From contig JAADGV010000111.1 of NCBI GenBank assembly GCA_013152205.1, positions 62,001 to 126,000 on the forward strand: 64,000 nucleotides of DNA, written 5' to 3'. How positions within the stretch are numbered: the first letter of the stretch is position 1; each line of letters opens with the position of its first letter. This stretch comes from Planctomycetota bacterium. Lineage in GTDB: Bacteria > Planctomycetota > Planctomycetia > Pirellulales > Lacipirellulaceae. The notes under the pieces are model-generated. The model was given only the letters and a program-made list of their open reading frames with translations. It did no database searches and had not been told where the DNA came from. Below, piece by piece: positions 1 to 64,000 of the stretch. Position numbers and translations under genes: made by a program.

Positions 1-2
1 GG

Positions 3-338
3 GCCTTGTTCCTAGGCGAAGGCATCATGCGGGCACGCCACCGCGATCCCAAGAACCATGGCGAGTTCAACCCGTACAAACTCAGCAAAATTGAACCGAA
101 CCAACCGTACGAATACACAATCGACTTCTACCGACCGACCGGCAACGTTTTCGCTCGCGGACATCGCATCCGTATCGAGATTTCCAGCAGCTACTACCCA
201 TACTTTTTGCGTAATCCCAATTCGGGCGAAGACAACATTGGCCTAGCAAAGAGCTTCCGAACGGCAAAGCAAACCGTCTTTCACGATGCCCAACGCCCAT
301 CCCACGTGCTACTGCCCGTAATCCCCGTGGGCAAGTAA
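3..338 (+). CDS. C-terminal end of a CocE/NonD-type (X-Pro dipeptidyl-peptidase-like) hydrolase, partial
   Basis: The gene enters from the left edge, so only about 111 C-terminal residues are visible and there is no true start. The segment reads like the C-terminal beta-sandwich of the X-Pro dipeptidyl-peptidase/CocE family: a PYEYTIDFYRPTGNVFARGH stretch, then HRIRIEISSSYYPYFLRN, which is the characteristic strand pair of that non-catalytic domain, and a terminal VLLPVIP strand. Members are serine hydrolases acting on peptide, cocaine or glutaryl-type ester and amide bonds; the catalytic alpha/beta-hydrolase half lies outside the window. Substrate cannot be inferred. The stop codon is TAA at 336-338. 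The next gene is on the opposite strand and converges on it. Confidence 0.8.
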   Translation, partial: ALFLGEGIMRARHRDPKNHGEFNPYKLSKIEPNQPYEYTIDFYRPTGNVFARGHRIRIEISSSYYPYFLRNPNSGEDNIGLAKSFRTAKQTVFHDAQRPSHVLLPVIPVGK

Positions 339-496
339 CCAACCACGGCCAACGAGCATCAACGAGACTCAGCCAATCCTGTTCAGCACGATTCCAGTGC
401 AGAACGCACACTCAAGCGGTCACGATTTGTTTCCGCTTTCTCATCGGAATACCGGGACACTCAATTGATACGCCTAAAGCGGCCTGAAGAAGAACT

Positions 497-540
497 ATAA
501 AAAAACACGCTGGCGGAGCATATAGCTGCCGCCAGCGTGC
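497..540 (-). terminator. Rho-independent terminator of the PEP-CTERM gene
   Basis: The 11-bp arms CACGCTGGCGG (506-516) and CCGCCAGCGTG (529-539) form a perfect stem with a 12-nt loop. On the minus strand the hairpin is followed by a run of seven T (complement of 499-505). It lies about 36 bp beyond the stop codon of the minus-strand gene at 576. Confidence 0.85.
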
Positions 541-575
541 ATGTTCGTCCAAACGAAGACTCTCTTCGCTACCCT

Positions 576-1799
576 CTACCGGCGGCGGCGTCTACGCGTT
601 GCCATGCAGGCCATGCCACCCAGCATGGCTAGTAATACCGTGCTTGGCTCGGGCACAGCAGCAACTGCAGGTCCTAGAGTGCCATCATAATTCCGCTGCC
701 AATCAAGAAAGTCTCCACCGTCGTACGCGCCGCCAAACCCGGTTTGCCAAAGCGTCTGATCGGCGCTATCAACGTCAAGATCAGCATCGAAGTCACCAGC
801 GAGTACAAGCGAAGTAAGAATGTAGTCATCAACTCCCACGGTGCCCGTGGTGGAAAAGAAATCACTGAAAGTCTTTCCATCGGGTCCACTAAAACCGTGA
901 GCTCGCAGGATCCCCTCGTTCCACAAGTACTCGTACGTAACGAGGGTCGAAATGGTGCTAAAGTCGTAGTCTAATGGACCCGCTCCAATTTGGTCAACTA
1001 CTAGGATTCCCGATTGGTCAACGGTAATCGACCCAGGACCAGTGAAGTTAATCGAGTAGTCCTCGTCGGCGGGAGCAGCACCTATCCACGCCCTGTGGAT
1101 TAGCAAGTCAGGGTTTCCATCACCGAATGCAACACCACCGAGAAAATCAAAATTATTGCCGCCGGTCAAATCAAGGGACCCATTGTTAATCGTCATGGCC
1201 ACCTTGGTATTGGCGTAAGCCTGCTGATACCAACCGAACGCGAGTATCCCGTCGTTTTCAAGGACTCCGCCGTTGGTGATATTGATCTGGGTGTCAATGT
1301 TGTCATTGCCAGAAATCCCTGCGAACGAGAACACACCACCAGACAGTACCGTTACACCCGGAAAAGCGGGGTCGGTGGGAGTAAACGTCCGGCGAAGAGT
1401 ACCGTTGTCGATATTGAGTGCTTTGGTGTTAAATTGACTCCAATGACCATCGGAGTCGCCCGGAGGCGCTGTATTAACAGTTAGAGAGGCTCCGCCGGTA
1501 ATTGTCAGCGTCCCCTCAGTATTGGCGCCTGTCGTATCAGTCCAACGAAAGTCATCAAGAATTTGGGCAGCAAAGGTAACATCGCCATTGTTGATGATTA
1601 CATCGGTGCCGACTTCACCGCTTCCGATTCTTATTCCTCGACCGTAGTTTAGAAGAGATACTGCTGTTTGTCCTCCATTCCAGTTGGCATCATCCCAGGC
1701 ACCGTTTCCGCCATCCCAAACAACATCAATCTGGGCCTGGGCTGTACCAGCAACCAAGAACGACACTGCTAACAATCCCACAAGTGCTAAGTGTTTCAT
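576..1799 (-). CDS. Secreted PEP-CTERM sorting-domain protein with dockerin-like segment
   Basis: A 407-residue exported protein. The ATG at 1799 was chosen over an upstream in-frame ATG because it is followed at once by a clean signal peptide (MKHLALVGLLAVSFLVAGTAQA) and preceded by GGGAG. The body is rich in Gly, Asn and Thr with repeated strands such as LNIDNGTLRR and MTINNGSLDLTGG, typical of autotransporter-like beta-helix repeats of planctomycete surface proteins. Around residues 340-380 an Asp-rich block (GDFDADLDVDSADQTLW) resembles a dockerin type I calcium-binding segment. The C-terminus has the exosortase signal VPEP, a hydrophobic stretch and an Arg cluster. It should be exported and then processed by exosortase/archaeosortase-type machinery, which is not encoded here. 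Biological role unknown. Confidence 0.88.
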   Translation of the reverse strand: MKHLALVGLLAVSFLVAGTAQAQIDVVWDGGNGAWDDANWNGGQTAVSLLNYGRGIRIGSGEVGTDVIINNGDVTFAAQILDDFRWTDTTGANTEGTLTITGGASLTVNTAPPGDSDGHWSQFNTKALNIDNGTLRRTFTPTDPAFPGVTVLSGGVFSFAGISGNDNIDTQINITNGGVLENDGILAFGWYQQAYANTKVAMTINNGSLDLTGGNNFDFLGGVAFGDGNPDLLIHRAWIGAAPADEDYSINFTGPGSITVDQSGILVVDQIGAGPLDYDFSTISTLVTYEYLWNEGILRAHGFSGPDGKTFSDFFSTTGTVGVDDYILTSLVLAGDFDADLDVDSADQTLWQTGFGGAYDGGDFLDWQRNYDGTLGPAVAAVPEPSTVLLAMLGGMACMATRRRRRR

Positions 1800-2007
1800 T
1801 GAGTTCGGCTCCCATCGAAAAAAAGAAAAAGAGGTCAGAAATAGCTCGTGAAGAGAGCATGTACTACGCATAAAAACCGCGAAAAAAGAGGAATACAGAT
1901 ACGCACCGCACCACGACTGTCTGTACGACCCCTCTAGCCGTTGTAACAGGAAAGTCTTGAAAATCAAACAATTTTCGCCTCTTATGGGTAAATAAACGAT
2001 AATTTAT

Positions 2008-2037
2008 TTGACAAAAGACATCCATTTGAGATATGAT
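2008..2037 (+). promoter_or_regulatory. Sigma70-type promoter of the DUF1559 gene
   Basis: A perfect -35 box TTGACA (2008-2013) is separated by 18 bp from a near-consensus -10 box TATGAT (2032-2037). Transcription would start near 2044, leaving a leader of about 55 nt before the ATG at 2099. The longer reading-frame start at 2033 overlaps the -10 box, which supports the internal start. Confidence 0.7.
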
Positions 2038-2098
2038 CCACACGTCGTACGGCCCTTATCTCATAAGTATCTGGCTTTCTGTACCCAGGAGTCCGCGC

Positions 2099-3220
2099 AT
2101 GTTTATTTTTCGACCACTCGGACGCAAATTACCGCAAGGTGTCCACACAAGGAGACCTTTCTCGCCAACTGCTTTCACTCTTGTCGAATTGCTGGTGGTG
2201 ATTGCGATCATTGGCGTCTTGGTTGCCTTGTTGCTGCCTGCAATCCAAGCAGCTCGCGAAGCGGCTCGGAAGAGCCAATGCACGAACAACATGCGGCAGC
2301 TTGGCCTCGCCATGCAGAACTTTCATAGCGCGCGCGATACGTTTCCCAAAGGGACCATCGCCAAAACCTATGGCAATGTTTTTTCCGGAGCGCTTCCGAG
2401 GTTATTGCCGTACTTGGAACAGCAAAATCTGAAAGATCTCTACCTCCCTGAAGTAGAATGGCATAATCAGCCAGCAGACATAACGGCCACACCGGTTGCG
2501 ACCTTCAATTGCCCCTCGACGTCGGAAGACAATCCTTACACGCTCGAATACCTGGGAACAATCATTGATAACTCTGTTTACGGCACCACCGATTACGTCT
2601 TGTCGAAAGGCTCCTCTGATGCGATATGCATCCTTTCTCCCTTCGGGCCGGGAGGTGGACAGGGACCGGGGGATATGGATTCTGCGCGACGGGGCGTCTT
2701 CGACTTTGAATGGGGAGTTGGGGTCCACCGAATTACCGATGGCACTAGTAACACTTTTGCTATTGGCGAAGCTAGTGGGTCTGATCGTTGGCATGTTTGC
2801 CACGGTGCAGGTTGTACAGTGGATGATCTTCAAGCAACCCATATTTTTGGTGGTGAGTATCCCACGGCTTGGATGGGGTGGATTATTGCACAACCCAGTT
2901 CCATAGCATTCCTGTCAGCGGGGCTAGTTCTTACCGGGCCTTACGGCTGCACGGTCGATCCGATGAACAAATACCCCGTGACCGACATGTTCGTCGACAC
3001 GAGCACTTTTCACTCCAACGCCGGGCCCGGCGTTGGTTGTCCTGACAGTGCTTCGGGCCTTAGTGACGACTCTGTGCCCAATTTCCGAAGCGACCACCCG
3101 GGCGGTTGCAATTTCACCTACGCTGACGGGTCGGTTCATTTCTTGATCGATACGATCGATATGTTTACCTACCGCGGTTTGTCAACAATTAGCGGCGAAG
3201 AGGTTATTTCTCTACCGTAA
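2099..3220 (+). CDS. DUF1559 prepilin-like protein
   Basis: A 373-residue DUF1559 protein, a family greatly expanded in planctomycetes. The ATG at 2099 has AGGAG eight bases upstream. The N-terminus is a type IV prepilin signal: a basic leader, then AFTLVELLVVIAIIGVLVAL with Glu at position +5 of the mature protein. The -1 residue is Ala25 rather than the usual Gly, which prepilin peptidases can accept. The hydrophobic helix continues into the conserved PAIQAAREAAR segment followed by NNMRQLGLAMQNFH. The C-terminal part carries the family's H-x-GG-x-N...ADGSVHFL motif near residue 340. These proteins are thought to form pseudopilins or surface structures; exact function is unknown. A small lipoprotein gene follows after 59 bp, a recurrent pairing. 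Confidence 0.93.
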   Translation: MFIFRPLGRKLPQGVHTRRPFSPTAFTLVELLVVIAIIGVLVALLLPAIQAAREAARKSQCTNNMRQLGLAMQNFHSARDTFPKGTIAKTYGNVFSGALPRLLPYLEQQNLKDLYLPEVEWHNQPADITATPVATFNCPSTSEDNPYTLEYLGTIIDNSVYGTTDYVLSKGSSDAICILSPFGPGGGQGPGDMDSARRGVFDFEWGVGVHRITDGTSNTFAIGEASGSDRWHVCHGAGCTVDDLQATHIFGGEYPTAWMGWIIAQPSSIAFLSAGLVLTGPYGCTVDPMNKYPVTDMFVDTSTFHSNAGPGVGCPDSASGLSDDSVPNFRSDHPGGCNFTYADGSVHFLIDTIDMFTYRGLSTISGEEVISLP

Positions 3221-3279
3221 TATTGAGAAGGCCAGCAACACTGCACACCTAGCGAGCACAAAGAAGGAATCTATACGCG

Positions 3280-3603
3280 ATGACCATGTCAAAAGTGTTC
3301 TTGGGGTTGTTGATGCTCCTCATAACAGCCGGCTGCGGCGGCAGTACCAAACCAACCGTTGAGCCCTCGCCTGAAAAAACGCCTTGGCTATTTCCCGAAC
3401 CGCAGATCGAACTGCTAAAGTCAGACGATTATCGAGTGAGGGGTCTGGCTGCAAAGAATTTGGGAGGAATGGGCGCTAAAGCAGAAATCGCCATCCCTGC
3501 CCTAGAGAAACTGCTTGAGAACAAGAATGAGAAACCGAAAGTCCTCGCTGTAATAGAGGAAGCGCTGAAGCAGATTCGCGGGGAGCAAGACGAAGGAAGT
3601 TGA
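3280..3603 (+). CDS. Small lipoprotein with HEAT-like repeat
   Basis: A 107-residue protein starting with a lipoprotein signal peptide (MSKVFLGLLMLLITAGCGG; the lipobox Cys is near residue 19). The mature part has a Pro-rich linker, then about 60 residues resembling one and a half HEAT/armadillo helices: LLKSDDYRVRGLAAKNLGGM, then AIPALEKLLENK and a charged C-terminal helix. It follows the DUF1559 gene by 59 bp on the same strand and is probably co-transcribed. It is likely anchored to a membrane and may act as a protein-binding accessory of the pseudopilin-like protein; that link is inference from position only. The ATG at 3280 is used; a second in-frame ATG lies two codons downstream. Confidence 0.8.
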   Translation: MTMSKVFLGLLMLLITAGCGGSTKPTVEPSPEKTPWLFPEPQIELLKSDDYRVRGLAAKNLGGMGAKAEIAIPALEKLLENKNEKPKVLAVIEEALKQIRGEQDEGS

Positions 3604-3700
3604 TCGCTACACCTGTGACCAAACTTTTTCGTAGGTAGTGCTATGCCAACGTGGCTTATCAAATTCTAGAGCATCTCACTGTTGAGTGTTCCGGTTTTCC

Positions 3701-3724
3701 CCGGCCAGGATGGCCGGGCTATGG
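3701..3724. repeat. 24-bp palindromic dispersed repeat, copy 1 of 3
   Basis: The core CCGGCCAGGATGGCCGG is a perfect palindrome with 7-bp arms and a 3-nt loop, followed by GCTATGG. Identical 24-bp copies occur at 20567-20590 and 28770-28793. This copy sits between the convergent lipoprotein and histidine kinase genes. Confidence 0.85.
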
Positions 3725-3739
3725 CCTTGCGTTGTCGTA

Positions 3740-6196
<2,457 letters not shown>

Positions 6197-6244
6197 TGCA
6201 CTTTTTGTCCCTAGAGCAACTTTTCAGAATGTGTACTCGTGCAT

Positions 6245-6265
6245 TTCTCAGGAAACGGCTGAGAA
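6245..6265. repeat. Small perfect inverted repeat between cheC and the kinase gene
   Basis: The 7-bp arms TTCTCAG (6245-6251) and CTGAGAA (6259-6265) surround a 7-nt loop in the 106-bp gap. No T-run follows on either strand, so it is not an obvious terminator; it could be an mRNA processing or stability stem. Low confidence. Confidence 0.35.
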
Positions 6266-6302
6266 GTTGCCCGCTCGTGGCCGGGTGAGTATGCGATTTG
6301 CA

Positions 6303-6917
6303 TTAGACCACTGAATCAGGCAGCAAGGCCGACAACAGTACCCTGATGTCACCAGTTTCAAACAGCAGGAGCAAAGAACCCCTAATGTCGCGACTAGCAA
6401 TATTGACGGCGGTATCAGCAAACAAAATCATAGTTTCCGATTGCGAGGTATTATTGGCGCAGTTTCCGATGATTTTCCCGAAGGACTTCTCGGATCTTAT
6501 TTTCGGCAAGGTGTAGGCTAAGTTGCATTCAAGAAGGTTGGCCACTGATCCCATAACGGAATTCAGAACAATGTTTCCGATTTCTTCCAGAATTCCATGC
6601 AACTCCTCGTCTAGTTCGTCGTCGTCGGTTTCGATGCCGCCAACAGTACGTGCTAAATCAAAGGCGCTGTCCTTCGCGAAAGCCAACAATGCCTGGCCAG
6701 ACACATCTCCCTCAAAACTTTGTTGGATCAACGTACTAAAATCCAAGCCAAATTTTTCAGCCAGATCGCCAAGGTCTGAATTTCCACAAACGTGAAGGCA
6801 TGGTACCGAAAGCTCTATCCGCGAGCCGGTAAGCTCGCTGAGAGAGTTGGCCGCTTGCCCCGTACCGATGTTGATGATTTCGGTGAGTGCATCAAGTTGA
6901 ATTTCATTTAGCTTCAT
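6303..6917 (-). CDS. cheC: CheC-type chemotaxis phosphatase
   Basis: A 204-residue CheC-family protein that should dephosphorylate CheY-P. Both active-site helices of the CheC signature (D/S-x3-E-x2-N-x22-P) are visible. The first is intact: Asp9, Glu13, Asn16 and Pro39. The second has Glu112, Asn115 and Pro138, with Gly at the D/S position. Two active sites are the rule for CheC, one for CheX. Its start overlaps the 3' end of the upstream CheY-like gene by 14 bp, which suggests translational coupling. No flagellar, MCP, CheA or CheW gene is in the window, so it may tune a non-motility output of the adjacent regulator and kinase. Confidence 0.9.
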   Translation of the reverse strand: MKLNEIQLDALTEIINIGTGQAANSLSELTGSRIELSVPCLHVCGNSDLGDLAEKFGLDFSTLIQQSFEGDVSGQALLAFAKDSAFDLARTVGGIETDDDELDEELHGILEEIGNIVLNSVMGSVANLLECNLAYTLPKIRSEKSFGKIIGNCANNTSQSETMILFADTAVNIASRDIRGSLLLLFETGDIRVLLSALLPDSVV

Positions 6918-7293
6918 GGAGTTCTACCTCCGTACTGTGCGTTAAGGCTGCTTTGATACGCTCCAGGAGGTCCGCAGACTTTACCGGCTTATTGAGGAAA
7001 CCATTGATTCCAAGGCTTTCGCAGATGTCGCGAGAGCTTTGTTGAATGTCAGCCGACGCGATGATGACGGGTACCTCGGTGTCGAGTTCCCGAATGTGGC
7101 CCAACAAGGTCTGGCCATCCATGATTGGCATGAGTAAATCGGAAACCACACAATCGGGACGGTTTTCGCGAAACATTTCCAGTCCCATTTCACCATTCTT
7201 TGCTTCGCTAGTCTCGTAGCCAGCTTCCTTCAAGGCATCTACAACCATGCGACGGGATAGCATCGAGTCTTCAACTACAAGAATACGTGTCAT
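6904..7293 (-). CDS. Single-domain CheY-like response regulator
   Basis: A 129-residue stand-alone receiver domain. The acidic pocket is Glu8-Asp9, the phospho-acceptor Asp52 (SDLLMP), the switch residue Ser80 and the conserved lysine Lys102 (NKPVKS). There is no output domain, so it probably acts by protein-protein contact or as a phosphorelay shuttle. It is the first gene of the CheY - CheC - hybrid kinase set; it overlaps cheC by 14 bp. The ATG at 7293 begins directly at the first beta-strand (MTRILVVEDS), as usual for CheY proteins. Confidence 0.93.
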   Translation of the reverse strand: MTRILVVEDSMLSRRMVVDALKEAGYETSEAKNGEMGLEMFRENRPDCVVSDLLMPIMDGQTLLGHIRELDTEVPVIIASADIQQSSRDICESLGINGFLNKPVKSADLLERIKAALTHSTEVELHEAK

Positions 7294-7608
7294 ACGAACG
7301 CTCTTTCAATTAGGCCACAACGAGATTCGTCTCGATAGATGGATTTACTATTTCGATACGTCCGAAGCATAGATTACGCTTGCAATGCTTGAATGATGGG
7401 TAGGCCCCAGGTCTCAGAAAAAATTCCATTGAGAACTTAGAAGCCAACCGCGAGGAAACCATGCAACACACACAATCCGCCATGGCAGCCCTGAAATGGT
7501 AGATAACCACTATGCTAGCAAATAGTGCAAAAACGAGATTTTGCGTATGGTTGACGCATTCTGAAAGCCCTGGCGGGGATGGAATGCTTAAGTGTTCAGG
7601 CACTTTGC
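7294..7608. other. Intergenic region upstream of the CheY-CheC-kinase operon
   Basis: 315 bp between two minus-strand genes. It should hold the promoter of the signalling operon. I see no convincing terminator, repeat or small gene here. Confidence 0.4.
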
Positions 7609-10440
7609 CTATGGCAGAGTTTCGGGAGTGCCGATTTTGGTTGGCACCTCGTTTAACAATAGCGGGGCAAGTTGTTTGAGTTCTTGCTGCCAGTTGTCGA
7701 CGGTTGGGGCGGTTGGGTGTCGGCGACCGCGGCGCCAGTTGCCAGTGAGCCAGTGGCGTAGCTTGCCTCTGCCCGAGGTTCGGCAACGGATGCGGCGCTC
7801 AGCCGGTTCGTCGCGGAGGTCGATTACCACTTGAGGCGCGACCATCAAGCCGAGGCCAATTTCGCCGATGGTGTTTTCTTGCCAACCCCAACTGCCGAAA
7901 ACCCCTGTTGCCGGGTCGGCAAAGATTTTCTCTCGAGTCAGCTTGACGATGCCCGGTGCGAGTACGATTTCGGGGCCGTTGTTGCCCGAAATCGTGGTGC
8001 GGATTTCTGTTTCTTGATGCTCGGCGTAGATCAAATAGATCGTACGGACAGATAATTCGGGATTGTCGGGCACGATGTTGTTGGCGACAATTTCGACGGC
8101 GCTGCGGACAGGGCCTTGCGAAAGAACTCGCTTGGTGAATTGGATGCTGCCCTCGCCAGCCGGGTTTTGCACGGGCCACGCTCGATCGGCTTGATAAATG
8201 GTGAGCCCGCCGAGTCCCGAAGTCTTTCCGACATGCAGTGCGTCGACCCCTAAGTCGGTTTCATTGCGGTAGCTATCTTGCTTGATGTTTTTGTAGATGA
8301 GCGGTTCGCCTTTTTTACCGAAGAAATCGATTTGTCCGCCATAGGCACGGTACGCCCCTCGGTTGGATTCCCATCCGATATTGGATGGGGTCCAATCTTC
8401 GGCGGTGCCGGTTTTGATGGGGAAGTCGACGACGTGGTCTGCTGTTGGTAGATAATACAGATAGGAGGTGGCGGTGGCGCCGGCGAATAGGTCGACAAGG
8501 AAGCTGATTTCTTGGCCGACGGATTCGTCGAGTTGATCGACTTGATGAGCAACCTGTCGCCATTCGAGCCAGCGCTCGGGAGCAACGATCGCGCAGCGGT
8601 CTGAGGTGAAATCGGGAGCGATTTTTTGGATTTCGGACACGTTGAGTACGACGGGCCAATCGTCGCGCTGAGGCTGGTTGCGGTTGTCGAGGTGGAGTGG
8701 GATGCGTCGGGTATACGATTTGAAAGCTGCTGGCGACCTGGTGGATTGCGAGATGCCAAGCCCTCGAAGGTTGGTTGCTGCTGCGCGATAATCGCCTGCC
8801 TGATAGGCTCCTTCGACTTTTTGCCATTTGTCGGTTCCGGCGAATTGCTTATGCAATGCCAGGAACAATCGGTCGCGAACGAGGTCGAGATAGAAACGGG
8901 CGCCGCCGGGAGTCTTGCGGATTCGCTCGCCGAGCCGGGTTTCGGGCATCCAATGGATAAGCTCGCCGGTGAAAAAATCGGCTGCTGGATCTTGGTGCTT
9001 ATGCTCGTCGATCAAGACCGACTTGGCGGCATCGATGAAAGTTTGGCTGTCGGTCAAAGTTTGTTTTAACGACGTTTGGTAGAACTCGGTGAGTGGAGCC
9101 AGCTGGAGTTCAAACTTTTGTGTATCTTTGACCTGCATCGGCCAATCGAAATCGATCGTGCCATCGGCATCCAGGTCTAGTTGGCGCCGATCGAAGATGC
9201 CATCGTTGTTCGTGTCGAGATAGACGTAGCGAGCGTCGATGGTTCCGTCGAGGTTGGCGTCGACATCGAGCCAGCCGCTATTGGCGCCCAATAGGTGGAG
9301 CCGATGGTCGGTCGAGTCGTAGTAGAGTCGCAGGGGGCGGCTTGGTTTTAGCGAGATTTCGTTACGCTTGTTCAGCGGACTGCTGGGTGGGCCGCCGACT
9401 TGCGGGAAGTTTTCGGATTTGTGGTTGATGACACCTTCCCAGCGCTCGTGGGGATCGCGGTCGACTTGTGCTTCGGTGTTGGCGTTTATTTCGTCCCAGG
9501 TGAGGCAAGCTTTGGCCCAGATGGCTTGGCGGGCAAAAGTACGTGCATCTTGCCAACTTAGGACGGGATGAACGGAGATATCTCGCACTTTGAACGGTTG
9601 AGTATTCTCGATGTTGGTATGCAGGGTGTTTTTTTCGGGGAGCGCGGTGATCGAGAATTCGTAGTCATGGGTGTTGCGGCCGTGGGCGTCGTTGTCGACA
9701 TCCATGCTGTAGCGGAGAGAACTGATTTCGTGTCCCACAGCACAGATGCGAAGGGCGATTTCGCTACAGCCATCGTTGTCGGGGTCGTAGAATGCGAAAG
9801 GATCTTCAAACACATTGAGCCATTGAGGGGCGTCGTTTTCGAGCGAGAGCTGATAGAAGACCTCATCGCCGCTGAAGTGGGAACGGTATTGGCAGGCGTT
9901 TTGTTCGTAGCTGTAGTCGACGTCGTACCAGAGTCGGTTGTCGTCGCCCACGTCGCGGCTCCACCAGACTTTGACGACGTTTTTATCGATCCAAGGCTGC
10001 TGGTATTCTCCGTAGTAGATGCCCATCGTGTCGACGTCGCCATCTGCGTCTTCGTCGTGATAATCGACCACGGCGTCGACGATTCCGTCGGCTTGCCAAT
10101 CGGCCAGATAGAGGTCGCTATCGAGATCGGGGCCGGTGGTGTCTAGGTCGCCATCTTCGTCGATAACGCGGACGAGAATGGGGCGGCGGGCGGCAGTATG
10201 GCGTGGGTCGTTGTCGATGAACCAAAGCTCGTCGTTCTTGCCATCACCGTTGCGATCAACGGCAAGCCGCTGGCCGGCGGGTAGGGCTTTTACTTTTTCA
10301 ACCATTGCAGCGTCGAACGTGCCAGCGAATCCGAAGACTCGCTGGAAAGTGGTTGGCTTGGGCGGGTCGGCGCCATGGCAAACCGCGGTGGTGGCCGTGG
10401 CTGTTGCGACGAGGCAGAGGAGTTGAAGGAGGTATTTCAA
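7609..10440 (-). CDS. Secreted DUF4861-domain protein with Asp-rich calcium-binding repeats
   Basis: A large exported protein (943 residues from a TTG at 10440; an ATG at 10650 would add 70 low-complexity residues in front of the signal peptide). The proposed N-terminus LKYLLQLLCLVATATATTAV reads as a signal peptide ending at HGADPP; no clear Shine-Dalgarno precedes it, so the start is uncertain. Residues 30-330 hold repeats of the D-x-(D/N)-x-D-G type, for example DRNGDGKNDE, DEDGDLDTTG, DEDADGDVD and later DTNNDGIFD, DLDADGTID, which resemble EF-hand/thrombospondin-3 calcium sites. The C-terminal third has the DUF4861 signature GWESNRGAYRAYGGQIDFFG. DUF4861 often occurs near polysaccharide-degradation enzymes, but no such gene is adjacent. 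Function unknown. Confidence 0.85.
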   Translation of the reverse strand: MKYLLQLLCLVATATATTAVCHGADPPKPTTFQRVFGFAGTFDAAMVEKVKALPAGQRLAVDRNGDGKNDELWFIDNDPRHTAARRPILVRVIDEDGDLDTTGPDLDSDLYLADWQADGIVDAVVDYHDEDADGDVDTMGIYYGEYQQPWIDKNVVKVWWSRDVGDDNRLWYDVDYSYEQNACQYRSHFSGDEVFYQLSLENDAPQWLNVFEDPFAFYDPDNDGCSEIALRICAVGHEISSLRYSMDVDNDAHGRNTHDYEFSITALPEKNTLHTNIENTQPFKVRDISVHPVLSWQDARTFARQAIWAKACLTWDEINANTEAQVDRDPHERWEGVINHKSENFPQVGGPPSSPLNKRNEISLKPSRPLRLYYDSTDHRLHLLGANSGWLDVDANLDGTIDARYVYLDTNNDGIFDRRQLDLDADGTIDFDWPMQVKDTQKFELQLAPLTEFYQTSLKQTLTDSQTFIDAAKSVLIDEHKHQDPAADFFTGELIHWMPETRLGERIRKTPGGARFYLDLVRDRLFLALHKQFAGTDKWQKVEGAYQAGDYRAAATNLRGLGISQSTRSPAAFKSYTRRIPLHLDNRNQPQRDDWPVVLNVSEIQKIAPDFTSDRCAIVAPERWLEWRQVAHQVDQLDESVGQEISFLVDLFAGATATSYLYYLPTADHVVDFPIKTGTAEDWTPSNIGWESNRGAYRAYGGQIDFFGKKGEPLIYKNIKQDSYRNETDLGVDALHVGKTSGLGGLTIYQADRAWPVQNPAGEGSIQFTKRVLSQGPVRSAVEIVANNIVPDNPELSVRTIYLIYAEHQETEIRTTISGNNGPEIVLAPGIVKLTREKIFADPATGVFGSWGWQENTIGEIGLGLMVAPQVVIDLRDEPAERRIRCRTSGRGKLRHWLTGNWRRGRRHPTAPTVDNWQQELKQLAPLLLNEVPTKIGTPETLP

Positions 10441-10846
10441 GGAATCGCTTGGGATGTGGAATGTGTGATTTATGACCGGACTATTGGCGGGTTTGTGGAC
10501 GGAAGTGGACAAAATTGTGTTGGCTGGTGCTGCTATCGTAGTGTATTGCGTGTTAGTTTTGGCACGAATTGCGGGGGAAGCCCATGGAGGTGGACAATAT
10601 TGAGTTCGGAATGCGGGATTTGTAGTGCGGAAGGGGAAAATATTGTCCATTTGGGCGCGGTAAATGACGAAATCTGAATGACGAAAAAGCTGATTGCTGA
10701 CGGCTGAAAGCTAATCGCTATTGTCTCAGAAGTGGTGGCACAATTTCAACAAGAAAATTGTTGATGTGCTCCGGCGATCTGTAAGATCGCGGCTGGCTTT
10801 TTACGGGAAATTACGTAGAAAGCCGCTCTCGAGCATTTTTATAAAA
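10441..10846. other. Intergenic region upstream of the DUF4861 gene
   Basis: About 400 bp with no supported gene. The longest reading frame through it is an in-frame extension of the DUF4861 gene without coding character. A nested inverted repeat follows directly. Confidence 0.4.
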
Positions 10847-11128
10847 GCATAGCCACAGAGTTCGCAGCGCGGCCTTTGGCCGCAAACAAAAAAGGGAACC
10901 GCTAATCAGCGCTAATACACGCTAATAGGTGAACGAAATGCGAAAAACAGACATGGGATTAGCGATTATCAGCGTTGATTAGCGGTTTCTTCTTTCAAAA
11001 AATTGTGTCAAGAAAACAGGTTTTTACGGGTTTGTTTTACAGAGGACAAGAGAAAAGGTTATTCGTTTCGGTATTTTCTCTGAGACCTCGGTGTACTCTG
11101 TGGCTATGCTTTTTTAAGAACTGCTCTA
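10847..11128. repeat. Nested inverted-repeat element (CACAGAG/CGCTAAT type), copy 1
   Basis: Outer arms AAAGCATAGCCACAGAG (from 10847) and its reverse complement near 11097-11113 enclose an inner inverted repeat built on GCTAATCAGCGCTAATA (from about 10899) and ATTAGC...GATTAGCGG near 10962-10985. The right arm 11057-11128 matches 33263-33334 over 72 bp with 7 mismatches and no gaps. The last three bases CTA (11126-11128) are the stop codon of the following minus-strand gene. Confidence 0.75.
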
Positions 11129-12178
11129 GCGGGCGACGCGTTTGGCGATGGTGGCTAGTTGGTTGCGGAGGGCGTCTAGTTGCTCGTTTTTGGCCGAATC
11201 GAAGATGCTTAGGAAGTCGTCGTTTTGGGCCTTTTCGTAGCGGTTCAGGTGTCGGTGGATTTCTGCGAGCGTTGCTTTCATCGATCTTGGCGGTGAGATG
11301 GCCCGGCGTTCTTTGTCGGTTAGCGATTCGTAGTACAGGTGGATGAAATGAAAGTCGCGGGTCATCTCGTTGAGTTGCTGGACTTGTTGTGCGATGGCAT
11401 CGATGTTGGGGGTGTCGAGCGTTAGTAGCTTCGTTTCTACAGCGTCGAGGCTGGTGTGGTAGCCATTGATGCGGGCGTTGAGCTCTACCAAGTTGATTCG
11501 GATTGGTAGATCGTTGGTTTTGGTAGAGGATTTAGGCTCTACTTGTGGTAGTGCTTCGTGTGTCGGTGCGGCGGTTGCGAAATCGGAGTTGTCGTTGTTT
11601 GTTGTTGATAAGACCGACATGAATGGCGACGAAGGTGCGGTTTTTACCTCAAAGGCGATTGGGGCGGCTGTTTCGGTTTGCTTGGTTTCCTCAGCAATGA
11701 TCTTCACGTCGGTTGAGACCGGTGCTGTTTCAACGGGGAGAGGGGCCACGCTGGTTGGGTTCGCGGTTTCAGCAACGGTTTCTGTTGGCGGTTGTATTTC
11801 TGTCGGTTGGTGGTCGACTGGATCGACTTGGCCGAATTGGGGGGCTGGCGGGAATGCTTGAGAGGAGCCGGGCATGGAGTGGGTGGTTGCTTCGGCTAGC
11901 CAAGTCGCGAATAAAGTATGGTCTTGATTCGATTTTGGCGAATCTTGCCACGCTTGAATGACCTGGTCGACTTGAGCCATCCGCTTGGTACGCTGTCTGC
12001 CATCGTGTTTGAAGGCCCGTTCGAGCTGGAAACGTAGATCGGATTCGAGCCGAGTGAGTTCATCTTGCGGGGCTTGGTGCGATTGCTGAGCCGTGACCCC
12101 GGCTGCTAAAATGGCAATGGCGACTAAGGTGCTGACGATAGCTGTGGTGCGTTCGTTTTTTGCGGAAGGTCGGCTCAT
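11126..12178 (-). CDS. Exported or membrane-anchored protein with disordered middle and helical C-terminus
   Basis: A 350-residue protein of no recognised family. The start is set at the ATG at 12178 (MSRPSAKNERTTAIVSTLVA), preceded by AGGA, because the longer frame would run through the divergent gene at 12368. Residues 13-30 form a single hydrophobic segment, either an uncleaved signal anchor or a signal peptide. A short helical region (about 40-110) follows, then about 140 residues rich in Pro, Thr, Glu and Ala that look disordered. The C-terminal 100 residues (from about NLVELNARINGYHTSLDAVE) are heptad-like and probably helical or coiled-coil. The stop codon lies within the end of a repeat, so the C-terminus may have been altered by it. 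Confidence 0.65.
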   Translation of the reverse strand: MSRPSAKNERTTAIVSTLVAIAILAAGVTAQQSHQAPQDELTRLESDLRFQLERAFKHDGRQRTKRMAQVDQVIQAWQDSPKSNQDHTLFATWLAEATTHSMPGSSQAFPPAPQFGQVDPVDHQPTEIQPPTETVAETANPTSVAPLPVETAPVSTDVKIIAEETKQTETAAPIAFEVKTAPSSPFMSVLSTTNNDNSDFATAAPTHEALPQVEPKSSTKTNDLPIRINLVELNARINGYHTSLDAVETKLLTLDTPNIDAIAQQVQQLNEMTRDFHFIHLYYESLTDKERRAISPPRSMKATLAEIHRHLNRYEKAQNDDFLSIFDSAKNEQLDALRNQLATIAKRVAR

Positions 12179-12367
12179 GGATGTGGTTCCTAGTGGCAGT
12201 GCCACAAACGGTTTTTCTGTCGAGGGTCTATGTAAACTTAGTGCAAGGTGAACGCCCATGCGGTCAGGATTTGCCGTTTTTTCGGTAGTTTTCTGGAATT
12301 GGCAGCCACGCATTTTTTGCTGGACGTGACAGCAAGTAGTAAACGATTGAGCGAGTAGGTTCGAGTG

Positions 12368-13015
12368 ATGAATAACCCCATGGTCAAGCCGTTGCTGCTG
12401 GTAGCGGTCGTGCTGGTTTTGCCGTTGGTGGCGATCGCGTTTTGGGGAGAGAGTTTTCGCGAAGTGATCGATCGTTGGCAAGAAACCCCGCCTGCGCCGG
12501 GCGTGTTGGCCCTGGCGGTGGTGGCGATTTTGGCGAGCGATGTTTTTCTGTCGGTGCCCTCGGGGCCTGTCAGCACGTTGGCAGGTAGTCAGTTGGGTTT
12601 TGTGATGGGAACCCTTGCCTCGACGGTTGGTATGACGGTCGGTGCGATCGTGGCATTTGGGCTAGCGCGACGGTGGGGGCGGCCGGTTGCCGAGCGTTTT
12701 TCTTCGCCTGAGCAGTATGCCGAACTAGAATCGGCCTGCCGTGAGCATGGCCCTTGGATGGTGATTCTTACCCGACCGTTGCCGGTGTTGGCTGAGGCGT
12801 CGGCGTTGTTGGTGGGCGCCTTGCAGATGACTTGGCGTACGTTCTTGCCGACGGTGGTTGTGAGCAATTTGTTGATTGCTGCAACGTACTCGGCGCTTGG
12901 ACAACAATCGCAGCAGTACGGGTGGTTGCCGGCTGCGCTGTGTGCGTCGGTTGCCATGCCGTTGTTGGTGGCGTTGTGGTGGCGGAGTCGGTTGCGAATG
13001 ACGAATGACAAATGA
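12368..13015 (+). CDS. TVP38/TMEM64 (VTT domain) membrane protein
   Basis: A 215-residue integral membrane protein of the DedA-related TVP38/TMEM64 group. There are about five hydrophobic segments: an N-terminal helix (9-28), two around 48-100, and two near the C-terminus. The VTT signature region is present: a Gly-rich re-entrant stretch (VPSGPVSTLAGSQLGF, then MTVGAIVAFGLARRWG) and the second half with ILTRPLPVLAEASALLVGA, matching the F/L-x-R-x-x-P motif. Homologues take part in lipid scrambling or envelope homeostasis. GTG at 12365 and ATG at 12368 are adjacent; ATG is used. It is divergent from the preceding gene and convergent with pckA, whose stop is 12 bp away. Confidence 0.82.
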   Translation: MNNPMVKPLLLVAVVLVLPLVAIAFWGESFREVIDRWQETPPAPGVLALAVVAILASDVFLSVPSGPVSTLAGSQLGFVMGTLASTVGMTVGAIVAFGLARRWGRPVAERFSSPEQYAELESACREHGPWMVILTRPLPVLAEASALLVGALQMTWRTFLPTVVVSNLLIAATYSALGQQSQQYGWLPAALCASVAMPLLVALWWRSRLRMTNDK

Positions 13016-13026
13016 CGAATGGGGTG

Positions 13027-14628
13027 TCATACTCCGGCTTGGGCACCTACTTTGGGGCCTGCTGCTTTGGTGGCGTCGGAGGCGTTGTTTTCGAACTTTT
13101 TGAAGTTCTCGACGAAGAGCCCGGCCAGCTTGGATGCGGTGGCGTCGAAAGCCTCTTTGTCGGCCCACGTGTTTCTGGGGACTAAGATTTCGCTGGGTAC
13201 CTCGGCACAAACGGTGGGCACCTCGAAACCGAAGATCGGGTCGGTCTCGGTCGTGGCTTTTGCAAGTGAACCATCGTGGATGGCGTCGATAATTGCCCGA
13301 GTGTACTTAAGGCTCATGCGACTGCCGGTGCCGTATGCGCCGCCGCTCCAGCCGGTGTTTATCAGCCAAGCGCCTGCTTTGTGGTCGCGCATTTTTTCGG
13401 CAAGTATCTCGGCGTACTTGGCTGGGTGCCAAACGAGGAAGGGGCTGCCGAAGCAAGCACTGAACGTTGCTTCTGGCTCGGTGATGCCGACTTCGGTGCC
13501 CGCCACCTTGGCGGTGTAGCCGCTGATGAAGTGGTACATCTTCTGCTCGGGCGTAAGCTTGCTGACCGGTGGCAGCACTCCGAAGGCGTCGCAAGTGAGG
13601 AAGATAATGTTGTTTGGGTGACCAGCTAGGCAGGGAATCTTGGCGTGATCGATGAACTCGATGGGATAGCTTGCCCGAGTGTTTTCGGTTTTTGAGACAT
13701 CGGCGAAGTCGACCACGCGCGAGTCTTCGTCGACCACTACGTTTTCGAGGACCGTTCCGAATCGAATCGCATGGTAAATTTCCGGCTCACTCTCTTCGGC
13801 AAGGTTGATACACTTGGCATAGCATCCGCCCTCGATGTTGAAGATGCCGCGATCGTTCCAGCAATGTTCGTCGTCGCCGATCAGTGCTCGATCGGAATCG
13901 GCTGAGAGGGTTGTTTTACCCGTGCCTGAAAGTCCGAAGAAGAGCGAGACATCGCCCTCGGGGCCTTCGTTGGCCGAGCAGTGCATGGAACAGGTGCCCG
14001 CCTTGGGCATCAGGTAGTGCATGATGGTGAAGATGCCCTTCTTCATTTCGCCGGCGTATTGAGTGCCGAGGATGACGAATTCGGCAGTGGCAAAGTTTAG
14101 CGCAACGCTGGTTTTGGTTTCGACTCCTTCGACGCTAGTGTCGGCATCGCAGGGGCCGGCGTTGAAGACGACATAGTCGGGCTCGCCGAAGTTGGCCAAT
14201 TCTTCGGCTGTGGGGCGAATGAGCATGTTGTGCATGAACAGGGCGTGGTAAGGCCGCGAGCAAATGATACGGACTTTGATTTGCGAGTCGGAATCCCAGC
14301 CGGCAAAGCCATCGACGACGTAAAGCTGTTTACAAGTGTTGAGGTAGTCGATGGCAATCTTGCGATTTTTGGCAAACGAATCTTCGGGGAACGGGATGTT
14401 AATGTCGCCCCACCAGACATCGTTTTTGCTGGAAGCTTCTTCGACAATTCGCTTGTCTTTCGGGCTACGGCCTTTTTTGGCGGCTGAATCGGTTGCGATG
14501 GCGCCGCTGGCAACAATGGTGCTCCCGTCGTTTAGGATACCGTCTTCGTAAAGCCTTGCTGTCGGGGCATTGCGGAGAACGTTGGAGACGTTGATTCCGT
14601 AACTGGTGAGGCTGATTGAATTAGACAT
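13027..14628 (-). CDS. pckA: Phosphoenolpyruvate carboxykinase (ATP)
   Basis: A 533-residue ATP-dependent PEP carboxykinase, close to the usual 525-540. It converts oxaloacetate and ATP to PEP, CO2 and ADP, the first committed step of gluconeogenesis. Visible motifs are the P-loop GLSGTGKTT (232-240), kinase-2 LIGDDEHCW (249-257) with the metal-binding Asp pair, the substrate-site CSRPYHALF (123-131), an RASYPIEFI segment and the C-terminal TGWSGGAYGTGSRM adenine-site loop. The Arg, Lys, His and Asp ligands appear intact. The ATG at 14628 begins MSNSISLTSYGI, a normal N-terminus. It is transcribed alone; a 103-bp dispersed repeat occupies its upstream region. Confidence 0.96.
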   Translation of the reverse strand: MSNSISLTSYGINVSNVLRNAPTARLYEDGILNDGSTIVASGAIATDSAAKKGRSPKDKRIVEEASSKNDVWWGDINIPFPEDSFAKNRKIAIDYLNTCKQLYVVDGFAGWDSDSQIKVRIICSRPYHALFMHNMLIRPTAEELANFGEPDYVVFNAGPCDADTSVEGVETKTSVALNFATAEFVILGTQYAGEMKKGIFTIMHYLMPKAGTCSMHCSANEGPEGDVSLFFGLSGTGKTTLSADSDRALIGDDEHCWNDRGIFNIEGGCYAKCINLAEESEPEIYHAIRFGTVLENVVVDEDSRVVDFADVSKTENTRASYPIEFIDHAKIPCLAGHPNNIIFLTCDAFGVLPPVSKLTPEQKMYHFISGYTAKVAGTEVGITEPEATFSACFGSPFLVWHPAKYAEILAEKMRDHKAGAWLINTGWSGGAYGTGSRMSLKYTRAIIDAIHDGSLAKATTETDPIFGFEVPTVCAEVPSEILVPRNTWADKEAFDATASKLAGLFVENFKKFENNASDATKAAGPKVGAQAGV

Positions 14629-15050
14629 GAGGATACCTCATGGGGTTGAGTGTCAAGGCAAGCCCGTTGGGCGTTGCTTTTATTGATGTATGCGCTAGAA
14701 ACTTTACTTGTTCCAAGCATTCACTCGCTAAATCCGGCACTCCCGTTGGTCGGCCTGTTGCTTTCCTGGCGCATACCTCAATAGTCGAGTCCTAGTCGAG
14801 CATTTATCACTTGAGTGTTCCACTCCACCGAGACGGTGGGACTATATAGCCCGACCCTCTGAGTCGGAGTGCCGGAACACACGACAGTGATGCCCCTAAT
14901 GGTATCCGTTTAACGGTTGATTTTCTAGTAGGGCGCGTCACGATGCAGGACGATAGCAAAGTTGGCAAGCATCCGTTGTGAGAGGATGTCGTGGCCGACA
15001 CCGTTAACGAATCCGCTTTGGCTGAAGTGACTCTTGGGAGCGTAGAACGG
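14629..15050. other. Intergenic region upstream of pckA
   Basis: 422 bp between minus-strand genes. It contains the 103-bp repeat at 14679-14781, a second imperfect palindromic stretch at about 14820-14880, and GAGGATGTCGTGGCCGACAC (14983-15002), whose core GGATGTCGTGGCCGACACCG recurs at 33187-33206. The promoter of pckA must lie here, probably between the repeat and 14628. No gene is seen. Confidence 0.45.
14679..14781 (+). repeat. 103-bp dispersed repeat, copy 1 of 2
   Basis: It aligns without gaps to 18724-18826 with about 15 differences in 103 bases (about 85% identity). The central 20 bases GGCACTCCCGTTGGTCGGCC are identical. Both copies are in the same orientation and bracket the CHAT-protein gene and a small lipoprotein gene. 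Neither copy has a convincing reading frame. Confidence 0.85.
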
Positions 15051-18000
15051 TTACTCTTTTTCTTGCCCTTTGTCGGTTTTGCCTTGGGAAGCAGGTGGCT
15101 CGGAATCGATAAGGAGCCCGGTATCGATAAGAAGATAGCCGCCCCAAAAGAAGGGATGGTCGGCGGTTAATGGAGGGTCGTCTTTGCGGGTTTTGACGCG
15201 AGGTTCCATTGCGGGGTCGATGGGCAGCTCTTGGGCGAGTTGGACGCTTCGTTGCCATGCGTCGGCTGCGGAGGTATGGGGAAGCTCTTGGATGAATTCG
15301 CGCATGATGTCGAGAGTCGATTGGCCACCGACGCGCCAGCGGCTTAGCAAGATGGTTTGTGCCCCGGTCGACAGCAGCCCGCAACTGGCAAGAAACAGTT
15401 CTTCGCCGGGTCGGGCTAGGATGGATTTTCGCTTGGAGGTTTTTCCTCCGCGTTCGGCAATCGTGTGAATTCCTGGGAGTATGATCCGTTGGGGGCCGAA
15501 TTGGGGCAGCATCAGCCACTGGTTCAAGCCGTTTTGCCTGTTTGATCGGCCTTGCGACATGGGAGACCAGGCCAGTGGTTGGTTGGGGTCGATATTGATT
15601 TCGTTGAGAACGACCAGCGTGTCTAGAAATGATCCGATGAGTGGGGTTGGTATTGGCGAAGGCGAGGGCAATTCGATGGTATTGGATAATGCCTCTCGCA
15701 GTGTTTCGATTGCTTCAGCTTGTTCCTCGTCGGTATCGCCGGGGACGATTGCGTGGCCGACGAGTGCTGAGCGTTGGATGCGTCGCCAGGGGATCGTTTG
15801 GCCGTAGGCCAAGCTCATGGTGGGGACGACGCGCAGTTTTGTGAGCGAGATTAGAGGGGCATTGCGGTCCTCTAGTTTCGCCGGTAGCGCGGCAAATGGC
15901 ACGTACCAGACAATTCCATCGGGTACGACGACCAGTTCGGTAATTGCTTCGGGATCGATGGAAGATCCTTTGAAGAGCGCGTTGAACAGTTTGTTGCCGG
16001 TTTCAAGCCACTTGGTCGAAGTCAACTGTTCGCTGGTGAGGCTGTGGTTGGCGTCGTAGTTGCCAAGCTCTCGTAAGAAATTGTTGAGGGGGCCTGCCAG
16101 GCGTCCCATGGGGCCACAGTTCCAATGGGTTGAGGCATTGGAAGTGACTAAGAAACCGAGCAGTCCGTTGGCCGTGTTGTGAAAAACGGCGACTGCTTGT
16201 CCTGGTTTGAGTTTTGATTGGAGAGTTGTGGTGGCGAGGAACGGTGGGAACTGTAGGTCGGTACTGATACGCTCTAAGCTAATTCGCTGAAGAAGTGCTT
16301 CGCGGTTGGCAATGCTAGTCGACCAGTTGCGCCACACCTTTGTCAGTTCGCGTTGAGCGTGGTCGTCGAGTCCTTCGTGCCAATCGGCTTGAATTTTCGC
16401 TCGCAGTTGCTGGCCAGCTTTGAGCCTCTCTGCGTACCCGGGGTAACGCAGCATCAGGTCGCTGCGTTGGTTTTGCCTTCGGGGGTTGAGAACGATCTCC
16501 GGGGCTTCGAGCGTGTTGCGTAGGGCGGCCAACTTGCCACCGAAAGCCAGTTGGCCGTGGTAACGACGACGTTTGGCCAGGTCGGTAATTTCTAGGGCTG
16601 CGCCGGCTGATTTGTTGGCGAATTGTGCGTCTAGCCAGTGATTGAAGGCTTGGTCGTGAGGCGTCTTCATGTAGGCCAGGGTTTGCAGCGGTCGGATGAC
16701 CCAATCTGTGGGCGTGGGGTCGCTGAGCAATGTTTGGTACACATTCACGGCCGACCGCGGTCGGAGTAGTTGTTGCACGTAGCGTTGATTCGCGATGGCA
16801 ATTTGCAAATTGCGAGGTGCAAGAGACATCTGCCGATTAACGGCTTGGGCAAGTACGTTCGCTGCCGATTCGTGCCCTTGTTGGTAGAGCAAGCGAGCTT
16901 CTAGATATTGCGACCAATTGCCAAGCAATCCGGTGCGGGCACCCCTCATGCGAGATTGCCCGGTATTGAGCATCGTAGCCGCTTCTGACCAATTGCCGAT
17001 ATTCATCAGCTCTTCGGTCATGGCAAAGCTAAGACGAGAGAAAATGTGTTGATAGCGTTCTCGTCTTGCCCAGGCGGCGGCGGGTTCTAACATCGGGTCG
17101 ATATTATTTTTCGGATCAATTTGCCGTAGGATCGCTCGAAGCCGAAAGGCCTCGTCAACGATGCCAGCATCTTCGTAATAGAAGGCCGAAAAACTAGCCT
17201 CGGCCAAGTGGCGCGAAGCGGCGTCGAAATTTCCGCTTTCTAGTTCGAGTCGTCCCATTTCGAGCAAGGCGACGCAGGTCAGCGGGTGGTCGAATTTTCC
17301 GGCGAGTCGTTCAGCGCGAGCTAGGCGTTTTCGTGCCAGGTCGATCTTGCCTTGCCCGGCGTAGGCAATGCCAAGCTGCAAGTCGACCCAGGCATTGGAC
17401 CAGTGGTTTGGGGGAGCACTGCCTGAGAGTTTGGCCGTGATAGCAAGCGAAATGGCATCGTGTTTGGCGAGCGGGCCGAGGAGTTCGTTTCGGCGTCGGA
17501 TGGCTAGAGCCGTGGCGCGAACGATCTCGACCACGTTGATTTTCCACAATTGTGCGGCTTGGACGACTCCACCGCTTTGGGCCGCCCGATTGCCGCTCTG
17601 TAGATCGCCTTGGTTAATGAGCATCTGCGTCGGCAGGCTTCCGAGGGTAAACTGCCGGCTACTTTTGCCCCAGGGAATTGGACGGCGGGCACGACTGGTG
17701 TCGGGTCGAGGCGATTGCTTGAAGTTTACCCTCAGCAGCCATTTGGGATTTTCTAAGAACAGCGCACATGCATGATTGAACTCTTCGAGTGCTCGTTCTG
17801 GTAGGCCTTGATGGTAGAGCACTTCGCCCCACATGGCATGGTAGGCGATCGAGTCGACCCAGCGCGTGACTCCGATTCTGACGCCCCCTCTTGTCGCCTC
17901 GCGTCGAAAGGTCCGCTCAGCTTCGCGGTAGTCGCCTTCGTAGAGTTCTTGGATGCCTCGGAAGTAAGTGAAGGAAGGAGTGGAGCCAAGGCCGCGTTGT

Positions 18001-18092
18001 CCGTGGGCGTGTTTTGAGGTGTGGGATACGGCAACTACTGCTACGAATGCTAGCGTGGCAAGTCGTCGCAGGTGGTAAGTGAGTGCTGGCAC
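15051..18092 (-). CDS. Exported TPR and CHAT-domain protein, catalytic dyad apparently lost
   Basis: A 1,013-residue protein. The start is set at GTG 18092 because GGAG lies at the right distance and the product begins with a signal peptide (VPALTYHLRRLATLAFVAVV); an ATG at 18125 would add 11 residues. Residues 45-500 are a long array of TPR-like helix pairs (for example FRGIQELYEGDYREAERTFR and ALEEFNHACALFLENP). The C-terminal 320 residues read as a CHAT domain: VVVPDGIVWYVPFAALPA, then LVGHA, and GAQTILLSRWRV, then FFWGGYLLI. CHAT is a caspase-like protease fold. In my hand alignment the usual catalytic His and Cys positions (ATHG, LSACET) read NEIN and LPGIHT, so it may be a non-proteolytic scaffold. 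Confidence 0.85.
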   Translation of the reverse strand: MPALTYHLRRLATLAFVAVVAVSHTSKHAHGQRGLGSTPSFTYFRGIQELYEGDYREAERTFRREATRGGVRIGVTRWVDSIAYHAMWGEVLYHQGLPERALEEFNHACALFLENPKWLLRVNFKQSPRPDTSRARRPIPWGKSSRQFTLGSLPTQMLINQGDLQSGNRAAQSGGVVQAAQLWKINVVEIVRATALAIRRRNELLGPLAKHDAISLAITAKLSGSAPPNHWSNAWVDLQLGIAYAGQGKIDLARKRLARAERLAGKFDHPLTCVALLEMGRLELESGNFDAASRHLAEASFSAFYYEDAGIVDEAFRLRAILRQIDPKNNIDPMLEPAAAWARRERYQHIFSRLSFAMTEELMNIGNWSEAATMLNTGQSRMRGARTGLLGNWSQYLEARLLYQQGHESAANVLAQAVNRQMSLAPRNLQIAIANQRYVQQLLRPRSAVNVYQTLLSDPTPTDWVIRPLQTLAYMKTPHDQAFNHWLDAQFANKSAGAALEITDLAKRRRYHGQLAFGGKLAALRNTLEAPEIVLNPRRQNQRSDLMLRYPGYAERLKAGQQLRAKIQADWHEGLDDHAQRELTKVWRNWSTSIANREALLQRISLERISTDLQFPPFLATTTLQSKLKPGQAVAVFHNTANGLLGFLVTSNASTHWNCGPMGRLAGPLNNFLRELGNYDANHSLTSEQLTSTKWLETGNKLFNALFKGSSIDPEAITELVVVPDGIVWYVPFAALPAKLEDRNAPLISLTKLRVVPTMSLAYGQTIPWRRIQRSALVGHAIVPGDTDEEQAEAIETLREALSNTIELPSPSPIPTPLIGSFLDTLVVLNEINIDPNQPLAWSPMSQGRSNRQNGLNQWLMLPQFGPQRIILPGIHTIAERGGKTSKRKSILARPGEELFLASCGLLSTGAQTILLSRWRVGGQSTLDIMREFIQELPHTSAADAWQRSVQLAQELPIDPAMEPRVKTRKDDPPLTADHPFFWGGYLLIDTGLLIDSEPPASQGKTDKGQEKE

Positions 18093-18455
18093 GTCTCTGC
18101 TCCAATAATGCTGAGTCGACAGCATTGCCCATTATTCGTGCAAGTGATGTGGCTCTTCCCTCGTCACTCCATTCTAGCAGCTTATGCTCTCGAAAAGCGA
18201 TTTTAGGCTATCTATCCGGGGAAAAGTAGTAGCAAACAAGATTGGGCCGATACGAGAAAGCTAGCAGTTTTGGAAGCAGGCAAGAGAAAATAATACGTTC
18301 AGTGAAAGTTTGCGGGTTGAGACGACGATAACGGTTGTGTTGCCAACTATCGAGGTTGGTGACCTTGCAGGAGAAGGCCTTCTCTCGGTGAGAGAGCTTT
18401 GACAAAACAGACCATTGATGCTTCGGCTAGGGGCCGTCGATCAGGAGCAACGACC
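18093..18455. other. Divergent intergenic region between the CHAT gene and a lipoprotein gene
   Basis: 363 bp that should contain promoters for both flanking genes. I see no repeat or structured element in it. The longer TTG-started frame at 18399 was not used, because a GTG with a strong ribosome-binding site lies downstream. Confidence 0.4.
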
Positions 18456-18698
18456 GTGAAGAATTCGTCATCGCATTCGCAACGCCGCCTTAGCACGATG
18501 CTATGTGGTTTGGTGGTATTGGTATCGCTAGCGGCCACAGGTTGCCAAATGGATATAGCGGGCCAGACTTTGCCCAGCCCGTACTACCTGAGTGACGACG
18601 TCCAATACTACGCCCCTGGGCCCGAGTTTAAGTTGGCCCGAGAGGCTGCTGCCCTGAAAGAGCAGTCGGCGAAGCAGATTAGCAAGCCGCAACCTTAA
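18456..18698 (+). CDS. Small planctomycete lipoprotein
   Basis: An 80-residue protein. The GTG at 18456 has a strong AGGAG eight bases upstream and yields a clean lipoprotein signal: a basic N-terminus, the hydrophobic MLCGLVVLVSLAATGC, and the lipobox Cys. The mature part is only about 45 residues and contains LPSPYYLSDDVQYYAPGPEF, a pattern I associate with short conserved secreted proteins of Pirellulales. It ends in a charged helix (KLAREAAALKEQSAKQ). It is probably anchored in the inner or outer membrane; role unknown. It lies divergent to the CHAT gene, and the second copy of a 103-bp repeat begins 26 bp after its stop codon. Confidence 0.75.
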   Translation: MKNSSSHSQRRLSTMLCGLVVLVSLAATGCQMDIAGQTLPSPYYLSDDVQYYAPGPEFKLAREAAALKEQSAKQISKPQP

Positions 18699-18723
18699 CC
18701 TTCGATCAACATTCTCGACCGCA

Positions 18724-18826
18724 TTTATTGATGTGTGCATTAGGAACTTTACTTTGTCCAAGCATTTACACGCAAAACCCGGCACTCCCGTTGGTCGGCC
18801 TGTCATTTTCCTCGCGCATAGCTCAA
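18724..18826 (+). repeat. 103-bp dispersed repeat, copy 2 of 2
   Basis: Partner of 14679-14781: same length, same orientation, about 85% identical by eye. It starts 26 bp after the lipoprotein stop codon. Confidence 0.85.
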
Positions 18827-19178
18827 AAACTCTGGCATAACCGATCTGGTTGGTGCTGTAAGAAATCATGCCGCTTGTCATGGGCGATCAGTTATCTGAT
18901 CGTCGGTAACATGGAGGGGGGGACGGCACCCTAAGAGGCAGGCGTCTGAGGTGCGTTTCGTGAAAGCGTAGCGTTTCTCAGACGTCGATGCCCTAGGGAT
19001 GAGTGGTTTCTTCTTACCCAATATCCAAGGCCCGAATGACCAATGGGGCTGGTGTCGTTGCGCCTCTGGATTGGTCATTCGGTCATTGTGGCGTGGCCGG
19101 TTGGGTGCCACTGCTGGGCAAGCCAGACAGTGGCACCCGTCAATTTTAGGATAGAAGGACTACTAAGACGCTGTGGTG
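18827..19178. other. Repeat-rich intergenic region between two convergent genes
   Basis: It holds three inverted repeats. GCGTCTGAG and CTCAGACGT surround a loop at about 18948-18983. GAATGACCAAT (19036) and ATTGGTCATTC form a second pair. GGGTGCCACTG and CAGTGGCACCC at 19103-19138 form the third. No gene is supported. Confidence 0.5.
19103..19138. repeat. GGGTGCCACTG palindromic repeat, copy 1
   Basis: Arms GGGTGCCACTG and CAGTGGCACCC with an inner CTGG/CCAG pairing form a 36-bp hairpin. The same arms recur in a larger element at 39335-39413. Confidence 0.75.
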
Positions 19179-20315
19179 CTATGCTGGGGTTGCTTTTTCT
19201 GGTTGCTTGGGCTTGGCGAGTTGTTGTTTGAACCATCTTGTTAGTCGCACGCCCTGGGGCCGCCATGCTAAGTGTGGGAAACACATGACTCGGTAACTTG
19301 TTTCGACATGGGTTTGATAGCGATGTTTGTATTGGTAGTCGCCTCCGCCTAGGTTGATGCTGACGTCGTTGCGTTGGAAGCTGTCTTCGATCATCCACGT
19401 CAATAGCACTTTGCCGGCACCTTGTTTGGTATAGTCGCGGTCGTAACCCATGCGTAGGCCAAAAATTTCGCCCTGGTAGTGGTAGTTGTACTGAAACGCG
19501 ATAGGGACGCCATCAAGTTTTAGTATGGCGAGGTCCAGCATTCCGTGCTTAGCAGCCATGGCATGGCTGTCTTGTAGGAAATCGCGGACATGTTCGTGAC
19601 AGAGCGTGTTGCCGGTCGTCGACTTGCCTTGCCAGCTTTTTTGCGAGATGCGAAGGCAGTCTTCGTAGAGATCCCAACGCGGATTGCCATCGCCTTGGCT
19701 GGCTGCGTCAGGCCGATGCCGCTCGAAAGTGACTTCGCCATGGCGGGCTAAAACTCGTACTTGACGGCGAGATTCGTGGCGCCATTTTTTACTTCTTGAG
19801 GCGAGGTATTGTTCGTAATCGCTGCCAGCGATGCGAATGAGGGCACCGTGTTGGTAAGCGGACAGTTGTGGTTGCCAGTCGACGGCTTCGAGAGCTTTTG
19901 CCGAGGTGCAGTGTTTTTCTTTGGGGACTGCTGTCCAGCGCAGGTCGACCATGTCCCAGTCGCGGGGTGTCTTGCTGAGATGTTTCATGGCCATGTGCAA
20001 CGTGGCTGCTTGGTTGGGGCCGATCGGGCCGTACCACATCCCCCAATCGCTCAAGGGGTAAGTCAGCACACGGACGGTACCGACTGAATAGCTTTCGCGC
20101 TTGATGCAGAAGGGGACGATGCCGATGACGGTGTCTTGCGAGCGAACCACCAAGACGCGAAGGGTTTGCGATTCGCCAAAGTGTTTCCAATAGAGCTTTA
20201 GCCAATCGAAGCTGTGGAAGAAAGAAGCTTTGGGCGTGCGTGGCAGCAAGGCATTCCATGCGAGCCGATACTGTTCGAGCTGCTCGATGTCGTTGATTTC
20301 TACAACGTCAGCCAT
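19179..20315 (-). CDS. GNAT-fold acetyltransferase of the CelD/BioF2-like family
   Basis: A 378-residue soluble protein of the double-GNAT (FemAB-like, BioF2-like/CelD) type found in exopolysaccharide and cell-surface modification. The ATG at 20315 has AGG eight bases upstream; a GTG three codons earlier is less well placed. The N-terminal half contains SFFHSFDWLKLYWKHF and LRVLVVRSQDTVIGIVPF, typical of the family. The second half has LAILKLDGVPIAFQYNYHY, then GYDRDYTKQGAGKVLLTWM, which is the acyl-CoA-binding Q-x-x-G-x-G/A motif of GNAT folds. No polysaccharide cluster surrounds it, so the acceptor is unknown. Confidence 0.85.
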   Translation of the reverse strand: MADVVEINDIEQLEQYRLAWNALLPRTPKASFFHSFDWLKLYWKHFGESQTLRVLVVRSQDTVIGIVPFCIKRESYSVGTVRVLTYPLSDWGMWYGPIGPNQAATLHMAMKHLSKTPRDWDMVDLRWTAVPKEKHCTSAKALEAVDWQPQLSAYQHGALIRIAGSDYEQYLASRSKKWRHESRRQVRVLARHGEVTFERHRPDAASQGDGNPRWDLYEDCLRISQKSWQGKSTTGNTLCHEHVRDFLQDSHAMAAKHGMLDLAILKLDGVPIAFQYNYHYQGEIFGLRMGYDRDYTKQGAGKVLLTWMIEDSFQRNDVSINLGGGDYQYKHRYQTHVETSYRVMCFPHLAWRPQGVRLTRWFKQQLAKPKQPEKATPA

Positions 20316-20620
20316 TTTCAGCACCTAGAGGTTTGTGGGACGATAATCTCACAGCGAACTGGTGCAACGCCTGTGCCAATGCGTTGTTTGATGGACGAGA
20401 ACTGCTAGGATACTAGTGAGAACCAGCATTTTGGCTTCTTGCGAGACCGAATGGGTTTGGGCTGGAATGTTGCGGCGACGCATCATGTTGCATTTGGTCA
20501 ACGTCGTGTGGATTTAAGGAAAAGGTACGACTACCGGGGCGTATTTCGTTGTGTGTTTTGGTGTTTCCGGCCAGGATGGCCGGGCTATGGGATTGTGTGG
20601 TTACATCGAGGAGTGAGCGC
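20316..20620. other. Divergent intergenic region holding palindromic repeat copy 2
   Basis: 305 bp. The only recognisable element is the 24-bp palindrome at 20567-20590. Promoters for both flanking genes must lie here but none is clear. Confidence 0.4.
20567..20590. repeat. 24-bp palindromic dispersed repeat, copy 2 of 3
   Basis: Identical to 3701-3724 and 28770-28793. It lies 30 bp before the proposed start of the downstream gene. Translating through it yields the artefact FPARMAGLW, which appears if the longest reading frame is used. Confidence 0.85.
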
Positions 20621-21811
20621 TTGAGTCAAACGGCTTGGACAGAATTGATATCGAATGTTCATGGGAGTGATCGTCGGTTGGTGCTGGCGGTGACTGGCGG
20701 CGGGACCAAGGCAATTAGCCAATTGTTCGACGTTGCTGGTGCGTCTCGGTCGATGCTGGAAGCCGTGGTTCCGTATGCGGCTGCGTCTCAGCAGCGCTGG
20801 TTGGGAGGAGCGCCCGAGCAGTCGTGTAGCGAGCCGACAGCGCGGTTGATGGCGATGGCGGCTTGGATGCGCGCTCGTGAGCTTGCTCCCGAGGTTCCTA
20901 CTTCGATGCTTGTCGGGGTTGGTGCGACAGCGAGCTTGGCAACCGATCGACCCAAACGGGGCGAGCATCGCGTACATGTCGCTGTACAAACCGAGAAGCA
21001 GACGAGTTCGCTTTCGTTGACGTTGGCGAAGGACGCCCGAGATCGCAAAAAAGAACAGTGGATGGCGTCGAGACTGATTCTGTTGGCTGCCGGCGAGGTT
21101 TGCGAGGTAGATACTGCTGCCGCGGCTATGGCATTGAACAAGCAGTTACTCGAAGGCGAGCAAATCAATCGCGTTCATCAAGATGCGGAAGCTGAGTGGA
21201 CGGCCTTGCTGACTGGGCGGCGAAATTGTGTGGTCGTGCCTTCTGGGGCGGCGGTTGAACCTCAGGTGGTGCTGTCCGGTGCATTTAATCCTTTGCATGC
21301 GGGGCACCAACGGATGGCTGAGTTGGCAGCGAAGCGGCTGGGGAAGCCGGTGGTCTATGAGTTGTCGATTACCAATGTTGATAAACCGTCGCTCGACTTT
21401 GTCGAGATACGTCGCCGACTGGAGGGCTTTCGGCAACAAGAAGCCGACGCGACCTTGGTGCTGACCGATGCGCCGACTTTTCGTGCGAAGTCGGCGTTGT
21501 TTGGTGGCTGTACGTTTGTTGTTGGGGCCGACACGATCGTCCGAATTGCTGATCCTCGCTATTATCCGGGTGAGCGGGCGGGGTACGATGCTGCCATTCG
21601 GTTGTTAGCGGAGCGTGATTGTCGATTTTTGGTTTTCGGGCGTCTGGTAGATGGCCAGTTTCGGAGCCTCGCCGAGATGGCGATTCCGGAGCCGCTTCGG
21701 CGACTTTGTGACGAGGTGACGGAGGAGGAGTTTCGCCAGGATGTCTCGTCGACCGATCTGCGTGGGGAAGCGGGGGAAATTAGCCGGTGGTTCTTGGGGC
21801 CACAGGCTTGA
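20621..21811 (+). CDS. PncC/CinA-like domain fused to a nucleotidyltransferase (NadD-like) domain
   Basis: A 396-residue two-domain protein. The TTG at 20621 is preceded by GAGGAG seven bases upstream, and the longer frame would read through a palindromic repeat. Residues 15-175 resemble the CinA C-terminal (nicotinamide-nucleotide amidase, PncC) fold: LAVTGGGTKAISQLFDVAGA, then the LVGVGATASLATD loop. The PncC catalytic Ser position appears as Ala-Val-Thr-Gly-Gly, so amidase activity is doubtful. Residues 215-396 are a class I nucleotidyltransferase with the HxGH motif in GAFNPLHAGHQRM and the SSTDLR motif near the C-terminus, as in NMN/NaMN adenylyltransferases. If both halves are active they would convert NMN to NaMN and then NaAD; this is inference. 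The gene stands alone. Confidence 0.82.
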   Translation: MSQTAWTELISNVHGSDRRLVLAVTGGGTKAISQLFDVAGASRSMLEAVVPYAAASQQRWLGGAPEQSCSEPTARLMAMAAWMRARELAPEVPTSMLVGVGATASLATDRPKRGEHRVHVAVQTEKQTSSLSLTLAKDARDRKKEQWMASRLILLAAGEVCEVDTAAAAMALNKQLLEGEQINRVHQDAEAEWTALLTGRRNCVVVPSGAAVEPQVVLSGAFNPLHAGHQRMAELAAKRLGKPVVYELSITNVDKPSLDFVEIRRRLEGFRQQEADATLVLTDAPTFRAKSALFGGCTFVVGADTIVRIADPRYYPGERAGYDAAIRLLAERDCRFLVFGRLVDGQFRSLAEMAIPEPLRRLCDEVTEEEFRQDVSSTDLRGEAGEISRWFLGPQA

Positions 21812-21858
21812 ATTGCGGGGAACGGCGAGGGCTTCTATACTGAGGGGCTTGCTTTTGT

Positions 21859-22386
21859 CATGCAATCCGTGGCAGAGCATTCCTTCAGGCCTGGATTGAA
21901 ATACATAAAGAGGTTCTTCAGGCATTTTAGTGACTAGGTGACCCACAAATGCCCTGAAAGGGAAAAATATGATAGCCCAGGGCAAAGCCAACTGAAGCGT
22001 AGCAGAGGTTGGCGTCGCCCTGGGTTAGTAAGCAATCAAACAATCGTCCGAGAGGGCGGCGTAATATAACAACGGAACGTTGCCGAGGACGAAATCGGGC
22101 CGCGGGTGAGTTTCGGCCGCGGCGACGTGCCGTTGAATGGCTGAGCTACGAACTCGGCCGAGGATTCCTAGGCAATTGAACCTAGGGCGGCGCCAAGCTT
22201 CGCGATGCTCGCTTGCCTTGCCCTAGGCTGTGATGTTTTGCCCCTTTGGGGCAGAAGCAGCTTTGCCGCTTCGATGCAATGTTCTGCCACTAAAATTCCT
22301 GAAGAACCCATAAAGATGAACTTGTCGCAGATTGGGAGTTAGCCGTATCTGGAGAACAACCTTACAAAATCGAGCCATTGAGGTGA
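21859..22386 (+). pseudogene. DUF4160 gene remnant interrupted by a MITE
   Basis: Upstream of the insertion, codons from 21859 read HAIRGRAFLQAWIEIHK. After removing 21912-22308 and one copy of the 8-bp target duplication, the frame continues without a break as DELVADWELAVSGEQPYKIE and ends PLR-stop at 22384-22386. This matches the C-terminal half of DUF4160 proteins (pattern W-I-E-I-H-x-x-E-L-x-A-D-W). The N-terminal half is missing: an in-frame stop lies at 21841-21843 and the previous gene ends at 21811. So the gene was truncated at the 5' end and also interrupted. DUF4160 is normally encoded directly before DUF2442, which is exactly what follows 4 bp later. Confidence 0.82.
21912..22308. 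mobile_element. 397-bp MITE with 21-bp terminal inverted repeats and 8-bp target duplication
   Basis: The left end reads GGTTCTTCAGGCATTTTAGT and the right end, reverse-complemented, GGTTCTTCAGGAATTTTAGT; the 21-bp terminal repeats differ at one base. Immediately outside both ends is the same octamer CATAAAGA (21904-21911 and 22309-22316), a target-site duplication. There is no transposase gene. The interior is rich in secondary inverted repeats, for example AGCCCAGGGCAAAGCCAAC with GTTGGCGTCGCCCTGGG. The GG(T/C)TCTTC-type end and the 8-bp duplication fit ISL3-family mobilisation (inference). Excision in silico restores a DUF4160 reading frame. Confidence 0.88.
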
Positions 22387-22390
22387 GGCG

Positions 22391-22627
22391 ATGAACCCAA
22401 GGGTAAGTAAAGTGTTAGCCACGAATAATTATCAGCTAGATCTCTTGTTTACAAATGGCGAGCAAGGAGTTTTTGATTGTTCTGGCCTTCTTGAAGTGGG
22501 TGTGTTCAAGGAGCTAAAGAACCAGCACTACTTCAGTCAAGCGCAAGTCTTTGACGGCACCGTGGTGTGGCCTCATGAACAAGACCTATGTCCTGATACC
22601 TTGTACTTGGACTCAGTAAAAAAATAG
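22391..22627 (+). CDS. DUF2442 protein
   Basis: A 78-residue DUF2442 protein with the pattern PRVSKVLATNNYQLDLLFTN, a central F-D-C-S-G-L/F-K-E-L block and the C-terminal VVWPHEQDLCPDTLYLDS, where W-x-x-x-x-D-L-x-x-D-x-L-Y is the family hallmark. These proteins occur next to DUF4160 and have been suggested as toxin-antitoxin-like pairs or accessory DNA/RNA-associated factors; function is not established. Its DUF4160 partner just upstream is broken by truncation and a MITE insertion, so this gene is an orphan and has probably lost its promoter. The reading frame itself is intact. Confidence 0.85.
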   Translation: MNPRVSKVLATNNYQLDLLFTNGEQGVFDCSGLLEVGVFKELKNQHYFSQAQVFDGTVVWPHEQDLCPDTLYLDSVKK

Positions 22628-22676
22628 ACCTGAGTATGCCCTCCCTAGTTCCTCGATTGCGGTATAGTATCTGAAG

Positions 22677-23711
22677 ATGCCTGATTCAAGCCAATTCTAC
22701 CCGGTTGCCGATGCCCAGAAGCCTTTTTTTGCGGGGATCGATGTCGGCGGTACTAATATCAAAATCGGCTTGGTCGACGATCTAGGTCGGACGATTGCTT
22801 ACCACACCATTCCCACCGAAGCCGAGCGTGGGCCTGAGGATGCGACTTGCCGGATGGCCGAAGGGGTCGCTTTGTTGGTTGAGCAGGCGGGTATTTCGAT
22901 GGACGATGTTGCTCGTGTTGGATTGGCTACGCCGGGGCCGCTCACGCTCGATACGGGCATGTTGCTGACACCGGGGAATCTGCCAGGTTGGTGGAATTTT
23001 CCGATTCGTGATCGGGTCAGCCAGCATTGCGGCAAGCCGGTCCGCTATGCCAACGATGCCAATGCAGCCGCCTATGGTGAGTATTGGCGGGGAGCAGCAG
23101 CCGATTGTCATAGCATGGTGTTGCTGACCTTGGGGACTGGTATCGGTGGCGGGATTGTTGTTCGCGATTTGCTGATCGAAGGCGCCTATGGCTGCGGCAG
23201 TGAGTGTGGTCATATACTGATTGATTCAAGCCCAGACGCTCGGTGTGATTCGCTCGACAAAGCGGGTTCGTTAGAAGCCTACTGCGGTGCGTACGGCGTT
23301 GTCGGGCGAGCCAATGATCTTTTGGACACCGGTGTCGAGAGTTTGTTGGCGCAGGTGCGTGCGGCGGGCAATGCGATTACGCCGCTCGACATTGCTCAGG
23401 CAGCCGAAGCGGGAGATGCAATTGCTCGGCAAGTTGTGATGGACACTGCCCGCTATTTAGCACTTGGTTTGGTGACACTGATTCACACGATCGACCCGGA
23501 CAGCGTGGTGCTGGGTGGGGCGATGAATTTTGGTGGGGCCGGCCATCCGTTGGGCGAGGAGTTTTTGCAGCACATTGTCGACGAGGTTCGCCCCCGACTG
23601 TTGCCAGCCTTGCAAGAGACGCTCAATATTAGCTTTGCTAAGCTGGGTGGTGATGCTGGCTACATTGGTGCTGCTGGGCTGGCTCGATTGGAGCATCATG
23701 CTGCTAGCTAA
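22677..23711 (+). CDS. ROK-family sugar kinase (glucokinase-like)
   Basis: A 344-residue ROK kinase, probably glucokinase or a related hexose kinase phosphorylating glucose at C6 with ATP. The phosphate-1 loop FFAGIDVGGTNIKIGLVDD lies at about 18-36. The catalytic Asp is in YANDANAAAYGE, the phosphate-2 loop is LTLGTGIGGGIV, and the sugar-contact ECGHILID is present. The ROK zinc site (C-x-C-G-x-x-G-C-x-E) is degenerate: only DARCDSLDKAGSLEAYCG remains, keeping one Cys of the motif and the Glu. The zinc-ligand His in ECGH is conserved. It is unlinked to transporters. The ATG at 22677 has no strong Shine-Dalgarno. Confidence 0.88.
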   Translation: MPDSSQFYPVADAQKPFFAGIDVGGTNIKIGLVDDLGRTIAYHTIPTEAERGPEDATCRMAEGVALLVEQAGISMDDVARVGLATPGPLTLDTGMLLTPGNLPGWWNFPIRDRVSQHCGKPVRYANDANAAAYGEYWRGAAADCHSMVLLTLGTGIGGGIVVRDLLIEGAYGCGSECGHILIDSSPDARCDSLDKAGSLEAYCGAYGVVGRANDLLDTGVESLLAQVRAAGNAITPLDIAQAAEAGDAIARQVVMDTARYLALGLVTLIHTIDPDSVVLGGAMNFGGAGHPLGEEFLQHIVDEVRPRLLPALQETLNISFAKLGGDAGYIGAAGLARLEHHAAS

Positions 23712-23790
23712 AGCTGTTTTTTTGTTGCTCTAATTTTGTTCACGCTGTCCTTCCTGCCGCGGGCGACCCGCTTCTAACCATTGGCCCTTC

Positions 23791-25608
23791 ATGACTGCCC
23801 CTAAGTATATTCGTAATTTTTCGATTATTGCCCATATCGACCACGGGAAGAGTACGTTGGCTGACCGGCTAATGGAACGCACTGGCACGGTTAGCGAACG
23901 CGATATGAAGCAGCAATTGCTCGACGACATGGATCTCGAGCGGCAACGCGGTATTACCATCAAAGCCCGTGCGGTGACGATGGCGTATCAGTACCAAGGT
24001 GAGACCTACGAGTTGAACCTGATCGATACGCCGGGGCACGTCGACTTTCAGTATGAGGTTTCTCGCTCGCTCGCCTGTTGCGAAGGTGCGGTGTTATTGG
24101 TTGATGCGTTCCAGGGTGTTGAAGCTCAAACCGTGGCCAATGCCTACTCGGCCATGGAGCATGATCTGACGGTCGTGCCGGTGATGAATAAGGTCGACTT
24201 AGTGCATGCACGGCCTGACGAAGTTCGAGAAGAGATGGTCAAAACCTTGGGCATCGATGGCGACGATGTGCTCGGGTGTAGTGCAAAGACTGGCGAAGGG
24301 TGTGAGGGGGTGTTGGCCGCGGTTATCGATCGGGTACCGGCGCCTGCCGGCGACCCAAAGGCTAGGCTGCAAGCGATGGTGTTCGATGCCCATTACGACG
24401 AATATCGTGGAGCAATCACCTACGTTCGGATGATGAATGGTACGGTACGCAAAGGCCAGAAGATTAAGTTTTTGCAGCAAGAGACGAAGCACGAAGTGGT
24501 CGAGTTGGGCCAATTCACACCGCAACGTCGCGCGACAGATAAGCTGTCGGCTGGTCAGGTGGGTTATCTTATCTGCAATATCAAGTCGCTGGGGAATATC
24601 CACATCGGCGATACGGTGAGCACGGCGGACGACAACCCTGCGGAAGTGTTGCAGGGGTATGAAGAGCCGAAACGCATGGTGTTTTGTGGTCTGTATCCGT
24701 CGGATGGGCAGGATTTTAAGCAGTTGCGGGATGCGCTTGAAAAGTTGGCGATCAACGACCCGAGCTTCGAGTTTGCGCCTGAAACGAGCGACGCCTTGGG
24801 CTTTGGCTTTCGATGTGGCTTTTTGGGCTTGTTGCACATGGAAATTGTCCAGCAACGGCTGGAGCAGGAGGCCGATGTCGATCTCATTCAAACAGCGCCG
24901 AATGTTACGTACCAGGTGCTTACCAAAAGTGGTGAGGAATTGGTCATCCACACGCCGCAGGATGTGCCGGATGGCGGCGATGTCGAAGAATTTCGCCAGC
25001 CGATTGTGCGGGTGAGTTTCGTACTGCCAACCGAATACATTGGTGGCATTATGAAGCTAAACGCCGATCGGCGTGGCACCTATGTGCGGACCGAATATCT
25101 ATCGTCGACGCGGGCGATGCTGGTTTACGATTTGGCGTTGGCAGACGTGATTTACGACATGCACGACAAGCTAAAAACCATTACTCGCGGCTACGGCACC
25201 ATGGACTACGAGCTGACCGGGTATGAGGGTGGCGATCTGGTGCGGCTTGATATTTTGGTGAAGAACGATCGGATCGATGCTTTGTCGATTGTTTGCGACA
25301 AGCGCGACGCGGATAAGCGTGGCCGGGCTGTGATCAAAAAGCTGAAAAAGGAAATTCCTCGGCACATGTTCGAGGTTGCCCTGCAGGCGGCGATCGGCAC
25401 GCGAATTATTGCACGCGAAAACATCAGTGCGATGCGCAAGAACGTCACGGCCAAATGCTACGGTGGCGACATCAGCCGTAAGCGGAAATTATGGGAGAAG
25501 CAGAAAGTCGGCAAGAAGCGTATGAAGTCGATCGGCTCGGTGGATATTCCTCAAAAGGCATTTCTCGCGGTGCTGGAAACGGGCGAAGAAGAGGGGAAGA
25601 AGAAATAG
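23791..25608 (+). CDS. lepA: Elongation factor 4 (back-translocating GTPase LepA)
   Basis: A 605-residue LepA, the standard length. It binds the ribosome and GTP and promotes back-translocation or initiation fidelity. G1 IAHIDHGKSTLADRL, the switch region RQRGITIKA, G3 DTPGHVDFQ, G4 MNKVDL and G5 CSAKTGEG are all intact. The LepA-specific C-terminal domain ends with NVTAKCYGGDISRKRKLWEK and KAFLAVLETGEE. It follows the ROK kinase by 79 bp and is transcribed in the same direction. In the following gap CCCAAG...CTTGGG forms a weak hairpin without a T-run. Confidence 0.97.
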   Translation: MTAPKYIRNFSIIAHIDHGKSTLADRLMERTGTVSERDMKQQLLDDMDLERQRGITIKARAVTMAYQYQGETYELNLIDTPGHVDFQYEVSRSLACCEGAVLLVDAFQGVEAQTVANAYSAMEHDLTVVPVMNKVDLVHARPDEVREEMVKTLGIDGDDVLGCSAKTGEGCEGVLAAVIDRVPAPAGDPKARLQAMVFDAHYDEYRGAITYVRMMNGTVRKGQKIKFLQQETKHEVVELGQFTPQRRATDKLSAGQVGYLICNIKSLGNIHIGDTVSTADDNPAEVLQGYEEPKRMVFCGLYPSDGQDFKQLRDALEKLAINDPSFEFAPETSDALGFGFRCGFLGLLHMEIVQQRLEQEADVDLIQTAPNVTYQVLTKSGEELVIHTPQDVPDGGDVEEFRQPIVRVSFVLPTEYIGGIMKLNADRRGTYVRTEYLSSTRAMLVYDLALADVIYDMHDKLKTITRGYGTMDYELTGYEGGDLVRLDILVKNDRIDALSIVCDKRDADKRGRAVIKKLKKEIPRHMFEVALQAAIGTRIIARENISAMRKNVTAKCYGGDISRKRKLWEKQKVGKKRMKSIGSVDIPQKAFLAVLETGEEEGKKK

Positions 25609-25684
25609 GCTGCCCGTTTGTGCCCAGTTGCTTGTACCCAAGGAATGCAATTCTTGGGCTTTGGGTGGGGCAGGCTTGAGTTCC

Positions 25685-25933
25685 CTATAGCGAGGGTGCT
25701 GGGAACGTCGTGACGGGGGCAGTGCCGTAGGTGACGGTGGTGCCATTTTCGCACGAATTGCAGGCTGGCGTACACGCAGGAGTACATGCGGGGGTGCATG
25801 TCGGGGCACACTGCGAATACACGGGAGTCGCCAGCACGGGCTGTCTTTTGCTAAACAGTTTTCGGCAGGAGTTGCATCCGTTTGCGTTGATAATAAGAGC
25901 CGCAACCGCCAACAGTAATAGTGTTTTTTTCAT
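25685..25933 (-). CDS. Small Cys-rich lipoprotein
   Basis: An 82-residue protein starting at the ATG at 25933 (MKKTLLLLAVAALIINANGC), a textbook lipoprotein signal with the lipobox Cys at position 20. The mature part is dominated by a three-fold Cys-Thr-Pro-Ala repeat (CTPACTPACTPAC) and further Cys residues (CNSCRK, SCEN), suggesting disulfide crosslinking or metal binding in the periplasm or envelope. The longer frame upstream is excluded by the signal sequence. It converges with lepA, 76 bp away. Similar short Cys-rich lipoproteins are common in planctomycetes; no function is assigned. Confidence 0.75.
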   Translation of the reverse strand: MKKTLLLLAVAALIINANGCNSCRKLFSKRQPVLATPVYSQCAPTCTPACTPACTPACNSCENGTTVTYGTAPVTTFPAPSL

Positions 25934-26194
25934 GGTTCTCTGTCCCTTGATCGGGACCCTCCATTTGCTGGGAGTAGGCCAACAGCAAGGTAATCGTGTG
26001 GTTTCGATGGTGGGGTTTACTAAATTGAGTAATTGTCCACACAACCATTGCCTCTCCGTTGCGTTTTGCAAACGTCGGGTTGAAATTTTGCAACAAATAC
26101 CCACGCTGGGGGTAGTCGTTGGTGGTGTAATCGTTGCAGAGGGTCTTTGTTGGTGGGTGAGAACGGCAGAGGGGGGGATAGAGTGACGGGAATC

Positions 26195-27049
26195 ATGCCA
26201 GAGAAAAACGGAACGATTGCTTGGCTTTTGCGAGTGACCGTTGCGCTGCAGTGCTTGGGGAATTGGCGTTGGCTGGCGCAAATTGGTGAGTCGCCCCTGC
26301 TAAGTTGGTTGCTGGGGCCCGTGGATGTTGGCGGCTTGGGGTGGAGCGAAGCGACCGCGTTGGCAACGCACAGTGCCATTGGTTGGGCGGCGCTCGTGGC
26401 TGGTGTGTGTGTCTTGGTGCGGCCCTGCTTTGTCGTGACTTTGCCTCTGGTATTGCTCCAGTTGTGCATCACTATTGCGATGTGGCGTATCGGTTATGGA
26501 TTCAAGCCGCTGTTGGTTTGGCTGCCGCCCGAGGTTGGGGCTTTGTTTCCGTTTCTTACTCAAGCTGCCCGAATTTCTGCTCCGCTAGGGCTTTTGTTGC
26601 TTGTTTCGTGGGGTGGGAAAGATCGCTCGGGCGAGCAGCGCGCGGGTGTGGCTACGAGCCTGATGCGGTGGGCGATCGGGGTGACGTTTTTTGCTCACGG
26701 AGTCGAAGCGTTGCAGCACCATCCGGCTTTTATCGATTTGTTAATCGGTACCGCTTGGCGGTTGTTTGGAGCCGGTTTGCCGCAATCGGGCGCCGAGCGA
26801 TTGTTGACGATTATCGGTGTTCTTGACGTGGCAATCGCTTTGGCCTGTGTGGCGACCAAAATTCGCGGCGTGCTGTGGTGGATGGCGATTTGGGGCGGAA
26901 TTACGGCGGTTAGCCGCACTACAGCCTTTGGCTTCGAGATATCTTGGCATCAAATGCTGGTCCGAATGCCGCATGTGGGGGTGCCAATTGTTGTCGTCCT
27001 GCTTTGGCATCTGCTACCATGTAGCCAATCAGCTAGGGACGAAGAATAA
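26195..27049 (+). CDS. Polytopic inner-membrane protein, unrecognised family
   Basis: A 284-residue protein from the ATG at 26195; a GTG at 26183 behind a G-rich stretch is an alternative start. It has about seven hydrophobic segments, including IGWAALVAGVCVLVRPCFVV, LPLVLLQLCITIAMW, ISAPLGLLLLVSW and VGVPIVVVLLWHLL. There is a conserved-looking FFAHGVEALQHHPAFIDLL segment with clustered His residues that could bind metal. It somewhat resembles DoxX-like membrane proteins, but I would not assign it. It stands alone between the Cys-rich lipoprotein gene and a repeat element. Confidence 0.65.
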   Translation: MPEKNGTIAWLLRVTVALQCLGNWRWLAQIGESPLLSWLLGPVDVGGLGWSEATALATHSAIGWAALVAGVCVLVRPCFVVTLPLVLLQLCITIAMWRIGYGFKPLLVWLPPEVGALFPFLTQAARISAPLGLLLLVSWGGKDRSGEQRAGVATSLMRWAIGVTFFAHGVEALQHHPAFIDLLIGTAWRLFGAGLPQSGAERLLTIIGVLDVAIALACVATKIRGVLWWMAIWGGITAVSRTTAFGFEISWHQMLVRMPHVGVPIVVVLLWHLLPCSQSARDEE

Positions 27050-27091
27050 TCGGTTGCTTTTGATTAGGTTAGGTAAAAGGTAACTATTCAG

Positions 27092-27289
27092 CCGTCTGAA
27101 GCAGGATATCTCGCAAAGGCGCGAAGGCGCAAAGGAAAAAGGAAGGAACAAACAATAGCTTCCTAACAAATACTAAAAATTTGAGTTCTCCCATGTTTCT
27201 GAGCTTGGAATGGAATTTGGGGGAGTTCTTGGTTACTAGATTTCTTTGCGCCTTCGCGCCTTTGCGAGAGCCTTTTTTGCTTCAGACGG
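27092..27289. repeat. Nested inverted-repeat element (CGCAAAGGCG type), copy 1
   Basis: Outer arms CCGTCTGAAGCA (27092-27103) and TGCTTCAGACGG (27278-27289) enclose inner arms TCTCGCAAAGGCGCGAAGGC (27109-27128, the match continuing to 27134) and the reverse complement at 27244-27269. The interior is about 110 bp without coding potential. Related sequence recurs at 40062-40140 and, as a single arm, at about 41400-41425. Confidence 0.8.
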
Positions 27290-27337
27290 ATGAAATGTTA
27301 CGGTAAAAGTTTTTTGAATCCATTAGGAAAAACTATT

Positions 27338-28585
27338 GTGAGCATTCGTTGTAATCGTGTTTTGATGATTGTGTTGTTGGCGGTTGCCGCTTTGGTTTCT
27401 TGGCCAATTGAGAATCGCGTTTCAGCGGCGGAGGGCGCTCAGCCTGCGCAATGGCGGTTAATTTGGACGACCGACCCGGCTACGTCGGCTACGTTGGCGT
27501 GGAGTACCTCGCTCGCTGGCAAAGAGCATCGAGTGCATTTGCGGCAGGAGGGTAGCGACCAAGTGGTTGCCATCGAGGCTTATCGGAATGGCCGGTATTC
27601 GGGGAAGTCACCCGAGCTGTACTACCATTACGTTAAGTTCGACGATCTACAGCCTGCGACCAAATATCATGTGGAGATCGAAAGCGATGGCAATCGTTCG
27701 CGGTCGATGTTCTTCATCACAGCACCGGATGAAGATGTACCTTTTAGCATACTCTTCGGCGCAGACTCTCGAAGCGGACTGCAAGAGCGGCGGAAGATGA
27801 ATGCCATGCTGTCCAACATGGTGACTGAGTCGTATCAAGGCGATCGGGCGCCGATTTTAGCATTTGTTCATGCAGGCGACTTTATTGTCAATGGTTTGAA
27901 GCTCGATCAATGGTCGGTGTGGATGAGCGATCATGAACTGACGGTTGGCGACGATGGTCGACTGCTGCCCATTATTCCTGCTCGGGGCAATCACGATGTG
28001 GGCGAGATTTTTAACGAGGTGTTTGCCTTTCCGGCCAAGGAACAGACGAACTACTACGCGATTAACCTCAGCCCGGAAGTCCGCATGGTCACCCTCAACT
28101 CGGAGACCAGTATTGCGGGCGACCAAACCAAATGGCTAGCAACGGAGCTAGCCGACTCGCGTCCTAAGAACCGTTGGTTGCTGGCTCAATATCATCGGCC
28201 CGCTTTTCCGGCGGTAAAACGCCCCGCGATTAGCCTGTTGTATTGGGTGCCACTTTTTGAAGAGTACAACGTCGACATGGCCTGCGAGGGTGATGGCCAT
28301 AATATCAAGCGAACGCCACCGATTCGCGCTTCTAAAATCGATCCGACCGGGGTGACTTATATCGGCGAAGGTGGCCTCGGGGTAGGGCAACGTACGCCGG
28401 ATACCGAACGCTGGTACCTTCGTCCGCCACACGCGAAGACAGGCAGCGAACATCATGTGCAGTTGCTGACGTTTGACAAAGAAAAACTTATGTATCGCGT
28501 AGTGTTGTTCGGCGGGGAAGTGTTTGACGAGCACACTCTGGCCGTTAGGCCGGCGGAGCAGCGTGCTGCGAAGGTGTCGAAGTAA
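27338..28585 (+). CDS. Secreted metallophosphoesterase (purple acid phosphatase-like)
   Basis: A 415-residue exported phosphatase. GTG at 27338 is preferred: AGGA lies nine bases upstream, it gives a clean signal peptide (RVLMIVLLAVAALVSWPIEN), and the ATG at 27290 sits at the border of an inverted-repeat element. Residues 35-135 form a fibronectin-III-like domain typical of purple acid phosphatases (WRLIWTTDPATSATLAW). The calcineurin-like metal motifs follow: FGADSRSG, FVHAGDFIVNG, RGNHDVGE, QYHRPAF and EGDGHNIKR. The last replaces the usual GHxH with GDGHN, so metal site details may differ. It probably releases phosphate in the periplasm. No Pho box is apparent. Confidence 0.88.
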   Translation: MSIRCNRVLMIVLLAVAALVSWPIENRVSAAEGAQPAQWRLIWTTDPATSATLAWSTSLAGKEHRVHLRQEGSDQVVAIEAYRNGRYSGKSPELYYHYVKFDDLQPATKYHVEIESDGNRSRSMFFITAPDEDVPFSILFGADSRSGLQERRKMNAMLSNMVTESYQGDRAPILAFVHAGDFIVNGLKLDQWSVWMSDHELTVGDDGRLLPIIPARGNHDVGEIFNEVFAFPAKEQTNYYAINLSPEVRMVTLNSETSIAGDQTKWLATELADSRPKNRWLLAQYHRPAFPAVKRPAISLLYWVPLFEEYNVDMACEGDGHNIKRTPPIRASKIDPTGVTYIGEGGLGVGQRTPDTERWYLRPPHAKTGSEHHVQLLTFDKEKLMYRVVLFGGEVFDEHTLAVRPAEQRAAKVSK

Positions 28586-28614
28586 TTCAACGTGAAAAGA
28601 GAATAACCACAGAG

Positions 28615-28710
28615 CCACAGAGGACACGGAGAAAACAGCCTCAAAGTCCTATTTGAAGTGGGGTGTGATTCGGTGTTCCTTCGATTCGAAATACTCCGTG
28701 TCCTCTGTGG
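28615..28710. repeat. Inverted-repeat element (CCACAGAGGACACGGAG)
   Basis: Perfect 17-bp arms at 28615-28631 and 28694-28710 surround a 62-bp loop, just downstream of the phosphoesterase gene. It shares the CCACAGAG motif with the elements at 10847 and 33207. Confidence 0.8.
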
Positions 28711-28769
28711 TGAAATTCCTTTCTTGTTTTCATTTTGAGTATACGGCGTATCGCTACTGTTGTTATTTT

Positions 28770-28793
28770 CCGGCCAGGATGGCCGGGCTATGG
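28770..28793. repeat. 24-bp palindromic dispersed repeat, copy 3 of 3
   Basis: Identical to 3701-3724 and 20567-20590. Here it ends 13 bp before the proposed TTG start of the signal-peptidase-like gene. Confidence 0.85.
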
Positions 28794-28806
28794 GGGGATT
28801 ATTGCC

Positions 28807-30040
28807 TTGCTTGCTAAATCGCTTCATTTAATTGTTGGTACGCTGCTGTTGGCGATTGCGGTGCGTACCTGGTTGGTGATGGGGTTGGTTGCGCCGGTGA
28901 CTGTGTCGGGTAGCTCGATGGTGCCGACGCTTCGTGGCGAGTATGTCGTGGCATGCTGCCCTCGCTGTGAAATGTTGTTTGATGTTGGTGCCGAGTTTGC
29001 TGCGCAGACGACCTTTGCTGCTTGCCCCCGCTGTGCGGAGCCTTTTGTGCGGCTGACCGCCCTGCCCTTTCAAGCTAGTGATCGGCTTTGGATAGATCGA
29101 ACTGCGTTTGCTTGGCGCGCACCTCGACGTTGGGAGGTGGCCGTTTGGGTTTGTCCGCACGATGCTGCTCAACTTTGCGTGAAGCGAGTCGTTGGGCTTG
29201 CTGGCGAGTCGGTTCTTCTTGCTGAAGGTGATGTTTGGGTGAACGGGAGGATTCTTCGGAAATCGCTTGCCGAGCAATTGGTATTGCGACAAGTGGTTCA
29301 TGCAGCTGATGGGATTGTTTCGCGTTGGAAGGCGCAAAACGACGAGGCTTGGCAATGGCAGAAGGGACGTTGGCAATGTCAGGCTGACGAGGATGGCAGA
29401 GAGCATTGGTTGCGGTACGCCCATTTGAAGGGGCAGCCGGTGACGGACGATTCGAGCTACAACGCAGGCGTGTCGCGGCGATTGAATCGAGTACGCGATT
29501 TTTTGTTGGGTGGCCAGCTTCGCGTGGCGGGCGAAGCGGCGGTGGCTTTGGAAATCGACGATGGCCAGCATGTGCATCGGGTGATCGTTCTGGCTTCTGA
29601 GGGGACCATCCGTTTTGATCAGGAGGGCGAGGTGCTGGCGCGAGGGCATTTGTCGGCTTCGATTTGCGATCAACTGCTGGCGGGGGAGGCGGTAGAGTTT
29701 GTGTTCTCGAATTTTGATCGGCGACTGCTATTGGCGTTGGAGGGCCATGTGGAATTGGAGTTCCCTTTGCCTGAAGGCAAATCGCCGATGGTTGGGAGTG
29801 CTGAGCCGGTTGCTGTTTGCTGTTGGGGCTTGGGGTGGGAGGGTGTCGCTTGAAGGGTTGGTTCTGTATCGGGACGCTTACTACGACAGTCCTACGATGC
29901 GTAACGCAGCCGACGCCATCTCCCTCGGACGAGGGGAATATTTCTTACTGGGCGACAATGCCCCGATTTCGGTCGATAGCCGACGATGGGGGCCTGTGCC
30001 CGGCCGACTGCTGCTCGGCAAGCCGGTGGGGGTACGCTAG
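28807..30040 (+). pseudogene. Signal peptidase I paralogue disrupted by a 7-bp tandem duplication
   Basis: The first frame (to a stop at 29853) starts with a transmembrane helix, then the catalytic Ser box VSGSSMVPTLRGE, two CPRC zinc-ribbon knuckles (CCPRCEMLFD and AACPRCAEPF) and the Lys box CVKRVVGLAGES. The conserved C-terminal boxes GEYFLLGDNAPISVDSRRWG are in the +1 frame, ending at 30040. The frames join at 29812-29825, where GCTGTTT is repeated as GCTGTTG; deleting seven bases gives an uninterrupted EPVAVGAWGGRVSLEGL. The gene therefore encodes a truncated product or is a recent pseudogene, unless this is a sequencing error. The TTG at 28807 behind GGGGGG is the proposed start. A full-length relative follows at 30334. 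Confidence 0.82.
29812..29825 (+). repeat. 7-bp tandem duplication causing the frameshift
   Basis: GCTGTTT (29812-29818) is followed directly by GCTGTTG (29819-29825). Removing either unit restores the signal peptidase reading frame. Confidence 0.85.
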
Positions 30041-30087
30041 CACGATAGTCTGGCAGGCAGGGCGATTGCTAAGCCGCAGGTTTCGTT

Positions 30088-30148
30088 GTAGCCGCAGGCG
30101 GAAGCTGCGGTCGAGCCTGAAAAAACCGCGGCTTCCGCTCGCGGCTAC
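30088..30148 (+). repeat. 60-bp hairpin repeat (GCAGGCGGAAGC family), copy 1 of 3
   Basis: It begins GTAGCCGCAGGCGGAAGC and ends with the imperfect reverse complement GGCTTCCGCTCGCGGCTAC around an A-rich centre (CCTGAAAAAACCG). Copies at 35491-35550 (opposite orientation, judged by the A/T centre) and 55380-55439 (same orientation). Confidence 0.85.
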
Positions 30149-30333
30149 TACAGAAGCAGTGACTTTGCAATTGTCCTTCGCTTTCGGAGGCGGCGTTTCC
30201 TGGGATTGGGAATTTCGGCTATATTGTCTGACTTCTGGCGAAGAACCTTTGTTCCCGTAATTCGGGGCGGCCTGTAAGATCGCCGCCAGTTGCGAAGTTT
30301 GCTTACCTCCTATTCAGAAATTCTGACCTCAAT

Positions 30334-32271
30334 ATGGCTAATAAGAAGAACTCTAAGATGCGTCGTGTTTCGCAGGCGGAAGCCCAGACCGCTGAAGCGG
30401 CCTCGCCGGGGGGGGGGATGCATGCGGTGCGAGAGACGATCGAGTCGATTGTTATTGCCTTTGTATTGGCGTTTTTGTTTCGTACGTTTGAAGCCGAGGC
30501 GTTTGTGATTCCGACCGGATCGATGTCGCCTTCGCTTCAGGGTCAGCATAAAGATGTTGATTGCACGGAGTGCGGCTATCGATTTCGGGTGTCCGCCAGT
30601 AGCGAAGGCGAAGATAACATCCGAATGTTTGCGGAGCTGCAACGAAGGGGAGGTTCGCTCCACGGTCGCCAGGATTTGATGAACCAAATTTCTGGTAACG
30701 AAGTGGTTGCCGGCATGTGTCCGATGTGTCGACAGACCATGGCATTCCGAACCGACTTGCCTGCGGGAGTTCCTTCGTACGTCAATCAGGAGGATTTGGA
30801 AAAGCACACGAGTTACCCGGGCGATCGCATTTTGGTCAATAAGTATTGCTATTTGTACAACGACCCGCTTCGCTGGGATGTCGTGGTGTTCAAATATCCT
30901 GGCAATGGGGAGATGAACTACATCAAGCGTTTGGTTGGCTTGCCGGGCGAGACCGTCCAGATCTATCAGGGGGATATCTTCACGCGTCCCGAGGGCGAGC
31001 AGCAAGATTTTCGGATCGAGCGTAAGCCGGCGGATAAGGTTCGAGTGATGCTGCAACCGGTGCATGACACCGACTACGACTCGGCCGAACTTTACCAAGC
31101 AGGTTGGCCTTTGCGTTGGTCGGCTTCGAGTGGTTGGCAAGTGGAAGCCAACGTCGGAGACCAGACGGTGGATCAGAAATTTACCGTTGAATCGGCAGAC
31201 GTTGCTGATGGGGTCGCTTGGTTGCGTTATCAACATCTTCCGCCCAGCGAAAACGATTGGGCCATCGTTCGTGCGTTTGCTAAGACCGGCGAGCATCAGG
31301 GGCAGAGCAAAGCGGAGCTTCTAAAAGACGCTCGGCCGCAGTTGATTCGCGATTTCAATTCGTACAATGCCTCGCGGCTTCGCCGGGAGATTTTTCGTTC
31401 CGGGTGGGAGATGCCGCCGCGGAACCTTGGCATGCACTGGGTAAGCGACTTGGCAGTGGAGTGCGACGTTGAGGTTGAGAAAGCCGCTGGCGAGTTGGTC
31501 CTCGATTTGGTTGAGTCGGGCAAGCACTTTCGTTGCACGATCGATCTGAAAACGGGAGAGGCTAAGCTCGGCATCGATGGGCTTGATAGCTATGGCCCGG
31601 TCGGGGCGACCACGGTGAAATCAGCCGGCGACTATCGCCTGGTGTTCGCCAATGTGGACGATCAACTGCTGCTATGGGTCGACGATGAATTGGTTGATTT
31701 TGGCGACTCGACCTACGAGGTTGAGGAGCTGTTTTCGAAGCGCGACGAGATGATCCCTCGTACTAGCGAAGAGGACGCCGGCGATTTATCTCCGGTTGGT
31801 GTCGGCGCTCGCGGTACCTCGTTGGTGATCACTCGGCTCCAGGTGTTTCGTGATATTTACTATGGAGCGATCGACTGGCATGACGCGAATAAGGCTTCAG
31901 ACTACAAGCCGGTCCATATCGCGACGGAATTGGCGGACGGTACTCGGGTACCTTCGCTGCGTAGCGTGAAGCAGTTGTTTGTTGAGCCGGGCAGTTGGGC
32001 TAGATTTTCAACACGTCAGCGACGAGATTTCGAGGTGGAGGAGGGTCAGTTGTTTGTGTTAGGCGACAATAGCCCAGCTAGCTCGGACTGTCGGCTTTGG
32101 ACGGCTGGAAACGGCAGGGATGGTTCGAGACCAGGTGGGCCGTATTTTGATCGTCGTTTGCTGATAGGCAAAGCGGTGTTTGTATTTTGGCCCCACTCGT
32201 GGGGAGGGATCCCGGGATTGCAGAAGCTTCCGGGCTTTCCGAATTTTGGCGACATGAGAATTGTTAGATAG
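30334..32271 (+). CDS. lepB: Signal peptidase I, expanded planctomycete form
   Basis: A 645-residue type I leader peptidase, about twice the usual length. It cleaves signal peptides on the outer face of the inner membrane. An N-terminal membrane helix (about 36-52) leads to the catalytic Ser63 box PTGSMSPSL. A zinc-ribbon-like insert follows (Cys77, Cys80, Cys129, Cys132), then DRILVNKYCY and the catalytic Lys198 box YIKRLVGLPGE. A further insert of about 300 residues (about 220-530), containing a lectin-like beta-rich stretch, separates this from the C-terminal FVLGDNSPASSDCRLW box. It follows the frameshifted paralogue by 293 bp and precedes an LptB-like ATPase by 36 bp. Confidence 0.92.
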   Translation: MANKKNSKMRRVSQAEAQTAEAASPGGGMHAVRETIESIVIAFVLAFLFRTFEAEAFVIPTGSMSPSLQGQHKDVDCTECGYRFRVSASSEGEDNIRMFAELQRRGGSLHGRQDLMNQISGNEVVAGMCPMCRQTMAFRTDLPAGVPSYVNQEDLEKHTSYPGDRILVNKYCYLYNDPLRWDVVVFKYPGNGEMNYIKRLVGLPGETVQIYQGDIFTRPEGEQQDFRIERKPADKVRVMLQPVHDTDYDSAELYQAGWPLRWSASSGWQVEANVGDQTVDQKFTVESADVADGVAWLRYQHLPPSENDWAIVRAFAKTGEHQGQSKAELLKDARPQLIRDFNSYNASRLRREIFRSGWEMPPRNLGMHWVSDLAVECDVEVEKAAGELVLDLVESGKHFRCTIDLKTGEAKLGIDGLDSYGPVGATTVKSAGDYRLVFANVDDQLLLWVDDELVDFGDSTYEVEELFSKRDEMIPRTSEEDAGDLSPVGVGARGTSLVITRLQVFRDIYYGAIDWHDANKASDYKPVHIATELADGTRVPSLRSVKQLFVEPGSWARFSTRQRRDFEVEEGQLFVLGDNSPASSDCRLWTAGNGRDGSRPGGPYFDRRLLIGKAVFVFWPHSWGGIPGLQKLPGFPNFGDMRIVR

Positions 32272-32307
32272 AGAATTTATTCCTTACGTCACGGAGGACG
32301 ATTACCG

Positions 32308-33144
32308 GTGTCTATGCTGAAAGTAACTGGGCTGGTTAAGAATTATGGGCGCCGTCGTGTTGTGGATGGTGTCAATTTTTCGGTTGATCGGGGCGAAATT
32401 GTTGGCCTGTTGGGGCCGAATGGTGCCGGCAAAACGACAACTTTTCGTATGACCTGCGGTATGGTCGAACCCGATGCGGGCAAAGTTTGCTTGGGGGGCA
32501 CCGAGGTAACCAGTTGGCCCATGTTTCGCCGTGCTAAGGAAGGAGGCATGGGCTACCTTGCGCAGGAGTCGAGCGTTTTTCGAAAATTGTCGGTGCAGAA
32601 TAATTTGCTGGGCGTGATGGAGATGCTCGGCATGAATCGCAAAACGCGTCGCCGTCGGTGCGACGAGCTGATGGATCAATTCGGCATCACCAAGCTCCGA
32701 CGGAGTAAGGCGATGTCGCTTTCTGGGGGCGAGCGTCGACGTTTGGAAATCGCCCGTTGTTTGGTTTCCGATCCAAAAATCATTTTGCTCGACGAACCGT
32801 TTACTGGGATCGATCCGGTAACAATCGCCAGCATCCAGGACATTGTTCGGAATTTGCGCGCCCGTGGCATTTCGATTTTGATCACCGATCACCAAGTTCG
32901 CGAAACCTTGCAAATTACCGACCGCAGTTATGTGATTCGCGAGGGTCAGGTGTTGTGCCATGGGACGCCTGAGGTGGTGCTGCAGAATCCCGAGGCTCGG
33001 AAATACTACTTCGGCGAGGGGATGGACGTCGGCTTGCAAGGTCCAGACACTACGGAAGACCTGGTATCGACTGGTCGGATGGCGGCCATTCGAGGTCGTT
33101 TAACGGGCCGTCGGCCAAACGAACCCCGCGAAGGGGCGGCCTAG
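32308..33144 (+). CDS. lptB: ABC transporter ATP-binding protein, LptB type
   Basis: A 278-residue ATPase. Walker A GPNGAGKTT, the Q-loop YLAQESSVFRKL, the signature LSGGERRRLEIAR, Walker B IILLDEPFTGIDP and the switch His in ILITDH are all intact. The text around the Q-loop and FTGIDP matches LptB, the cytoplasmic motor of the Lpt system that moves lipopolysaccharide to the outer membrane. The GTG at 32308 has GGAGG ten bases upstream and is preferred to the ATG at 32314. The C-terminal tail of about 35 residues is charged and longer than in E. coli LptB. It probably shares a transcript with lepB (36-bp gap). No other lpt gene is in the window. Confidence 0.9.
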   Translation: MSMLKVTGLVKNYGRRRVVDGVNFSVDRGEIVGLLGPNGAGKTTTFRMTCGMVEPDAGKVCLGGTEVTSWPMFRRAKEGGMGYLAQESSVFRKLSVQNNLLGVMEMLGMNRKTRRRRCDELMDQFGITKLRRSKAMSLSGGERRRLEIARCLVSDPKIILLDEPFTGIDPVTIASIQDIVRNLRARGISILITDHQVRETLQITDRSYVIREGQVLCHGTPEVVLQNPEARKYYFGEGMDVGLQGPDTTEDLVSTGRMAAIRGRLTGRRPNEPREGAA

Positions 33145-33571
33145 TGCGTCTTGCCTTTTTTTGTTCGCAAGAGTGTTCTGCGGTAGGATGTCGTGGCCGA
33201 CACCGCTAGAGCAGTTCCCTCAATTATGTAGCCACAGAGTTCACAGAGAACACTGAGATAAGGTTACTCGCTTCAGTATTTTCTCTGAGACCTCAGTGTG
33301 CTCTGTGGCTATGCTTTTATAAGAAATGCTCTAACGAAACCACTTTGGGATCGGGAACATCAATTGGTATGTTGTTCTAGAGCAAGGAGTAGGCTCTTGC
33401 CATCGGGGCCGTTCATTTTTTCTAGCTGGGTATTTCTGTGATTTCTGCTATGCTCGTCGGTCTCGACCACGCTTTTCTCCTTCGAAAAATTTCTGTGTGT
33501 TGGTTGGTGCCCGGTATCGAAAATCGGGGCCTATTTGCCTTTTGAGCCATTCCTGTTTCCCGGGCGCCTTT
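33145..33571. other. Intergenic region between lptB and the SDR gene
   Basis: 427 bp containing a GGATGTCGTGGCCGACACCG palindrome (33187-33206; the same string lies at 14985-15004) and the inverted repeat 33207-33334. The rest holds the presumed promoter of the SDR gene. No gene is supported. Confidence 0.45.
33207..33334. repeat. TAGAGCA-ended inverted-repeat element, copy 2
   Basis: The 128-bp element starts TAGAGCAGTTC and ends with the reverse complement of TAGAGCATTTC. Inner arms are built on AGCCACAGAGTTCACAGAG and CTCTGTGGCTATGC. Its right 72 bp align gaplessly with 11057-11128 (7 mismatches). Confidence 0.8.
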
Positions 33572-34441
33572 ATGAACAAGCCTTTGCGCACCGTGTTGAT
33601 AACGGGTTGTTCTTCTGGCATTGGTCGGGCGACGGCACTTTTGTTGGCGGAGAGTGGCTTTCGCGTATTGGCAGGCGTCCGTAGTGCCGACCAAGCGGCA
33701 AAGCTAGTTCAGCCGGAGCTTCCCTCGCTGGAGCCTTTGCAGCTTGATGTGACCAACGAGAAGGACGTCGCTAGTGCCGTTGAGTTTGCCGAATCGACAT
33801 GCCCGAGGGGTCTTTATGGATTGGTCAACAATGCTGGAGTGGGGCTACCTGCGGCAGTCGAACTATCGACCCTGGACGAGTTTCGGCATCTGCTGGAAGT
33901 CAACACAATTGCTCCGTTGCGGATGATTCAGAGCTTTTTGCCATTGCTGCGAAAATCGCCGGGTCGGGTGATCAACATGTCTTCGATGAATGGCATGATA
34001 GCGTTGCCGATGGTAGGCGCTTATTCGGCCAGCAAATTTGCCTTAGAAGCGTTGTCCGACACTTTGCGAGTAGAACTTCGCCCGTGGAAAATTCCAGTGA
34101 CGGTCATCCGACCGGGCCAAGTTCGGACCTCAATATTCGACAAGGCTCGCGATTCAATCGATGAACGAATTCAAGAGATTCCTGACGATCTCAAAAGTGG
34201 CTACGACGCGATGTATCTCCGTGCTCGAGAGTTCAACGAGCGTGGAGCCAAGTCGACTACTTCTCCTGAAATGGTGGCTTCGATCGTACGAAAAGCGTTG
34301 AACTCGAGATGGCCTCGTCCCCATTACACGGTCGGTTACGACGTCCTCGGGATGCAGATTGCCAAGTCGTTGGTTTCCAAGCGTTTGCTCGACCGTATTT
34401 TTGCACGGGTAATGAACCTGGGCGACTATCAAAAACCTTGA
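33572..34441 (+). CDS. Short-chain dehydrogenase/reductase
   Basis: A 289-residue classical SDR using NAD(P)H. The ATG at 33572 (MNKPLRTVLITG) is chosen because the Rossmann motif TGCSSGIG starts about ten residues later, as usual; the longer frame has no coding character. Visible motifs are LDVTNEKDV, NNAGVG, the active-site Ser in INMSSMNG, YSASK with Tyr and Lys, and RPGQVRT. A C-terminal extension of about 60 residues follows. The pattern is close to SDRs acting on retinol-, steroid- or short-chain-alcohol-like substrates, but the true substrate is unknown. It stands alone between repeat elements. Confidence 0.9.
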   Translation: MNKPLRTVLITGCSSGIGRATALLLAESGFRVLAGVRSADQAAKLVQPELPSLEPLQLDVTNEKDVASAVEFAESTCPRGLYGLVNNAGVGLPAAVELSTLDEFRHLLEVNTIAPLRMIQSFLPLLRKSPGRVINMSSMNGMIALPMVGAYSASKFALEALSDTLRVELRPWKIPVTVIRPGQVRTSIFDKARDSIDERIQEIPDDLKSGYDAMYLRAREFNERGAKSTTSPEMVASIVRKALNSRWPRPHYTVGYDVLGMQIAKSLVSKRLLDRIFARVMNLGDYQKP

Positions 34442-34557
34442 GGGGGTCGTTACTCAAACTAAAAAAGGGAGCCCGCGAATCACGCGAATAGACGCGAAAT
34501 TTTTTGTTTTTTCAGCTATTGTAACAGTTCGGCCAACTGAAGTCATAGAACGCGGAT

Positions 34558-34683
34558 GAACACAGATCGGATGGATTTTCGCAGATACAAAAAAAGATCG
34601 TTGAAGTCATAGGGCTAAAGATCGAAACAGATGGTTGACAAGAATCGTCTTGCCATCTGCGACTATCTGCTAAATCTGTGTTC
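34558..34683. repeat. Inverted-repeat element (GAACACAGAT)
   Basis: Arms GAACACAGAT (34558-34567) and ATCTGTGTTC (34674-34683), extended outward by weaker pairing (CTGAAGTCATAGAA with TTCTATTCTGCTTCA), lie in the gap between the SDR and peroxiredoxin genes. A separate GCGAATCACGCGAATAGACG stretch lies at about 34477-34496. Confidence 0.65.
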
Positions 34684-34708
34684 TATTCTGCTTCACTCGG
34701 CTGAAGCG

Positions 34709-35290
34709 TTATAGCTTTTCAATCACTTTTAGGACTGTCTCGGCGTCTTTCATGAAGTTGACCGACGTGTCTTTGTGTGCGATTTTCCCTTGTTTGTCGA
34801 TGACGAACGTCCAACGCATCGCGGTTACTCCACGTTGAAGTGTTACCTTTTTTCCTTGAATCATTCGATCGATCGATCCACCAGCGGTCGTTTTTACGCC
34901 AAAGGCGTCGGCAATTTTACCTTCAGGGTCGGCCAGTAAGGTGAAGTTCAGTTGGAATTCATTTTTGAAGTGTTTGTGGTTTTCTGGCGTGTCGCCACTC
35001 ACGCCGACGATCTCGACATCCTCTCGCTTTAGTTCTGAAAGGGCGTCTCGATAGTTGCAGGCTTGTTTTGTGCAACCGGGGGTCATGTCTGCGGGATAAA
35101 AATAGACGACGACAACTTTTTTACCTGATCGGCTTTTGGAATCCCAGGGTTTGTTATTTTCATCGGTTCCAGAAAAGACCGGTGCTTTGTCGCCAACTTT
35201 AAGTACGACCGGTTTTTCGTCTCCCCAACTGTGATTGGTTGGCAAAATCAAAACAGCAAAGCAGAGAAGCAAAAATTTAGGAATGGACAT
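34709..35290 (-). CDS. Exported peroxiredoxin, Bcp/PrxQ type
   Basis: A 193-residue thiol peroxidase reducing H2O2 and organic peroxides. The ATG at 35290 has GGAGA nine bases upstream and starts a signal peptide (MSIPKFLLLCFAVLILP), so the enzyme should act outside the cytoplasm, unlike typical Bcp. The peroxidatic Cys is in YPADMTPGCTKQACNYRD and the resolving Cys lies five residues later, the PrxQ alpha-2 arrangement. The Thr and Pro of the TPGC motif are intact, and GVSGDTPENHKHF is typical of the family. It is monocistronic. Confidence 0.92.
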   Translation of the reverse strand: MSIPKFLLLCFAVLILPTNHSWGDEKPVVLKVGDKAPVFSGTDENNKPWDSKSRSGKKVVVVYFYPADMTPGCTKQACNYRDALSELKREDVEIVGVSGDTPENHKHFKNEFQLNFTLLADPEGKIADAFGVKTTAGGSIDRMIQGKKVTLQRGVTAMRWTFVIDKQGKIAHKDTSVNFMKDAETVLKVIEKL

Positions 35291-35630
35291 GGTATTTTCT
35301 CCAGGCAAAGTGAGCCGAGGGGCTGATCCTGTTCATGTGTCTCGGAGTACAGATGATGCGAACCGCATTGTACGATGGAGACTTCAAAATTGGCCGACTT
35401 TTTTGGACAAGCTGGGTGAATTTAGAGGGGTTTTTGCGGTTCCCCGCTTTTGCGTCTGGGCCGGACGACGGCATAGCCCGAGGTTCTGTTGTAGCCGCAG
35501 GCGGAAGCCGCGGTTTTTTCAGGTTCAACCGCAGCTTCCGCCTGCGGCTAGCATGGGTGGACAGAGGGCAACTCATTGGGCAAAGTGAAGGGGTGTTTGG
35601 TTTTTTGAATACCTGAAGTTTTCAACGTCT
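35291..35630. other. Divergent intergenic region with hairpin repeat copy 2
   Basis: 340 bp between the peroxiredoxin and J-domain genes. The 60-bp hairpin repeat at 35491-35550 is the only recognisable element. Confidence 0.4.
35491..35550 (-). repeat. 60-bp hairpin repeat (GCAGGCGGAAGC family), copy 2 of 3
   Basis: Same family as 30088-30148 and 55380-55439, inverted relative to them: the centre reads GGTTTTTTCAGGTTCAAC instead of its complement. Confidence 0.85.
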
Positions 35631-36035
35631 ATGATCACCGGAATTCTAATCGCGAAGACTTGGCCTGACGGGATCGACGCCACGCTGACGGTCGTCTATC
35701 TGGCGCTGATCATTGGGTTGCCGTTGTTGGGGTATGTGTTCATGTTTCTCGATTTTCGGCGTTATCTTCGATCGCTCCGTCGGGCGATGGTACTGGTAGC
35801 CCAGGCGACGCCATTCACTCCTTACTGGGCCCTGAAAGAGCGTCCGCCGTGCTTAGAAGCACTCGATCTTTGGCCGTCTTGTAGCGAAGAAGATGTGCTA
35901 TCGGCTTATCGCGAAAGGGTAAAATCGCTGCATCCGGATAGCGGCGGGGATATGCAGAAGTTTTTGAAATTGCAACAGCACTTCGAGCAGGCATTGCATT
36001 TGGTACGTGGCCAAGAAGGGCAGAGGGGTAGCTAG
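35631..36035 (+). CDS. Membrane-anchored J-domain protein
   Basis: A 134-residue protein with one N-terminal membrane helix (about 17-41, LTVVYLALIIGLPLLGYVFM), a basic stretch RRYLRSLRRAM, and a C-terminal J-domain-like segment: ALDLWPSCSEEDVLSAYRER followed by the diagnostic HPD tripeptide in KSLHPDSGGD and the LQQHFEQAL helix. It should recruit a DnaK-type Hsp70 to the inner membrane; the client is unknown. It is 169 bp upstream of lpxD on the same strand and could be co-transcribed with the lipid A genes. The domain is short but HPD is intact. Confidence 0.78.
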   Translation: MITGILIAKTWPDGIDATLTVVYLALIIGLPLLGYVFMFLDFRRYLRSLRRAMVLVAQATPFTPYWALKERPPCLEALDLWPSCSEEDVLSAYRERVKSLHPDSGGDMQKFLKLQQHFEQALHLVRGQEGQRGS

Positions 36036-36204
36036 CAGTCGATCTGCTATTGCTTGTCGGGCAGAAGAGGGGGTACGATCTGGCATTCAAATTACACGAT
36101 CATACGCTTCCTATGCTGAATGGGCGGTCTTTCGTACTAAGCAACCCTGCTGGTCGTCAGAGCTACCGTTCCGGCTTAGATACCTGGTTGGAAAGGATTC
36201 CTCA

Positions 36205-37272
36205 ATGTCGACCACCCTGGCCGACCTCGCCAAACTTGTGAATGGGCGCCTCGTTGGCGAGCCTACGACTGTAATCACGGGGGCTGCAACTTTAGATGTC
36301 GTGGAACCGGGGCAGATTACACTGGCCGACCATTCTGACCGCGCTTCCAAGTTAGCCGAATCGGCTGCTGCGGCCGCGATTGTCTCTGAGCAAGTTGTTT
36401 GTGAACAAAAACCGGCGATTGTCGTGGACGACGTCCACGAAGCCTTTGCCCAGGTCGTGGGCCACTTTCGGCCTACTTTCGTCCGGCAGAGCGTTGGTAT
36501 TAGTAGCGATGCGGTAATTAGCCCAACGGCCCAGCTTGCTGAGAATGTTGACGTTCATCCTTTAGCGGTAATCGGCGAAGGCGTTGTAATTGGCAGCGGG
36601 TCGACGATTCATGCAGGCGCAAAAATTCTGCCAGGCTGTGTTCTCGGTTGCAACGTCGAGATATTTCCGAATGCCGTCCTCTACGAAAATACCCGAGTTG
36701 GCGATCGGTCGCTAATCCATGCGGGTGCCGTGCTCGGAGCTTACGGGTTTGGCTATCGGCAGATCGAAGGTCGCCATGAGCTATCTGCCCAGCTAGGAAA
36801 TGTCGAGATTGGCTGTGATGTGGAGATTGGTGCTTGTACGACGATTGATCGAGGCACGTATGGGCCAACGATCATCGGTGATGGCACGAAGATCGACGAC
36901 TTAGTACAGATAGCGCATAACTGTCGGTTCGGAAAACATAACCTTATCTGCGGACAGGTTGGCGTCGCTGGCACTACCACAACTGGCGACTACGTCGTCA
37001 TGGCGGGTCAGGTTGGAGTGCGTGACCATGTTCATATCGGTACAAGTGCCGTGATTTGTTCGAAGTCGGGTATTTCGAACGATGTACCCGAGGGCGAAGT
37101 GATGCTTGGTCAGCCGGCCATTCCAGTACGCCGGCAGAAACTACAGTTTGCCGCGGCTGCTAGACTCCCTGAGATGCGTAAACAGTTTCGTGCGATGCAG
37201 CGACAAATTGAAGCGATGCAAAAGCAGTTGGACGAAAACAGCAAGGATCAACCGGACGAACAAGCTGCTTAA
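36205..37272 (+). CDS. lpxD: UDP-3-O-acylglucosamine N-acyltransferase
   Basis: A 355-residue LpxD, the third step of lipid A synthesis (transfer of a 3-hydroxyacyl chain from ACP to UDP-3-O-acyl-GlcN). The ATG at 36205 has AAGGA seven bases upstream; the longer frame is spurious. The N-terminal uridine-binding domain (about 1-105) precedes a left-handed beta-helix of hexapeptide repeats (VVIGSGSTIHAGAKI and so on). The catalytic His is in DDLVQIAHNCRFG and the GYRQIEGRHELSAQLGNVEI loop is typical. The C-terminal helix (RKQFRAMQRQIEAMQKQLDE) is the trimerisation/ACP-recognition coil. lpxI follows at 107 bp, indicating a lipid A operon. Confidence 0.95.
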   Translation: MSTTLADLAKLVNGRLVGEPTTVITGAATLDVVEPGQITLADHSDRASKLAESAAAAAIVSEQVVCEQKPAIVVDDVHEAFAQVVGHFRPTFVRQSVGISSDAVISPTAQLAENVDVHPLAVIGEGVVIGSGSTIHAGAKILPGCVLGCNVEIFPNAVLYENTRVGDRSLIHAGAVLGAYGFGYRQIEGRHELSAQLGNVEIGCDVEIGACTTIDRGTYGPTIIGDGTKIDDLVQIAHNCRFGKHNLICGQVGVAGTTTTGDYVVMAGQVGVRDHVHIGTSAVICSKSGISNDVPEGEVMLGQPAIPVRRQKLQFAAAARLPEMRKQFRAMQRQIEAMQKQLDENSKDQPDEQAA

Positions 37273-37379
37273 TCTGAAAGCAGATCCTTTTTTAAGTACA
37301 TGCCCGTACGGTTACGATTGGCCGTTTTCTTGGCAGTTTCCTGAAAGATCTCGATCACGCATTTTGGAAAGTTGCTCTG

Positions 37380-38291
37380 ATGGCGATGTCTGCACGACTT
37401 GCACCCGAAAATGTCGAGGACGATAACGACCGTCCGATATGCGTGTTAGCCGGGTGGGGCAGGCTGCCCTTCGAGGTGGTCGGAGAACTGCGACGCCAGG
37501 GGCGGAGTGTTGTTGGCATCGGTATTCTTGATCATGCCGATCCGCGTTTGGCAGATTTGTGCGATCGTTTTGGATGGATTGGCATTGGCGGTATCGGTCG
37601 CGCGATTCGATATTGCAAACAGTGGGGCGCCAAGCAAGCCACCATGACGGGCAAGCTGCATAAGGTGCTTTTGTATCAGCCAGGTTGGTGGCTGCGCCAT
37701 CGGCCAGATTGGAAAACGATCCAGGCGTTCTACCCTCATTTGCTTACCAGTACGCGTGATCGCAAGGACGATACGTTGCTTAGTATTATAGCCGACGCAT
37801 TTGCCTCAGAAGGCATTACCTGTGAGCCGGCGACTGATTTTGCTCCGGAGTTACTTGTGAAAGCAGGACATATCATCGGCAAACGACTCACGAGCAAGCA
37901 GCAGCGTGATGTTGAATTCGGTTGGAAGATTGCCAAAGAGATGGGCGGTCTCGACATTGGACAAAGTGTTTGCATCAAAAATCAAACCGTGTTGGCCGTC
38001 GAAGCGATCGAAGGAACCGACATTTGCATCAGCCGCGCTGGCGAACTTTGTAAGGCGGGCGGGTTTACCGTCGTCAAGGTTGCTAAACCTCAGCAGGATA
38101 TGCGTTTTGATGTTCCGACGGTGGGAAAGAAAACGCTTGAGTCAATCGCCGCAGCCGGCGGAAAGGTGCTGGCGATCGAAGCGGATCGGACGATTTTGCT
38201 CGATCGGGAAGAGTTTTGCCGTGTTGCAGAGCGACTCAAAATTTCGGTAGTGGCCTATAACGAGTCCGCTATTGCTGTGGAGGCTGCCTGA
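37380..38291 (+). CDS. lpxI: UDP-2,3-diacylglucosamine pyrophosphatase LpxI
   Basis: A 303-residue LpxI (DUF1009) protein that hydrolyses UDP-2,3-diacylglucosamine to lipid X, the alternative to LpxH. Visible signatures are ICVLAGWGRLPFEVVGELR at the N-terminus, GGIGRAIRYCKQWGAKQATM, the GKLHKVLLY segment, RDRKDDTLLSIIADAFASEG, the conserved GLDIGQSVCIKNQTVLAVEA segment and EGTDICISRAGEL, ending with LAIEADRTILLDREEF. It lies 107 bp after lpxD. The lpxD-lpxI pair supports the idea that this organism makes lipid A. Confidence 0.93.
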   Translation: MAMSARLAPENVEDDNDRPICVLAGWGRLPFEVVGELRRQGRSVVGIGILDHADPRLADLCDRFGWIGIGGIGRAIRYCKQWGAKQATMTGKLHKVLLYQPGWWLRHRPDWKTIQAFYPHLLTSTRDRKDDTLLSIIADAFASEGITCEPATDFAPELLVKAGHIIGKRLTSKQQRDVEFGWKIAKEMGGLDIGQSVCIKNQTVLAVEAIEGTDICISRAGELCKAGGFTVVKVAKPQQDMRFDVPTVGKKTLESIAAAGGKVLAIEADRTILLDREEFCRVAERLKISVVAYNESAIAVEAA

Positions 38292-38405
38292 CACTACAGC
38301 GCAAGTTGAACGTTGGCACAAGCTAAATCCGGACCTTGCCGATTGGCGGATCGGAGGCGATGATGAGGCCAGACTTTCACTGACTGTCAGGCCCCCTTTT
38401 TATTG

Positions 38406-39302
38406 ATGTTTGCCATGCAACTTGGTTCCACGCTAATTGTTGATACCTTTGCCGAAGCGTTTCGCATGCGCTTTGTGCGGTTAATTATCACCGCGGCTGA
38501 CGACTATTGGCTCGACGTGGCACTGCGTGAAACAACCGGGTATGGCTCGTCGGTCATTGGTTGCGATGCTGAGATTGGCGTCGAGCGTCTTTTGCCAACA
38601 AACGAAACGCCCGATGGTCGACCGGGGGCGGCGGTGTTGGCATTTGGGTTTTCGACCGATGCGCTGGCCAAGGCAATCCCCAACCGGGTTGGGCAATGTC
38701 TTATGACATGTCCAACAACCGCCGTGTTCAATGGTCTGCCCGACGCAGAAGAAACCCTTCCGCTGGGCAAGCACTTGCGTTATTTCGGCGACGGTTTTCA
38801 AAAAAGCAAGCTGTTGGGCGGTCGTCGTTATTGGCGAGTGCCGGTGATGGACGGCGAGTTTCTGTTGGAAGAAAAACTGGGCGTCGCCAAAGGAGTTGCC
38901 GGCGGCAACATTATTTTGCAGGGAACAACACCTGGGGTTGCGTTGGACGCTGCGCGTCGGGCCAGCGAAGCGTTGGCCACGTTAGAAAATGTAATCACCC
39001 CTTTTCCTGGCGGCGTCGTTCGGAGCGGTAGCAAGGTGGGTTCGACCTACAAAGGTATGGTTGCCTCGACCAACGACGCTTTTTGTCCCACGCTTCGCGG
39101 TCGTGTCGAGAGCGAATTGGTCGAGGGTGCAAACTGTGTCTACGAAATTGTCATCGACGGCACGGACGAGCAGGCGGTTGGCGAAGCGATGAAGCTTGCT
39201 CTAAAAACTGCTGCCGACGAGGGCGTCTTGGCAATCGGAGCCGGCAACTACGGTGGAAAGCTCGGTAAATTTCACTTTTATCTACATGAGTTGCTTTCGT
39301 GA
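38406..39302 (+). CDS. ftr: Formylmethanofuran--tetrahydromethanopterin formyltransferase
   Basis: A 298-residue Ftr (FhcD). It transfers the formyl group between the methanofuran-type carrier and tetrahydromethanopterin in the archaeal-like C1 pathway that planctomycetes share with methylotrophs. The chain reads as Ftr throughout: TLIVDTFAEAFRMRF at the N-terminus, then GYGSSVIGCDAEIGVER, CPTTAVFNGLP, GKHLRYFGDGFQ, RRYWRVPVMDGEFL, VGSTYKGMVASTNDAFCPTL and a C-terminal GNYGGKLGKFHFYL. The fhcA, fhcB and fhcC partners are not in the window. ATG at 38406 and 38415 are both possible. Confidence 0.93.
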   Translation: MFAMQLGSTLIVDTFAEAFRMRFVRLIITAADDYWLDVALRETTGYGSSVIGCDAEIGVERLLPTNETPDGRPGAAVLAFGFSTDALAKAIPNRVGQCLMTCPTTAVFNGLPDAEETLPLGKHLRYFGDGFQKSKLLGGRRYWRVPVMDGEFLLEEKLGVAKGVAGGNIILQGTTPGVALDAARRASEALATLENVITPFPGGVVRSGSKVGSTYKGMVASTNDAFCPTLRGRVESELVEGANCVYEIVIDGTDEQAVGEAMKLALKTAADEGVLAIGAGNYGGKLGKFHFYLHELLS

Positions 39303-39334
39303 CTTTTCTTTGGCCTCAACACAACTGGATCGAT

Positions 39335-39413
39335 GGGTGCCACTGTCTGGCTGGCCCAGCAGTGGAATCCTGGTGTCCGCTTCACACTGCTGGACAAGCC
39401 AGCAGTGGCACCC
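39335..39413. repeat. GGGTGCCACTG repeat, copy 2, nested hairpin
   Basis: It begins GGGTGCCACTGTCTGGCTGG and ends CCAGCAGTGGCACCC, with an inner CCCAGCAGTGG paired to CACTGCTGG. It shares its outer arms with 19103-19138 and lies between ftr and a P-loop kinase gene. Confidence 0.78.
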
Positions 39414-39449
39414 AACATAGCAAGCCGGCATTGAAGCAACACTAGTGCC

Positions 39450-39905
39450 ATGAACGATCTTCAGCGTGTAATCATCGTGGGTGGAAGTTGTGCGGGGAAA
39501 ACGACTCTGGCAAAGCAGCTTGCTGAAAAACTTGGGGTACCCCGAATCGAGTTGGATGCGCTGTACTGGGGGCCTAACTGGAAAGAAAATCCGCCTGAAC
39601 AGTTTCGGGAGAGCGTCGAGCAAGCGGTTGCTCAGCCGTGTTGGGTTTGCGATGGCAACTACACATTTGCTCACGACGTTATCTGGCCTCAGGCGACAAC
39701 GATTATTTGGCTCGACTATTCGTTTCCGCTGGTCTTCCAGAGGGCCCTCCGGCGGACGGTCAGCCGCGTGTTTCGACGAACGTCGTTGTATGGAGGGAAT
39801 CGAGAGACCTTCTTTCAAAGCTTTCTCAGCCGAGAATCGATTTTGCTGTGGGTTCTCCAATCCCACCACAATCGCCACAAACAGATCGACCGACTCCTGA
39901 AATAA
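39450..39905 (+). CDS. Small P-loop ATPase/kinase, FlaR/adenylate kinase-like
   Basis: A 151-residue P-loop protein with Walker A GGSCAGKTT, then LAKQLAEKLGVPRIELDALY and a WVCDGNYTFAHDVIWPQATTI segment. This order, with D-A-L/H-Y-W and D-G-N-Y, is characteristic of the group often annotated as FlaR (topology modulation protein) or adenylate-kinase-related, whose true substrate is not established. Arg residues in FQRALRRTVSRVFRR could form the lid. It is somewhat shorter than the usual 165-185. It stands alone; a repeat element lies just upstream. Confidence 0.72.
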   Translation: MNDLQRVIIVGGSCAGKTTLAKQLAEKLGVPRIELDALYWGPNWKENPPEQFRESVEQAVAQPCWVCDGNYTFAHDVIWPQATTIIWLDYSFPLVFQRALRRTVSRVFRRTSLYGGNRETFFQSFLSRESILLWVLQSHHNRHKQIDRLLK

Positions 39906-40061
39906 CCAGAAAATGCCCACTTAAATGTCGTACAATGCAAGAAACCTTCGGACTCAGACTTTTTTCTTTCGGAAATTGAACCTCTTCGTAAATAAACCAC
40001 ATACATCGGAATGAGTTGTTTTCATGATTTCCCCATGGCTGAGCAACGCGAAGCAAGTTTC

Positions 40062-40140
40062 TTGCAAAGGCGCTAAGGCGCAAAAGACGAGAGAGTTTAG
40101 ATCAATACCTTGGCTTCGCGCCTTTGCGCCTTTGCGAGAG
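40062..40140. repeat. Inverted-repeat element (CGCAAAGGCG type), copy 2
   Basis: Left arm GCAAAGGCGCTAAGGCGCAA (from 40064) and right arm CGCGCCTTTGCGCCTTTGCG (40117-40136) form a stem with about 35 bp between them. The right arm ends in GAGAGG, which serves as the apparent ribosome-binding site of the next gene. Confidence 0.75.
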
Positions 40141-40146
40141 GTTTGT

Positions 40147-41310
40147 TTGATCGCGCTGATGTTAGTCACGCCAGCCCTCGCTGAGCCGGTGCTTGATGGC
40201 AAAGATGGGCGGAATCTGGCGCTCGACCGGTTTCAGCCGAAGTCGATGTTGCGGCTACCTGACCGGCAGACTCCTCGGGCGAAGTTTTCGGTGGTGGATG
40301 TTCATGTCCATCCGCGTCTGAAACTTCGAAGCGTGCCCGAGCAGCTTGACGAATTTGTGCGAGTGATGGACCAGCAGAATATTGCTGTCTGTGTGAGCCT
40401 TGATGGTCAACTGGGCGAAGCGTTGGAAGAACATAAGAAGTATCTTTGGACGAAGTATCGCGATCGGTTTGTGATCTTTGCCAATATCGATTGGCGAGGC
40501 GATGGCCAGAAGGATGATCCGAGTAGCTGGGCGTGCCATCGCCCTGAGTTTGGTCGCCGAATGGCAAGAGCCTTGGCGGATGCTAAGCAGCGGGGGGCAG
40601 TTGGCCTGAAAGTGTTCAAGCAATTGGGGCTTGGCTACCGCAATCCCGACGGGTCGCTGATTGCGGTGGACGATCGGCGTTGGGATCCGATTTGGGAGGC
40701 CTGTGGCAAATTGGGTATGCCGGTGTTGATTCACACCGCCGACCCGGTGGCTTTCTTTCAACCGATCGATCGATTTAACGAGCGGTGGGAGGAGTTGCAT
40801 CGCCACCCCGACTGGAGCTTTGCTGGCGAGGAGTTTCCGTCGCATGGCGAGCTGCTGGCCGCTCGCAATCGGGTGATTGAGCGTCATCCTCAGACGACGT
40901 TCCTCGGTGCCCATGTGGCCAATTATCCTGAGAATTTGGCCGAGGTGGGGCGTTGGCTCGACAGGTATCCGAATCTTTATGTCGAGATCGCCGCTCGAAT
41001 TGCAGAATTGGGACGCCAGCCGTACACGGCACGGGCATTTTTTCTGAAATATTCGGACCGGATTTTGTTTGGCACGGATGGCCCACGTCCGCCAGGGCGA
41101 CTGACTCCACACTGGCGAATGCTCGAAACACGGGATGAGTACTTCACTTACGCAGAAAACCAATACCCTCCCCAGGGCTTATGGAGCATCTACGGCTTGT
41201 ATTTGCCCGACGAGGTGTTGCGAAAAGTGTATTCCGAAAATGCCGTCCGTTTGATTCCCGGTATCAAAGAGCGTCTGGAGAAGTTTGGCAAAAACGGGAA
41301 CCCGCGTTGA
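40147..41310 (+). CDS. Exported amidohydrolase (amidohydrolase_2 family)
   Basis: A 387-residue TIM-barrel metal-dependent hydrolase. The ATG-started longer frame (40024) runs through an inverted-repeat element; TTG at 40147 behind GAGAGG gives a short signal peptide (LIALMLVTPALA), but this start is not certain. The fold is supported by the metal motif VVDVHVHPRL at the first strand, the lysine-region VGLKVFKQL, PVLIHTADPVAFF, FLGAHVANYPENL and the catalytic Asp in RILFGTDGPRPP. The family covers decarboxylases and hydrolases of aromatic or lactone substrates; no specific substrate can be inferred. Confidence 0.85.
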   Translation: MIALMLVTPALAEPVLDGKDGRNLALDRFQPKSMLRLPDRQTPRAKFSVVDVHVHPRLKLRSVPEQLDEFVRVMDQQNIAVCVSLDGQLGEALEEHKKYLWTKYRDRFVIFANIDWRGDGQKDDPSSWACHRPEFGRRMARALADAKQRGAVGLKVFKQLGLGYRNPDGSLIAVDDRRWDPIWEACGKLGMPVLIHTADPVAFFQPIDRFNERWEELHRHPDWSFAGEEFPSHGELLAARNRVIERHPQTTFLGAHVANYPENLAEVGRWLDRYPNLYVEIAARIAELGRQPYTARAFFLKYSDRILFGTDGPRPPGRLTPHWRMLETRDEYFTYAENQYPPQGLWSIYGLYLPDEVLRKVYSENAVRLIPGIKERLEKFGKNGNPR

Positions 41311-41864
41311 GCGATTTTTTCTTGGAACTTTAGGGAGTTCAAGCGAGTTGGCCATTCACCGCGGGAGGACTGCAAAGTCGCAACCAAATTGGTAGGAATT
41401 TCTCGCAAAGGCGCGAAGACGCAAAGAAAAAGACAAGAACGGGATCGTCTCTGCGAGAGTCCTAAGCGGTTTCTTCTTTCAAAAGTTTTTTGCCAAGATA
41501 GGCAGGATCGTGATTTTCTATCTCCTATCCTGCCAGTTTTGTAAATCCGGTCAAAAAAAGTTGATTTGCCTGCGGTCGTCGGCTGTGCTGTTGGTTATCC
41601 TTTATTATCTTCAAAAAGATTGGATGACTGCAGCAGGTGGTCGTAGTCTGAAAAGTCTCCCGATTGCCTACAATTGCCGTCTGCGCTACCCATAAGCGTG
41701 GGGTTTGGCTAGCAAATTGTTCGCTGAGGGGCTTATTTGGTCGCTTATCCCTCAATAAAACAGTTGTACATTGTCGGCAGAGATTGCTAAACTTGCAGCT
41801 TGGGAATTGTCTTCCGGACAGGCCCAAGAATAAATCTTTTCAGCAAAACCGAAGAACCGAAGAC
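41311..41864. other. Long leader/intergenic region before the S1-domain gene
   Basis: 554 bp without a supported gene. It contains a single CGCAAAGGCG-type arm (about 41400-41425), a 20-bp string AGCGGTTTCTTCTTTCAAAA (41465-41484) shared with 10980-10999, and a hairpin with GGCAGGAT (41501-41508) and ATCCTGCC (41527-41534). The promoter of the S1 gene must be here. Confidence 0.45.
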
Positions 41865-43490
41865 ATGACTTCCGAAGCCGACGCGCCAAAGCCAATCTCT
41901 CAGCCCACGAACTCGGGCGAGGCCCCTCCTTCCGCAAACCCAGAAGCAGCTACTCCGAACCCGGAGCCGGCTACTTCCGAGAGCCCGGAGGCTGCTACTC
42001 CTCCAGGCCCAGAGGCGACTGCGCAAGAGTCGCCTACAGTGGAAGATCGTGAAACAGAAGGTGGCGTAGCAACAAGCGAAGTTGCCGAGGTGGCTGCGCC
42101 AGAAACACGGCCTAGCGAGCGGATTCAGATTGGGACACAACGCGACAAAGACTCTGCGGAGCAAGCCCAAGCTAATCCCGTGACCCCGGGTAGTTCGGAG
42201 CCCTCGGAGCCAATTCCGACGAAGAGTAACTATCCACCGCCCAATGTGCGTGATCAACTGTCGCCAGAATTGGAGCAAGAACTCGAAGCTGCGTTGGGCG
42301 GTGAATCGCTTGACGCAATCATCGATGGCTCGACAACCGTTGCCACGACGGGCGACGAGTTGGCGCCAGAAACTAAACTGATTGGCAAGGTCGCCAAGAT
42401 TCACCGCGAAGACATTTTTGTTGAACTCGGTGGTCGCAACCAAGGGCTGTTGCCGCTGAAACAGTTCGAGAAATCGACGCCGCCCGAAGTGGGGGCGGAA
42501 ATTGAGGTGGTTGTAGTTCGACTCGATGCCGACCAAGGGCTGTACAACGTCTCGCTTCCGACGGCGGCGGTTTCGATCGGAAATTGGGACGAAGTGCAAG
42601 TCGGCCAAATTCTAACCGTGACGATTACCGGCTCGAACAAAGGTGGGCTGGAGTGTCAGGTTTCTGGAATTCGTGGTTTCATCCCGATGGGGCAGATCTC
42701 GATCTACCGTGTCGACAACCCCGAAGAATATGTCGGCCAAAAACTCAACTGTGTTATTACCGAGGCTAACCGTGATCGACGCAACTTGGTGCTCAGCCAT
42801 CGGGCGTTGATGGAACGCGAACGCAAAGAGCAACGCGAAAAACTATTGGCGGAATTGGAACCAGGCCAACTCCGCGACGGCGTGGTTCGCAGCTTGCAAG
42901 ATTTTGGTGCGTTTGTCGACTTGGGTGGCGTCGACGGGTTGATCCATGTGAGCCAATTGAGCTGGGATCGCGTGGCTCACCCCAAGGACGTGCTGCAAGT
43001 TGGTCAGACCGTCTCGGTTCGAATCGAGAAGATCAATCAAGAGACGGGCAAGATTGGGCTTGGCTATCGAGAATTGGCTGCGAACCCTTGGGACGATGCG
43101 GCCAGCAAATATGGCACTGGTACTCGTGTTCGAGGTACGGTTACAAAATTGATGGCGTTCGGCGCGTTTGTGAAGCTTGAGCCGGGTGTTGAGGGTTTGA
43201 TCCACATCTCTGAGATGGGTCACGGTCGAGTCAACCGGGCCGGCGATGTTGTTAGCGAAGGGCAGGAAGTCGAAGTGAAAGTGCTGTCGGTCGACACCGA
43301 GGCCCAGCGCATTGGCCTTTCGCTGAAGGCACTGATGCCTGAGCCAGAAAAGCCTGCGGCCAGGGGCCGGGGAAAAGACGATCATCCTCCGACCGAATCG
43401 CTCCAGCGTCGCAAGCGCGAGTCGGACAAGCACCTCAAGGGTGGCATCGGCGGCCCGTCGGGCGGCGAAAAGTTTGGCCTGAAGTGGTGA
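41865..43490 (+). CDS. S1 RNA-binding domain protein (ribosomal protein S1-like)
   Basis: A 541-residue protein from the ATG at 41865. Residues 1-155 are acidic, Pro/Glu/Ala-rich and probably disordered. Four S1 (OB-fold) modules follow: GKVAKIHREDIFVELGGRNQ (about 167), GQILTVTITGSNKGGLECQV (about 247), DGVVRSLQDFGAFVDLGGVD (about 335) and GTVTKLMAFGAFVKLEPGVE (about 425). The third and fourth have the GAFVxL-GVxGLIHxS signature that binds mRNA; the first two are more divergent. It resembles ribosomal protein S1 but has four rather than six repeats and a long acidic tail, so it may be a paralogue or a lineage form. The MBL gene starts 10 bp downstream. Confidence 0.86.
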   Translation: MTSEADAPKPISQPTNSGEAPPSANPEAATPNPEPATSESPEAATPPGPEATAQESPTVEDRETEGGVATSEVAEVAAPETRPSERIQIGTQRDKDSAEQAQANPVTPGSSEPSEPIPTKSNYPPPNVRDQLSPELEQELEAALGGESLDAIIDGSTTVATTGDELAPETKLIGKVAKIHREDIFVELGGRNQGLLPLKQFEKSTPPEVGAEIEVVVVRLDADQGLYNVSLPTAAVSIGNWDEVQVGQILTVTITGSNKGGLECQVSGIRGFIPMGQISIYRVDNPEEYVGQKLNCVITEANRDRRNLVLSHRALMERERKEQREKLLAELEPGQLRDGVVRSLQDFGAFVDLGGVDGLIHVSQLSWDRVAHPKDVLQVGQTVSVRIEKINQETGKIGLGYRELAANPWDDAASKYGTGTRVRGTVTKLMAFGAFVKLEPGVEGLIHISEMGHGRVNRAGDVVSEGQEVEVKVLSVDTEAQRIGLSLKALMPEPEKPAARGRGKDDHPPTESLQRRKRESDKHLKGGIGGPSGGEKFGLKW

Positions 43491-43500
43491 TTTTGGGTTA

Positions 43501-44466
43501 ATGTTTCATTGGGATCGGGGCCTGTTTCTTACTGCGGCTGGGTTGGCCGTGGATGTTCCGCGGCGGCAGAAGCTGGGCTTTATGTCTCATGCTCATGCCG
43601 ACCATATGGGTGCCCATGAGTTGGCTCTTTGCACGCCCGCGACAGCAGCCTTGTATCGCCATCGCCGTGGGGCGCACCGTCGTACTCGCGAGATGCCCTA
43701 TCACGAACCGATAGAAATCGGCCCACTACGACTAACGACCTACCCGGCTGGCCATTGCTTGGGCTCGGCGATGCTTTTGGCCGAAGACGGAAACAAGTCG
43801 CTTCTGTTTACCGGCGACTACAAGCTGGGGCCTTCGGCAACTAGCGAGGAGGCTGAGCTTCCTCATGCTGATATTCTTGTGATGGAATGTACCTTCGGTC
43901 GGCCTCAGTATCGGATGCCACCACGCGCTGAAGTAGTTGCCGAGCTAATCGGATTGGTTCGCCGCTGCTTGGCTGAGGGGCAGACGCCGGTGATTCATGC
44001 TTACGCCCTGGGTAAAGCTCAAGAGGTAACCAAGCTGCTGACCGACGCCGGTATCCCCGTGCAGCAACATCCCATGACCTTTGCCGTTAGCGAAGTCTAT
44101 CGCGAATGTGGCGTCGATCTCGGCCAAGTGAGCATCTACGACGATAAACTACGGCCGGGCCATGCCGTAATTACCTTGCCGCGAGGCATGAAGGCATATC
44201 GGCTTGCGGGTATTGAAAATCCGGTAAGTATTGCCGTCACCGGTTGGGCTGTCGACTCTAGCACCAAATATCGGCAGAAAGTTGATTATGCCTTGCCGTT
44301 GACTGACCATGCGGATTTCAACCAATTGCTGGAGACGGTTGAACTGGTGGGTGCGGAGGCAATCTATTGCACTCATGGGCCGCAGGAGTTTGTCGAGCAT
44401 CTTCGAGCTGAGGGCTACAACGCTTTCCCGGTCGCGGGTGGTAGCTATCAGACCCGGATGTTTTGA
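43501..44466 (+). CDS. MBL-fold nuclease-like protein (beta-CASP/ligase-associated exonuclease-like)
   Basis: A 321-residue metallo-beta-lactamase-fold protein. Metal-binding motifs are HAHADHMG (motif II), AGHCLGSAM (III), FTGDYKLG (IV) and the C-terminal LTDHADF. The LFTGDYKLG and PVIHAYALGKAQEV segments resemble ligase-associated exonucleases and other beta-CASP-related nucleases, so it probably cleaves nucleic acid with zinc or manganese. It begins 10 bp after the S1 gene, so the two are likely one operon; a joint RNA-processing role is tempting but is inference. The ATG at 43501 has no strong Shine-Dalgarno, consistent with coupling. Confidence 0.85.
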   Translation: MFHWDRGLFLTAAGLAVDVPRRQKLGFMSHAHADHMGAHELALCTPATAALYRHRRGAHRRTREMPYHEPIEIGPLRLTTYPAGHCLGSAMLLAEDGNKSLLFTGDYKLGPSATSEEAELPHADILVMECTFGRPQYRMPPRAEVVAELIGLVRRCLAEGQTPVIHAYALGKAQEVTKLLTDAGIPVQQHPMTFAVSEVYRECGVDLGQVSIYDDKLRPGHAVITLPRGMKAYRLAGIENPVSIAVTGWAVDSSTKYRQKVDYALPLTDHADFNQLLETVELVGAEAIYCTHGPQEFVEHLRAEGYNAFPVAGGSYQTRMF

Positions 44467-44687
44467 TGCTAGTGAAACTCTAACGATTGTCCGAGGTGCT
44501 ATCACTTCGACCGGTCCGGCTGTGACGACTGTAGTATCTCTGGTGATTCCCGCTGGCGCCTACGGTAACGATTTTGCTGGTTTCATCGGGCCGTGGTAGT
44601 CGAATTTGAAACAGCGGATTACCCATGTTCGGTGCGATGGTTGTGCGCTGTGTTGACGGGTTGATCTCTCCCAGGGAAGGGTGAAGG

Positions 44688-46127
44688 ATGAAATTTTGTT
44701 GTGGATCTGGCCTAAAATTTCTCGGCATCGTGCTACTAGCAGGATGCGGCATGAACTCTGCGACAGCAGAGAGTGGGCAAATCCACAACCACCGCGAGGC
44801 ATCCGACGTTGCTGAGTCGCGATTGGCCAGTTTGATCCCCTCGTCCAATTTATTACACGAGGAAAAGGCCGATTCCTCAACGCCTAGCCCTATCGTTGCC
44901 CCTCCGCAGGAAGACAAGTATTGGTCCTTTCCTAGCGAAGAAGAGGTGAGTGGCCCGATGTTGCATTTGCCGACTATTGTGCGTCTGCCGCCTACCTCAA
45001 CAACCGCCGATCAATCGCGTGAAATCGAGCACGAGCCAATTGCCTCGCTGCTTCCTCCGCGAGCAATCGTTGCGCCGCAATCGCCAGAAGATCAGAACTT
45101 TGTTGATATCGAATCGCTCCTTCCAGTGAAAACTCAAGAGCCGGAGATCGTCGTTGCCAACAAGAATGGCGAGCATGAACTTTCGGCAGAAGAGCAAGAG
45201 ATTGTCGACTCGGTGATTCAAGACAGTCAGGCAACGAGCACCGGTGTGTTGACCAATGCACGAGTGAATGAGCTGGCTAAATCAAAAATCCGTCGAGGGT
45301 ACGCCTTGGCAAACCGCGGGGCCTACTACGCTGCTCGTCAAGAATTGATCGAAGTGTTGCGAATGATCTCGCAAAGCAAGGACGCGCAGCAGGGCGAAGC
45401 GAAACGGATGTTGGCTTTGGCTGCTGGCTTGCGAGCATTGGAAGAAGCGGTCGACTTTGCCCCGCGTGGCACGCAGCTCGAGGCCGATCTGGAAATCGAA
45501 GTCATCTGCGCTTCGCATCGAACCCCTGTGGCCTCTCAGCTCAAGTCGGCCAAGATTCTTCCTCGGCAGATGATGGACTGCTATTTCCGCTACGCGCAAC
45601 TCAAGCTAGCCGCGGCGGTGCGAGGCGAGCCGGCTGGCTCGATGGCACTTCATGCACTTGGCAAACTCGCCAGTCGGTTGAATCAGGTAGAGCCTGGGAA
45701 GCTTCGGTTGGCACATCGGCGTGCCGTTGTTTACCAGCAGGCCGCCTTATTGGCCCATGACCAAAATCATCTGGCAGCCCACGAACTGGCGGTCCTGTTA
45801 GCCGATTCAGGCCACTATGCCGAAGCCGAGCATCTGCTGAAACAGGTGGTTGCACGAGAGCCGAACGCCACGATCTATCGCAATTTGGCCCGAGTCCAAG
45901 AGAAGCTGGGCCAAACTCGGCAAGCCGCCACTAACCAGGGCTTTGCGCAGCAGCTAATCTTGCAAGGCACTGGTGGCCTAAACAATGTGCAATGGGTTTC
46001 GCCCCAGCAATTTTCTGGTATGAACAGCAACCCAACGAGATTTGCCTCGGCGGGGCCACGTCCCCCCGTATCGCCCCCGGCTGCCCCCCCTCAGCAATAC
46101 CCGTCTTCGACCACCAACTGGCGATAG
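44688..46127 (+). CDS. Lipoprotein with TPR-like repeats
   Basis: A 479-residue protein whose N-terminus is a lipoprotein signal (MKFCCGSGLKFLGIVLLAGC) with the lipobox Cys at residue 20. Residues 30-190 are Pro/Glu-rich and probably disordered, containing two similar PPRAIVAPQSPEDQNFVDIE and ESLLPVKTQEPEIVV stretches. Residues 200-430 are helical repeats; AAHELAVLLADSGHYAEAEH and TIYRNLARVQEKLGQTRQA read as TPRs. The last 50 residues are Pro/Gln-rich. It precedes the polysaccharide export gene by 55 bp and may be a periplasmic TPR partner of an export complex; the evidence is position only. Confidence 0.78.
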   Translation: MKFCCGSGLKFLGIVLLAGCGMNSATAESGQIHNHREASDVAESRLASLIPSSNLLHEEKADSSTPSPIVAPPQEDKYWSFPSEEEVSGPMLHLPTIVRLPPTSTTADQSREIEHEPIASLLPPRAIVAPQSPEDQNFVDIESLLPVKTQEPEIVVANKNGEHELSAEEQEIVDSVIQDSQATSTGVLTNARVNELAKSKIRRGYALANRGAYYAARQELIEVLRMISQSKDAQQGEAKRMLALAAGLRALEEAVDFAPRGTQLEADLEIEVICASHRTPVASQLKSAKILPRQMMDCYFRYAQLKLAAAVRGEPAGSMALHALGKLASRLNQVEPGKLRLAHRRAVVYQQAALLAHDQNHLAAHELAVLLADSGHYAEAEHLLKQVVAREPNATIYRNLARVQEKLGQTRQAATNQGFAQQLILQGTGGLNNVQWVSPQQFSGMNSNPTRFASAGPRPPVSPPAAPPQQYPSSTTNWR

Positions 46128-46182
46128 GTATTTCTCAACTCTCATGCTTACTCACCGATCAACTAGCGAAAGCCCATCCGTC

Positions 46183-47382
46183 ATGAAGCCTCCAACGAGG
46201 ACCATTCGTAGGTCGCTGCTGGCCCTAGTTTCTGGCTTGGTTTTGGTGGGGCTTGTGGTTTCGAGCCCACGAGACTGCCAAGCACAAGCGTTGAGCCCGG
46301 CTGCGCCCCATCGGATTTGGGCTGTGGATAGTATGTCGGGCTGTGGCGAGGGAGAGGTCGGCTGGGAATCTCGCGGGTTCGTTGATTGGCAAGCTTACGC
46401 CCAAGGCGAATACATCGGCCATGCACGGATGGCGCACGTACCAGAGTATCGCATTCGAGTGGACGACCAGATTGCCTTTGTCTTTCGCCTCACTCGCGAA
46501 GAAACGTCGAAGCCTTATGAATTACAGGTCGGCGACAAGATTCGGGTGGAATCGCTAACCGGCGACAGTTCATCCGCAAACAACGACTCGGCTGAGAACG
46601 ACAAACTTGGCCGGGAGCTGATCATTCAGCCCGACGGAACGATCAGCCTTCCGTTGCTGGGGCAAGTGCGGGCAGCCCGCATGACGATTGACTCGCTTCG
46701 CCTGCATTTGGAAGAGCGTTACAAGAAATACTACCAAGTGCCAGCGATCACGGTGACGCCGATCGAGGTCAATACGCGACTGCAGGATTTGATCCAGTCG
46801 GTCGACGCCCGTTGGGGCAACGGTGGTTTGCAGTTGCAGGTGACGGTGACGCCGGCAGGAAAGCTGTATTTACCTGGCCTGGGTACGATCACGGCTCAGG
46901 GGCTGACGCTTGAGGAGCTGAAATTTGAAATCGACGCGCGCTATAACATCAACATTCCGGGAGTCGACGTGACGCCCGTCTTGGCTCAGCGTGCTCCTCG
47001 ATTTGCTTATGTGCTTGGCGAGGTAGCAAGGCCGGGGCAGTTTACGCTCAACGCACCAACCACTTTGATGGGGGCCATCGCCATGGCCGGGGGCTGGAAC
47101 GTCGGCGCCAATCTACGGCAAGTCGTGGTGTTTCGCCGCGGCGAAGATTGGCGACTGATGGCTACGATGCTAGATGTCCAAGGCGCACTCTACGGTCGCC
47201 GTCCCACGCCGGCTGACGAGATTTGGATTAACGATTCGGACATCATCGTCGTGCCGAAGGCGCCGGTCCGAGTTGCGAATGAGGTTATCGACCAGTATTT
47301 CACCCGGGGGCTGTATAGCATGTTCCCCCAATTTGGAAATGGTTTTTTCAACTTCCAAAATTTCAATTCGATTAGCCGCTAA
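46183..47382 (+). CDS. Polysaccharide export protein (Wza/OtnA type)
   Basis: A 399-residue exported protein. The ATG at 46183 precedes a signal peptide (RRSLLALVSGLVLVGLVV); the longer frame is unlikely. Residues about 110-190 are the Poly_export domain: ELQVGDKIRVESL, then LIIQPDGTISLPLLGQVRAA and IDSLRLHLEERY. A second such block (VTPAGKLYLPGLGTITAQGL) and an SLBB domain (AYVLGEVARPGQFTLNAPTT, then LMGAIAMAGG) follow. It should form or attach to the outer-membrane channel for capsule/EPS export. No glycosyltransferase, chain-length regulator or kinase is adjacent. The lipoprotein gene at 44688 is probably co-transcribed. Confidence 0.9.
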   Translation: MKPPTRTIRRSLLALVSGLVLVGLVVSSPRDCQAQALSPAAPHRIWAVDSMSGCGEGEVGWESRGFVDWQAYAQGEYIGHARMAHVPEYRIRVDDQIAFVFRLTREETSKPYELQVGDKIRVESLTGDSSSANNDSAENDKLGRELIIQPDGTISLPLLGQVRAARMTIDSLRLHLEERYKKYYQVPAITVTPIEVNTRLQDLIQSVDARWGNGGLQLQVTVTPAGKLYLPGLGTITAQGLTLEELKFEIDARYNINIPGVDVTPVLAQRAPRFAYVLGEVARPGQFTLNAPTTLMGAIAMAGGWNVGANLRQVVVFRRGEDWRLMATMLDVQGALYGRRPTPADEIWINDSDIIVVPKAPVRVANEVIDQYFTRGLYSMFPQFGNGFFNFQNFNSISR

Positions 47383-47536
47383 GGTTGTTAGCACGCTTTG
47401 AAATGCCGTTAGAGTCTTTCTCTGTAACATGCGCGCCTGTTTGGTGAGCGACCCACCGGGAGCAGACCATCCCAACCGAGCGGAAGCTCGCATAGGTTGC
47501 GGCCCTGCCGCGTAAGGGGATGGCTAGGCTGTCGTG

Positions 47537-49600
47537 TTAATGCACGCGCTGGCCTGGCACTGCCCCGTCGTCGGGCGACAACAGAAAAACCTCGCTGCCG
47601 CCGGGGCCGCTGGCGACGACCATGCCTTCGCTCAGACCGAATTTCATTTTTCTTGGTGCCAGATTCGCTACGCAGATAACCAGCCGACCGACCAGTTTTT
47701 CGGGTTCATAGGCGGCTTTGATACCGGCAAAGACCTGCATGGTTTTCCCACCACCCAAGCTCAGTTGCAGCTTTAGCAGTTTGCGAGCTTCGGCAATATG
47801 CTCGGCTGACACAATGCGGGCAACGCGAAGGTCGACTTTTATGAAATCATCGTAAGTACATTCTTCGGCGAGCGGCTCGGCGGTTAGGGCTTCGCCGCTG
47901 TCGTTCCAGCGGTCTTCGATTGCTACGTCGCCGGCCGCTGAAGCGGCCTCGCCTGCTTCTTTGCTTTCTTCGATCATCTTTTGTACGTCCTTTTCTTCTA
48001 CGCGTTTTAGCATGTGTTTGAATTTATTGACGGGTGTGCCTAGCAGCGGAGTTTTCGCCTGGTCCCAATGGGTGATCGGGTCGTTGAGGAGTTCGCCAGC
48101 CTGTTGGGCGAGTTTCAGCAACACCGGGGAGAGATAGATTGCTATTTGTCGAAACAGATTGAGCGCAACGGTGCAGACGTCTTGCAACCGTTGGGCTTGC
48201 TCGTCGTCTTTGCGAAGCTCCCACGGTTTGTTTTCTTCGACATACGGATTGGCTCGGTCGGCTAAGCCCATGATCAACCGCATTGCTTTGCTGTAGTTGC
48301 ATTCTTCGTAGGCTTGTGCGATTTCGTCGGCCATTGAAGCGGCCTCGTCGAATAGGCCACCGTCATCGGGGTACTCTGTCGAGAGGCCGACCTTGGCGAC
48401 AAACTTGGCCGAACGACTGGCGAGGTTTACCACCTTACCTACCAAATCGGTATTTACTTTGACGATGAACTCGTCGAGCGAGAGATCGATATCGTCGACT
48501 TTCGACGAGAGCTTTGCCGCGTAAAAGTAGCGTAGGTAGTTGGGGTCGAGGTGATTCAGATACGTTCGAGCATTGACGAAGGTGCCCTTGCTCTTCGACA
48601 TTTTTTCGCCATCGACGGTCAAGAATCCGTGGATATGTACCTTGGTCGGCAAACTGTAGCCGGCCGTCTTTAACATGCCGGGCCAGAACAGCGTATGGAA
48701 ATACGTGATGTCCTTGCCAATAAAATGATGCACTTCGCAATCGGCCGACTTCCACCAATCGTTGAAATCTTCGCCCTGGCGGTCGCACCATTGTTTGGTC
48801 GAAGCCATGTAGCCGATCGGCGCGTCGAACCAGACGTACCAGTAGTTTCCCGGGCTGTCGGGTATCTCAAAACCAAAGTACGGCGCGGGGCGCGAAATAT
48901 CCCAGTCGCGTAACGGGTCGCCCAGAAAATGCCCCTTTAGGTAGTTGGCAATCTCTGGCTGCAAATGTTTGCCGCACTGGGTCCAATCATTCAGAAATTC
49001 GTGCAGTTGCTCCAACTCGATGAAAAGATGTTTTGCTGAGCGTACTTCAGGCGTCGCGCCGCTTAGCGTACTTTTCGGATCGACCAGTTCGGCAGTGCTG
49101 TAGGTTGTGCCGCAGGACGAACAATTGTCGCCCGGCTGATCGGTGGCTGCACACTTGGGGCATGTGCCGCGCACAAACCGGTCGGCTAGGAACGTGCCTG
49201 CCTCGGGATCGAATAGTTGCTCGACGTCTTTTTCTTTGACCAAGCCGGCGTCGCGAATCGACTGCCAGATTTCCGCGCACAGCGCTCGGTTTTCGTCGCT
49301 ATGGGTGCTGCCGTAGTTATCGAACTCGATGTCGAAGTCGGCAAAGTCGCGTTCGTGGGCTGCCTGCATTTCGGCGATTAACTCTTCTTCGCTTCGATTT
49401 TCTTGCCGGGCACGAATCATAATCGCCGTGCCGTGGGTATCGTCGGCACACATGTACCGGCAATCGTTGCCTCGGAGTTTTTGGAATCGCACCCAAATGT
49501 CGGTTTGCAGGTACTCGACCAGATGGCCAATATGAATATGGCCGTTGGCATAGGGCAGGGCGGCGGTAACGAGAATACGGCGTTTGGTCATCGGTTTCAT
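47537..49600 (-). CDS. metG: Methionyl-tRNA synthetase
   Basis: A 687-residue MetRS charging tRNA-Met. The start at 49600 ([20 protein letters not shown]) is chosen because the Rossmann core begins here; an ATG nine bases further in is also possible, and there is no strong Shine-Dalgarno for either. The HIGH motif is in [14 protein letters not shown] and KMSKS is intact (KMSKSKGTF). The zinc knuckle has CPKC and CSSC pairs, so it is the four-Cys type. The C-terminal tRNA-binding (EMAP/Trbp111) domain is present: [20 protein letters not shown] and [17 protein letters not shown]. It is unlinked to translation genes. Confidence 0.96.
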
Positions 49601-50115
49601 CGAGGAAAGGGTTGTTGTAGCAATGCTAGCGGTAGTGAGAGAGGCGTCATTGTAGCGGGCAAGGGTCTCCAGCGTGAAGTCGCAATTGGCACGCAACATG
49701 CGTTAACCGGGTAAAGTGGTTGGCAGGGCGGTTCCTAGGCTGCCGTGCTAGCACGAAAAAACGCTGGGGGGGTGAATATCCTGGATTATTCGACGCCCCA
49801 CTCGTCACTTGCTCTTGTAACATTTACGAAATTTTTAGACAGTTACGCCCCGCATTCGGCAACCCGTGCCGAGGCGAGGCAAAAAATCAAACTGCCTCGT
49901 TGTGATACGACTAGTTGAGGAAGGATCTTCACTGGTTGTTACTTCCCACAACGGGGCCGCCCGTCGCTTTAGGCAACAGGGAAGTTGTCGCGATCGAGAT
50001 AGCCGCTTGTGCGTTTTCAACGACGTCACCTCGCGAGCTTCTTTACCGCACACTCTCCATTTGCCTACCGCATTGACCCCGAAAAATTTCGACCTGGTAT
50101 CCATGGAGGGAACCG

Positions 50116-51663
50116 ATGGTCTTCCGACAGTCTGTATATTCTCGCGTCAGCTTTGTTGCTGCTTTTGCGTTGCTTGCGTGTTTCTCGCTGCCGAGCAGCG
50201 CGGAAACCGTGCTGCTCGATTTTAATTCACCGACGTGTGGTCCTTGTCAACAAATGCGCCCTACCATTGGGCGGTTGGCGGCGGCAGGGCACAAAGTGCA
50301 GCACATCGATATTACTCGCGATCCGCAAACGGCTTCGCGTTTCGGTGTCAGCCAAGTTCCTACGTTTATCGTGCTTGTCGATGGCCAAGTTGCTGCCCGC
50401 TCTATGGGGATCACCAGCTACGGGCAGCTTACCCAAATGCTGACCGGTCCCGGTTCGCAATCTCCGCAGCCGAGATCATTGGCTTCCGGGCAATCTCCGT
50501 CGACATTTGCCACGCCTGTGGCGATGCACAACGGGCCAACCGCGGCTGCCAACTCGCTGGCAACCGCTCAGCCTGGGCGTGTCGTTCCGATTCAGCCGCA
50601 ATCGCTTCCCTCCGCTGCCCCGCAATCTTTTGCCGGACAGACTCCTGGACAACCAATTCATCCCACAGGTTCATCCCCGGGCAATTCGCGATTGATCGAA
50701 GCGACGGTTAAAGTCGCTGTGAAAGATTCCGGCGGGGTCTCAGCCGGTACGGGGACCATTGTCGATGCACGGCAAGGCGAAGCACTGATTCTCACCTGTG
50801 GCCATTTATTTCGATCGTCAAATGGCCAAGGGCCGATTACAGTGACCATGTTTCAAGCCGGCCCCACGGGCGCCGAAGTTCGCTCAACCGCGGTCGGTCG
50901 ATTGGTCGATTTCGATTTGGATCGCGATTTGGCATTGGTCAGCTTTCGACCAGAAGTTGCCGTTCAGCCGATTCCAATCGCCCCGACAGGGGCCGCTCTA
51001 ACCCCTGGGGCGGCGGTGACGTCGGTTGGCTGCAACAATGGCCAAAACCCCACGCTACTCGCTACAAAGATTACCGCCGTCGATCGCTACCAAGGTCCAC
51101 CCAACGTGGAGATTGCCGGTGCGCCGGTTGAGGGTCGAAGTGGCGGTGGGCTGTTTAATGCTCAGGGGCAATTGATTGGTGTTTGTTTCGCTGCTGATCC
51201 TCAGAGCAACGAGGGGCTTTACGCTTCCTTGCCATCGGTGCAAGCCAAGCTCGATAGCCTGGGCTTGGCCATGGTGTATCAATCGCCCTCGACCAACACG
51301 AATAGCAACGCTGCTGCTCAACCTGCGCAGCAAACACTAGCCGCCGCGCCCGAAGCGAATTTCGCTGTCCGTGGACAAGGCCCCACGGCGCCACCTCAAC
51401 CATTCAGCGATATGCCATTCGCCGAGGCAGTTAATCCGACTGCCCCGCCGACAGCTTTAAGCCCCGTGGAAAGGGCGACTTTCGAAGAGATCCAACGCCG
51501 GATGGTTGATTCGGAAGTGATTTGTATCATTCGGCCGAAAAGCCCTGACGGTAAGAGCGAAGTCATCACACTGAGCAGCGCTTCGCCAGAACTCGTCAAA
51601 ACGCTGAGGGCCTCTGCTGTCGCCCAGCGACCCGCCCCCACTGCCACTCGGCTTCTGCGCTAG
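50116..51663 (+). CDS. Thioredoxin-domain fused to a trypsin-like serine protease, exported
   Basis: A 515-residue exported protein. The ATG at 50116 has GGAGGG just upstream and starts a signal peptide (VSFVAAFALLACFSLPSSA). Residues 30-110 are a thioredoxin fold with the active site CGPC (41-44). A Pro/Gln/Ser-rich linker of about 80 residues follows. Residues about 190-390 are a trypsin/HtrA-like protease with His230 (LTCGHLF), Asp271 (DRDLALVSF) and Ser342 (GRSGGG, normally GxSGGP). All three triad residues are present. The C-terminal 110 residues have no recognised domain. It probably acts in the periplasm or on the cell surface; a role combining disulfide handling and proteolysis is inference. 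Confidence 0.86.
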   Translation: MVFRQSVYSRVSFVAAFALLACFSLPSSAETVLLDFNSPTCGPCQQMRPTIGRLAAAGHKVQHIDITRDPQTASRFGVSQVPTFIVLVDGQVAARSMGITSYGQLTQMLTGPGSQSPQPRSLASGQSPSTFATPVAMHNGPTAAANSLATAQPGRVVPIQPQSLPSAAPQSFAGQTPGQPIHPTGSSPGNSRLIEATVKVAVKDSGGVSAGTGTIVDARQGEALILTCGHLFRSSNGQGPITVTMFQAGPTGAEVRSTAVGRLVDFDLDRDLALVSFRPEVAVQPIPIAPTGAALTPGAAVTSVGCNNGQNPTLLATKITAVDRYQGPPNVEIAGAPVEGRSGGGLFNAQGQLIGVCFAADPQSNEGLYASLPSVQAKLDSLGLAMVYQSPSTNTNSNAAAQPAQQTLAAAPEANFAVRGQGPTAPPQPFSDMPFAEAVNPTAPPTALSPVERATFEEIQRRMVDSEVICIIRPKSPDGKSEVITLSSASPELVKTLRASAVAQRPAPTATRLLR

Positions 51664-51906
51664 GCTGATCGAAGCAGCCTACGACCCGTATGATCTGTAC
51701 AACCGGGTGCATCCGGTCGAAGAACCGATGCGATCGCCTTAGGTCGATTACGGGAACTACTCTCTCTTCCGCAGTTGGATATTTCGGTGAAGTAGGGTTT
51801 CTAATGGGATGTGTCCGGCTACCACCAATTGCCGCAGCGCGTTTCAGACGGTTTGAATGTGTGCAAAAGCACTGGCCGCACAAATTTAGAGCATGACGGG
51901 GCAAAC

Positions 51907-52692
51907 GTGACACTCTTTATCATAATTATTTCGACTACCAATATCGCGTTGGGCTATGGGCTTGCGATGTACCTAGGGCATACCGGGCAGCCGAGGCGTG
52001 TGCGTGTGCCTGTCCGAAAACGTGCTAAAGCAAAGCCAATAGAAAACACTGACGAAACATCGGAGGCAGCAGAGCCAACGCCACAGGAGCCAGAAGGCGA
52101 ACCTGCCGAGCCATTCAGCATCGAAGCTGCAACCAAAGAAGAATCGCCGCCTGCCAAACCAGAGCAGGAGCAAACACCCGAGGAGCCCGTCGAGGCAAAA
52201 ATTTCGGCGGAAGAAGTTGCCGTAGCCCCAACGCCAGACGAAGCCCAACCGCAAGAAGCGGGCGCCGCGAAGGAAGAACTAGAAACACCGGAATCGCCGG
52301 CTACCGCCATCGAAGATGGGCAATCGTCGGCTGATGAGCCTGTCGATGCTGAAGTGGAAGAGACTGCTACAACCGACGAAGGTGCGGCAAGTGATTCAAC
52401 CGAAGCAAACAGCGAGGGAATTGACGACAGTCTGCTTGAAGGCATCGAGGCTTTCCAAAACCAACTGGGCGAATCGCAACCTGAGGAAGACGCTTCGACA
52501 ACTGCTGACGAAGCAATCATTGCCGAAGATTCAGCGGAGGATTCTTCGGCAGATGATGCCGAAGAGTTGCTTGCGGGCATCGAATCGTTCCGCGCTCAAT
52601 TGGCGGGTATCAAAGAGGCGGATGAGCCTTCGGCTGAAGATTCAACCTCGGATGCAGCAGACGATGCCGAGAAGGCCGAAGCAGCCACCTAA
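51907..52692 (+). CDS. Single-pass membrane protein with acidic disordered tail
   Basis: A 261-residue protein starting at GTG 51907 (VTLFIIIISTTNIALGYGLA), in line with a membrane anchor of about 25 residues; the upstream extension has no coding character. A short basic stretch (RRVRVPVRKRAKAKP) follows, then about 200 residues dominated by Glu, Ala, Pro and Asp, likely disordered. Two short repeats stand out: LLEGIEAFQNQL and, about 60 residues later, LLAGIESFRAQL; this duplicated amphipathic motif may be a binding site. No family recognised. It is 24 bp from, and convergent with, the kinase gene. Confidence 0.62.
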   Translation: MTLFIIIISTTNIALGYGLAMYLGHTGQPRRVRVPVRKRAKAKPIENTDETSEAAEPTPQEPEGEPAEPFSIEAATKEESPPAKPEQEQTPEEPVEAKISAEEVAVAPTPDEAQPQEAGAAKEELETPESPATAIEDGQSSADEPVDAEVEETATTDEGAASDSTEANSEGIDDSLLEGIEAFQNQLGESQPEEDASTTADEAIIAEDSAEDSSADDAEELLAGIESFRAQLAGIKEADEPSAEDSTSDAADDAEKAEAAT

Positions 52693-52716
52693 CAATTGAG
52701 ACACGAATGCGTACCG

Positions 52717-53721
52717 CTATTGATTTAGCAGCAGCACGGCAGCAATGAGGCCGGCTAGGGCTAGCATGGCGACTAAGATTCGCCCTCGGCTGGGGCCGGT
52801 TGGTGGGGAATGATCTTCTAGCGGGGGCATGTTCTTTGTGAATTGAGTCGCGTCTTCGCCAAACTCATCTTCGAGACGCTCTCGGATCAAACCTTGCACA
52901 GCGCGGGCATTGAAAGGTCGTTGCTCGGGATCTTTTTCGAGCAACTGCATGATAAGGTCGTCTAGCCATTCTGGGCAGTCGATGCCTCGGTCTCGCATAC
53001 GCTCTGGTTTTTTGTGTAGGTGTTGATCCCAAATCTGTGCGAAGTTGAGTCCGGTAAATGGTGGTTTGCCGGTTAGCATTTCGACCATGACGCACCCTAG
53101 CGAGTACAGGTCGGCTTTTCCCGAGATTTGCTTGTCTGCGCAAATTTGTTCGGGCGACATGTAGGCGTAGGTTCCGACCGTGATGCCGTCGCCGGTGACG
53201 TCGGCCTCGTGGGTGTCTCGCGCGATGCCGAAGTCGCCGAGGATAAGTTGTCCTTCGGCTCCGAAGAACAGATTACTCGCCTTGAGATCGCGATGGATGA
53301 TGCCGTGGTTGTGGGCATGTTGCAGAGCAGCGGCGATTTGGGCGGCGTAGGCGGCAGCCTGTTGCCAGTTGAACGGCCCGTGTTGCCGTAGCCGATCTCT
53401 GAGCGTGCCGTGTTCGAGCAACTGCATCGCGTAGAAGTATTGGCCATCCATGATCCCGCCACCGTAGTTGCGGACAATGTGTGGATGGTTGAGCCGCTCC
53501 ATAATTGTGATTTCACGTTGAAATCGATCGACGATATTTTCGTCGTGAGCGACGGTGGGGTGGAGCAGCTTGACGGCAACAGGCTCTTTGATGTCGGGGC
53601 TTTCAGCGCGGAAGACTGCGCCGACGGTGCCAACGCCCAAAGGCTCCAGCAGCTTGAAGGTGGCAGCCGTGGGTAGGAATTTGAGCTTACGGTGGGGCAT
53701 CGATTTCGATCGATCGCTCAT
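52717..53721 (-). CDS. Membrane-anchored Ser/Thr protein kinase (Hanks type)
   Basis: A 334-residue eukaryotic-like kinase. The ATP-site Gly-rich loop is LGVGTVGAVF, the catalytic Lys is Lys51 (VAVKLL), the loop HRDLKASN has Asp145, the DFG is Asp163 (GDFGIAR), and the activation segment ends in SPEQ rather than APE. All key residues are present, so it should be active. The C-terminus has one membrane helix (about 315-332, ILVAMLALAGLIAAVLLLNQ), which puts the kinase in the cytoplasm with almost no extracellular sensor. The ATG at 53721 is used. Planctomycetes encode many such kinases; the substrate is unknown. Confidence 0.93.
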   Translation of the reverse strand: MSDRSKSMPHRKLKFLPTAATFKLLEPLGVGTVGAVFRAESPDIKEPVAVKLLHPTVAHDENIVDRFQREITIMERLNHPHIVRNYGGGIMDGQYFYAMQLLEHGTLRDRLRQHGPFNWQQAAAYAAQIAAALQHAHNHGIIHRDLKASNLFFGAEGQLILGDFGIARDTHEADVTGDGITVGTYAYMSPEQICADKQISGKADLYSLGCVMVEMLTGKPPFTGLNFAQIWDQHLHKKPERMRDRGIDCPEWLDDLIMQLLEKDPEQRPFNARAVQGLIRERLEDEFGEDATQFTKNMPPLEDHSPPTGPSRGRILVAMLALAGLIAAVLLLNQ

Positions 53722-54242
53722 GGGCTGCTATTTCTGGGGTTTATGCCATTCTGAGGGCCGGGGCTAACCCCATTTTGAGGGGTATCGTACCTATTTGGCT
53801 AGTGTCGTTTTTGAAACAAAGAAACTGGGATTTGCCGGACGGTGGTGCCTGACCTGTTGGCAGGGGGTGCTTTGTTCGTGTGCAATGGGCGGTACCCCAC
53901 GGACAATAAAATTGGACGCGATAGGTGTTAAATACCAGCGAAAAAAACACTTACGTCAATCGTAGCAGCTAGAGCCGCCGTTTGGCACCGAGATTGCTAT
54001 TGCTACCGCCTAGCGAGGCGGACGCTATCTTCTTACGATAAGGGTTTGCGCCGCCCTCGCAAGGCGAGCAGTTGCCCTGGCGAACCCCCTCGACGGGGTC
54101 GTTCGAGCCTGTTGTGTCCCCCGCCTGCGTGTCGTTGAGGCAGCGGGCCGAAGGAATCGCCAGCAAGGATTGATACAGTTTTTGGGTCGGAGTTCCCATC
54201 CACCATCTCTCATTCGAAGAAAATTGAGGAGTTGTCAGAAAG
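53722..54242 (+). other. Long leader/intergenic region upstream of glnII, GC-rich and hairpin-dense
   Basis: 521 bp between the divergent kinase and GSII genes. The segment 53990-54190 contains consecutive hairpins: CCGCCTAGCGAGGCGG, CTCGCAAGGCGAG, CCCCTCGACGGGG, and the pair CCGCCT with AGGCAGCGG. This density suggests a structured RNA or leader, but I could not fit it to a known family. A short repeat (GCTAGTGTCGTTTTTGAAAC) lies at 53798. Reading frames here lack coding character. Confidence 0.45.
53798..53821 (+). repeat. 24-bp dispersed repeat (GCTAGTGTCG type), copy 1 of 2
   Basis: It starts GCTAGTGTCGTTTTTGAAAC and recurs at 60075-60098 with one mismatch. Confidence 0.7.
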
Positions 54243-55232
54243 ATGAGTTACAAGCTTGAGTACATCTGGTTAGACGGTTATCAACCCGAACCTAGCCTAC
54301 GCAGCAAAACAAAAGTAATCGAAAGCGAGCCTGCGAGCGTCGGAGATTGCCCCGAGTGGTCTTTCGATGGTAGTAGCACCGAGCAAGCCGAGGGAAGTTC
54401 CTCGGACTGCTTGCTGAAGCCCGTGAAATTGGTTGACGATCCGCAGCGGAGCAATGCCTCGCTCGTACTGTGCGAAGTGCTAAACGCCGATGGATCGCCT
54501 CACCTATCCAACGGTCGAGGCAAGTTTGAAGACGACCCGGACCTCTGGCTTGGCTTCGAGCAAGAATACACCATCATGCAAAACGGCAAGCCCTTGGGTT
54601 TTCCTGTGGATGGTTACCCTGGCCCTCAAGGTCCGTATTACTGCTCGGTCGGTAGCGACAACTGTGTTGGCCGCGACATTGTCGAAGATCACCTCGACGT
54701 TTGCCTCGAGGCAGGTCTGTCGTTGACGGGCATCAACGCCGAGGTAATGAAAGGCCAGTGGGAGTATCAGTTGTTTGGCAAAGGTGCCAAGAATGCTTGC
54801 GACGACCTTTGGTTATCTCGCTACCTGTTGCATCGCAACAGCGAACAATACGGCGTTGTCGCCGAACTGCATCCTAAGCCGATCAAGGGCGACTGGAATG
54901 GCAGCGGCATGCACACGAACTTTTCGACGACGGCCATCCGCGAAGAGGGTGGCGAGGACTACATCAAGAATCTTTGCGAGAAGTTCAAGCATCGTCACGA
55001 CGATCACATCGCAGCTTACGGCTCAGACAACGACCAGCGTTTGACTGGCTTGCACGAAACGCAAGCGATCGACCAGTTTAGCTATGGCGTAAGCGACCGG
55101 GGTGCCTCGATTCGCATCCCCATTGGCACGGTCCAGAATGGCTGGAAAGGCTATCTCGAAGATCGCCGCCCCGCCTCAAATGCCGACCCCTACAAGGTCG
55201 TTAGCGAGATTCTGGCGACCTTACGGTCGTAG
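54243..55232 (+). CDS. glnII: Glutamine synthetase, eukaryotic-type GSII
   Basis: A 329-residue GSII, the short eukaryote-like form that condenses glutamate, ammonia and ATP to glutamine. Visible features are a short beta-grasp domain with EWSFDGSSTEQAEG, the active-site stretch GFEQEYTIM, PGPQGPYYCSVG, the NGSGMHTNFST loop and the Arg-containing SDRGASIRIPIG. It lacks the C-terminal extension and adenylylation loop of GSI, so regulation must be transcriptional or allosteric. The GSI gene follows at 309 bp behind a terminator. The start ATG is well supported by MSYKLEYIWLDGY. Confidence 0.95.
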   Translation: MSYKLEYIWLDGYQPEPSLRSKTKVIESEPASVGDCPEWSFDGSSTEQAEGSSSDCLLKPVKLVDDPQRSNASLVLCEVLNADGSPHLSNGRGKFEDDPDLWLGFEQEYTIMQNGKPLGFPVDGYPGPQGPYYCSVGSDNCVGRDIVEDHLDVCLEAGLSLTGINAEVMKGQWEYQLFGKGAKNACDDLWLSRYLLHRNSEQYGVVAELHPKPIKGDWNGSGMHTNFSTTAIREEGGEDYIKNLCEKFKHRHDDHIAAYGSDNDQRLTGLHETQAIDQFSYGVSDRGASIRIPIGTVQNGWKGYLEDRRPASNADPYKVVSEILATLRS

Positions 55233-55279
55233 TGCTATGAGTTGAGCACCCAGGTGCTCGAAAACGAGTTGCTAAAATA

Positions 55280-55323
55280 AAAACCCCTCTTTGCCCCTGC
55301 TGGCGAAGAGGGGTTTTCTTTTG
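55280..55323 (+). terminator. Rho-independent terminator after glnII
   Basis: 12-bp arms AAAACCCCTCTT (55280-55291) and AAGAGGGGTTTT (55306-55317) with a 14-nt loop, followed by a T-rich tract. It would separate glnII from glnA transcription. Confidence 0.88.
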
Positions 55324-55379
55324 TACCCTCATGGAAGGCAAAGTGCCTGCTGCTAAGCAGGAGGATTGCGAAGTCATGC

Positions 55380-55439
55380 TAGCCGCAGGCGGAAGCCGCG
55401 GTCGAATCTGAAAAAACCGCGGCTTCCGCCCGCGGCTAC
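55380..55439 (+). repeat. 60-bp hairpin repeat (GCAGGCGGAAGC family), copy 3 of 3
   Basis: Same orientation as 30088-30148. It lies between the glnII terminator and glnA, about 100 bp upstream of the glnA start. Confidence 0.85.
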
Positions 55440-55540
55440 TACAGAATCAGCGACTTCGCAATCGTCCTGTACTGCTAAGCCGAGAGATTGCACTCTCTCG
55501 GTTCGACTTCCCACTAGATTGTAAAATTGAGGATTGTGAC

Positions 55541-56968
55541 ATGACGCCCCAAGATGTCTTGGCCATGTGCCGCGAACAAAGTGTCAAAGCGGTCGACTTG
55601 CGATTCATGGATTTCCCGGGGCTTTGGCAGCATTTCACGATTCCCGTTGGCAAACTCGAAGAGGAAGTCTTCGACGATGGGCTTGGGTTCGATGGTTCAA
55701 GCATTCGTGGTTGGCAGGCGATCAACGAAAGCGACATGCTCTTGGTCCCCCAACCAGAGACGGCCTTCATCGATCCGTTTACGGCCCTGCCGACGCTTTG
55801 CATGATCTGCAACATTCAGGATCCGATTACCCGCGAAGATTACACTCGCGACCCACGCAACGTGGCTCGCAAAGCGGCGAACTATCTGAAAAGCACTGGC
55901 ATCGCGGATACTTGCTACATCGGCCCTGAGGCTGAGTTCTTTATCTTCGACGAAATCCGATTCGATCAGACTGCTAACAGCAGTTATTTTTACATCGACA
56001 GTGCCGAGGGCGAATGGAATCGGGGCACCGATTATCGATCGCTCGGCGAGGGGAGAAACCTGGGGCACAAGCTGCGGCATAAAGAGGGGTACTTTCCCGT
56101 TCCTCCGGCCGACCAGCTCATGGATATCCGCAACGAGATGATGCAGACCATGATCGATTGCGGTTTGGATGTCGAAGCTCAGCATCACGAAGTGGCGACG
56201 GGCGGCCAATCGGAGATCGACCTCCGCTATGGCGACTTGGTGCAGATGGCAGACGACATGTGTCTGTTCAAGTACATCGTCAAGAACGTCGCCCATAAGC
56301 ACGACAAGACAGCGACCTTTATGCCCAAGCCGATTTTTAGCGATAATGGCTCAGGGATGCACACCCACATTTCGCTTTGGAAGGGCGATCAGCCGTTGTT
56401 TGCGGGTGGCGGCTACGCGGGTCTGAGCGACGATGCAATTCACGCCATCGGGGGCATTTTGGCCCATGCCCCTGCGTTATTGGCGTTTACCAACCCGACG
56501 ACCAATAGCTACAAACGCTTGGTGCCTGGGTACGAAGCGCCGGTGAACTTGGCCTACTCGCAGCGGAATCGCTCGGCTGCCTGCCGCATCCCCATGTACA
56601 GCCCTAGCCCCAAGGCCAAGCGTATCGAGTTCCGCTGCCCCGACCCTAGCTCGAACCCCTACCTGGCTTTTTCGGCACTGATGATGGCCGTTTTGGACGG
56701 GATCCAAAATAAAATACATCCCGGCGAGCCCCTCGATAAAGACATCTACGACATGGAACCCGAGGAGTTGTCGCAAGTGCCGACCACCCCGCCCTCGCTA
56801 GGCCATGCACTCGATGCCCTGGCCAACGATCACGAGTTTTTGTTGCGAGGCGATGTTTTTACTCAAGACGTGATCAACACTTGGATTTCGTACAAGAAAG
56901 AAAACGAGGTCGACGCGTTAGCGTTAAGACCGCACCCGTACGAATTTTGCTTGTACTACGATATGTAG
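55541..56968 (+). CDS. glnA: Glutamine synthetase type I
   Basis: A 475-residue dodecameric-type GSI. N-terminal beta-grasp [20 protein letters not shown], the [12 protein letters not shown] signature, the active-site [13 protein letters not shown], the [12 protein letters not shown] loop, RRS-type [20 protein letters not shown] and the C-terminal YEFCLYYDM are all in place. The segment [11 protein letters not shown] near residue 400 retains the Tyr that is adenylylated in GSI-beta, so GlnE-type control is possible. It lies 309 bp downstream of GSII in the same direction, but a terminator separates them. Confidence 0.96.
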
Positions 56969-57023
56969 CAGGTGTTATTTTTTGTGAAAATCTCTCGAGA
57001 TCGCGTAAGAACGTAGGATGGCG

Positions 57024-57071
57024 TGCTCGCACCCATCTTCTCTCATGATTGATGGGTGAACCTGTCGGTGG
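57024..57071 (+). repeat. 48-bp direct repeat, left copy
   Basis: It starts TGCTCGCACCCATCTTCTCT and contains the inverted pair CACCCATC/GATGGGTG. The copy at 59024-59071 differs at one base and lies exactly 2,000 bp away in the same orientation. A second inverted pair GTAGGGTG/CACCCTAC follows at 57072-57119. Confidence 0.88.
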
Positions 57072-57161
57072 TAGGGTGGATAGAGTAAAAAAGACTGACT
57101 GCCGACAGAATCACCCTACGGATTAATTACAAGTATCCAGAAAAAGGTAAAGCATTTTTCG

Positions 57162-58124
57162 ATGGACGCTCGCAACGATGACAGGGAAGACGCGCACACT
57201 GAACCTTCGGTTGAGGACATCGCATTCAAAGACCTCGATAGGGTTTTCTCGAACTGGGGAGAATTGAAGGATAGGCTGCGGAATGCAGCTTCATATCTTC
57301 GTTTCATCGGTTCCCGCCTAGATCCTCACACCCGTGATTTACGAATCCCAGACGAACTCGCGAACCGCTTTGAATCCCTAAGCCTCTGGATTCGGAAGAT
57401 CATGCCTGAACTTCCACCCGAGGTGCGAGAGCAGGCAATCGCCCTTCTTGACGATACAAAAACCGAACAAACTATCGTCACGTTACATACTCTAGGTGAA
57501 GATATTAGGCGGCGTCTCCGGTTTCGCCAGTCATCTTCATTTGTTGTGATGTTCGCAAATGTATTTGGATTATTCAAAACCGGTCTCGATGAGTCAATTG
57601 CAGAGCTGGTGAGCGAAGAGCAACTTCAGATTATAAAAGTTGCTTTGGGCCGATTGGCCGGAATGCTGGAGTACGCTGCAGAAGACCTTTCACAGGACGA
57701 AGAGATTGACGATATCTTTTACCGGCAACACTATGACCCGCAGCTGGTTGATCGAGCACGTGTCCTCGTGTTGCTTAACTCAATAACCCTACAACTCGAA
57801 TCGTTACCTGACGATGAAGTCAAAAAACATCTCTTACAAAACGTTGAGCGGCTTAAACGTGAAGCATCGCGGTCACGTCCGCGTTGGAGATCCTTTCTTG
57901 GCAATGCCTTAATCATTCTCGCGATTATCGCGGACATCAAGACGATGCATCCCGACATTGGTGAGGAAATCCTCCGCACAATTGATGTTGTCATTCAAAC
58001 AGTGGTCTCTGAATGCCAGGTGACTCCTAACAGAATGCCGAACAACAACGACCAGCACGGCCCGAAACATTGGGCATTACAGCCAAAACGGATTGAATTC
58101 AAAGGTGACGCGGAAGACGATTAG
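57162..58124 (+). CDS. Hypothetical protein in a repeat-bounded cassette
   Basis: A 320-residue protein I cannot place in a family. It is mostly helical and highly charged. The N-terminal third has FKDLDRVFSNWGELKDRLRN; the middle contains VVMFANVFGLFKTGLDESIA and ALGRLAGMLEYAAEDLSQDE. A single hydrophobic segment near residue 250-262 (FLGNALIILAIIADIKTM) is weak as a membrane helix. There is no signal peptide and no catalytic motif. Base use is AT-richer than the neighbouring glutamine synthetase gene, and the gene lies with a toxin-antitoxin pair between 48-bp direct repeats, so horizontal acquisition is plausible. A defence or regulatory role is speculation. Confidence 0.6.
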   Translation: MDARNDDREDAHTEPSVEDIAFKDLDRVFSNWGELKDRLRNAASYLRFIGSRLDPHTRDLRIPDELANRFESLSLWIRKIMPELPPEVREQAIALLDDTKTEQTIVTLHTLGEDIRRRLRFRQSSSFVVMFANVFGLFKTGLDESIAELVSEEQLQIIKVALGRLAGMLEYAAEDLSQDEEIDDIFYRQHYDPQLVDRARVLVLLNSITLQLESLPDDEVKKHLLQNVERLKREASRSRPRWRSFLGNALIILAIIADIKTMHPDIGEEILRTIDVVIQTVVSECQVTPNRMPNNNDQHGPKHWALQPKRIEFKGDAEDD

Positions 58125-58333
58125 CAGGTAGGGTGAAACTATGAAAGAAGCGAAACCCACCATGATCAAAACGTGCGTTCCGCTATCGCTGCACGCACGC
58201 TACGGACTGAGCGAAAACCGCGAAATAACAAAAAAATACACCTGAGCGGCGAAGTCGGGTGTTTTCAAATGGACAATCATTCGTCGCCGCCGGGTGATTT
58301 TAGCCGTTCTGTCGCTAGGCAGACCAACTCCCT

Positions 58334-58807
58334 ATGCAATCAATCTATCTCGAAACGTCGATCATCGGGTACTTGGCTTCTCGCACTAGTGCCGACTTGG
58401 TGACCGCCGGAAATCAGACGTTAACACGAGACTGGTGGGACAATCATCGCAAACATTTCGAGTTATTCGTCTCCGAAGCGGTGATTGCTGAGTGTGCTGC
58501 GGGGGATTCTACAGCAGCCGAAGAACGTGGCGTTTTCCTAACTGACTTGCCGATGTTGGAAATCACTCTTGAATGCAAGACACTTGCAGCCGAGATCATG
58601 AAAAAGGCGTTACTCCCCAAAAAGGCCGATGTCGATGCGATTCACATTGCTGTAGCTGCACTGAATGGTATCGACTACTTGCTCACGTGGAATTGCAAGC
58701 ACATAGCCAACCCTTCGCTGCGACGTATAATAGAGGGAGTCCTTTCTGACGCAAACATCCAGCCGCCTGTCATTTGCACACCGCAGGAGATGATCAATGT
58801 ACAGTGA
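58334..58807 (+). CDS. PIN-domain toxin (VapC-like ribonuclease)
   Basis: A 157-residue PIN-fold protein, probably a Mg-dependent RNase toxin. The first conserved acidic position is Glu in SIYLETSIIGYL, the second the Glu in SEAVIAECAAG, the third Asp in DVDAIHIAVAALN, and the C-terminal block LLTWNCKHIAN is typical of this PIN subgroup. All metal-ligand positions are acidic or as usual for the subgroup. The last 11 bp overlap the next gene, as in toxin-antitoxin pairs, although the usual order is antitoxin first. It lies within the 2-kb repeat-bounded cassette. Confidence 0.88.
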   Translation: MQSIYLETSIIGYLASRTSADLVTAGNQTLTRDWWDNHRKHFELFVSEAVIAECAAGDSTAAEERGVFLTDLPMLEITLECKTLAAEIMKKALLPKKADVDAIHIAVAALNGIDYLLTWNCKHIANPSLRRIIEGVLSDANIQPPVICTPQEMINVQ

Positions 58808-59009
58808 CCCCATCGTCGAACAGACGCGAAAAATGCGGGACGAATATGCGGCGAGGTTCAATTATGACTTGGATGCGATCTGCAAGGATCTTATCGAACG
58901 CCAGCGAGTAAGCGACCGCAAACTGGTCAAACGCAGCCCCAAGCGACCAATGCATCCCGTACCAACCGTAAACTATGCGACAGAACAATCGGATGCCGTG
59001 GAACCGTAA
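58797..59009 (+). CDS. Probable antitoxin of the PIN toxin
   Basis: A 70-residue protein translated from an ATG inside the end of the toxin gene (11-bp overlap). The sequence MYSDPIVEQTRKMRDEYAAR, then FNYDLDAICKDLIERQ, matches the small partner proteins seen directly downstream of PIN genes of this subgroup (inference from remembered pattern). It has no clear DNA-binding ribbon-helix-helix; a helical N-terminal half and a Pro/Arg-rich basic tail are seen. The 48-bp right-hand repeat starts 15 bp after its stop codon. Confidence 0.72.
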   Translation: MYSDPIVEQTRKMRDEYAARFNYDLDAICKDLIERQRVSDRKLVKRSPKRPMHPVPTVNYATEQSDAVEP

Positions 59010-59023
59010 ACGCCGTGCGGGTC

Positions 59024-59071
59024 TGCTCGCACCCATCTTCTCTCGTGATTGATGGGTGAACCTGTCGGTGG
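59024..59071 (+). repeat. 48-bp direct repeat, right copy
   Basis: Same sequence and orientation as 57024-57071 with one mismatch (G for A). It ends 8 bp before the stop codon of the convergent TrkA-C gene. Confidence 0.88.
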
Positions 59072-59079
59072 CAGTAAAA

Positions 59080-59913
59080 CTATTTGGAAGGTTTTGTCGT
59101 GATGGTTTCGTCGAGTTGGACGCTGGTTAGGTAGTCGTCGTATTCTTGTGTGGCGGCAGCGTGGGCGGCGTCTCCTTCGGGGCCGCAGCAGCGGGTGTCG
59201 AGTTCTTCGATCCGGTAGCGCGTGCCGTAGATCACAAGCGTGTCGTGCGCACAAACGCGGCTAGTGCCCGAAGGGGCGCCGAGGTAGTTTCCGTTCTTCC
59301 GTCGGATTCCTAGTACCAGGATTCCCTCGCGGGATAAGCATAGCTCTTCAAGCGTGCGGTCGGCGATCCAATCTTCAGGTTCGACGCCTAGTTCTGAAAC
59401 CGTGAACCCGCTGGCAAGCTCTAAGAGAGAAACGTAGTCGCGTACGTCCAGGTGAGTAAAACGTCGTAGCGCAAAGGCAATGGGCCGATTCAACTGTTTT
59501 TCGACCCAACGGCTACTAGCGGCAGCCCAGATCAAAAACAGTCCGGCTGCCAGCAATCCAAGCCCTCGTGCCCAGTCGGTCGTGTTTTGCGTCTGGTCGG
59601 ATACTCGGAGCATGGTAATCATCAGCGAGGCAATGAACGTCGCGATACCGACGTTGCCGAGTAGCATCAGCATCATGATGATGTGGCGTCGTACCGGGTG
59701 ACCGATGACCGACTCTGCCTCGGTGGTCGTAAAGCCAACGCCGGTAAACGCCGAGCGAGCTTGGAATCGGGCCGACTCTCGCGACAAGCCTGTAAGCATC
59801 AGCGCCATGGTGGCCACACGGGTGATGATTAGCGACAAGGCTAGTGCGACCAGCAGAGCAGCGATTGGCACGATAAAGTCTTGTAGAACGGCGAATAGAG
59901 GTACAAAGTTCAT
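59080..59913 (-). CDS. Membrane protein with TrkA-C domain
   Basis: A 277-residue protein starting at the ATG at 59913 (MNFVPLFAVLQDFIVPIAAL). There are four membrane helices in residues 10-140: VPIAALLVALALSLIITR, a loop with SAFTGVGFTTTEAESV (the TGxG motif resembles a potassium-channel filter), IIMMLMLLGNVGIATFIASL and GLLAAGLFLIWAA. The C-terminal 100 residues form a TrkA-C (RCK_C) regulatory domain: EELCLSREGILVLGIRRKNG, then RVCAHDTLVIYG. It could be a small gated channel or transport accessory. The upstream region has no strong ribosome-binding site, so the start is less certain. Confidence 0.8.
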   Translation of the reverse strand: MNFVPLFAVLQDFIVPIAALLVALALSLIITRVATMALMLTGLSRESARFQARSAFTGVGFTTTEAESVIGHPVRRHIIMMLMLLGNVGIATFIASLMITMLRVSDQTQNTTDWARGLGLLAAGLFLIWAAASSRWVEKQLNRPIAFALRRFTHLDVRDYVSLLELASGFTVSELGVEPEDWIADRTLEELCLSREGILVLGIRRKNGNYLGAPSGTSRVCAHDTLVIYGTRYRIEELDTRCCGPEGDAAHAAATQEYDDYLTSVQLDETITTKPSK

Positions 59914-59985
59914 GGGACCGAAAACTTCGCAGGGAGATGGGGGAAATGAGGGTGGCTTGCCGGGTTGCATCTTACCCCATCTTAC

Positions 59986-60028
59986 GAAAAACGGGGCTAT
60001 CACTCTGGAAATCCGAGCGATAACCCCG
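59986..60028 (-). terminator. Rho-independent terminator of the outer-membrane barrel gene
   Basis: Arms CGGGGCTATC (59992-60001) and GATAACCCCG (60019-60028), with additional CTC/GAG pairing inside, form a hairpin. On the minus strand it is followed by TTTTT (complement of 59987-59991). Confidence 0.82.
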
Positions 60029-60074
60029 TGAGGCGTATGAGAAAACGTCGTAATTTCTCTCGCTAGCGAGTCGG

Positions 60075-60098
60075 GCTAGTGTCGATTTTGAAACAAAG
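60075..60098 (+). repeat. 24-bp dispersed repeat (GCTAGTGTCG type), copy 2 of 2
   Basis: One mismatch to 53798-53821. It ends one base before the stop codon of the minus-strand barrel gene at 60100. Confidence 0.7.
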
Positions 60099-60099
60099 T

Positions 60100-60954
60100 C
60101 TAGTAGATGATACCCGTGCGGATGCCGAAGCCGTGTAGGCCGATGTCGCCGAGCATGTTGGAATCGCTGTCCCACCGTTGGGCTTCCCAGAACGCTCGCA
60201 GCACGAGGTCGAAATGGTCGTATTCACGTTCCATTTCAAAGCCAGCTTGGATTTCCCACACTTGAAGAAATTCGTCTCGGTTCAGATAGTTTCCATCGTA
60301 GTAGCGAAATTGTTCAACATCGCCATAGAGGAGCGAGGTCCGAATACCACCGAAAATACTAAATCCGTCCCACAAGATCGGACGGATACCAAGAACAGAA
60401 ACGGTTGGACCCGCACCGTTGAACACGACTCCCGACTCGCCAACCCAAGCAAATTCGGGGAATTGTTCCCAGTCGACGTCATTCACTGCATCCTCGCGAA
60501 GAGAAATCCTGCCATAGCGAACGCCGGCGGTGGCCCTCCAATCCCAAACATGGAAGTTGCCACGTTGAGTGAATTCTACATCGATGGTGTCGATATCTAA
60601 TCGCAAGTCGCCATAGAGATCAACAGTACCTGCGCCACGGTCTTCGGTACCATAGTAGTCGATCAGATTGTCGAAGGTGAACCAGCGAACTTGGATACCG
60701 CCGCCCTGATCGCCTTCGTAACCAAGGGTGACACGTTGGGCAAATTCTAATTGACTGCCGACATAGCCATTCGACGAGACTATGGCTGGGTTAGCGTAGT
60801 TGAAGATATTGTAGAGGCCAGCGCCACTAATCTTGGGCGATAAGAATAAGAAATCGACGCTGGCGTGAATGCCTTCGTCGGCACGGGCAGCGCTCGCCAG
60901 TACACCAACGCATAAAAGTGATAAGACGACAAGTCGCCTAAAAGTGGTTTTCAT
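60100..60954 (-). CDS. Outer-membrane beta-barrel protein (Lpg1974-like)
   Basis: A 284-residue exported protein. The ATG at 60954 has GGAG at the right distance; a GTG two codons upstream is unlikely. The signal peptide is FRRLVVLSLLCVGVLASAAR, ending at ADEG. The mature chain alternates aromatic and polar residues in strands such as ASVDFLFLSPKIS, RVTLGYEGDQGGGIQVRWFT, DWRATAGVRYGRISL and LVLRAFWEAQRW, ending GIRTGIIY, the terminal aromatic expected of barrel proteins. It probably belongs to the Lpg1974-type family of outer-membrane proteins. A terminator follows. Confidence 0.78.
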   Translation of the reverse strand: MKTTFRRLVVLSLLCVGVLASAARADEGIHASVDFLFLSPKISGAGLYNIFNYANPAIVSSNGYVGSQLEFAQRVTLGYEGDQGGGIQVRWFTFDNLIDYYGTEDRGAGTVDLYGDLRLDIDTIDVEFTQRGNFHVWDWRATAGVRYGRISLREDAVNDVDWEQFPEFAWVGESGVVFNGAGPTVSVLGIRPILWDGFSIFGGIRTSLLYGDVEQFRYYDGNYLNRDEFLQVWEIQAGFEMEREYDHFDLVLRAFWEAQRWDSDSNMLGDIGLHGFGIRTGIIY

Positions 60955-61181
60955 CGTCACTCTCCGTAGTGATAGGGTAAAAAGACTTCAGATCCTCCGA
61001 AGTCTTTGCTCTTGAAATATCTGGGCAAGCGCATAGGCCCCCCAGGCTCTTCATCGACTAGGGTAGGTCGCAGATCAACGGTATTAGCCGTTACGCCTAA
61101 TACCATTTTGATGATTAGCACCCATGAAGACGGAAAGGTCGCCCCGATCCGCTACAGAGCGCCCCCCCCGAGAGAGTCGAC

Positions 61182-62832
61182 TTATTCGAGATTGCTTGGC
61201 GAGACCGTCTTACTCATCTTGGCCGCCAACTTTTTCAGGGCGTGGCTGCTGTCGTCGGCTTGAAGGTGTATGTGCAGAATGCTGACGCCCGATTTGTCTG
61301 CCCAGGCAGAAGAGATTGCCTGATCGAAATCCCCCTCGGTTTCAACCCGATAGCCCGTGCCGCCTCCTAGCACAACAGGTAGTTGGTCGTATTGCCAGCC
61401 GTGGATATTGTTGAACTCGTATTCTCCGGGGTGCAACAATCGCTCGGTGCCGTAGCCGCCGTTGTCGAGCACAATGACAATCACCGGCATTTGCCTTCGC
61501 ACCAGGTTTGAAAGCTCCATGCCGGTCATTTGAAACGCTCCGTCGCCAACAATGGCCACCACCCGTGCGTTTGGCTTTGCCACCTGTGCCCCAAGTGCGG
61601 CAGGAACCGAGAAGCCCATCGAAGTATAGTAGGCGGGGCTTATAAACTCGGTTCGACCTCGGGTCGTCAGTTCGGTTGAAGCAAACAGCGCGTCGCCGAT
61701 GTCGGCGATCACGATCGTCTCGTCATCAAGCTGTTCGTCGAGTCGGTCGATTAGTCGTGAAATGGTGATCGGCGCATCGGCCTGTAGCGTAAACGGGTCT
61801 TTGTTCCAGTCGGTTGGCGCTGGCGGCAATGGCGATCGGGGCTTGAGTCCCCGCGAGACCAGTTCGCGTAGAAAATCTTCGACACGCACGTCGAGGTAAT
61901 GATGGTGTCGTATTCGCAATTGTTCGCTGGTGGCATAAATGCAGTCGGCCATGTTTAGCTCAGCCGTGTAGAGGCCCAGGTTGATGTCGGTCATAAATGT
62001 GCCGAGCATCACTACGCAGTCGCTCGCTTCAACGTACTTGGTGACCTCCTCTCGCCCCAAAGCACCTTCGTAGAGGCCCATGTATTGGGGGTGCGTTTCG
62101 GCGACCACGCCCTTGCCAAGCATGGTCGCCGCCATGGGGATACCCGTGGACTCCGCCAGTTGGAGCACCGCATCTTGCAGTCCAAAACGGTGGACTTCTA
62201 CCCCGAGCAGAAACACCGGTTGCCGTGCATTCTCGATTCGCTGCGCTGCTTCTTCGACCGCTTCGGCCAAGGCACGCGTGTCGCTATGGGGCACATGTTG
62301 CTCGTAGGGCGGCCTGGTTTCGGGCCGTACATGCACCATGTCGCGAGGCAGCTCGATATAGACAGGCCGCTTGAAGCGTTGGCAGGCAGCCAATACGCGA
62401 TCGATTTCATGGAAGGCGGTCATCGGGTCGGAGAGATCGGTCCCCGCGACGCAGAGTTTTTCGAACACGTCGTACTGGGTACGGAAATTACGCACCATGT
62501 GATGCAGCAACGGATTGTGAATCCGCTCACGTAGCCCCGGCGAGCCGCTGATGAGCACGACAGGCGACTTTTCGGCATAGGCTCCGGCGATCGAGTTACA
62601 TACGCTCAATCCTCCGACGCAATAGGTAACGCAGAGCGCACCCATCCCATTCACGCGAGCATAGGCGTCGGCGGCAAAGCCGGCACAATCTTCGCGGGTG
62701 CAGCCCACCGTGTTGATCGGGCTTTCTTCGAGCATCGTGTAGAACGACAGCACATAGTCGCCGGGGATGCCGAAAAGATCGGCGATGCCGTAGTCCTGCA
62801 AACGCTGGATCAGGTATTCGCCAATGGAGAGG

Positions 62833-62861
<29 letters not shown>
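61182..62861 (-). CDS. ThDP-dependent 2-oxo acid decarboxylase (pyruvate/indolepyruvate decarboxylase family)
   Basis: A 559-residue thiamine-diphosphate enzyme of the pyruvate/indole-3-pyruvate/phenylpyruvate decarboxylase group. The N-terminus has [13 protein letters not shown] and the activating Glu in [15 protein letters not shown]. The His-His pair is in NPLLHHMV, which distinguishes decarboxylases from acetolactate synthases. The C-terminal ThDP/Mg motif is [14 protein letters not shown], extending to [10 protein letters not shown]. It should convert a 2-oxo acid to an aldehyde and CO2. Its start overlaps the end of mtnA by 29 bp, implying translational coupling. The substrate cannot be read from sequence alone; 4-methylthio-2-oxobutyrate is an attractive guess. 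Confidence 0.92.
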
Positions 62862-63909
<1,048 letters not shown>

Positions 63910-64000
63910 GTCTGTGATAAACGGTTAGGAAGTGAAAAAGGAATCAACGAAGCTCAGGCGGAATCGCCAAGCAGCACACGTAATGGCTTATTGTGTCGCT

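Follow-up and report, generated by a model that had tools for sequence, protein, structure and literature searches.

What kind of element lies inside the remnant of a DUF4160 gene in this planctomycete DNA, what brought it there, and what does it carry between its ends? We use the term window for the whole 64-kb stretch of DNA that was analyzed (64,000 nucleotides), and positions are those of the window unless a contig is named. A sequence-only reading had described a 397-bp MITE with 21-bp terminal inverted repeats (TIRs) that have one mismatch and with a perfectly duplicated octamer at its flanks, all of which we confirmed. The element occupies positions 21912-22308, the left TIR GGTTCTTCAGGCATTTTAGTG differs by a single base from the reverse complement of GGTTCTTCAGGAATTTTAGTG at the right end, and the octamer CATAAAGA is present on both sides (Table 1). 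The ORFs of 21912-22308 include no transposase, as that reading had stated too. What it had missed was the structured interior, a pair of hairpins that we judge to be the more interesting part of the MITE. In our view it is probably a composite miniature transposon that combines a REPIN-like core with an ISL3 chassis.

Table 1. Features of the element and its insertion site (window coordinates).
Feature	Position	Strand	Basis
DUF4160 C-terminal remnant, portion 5' of the insertion	21883..21911	+	Pfam; comparison with sister-species locus L285
Target-site duplication, left copy, 8 bp CATAAAGA	21904..21911		Present once (CACAAGGA) in the empty orthologous site of a sister species
Left TIR, ISL3 type	21912..21932	+	Identical end flanks ISL3 transposase ORF in a congener
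Left Acido-Lenti-1-type hairpin unit, outward-reading	21951..22024	-	Copy L002 has the perfect form, Rfam 24.4
Conserved non-coding center, belongs to the long fold-back	22025..22180		z = -10; ~69% identity with the multicopy element of congener G010 (element positions 106-392)
Right Acido-Lenti-1-type hairpin unit, outward-reading	22181..22252	+	Sole perfect descriptor match in the 64-kb window; Rfam 18.9 bits
Right TIR	22288..22308	-	TIR comparison
Target-site duplication, right copy CATAAAGA	22309..22316		Flank comparison with the empty site
DUF4160 C-terminal remnant, portion 3' of the insertion, ending at the stop codon	22317..22386	+	Comparison with L285
DUF2442 gene, intact, usual DUF4160 partner	22391..22627	+	ORF and Pfam

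A sister species retains the insertion site in its empty form. We located the orthologous locus (L285) via the neighboring ROK-family gene and observed that the right flank matches contiguously, that 29 bp of the left flank directly abut it, and that the two matches overlap by exactly 8 bp, present as the single copy CACAAGGA; empty sites were what the earlier reading had proposed to look for in sister strains. The sister species has an intact DUF4160 gene (88 aa, 89.5 bits) followed by DUF2442. Compared to it, the window region 21812-22627 kept DUF2442 and had DUF4160 reduced to a stub. The claim that removal of the MITE restores a DUF4160 frame held in part: in silico removal does rejoin a frame, of about 33 C-terminal codons only, and the Pfam match of the rejoined sequence covers profile positions 49-65 of 65 (19.4 bits versus a cut-off of 23), so that restoration of the gene, which is truncated at its 5' side, was overstated. 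The C-terminal third survives around the insertion. Since the 5' part is missing from the window, DUF4160 is here a remnant rather than a gene broken by the MITE alone; loss of the 5' part was a change separate from the insertion, and either may have come first. The DUF2442 protein also gave a weak match, below the cut-off, to the antitoxin DhiA.

The MITE is multicopy, not single-copy. A search of its own assembly (4.6 Mb in 130 contigs), another check named beforehand, found relatives at about 20 places with identity of up to 90%, and six further copies were near full length with 85-90% identity. The TIR pattern with at most two mismatches had 18 matches in the same genome and 53, 12 and 15 in the congeners G002, G008 and G005, respectively, compared to 0 matches in these genomes for the reversed pattern used as a control. 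The genomes are draft assemblies, and several G002 contigs end inside elements. For the contigs of the MITE's own genome with a single TIR (C46, C112 and others) the paired TIR was not found; an obvious transposase was absent from the ORFs of two of them, C46 and C112.

At one locus (L146, G000:C113:5800-12500) a MITE copy is split by about 4.2 kb, with the halves at contig positions 6866-6978 and 11145-11432 and the split point at the left hairpin unit; the intervening DNA encodes a serine recombinase (IS607-like, Resolvase PF00239, with an N-terminal helix-turn-helix) and two other ORFs. At L006 (G000:C89:41.3-41.8 kb) a tandem array of ~18-bp units (TTAGTGGCTGAACATTGC) is positioned beside one TIR and extends the element to 485 bp. 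At L003 (G000:C89:166209-166616) a 19-bp direct repeat CTGAATACCCCTTTTTTAT extends across the target duplication into the TIR on the right, which looks like a rewriting of that end from the left-flank sequence. Yet another repeat (around GATGTCGTGGCCGACACCGCTAACG) adjoins three copies, L008, L009 and L015, which hints at nested repeat hot spots.

To characterize the target duplications, we searched every retrieved locus for two TIRs at most 1300 bp apart, which produced 28 distinct elements of 94-998 bp, and compared their outer octamers. The flanking octamers, with about 80% A+T, matched on average at 5.57 of 8 positions, compared to 2.68 upon re-pairing of lefts and rights (maximum 3.8 in 5000 shuffles), and a match at 7/8 or better was seen for 10 of the 28 elements, while 0.14 were expected. 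These statistics and the empty site support the earlier claim of transposition; that the element is non-autonomous holds as well.

An ISL3-like transposase had been suggested as the mobilizing enzyme, and the congener G002 supports this. It carries a 998-bp element with GGTTCTTCAGGAATTTTAGTG ends: the left TIR is identical to that of the MITE, and the right TIR has a single change. Between them lies a 309-aa ISL3-family ORF that exceeds the Pfam cut-offs for the DDE, helix-turn-helix and zinc ribbon models (PF01610, PF13542 and PF14690). In this copy the middle of the ORF is deleted, and its own flanking octamers match at 5/8 only. When GTDB genomes were scanned with the G002 protein, a Verrucomicrobiales assembly, from another phylum, proved to encode an intact ISL3 transposase (425-codon open frame, 265 bits). 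Its element is 1319 bp long and has the ends GGTTCTTCCGGGAATTTAGTGGG and GGTTCTTCCGGGGTTTTAGTGGG, near-identical variants of the window TIR; further relatives in the scan had ends GG(C/T)TCTTC...TTTAGTGG. Since ends and transposase are physically linked in both G002 and the Verrucomicrobiales assembly, the ISL3 assignment is supported: the MITE has the ends, and the A+T-rich 8-bp duplications, of an ISL3-family insertion sequence.

The sole PF01610 locus in the genome of the MITE (C82) was rejected as the partner: it is broken over three frames, is 29% identical and has no matching TIR. With this broken locus as the only one, the source transposase may have been lost, may be missing from the assembly or may reside elsewhere in the population. 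An intact ISL3 transposase with these ends was not found in that assembly, and therefore the window copy may be immobile today.

The space between the TIRs holds two units of two hairpins each, which mirror one another, read outward and are laid out like the Rfam family Acido-Lenti-1 (RF01687); the MITE as a whole folds into one long hairpin (z = -10 versus dinucleotide shuffles). The right unit has a stem CCTAGGGC/GCCCTAGG with a 31-nt loop, a 12-nt linker and the hairpin GCCCC-TTT-GGGGC; only 0.1 perfect matches of the structural descriptor were expected in the window from shuffles. The left unit, in mirror orientation, has an 8-bp stem CCCAGGGC/GCCCTGGG, a 33-nt loop, a 12-nt linker and a 5-3-5 hairpin with one mismatch. 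The Rfam match of the window MITE is weak, at 18.9 bits versus a gathering cut-off of 37, because the loops of the first hairpins are enlarged; four sister copies scored 20.6-24.4 bits. Among the six sister copies scanned in the same genome, L002, L004 and L007 have both units and the other three have one. Some hairpins of this genome that fit a minimal hairpin pattern, set without mobile context, have short loops. Congener elements bounded by the same TIRs gave strong Rfam matches, and in the homologous elements of G010 the Acido-Lenti-1 units score 47-52 bits, over the Rfam cut-off. The presence of tRNA or tmRNA was rejected, with none in the window, and so were other Rfam families, with chance-level matches only in the window and the related loci.

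When first proposed in 2010, Acido-Lenti-1 was taken to be a probable RNA of Acidobacteria and Lentisphaerae (PMC2864571), and it was still termed a little-known ncRNA in 2026 (PMC13298647). We found that some mirrored pairs of its units, about 570 bp apart, bracket ORFs for Y1 (IS200-like) transposases of ~150 aa. Such bracketed ORFs occur in the MITE's own genome (contig C8), in the congeners G008, G010 and G011, in another Pirellulales and in three Bacteroidales. When the strongest 28 Y1 genes in this genus were examined, 7 had Acido-Lenti-1 at a distance of at most 300 bp, compared to 0.06 expected. All seven encode DH[IV]H and Y---Q--HH, and six of them the WQ pattern; their ORF frames are 154-168 aa long, except for one of 237. 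The first two motifs define TnpA-Y1 subclass 1.2 in a 2018 survey, which describes this subclass as generally without IS200-type end structures and lists no REP for it (PMC6006769). The partner genes thus match subclass 1.2 in its motifs (DH[IV]H, WQ, Y---Q--HH) and its length of about 148 aa. Several other subclass 1.2 genes also have units beside them; these share the 12-nt linker and the 5-3-5 hairpin, have loops of up to 22 nt and were missed by Rfam. Units were absent beside three Y1 genes that lack the Y---Q--HH motif (L324-L326), and some Y1 genes have no recognizable units. What is associated with Y1 genes is the family of units rather than the exact sequence of the window MITE.

Other arrangements were observed as well. 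Same-strand, closely spaced Acido-Lenti-1 arrays, which are not REPINs, occur at G102:C57:20925-21306 and G147:C62:21924-22402 (Bacteroidales). In the Bacteroidales genome G172 (C52, C90, C113 and others; L304-L311) mirrored pairs are placed between other palindromes (GGGGCGGTTCGCGAACCGCCC), which may mark a second composite element, of another kind.

A mirrored arrangement around HUH transposase genes is the behavior of REP hairpins (PMC6006769). It argues against one alternative, that Acido-Lenti-1 is a functional RNA or a transcription terminator carried at the borders of MITEs and Y1 elements as an insulator against read-through. The original annotation, the strong paired stems and the outward orientation at element borders would all fit such a role, which we consider unlikely while giving it some weight. 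Acido-Lenti-1 is probably best read as a DNA hairpin recognized by a single-strand transposase, and not primarily as a small RNA; its placement beside the transposase genes suggests mobilization by Y1.

According to a second alternative, the window element is an ordinary ISL3 MITE with an unrelated fold-back inside, and the likeness to Acido-Lenti-1 is due to chance. The Rfam score below the cut-off is consistent with this, as are some elements with the same TIRs but a length of only 94 bp (L106), for which the scan of related loci gave no Rfam match. We regard it as very improbable, since the descriptor has a single perfect match in the 64 kb, accompanied by a mirrored mate, the layout recurs in six other copies of the same genome and the homologous G010 element exceeds the cut-off. 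The geometry in congeners had already largely refuted it. A genus-wide Rfam scan (searches of many genomes were run with stricter filters) gave 131 Acido-Lenti-1 matches in 11 of 14 genomes. For 36 of the 131, a TIR with at most two mismatches was positioned 41-65 bp outside the unit (41-43 bp in 24 cases, 45-65 bp in the rest), and the unit was outward-reading by 36 to 0; most copies in the genus had no TIR within two mismatches nearby. Successive matches less than 400 bp apart were divergent ('-+') in 31 cases, convergent ('+-') in 3 and on the same strand in none. The elements L100 and L163 have both perfect octamer duplications and mirrored Acido-Lenti-1 pairs. The constant spacing of TIR and unit suggests that the composite of the two spread as one unit. 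On the contig of the G002 ISL3 copy the genus scan listed no Acido-Lenti-1 match, from which we conclude that the autonomous element does not include the units.

Transposition of the IS200/IS605 type is not known to make target duplications. That the Y1 transposase itself moved the MITE, as a true REPIN with ISL3-like TIRs that are incidental, is hardly credible: REPIN-like doublets without ISL3 ends do occur in Bacteroidales and another Pirellulales, but the 8-bp duplications lie directly outside the TIRs, and the empty site has exactly one octamer copy.

We therefore return to the composite transposon as the preferred reading. As the MITE has no transposase of its own, an ISL3 transposase acting in trans would have cut and pasted it by its TIRs. 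The hairpin pair would be a REP-doublet (REPIN-like) core from an HUH/Y1 system, putatively of TnpA-Y1 subclass 1.2, which would have become enclosed between ISL3 ends and afterwards been amplified by ISL3 transposition. On the broader scale we lean towards the view that Acido-Lenti-1 is the DNA hairpin repeat of TnpA-Y1 subclass 1.2, that its mirrored doublets are REPINs of Planctomycetota and Bacteroidales, and that in one planctomycete genus they were taken over by ISL3 ends, which would yield a miniature transposon with the recognition structures of two unrelated transposition chemistries. In the literature searched, we found no report of ISL3 MITEs in Planctomycetes or of a REP reading of Acido-Lenti-1.

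If this reading is correct, the small-RNA annotation that an Rfam family bears in many genomes (near Tannerella protease genes, for instance; PMC13298647) should give way to one as mobile DNA. A transposase subclass for which associated repeats had been reported as lacking would gain a candidate substrate, and its function would become directly testable. The double-labelled element would have a single-strand (HUH) body and DDE cut-and-paste ends, one route by which MITEs may gain structured cores.

With respect to known systems, the element resembles the MITEs of ISL3-family insertion sequences: it is short, non-coding and multicopy, shares its TIRs with an ISL3 element, has an A+T-rich 8-bp duplication and faces an empty site in a relative. 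Unlike them, it has as its interior a mirrored pair of Acido-Lenti-1-type hairpins and not a shortened transposase gene. With the RF01687 consensus it shares the 8-bp stem, the 12-nt linker with its sequence, and the 5-bp stem with a 3-nt loop, perfectly in the right arm and with one mismatch in the left; it differs in the first-hairpin loop, which is 31-33 nt instead of 4, and in a score below the gathering value. As in REPINs/BIMEs and the REPtrons of TnpA-REP (RAYT), two palindromic units are mirrored about 100-200 bp apart, are repeated in the genome and also bracket an HUH/Y1 gene, and a cognate Y1 gene flanked by a unit was found on contigs C8 and C96 of the MITE's own genome, in G008, G010 and G011, and in Bacteroidales. 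However, the layout of the units, two hairpins with a 12-nt linker, differs from that of the GTAG-tagged REP, the transposase matches TnpA-Y1 subclass 1.2, and in this genus the doublet is placed inside ISL3 TIRs. The 'atypical secondary structures' of class 3 and subclass 2.6 TnpA-Y1, repeats without the GTAG-type foot of classical REPs (PMC6006769), are likewise genome-recurrent hairpins around Y1 genes of Planctomycetes or Bacteroidetes, whereas the proteins described here carry the Y---Q--HH and DH[IV]H/WQ motifs of subclass 1.2.
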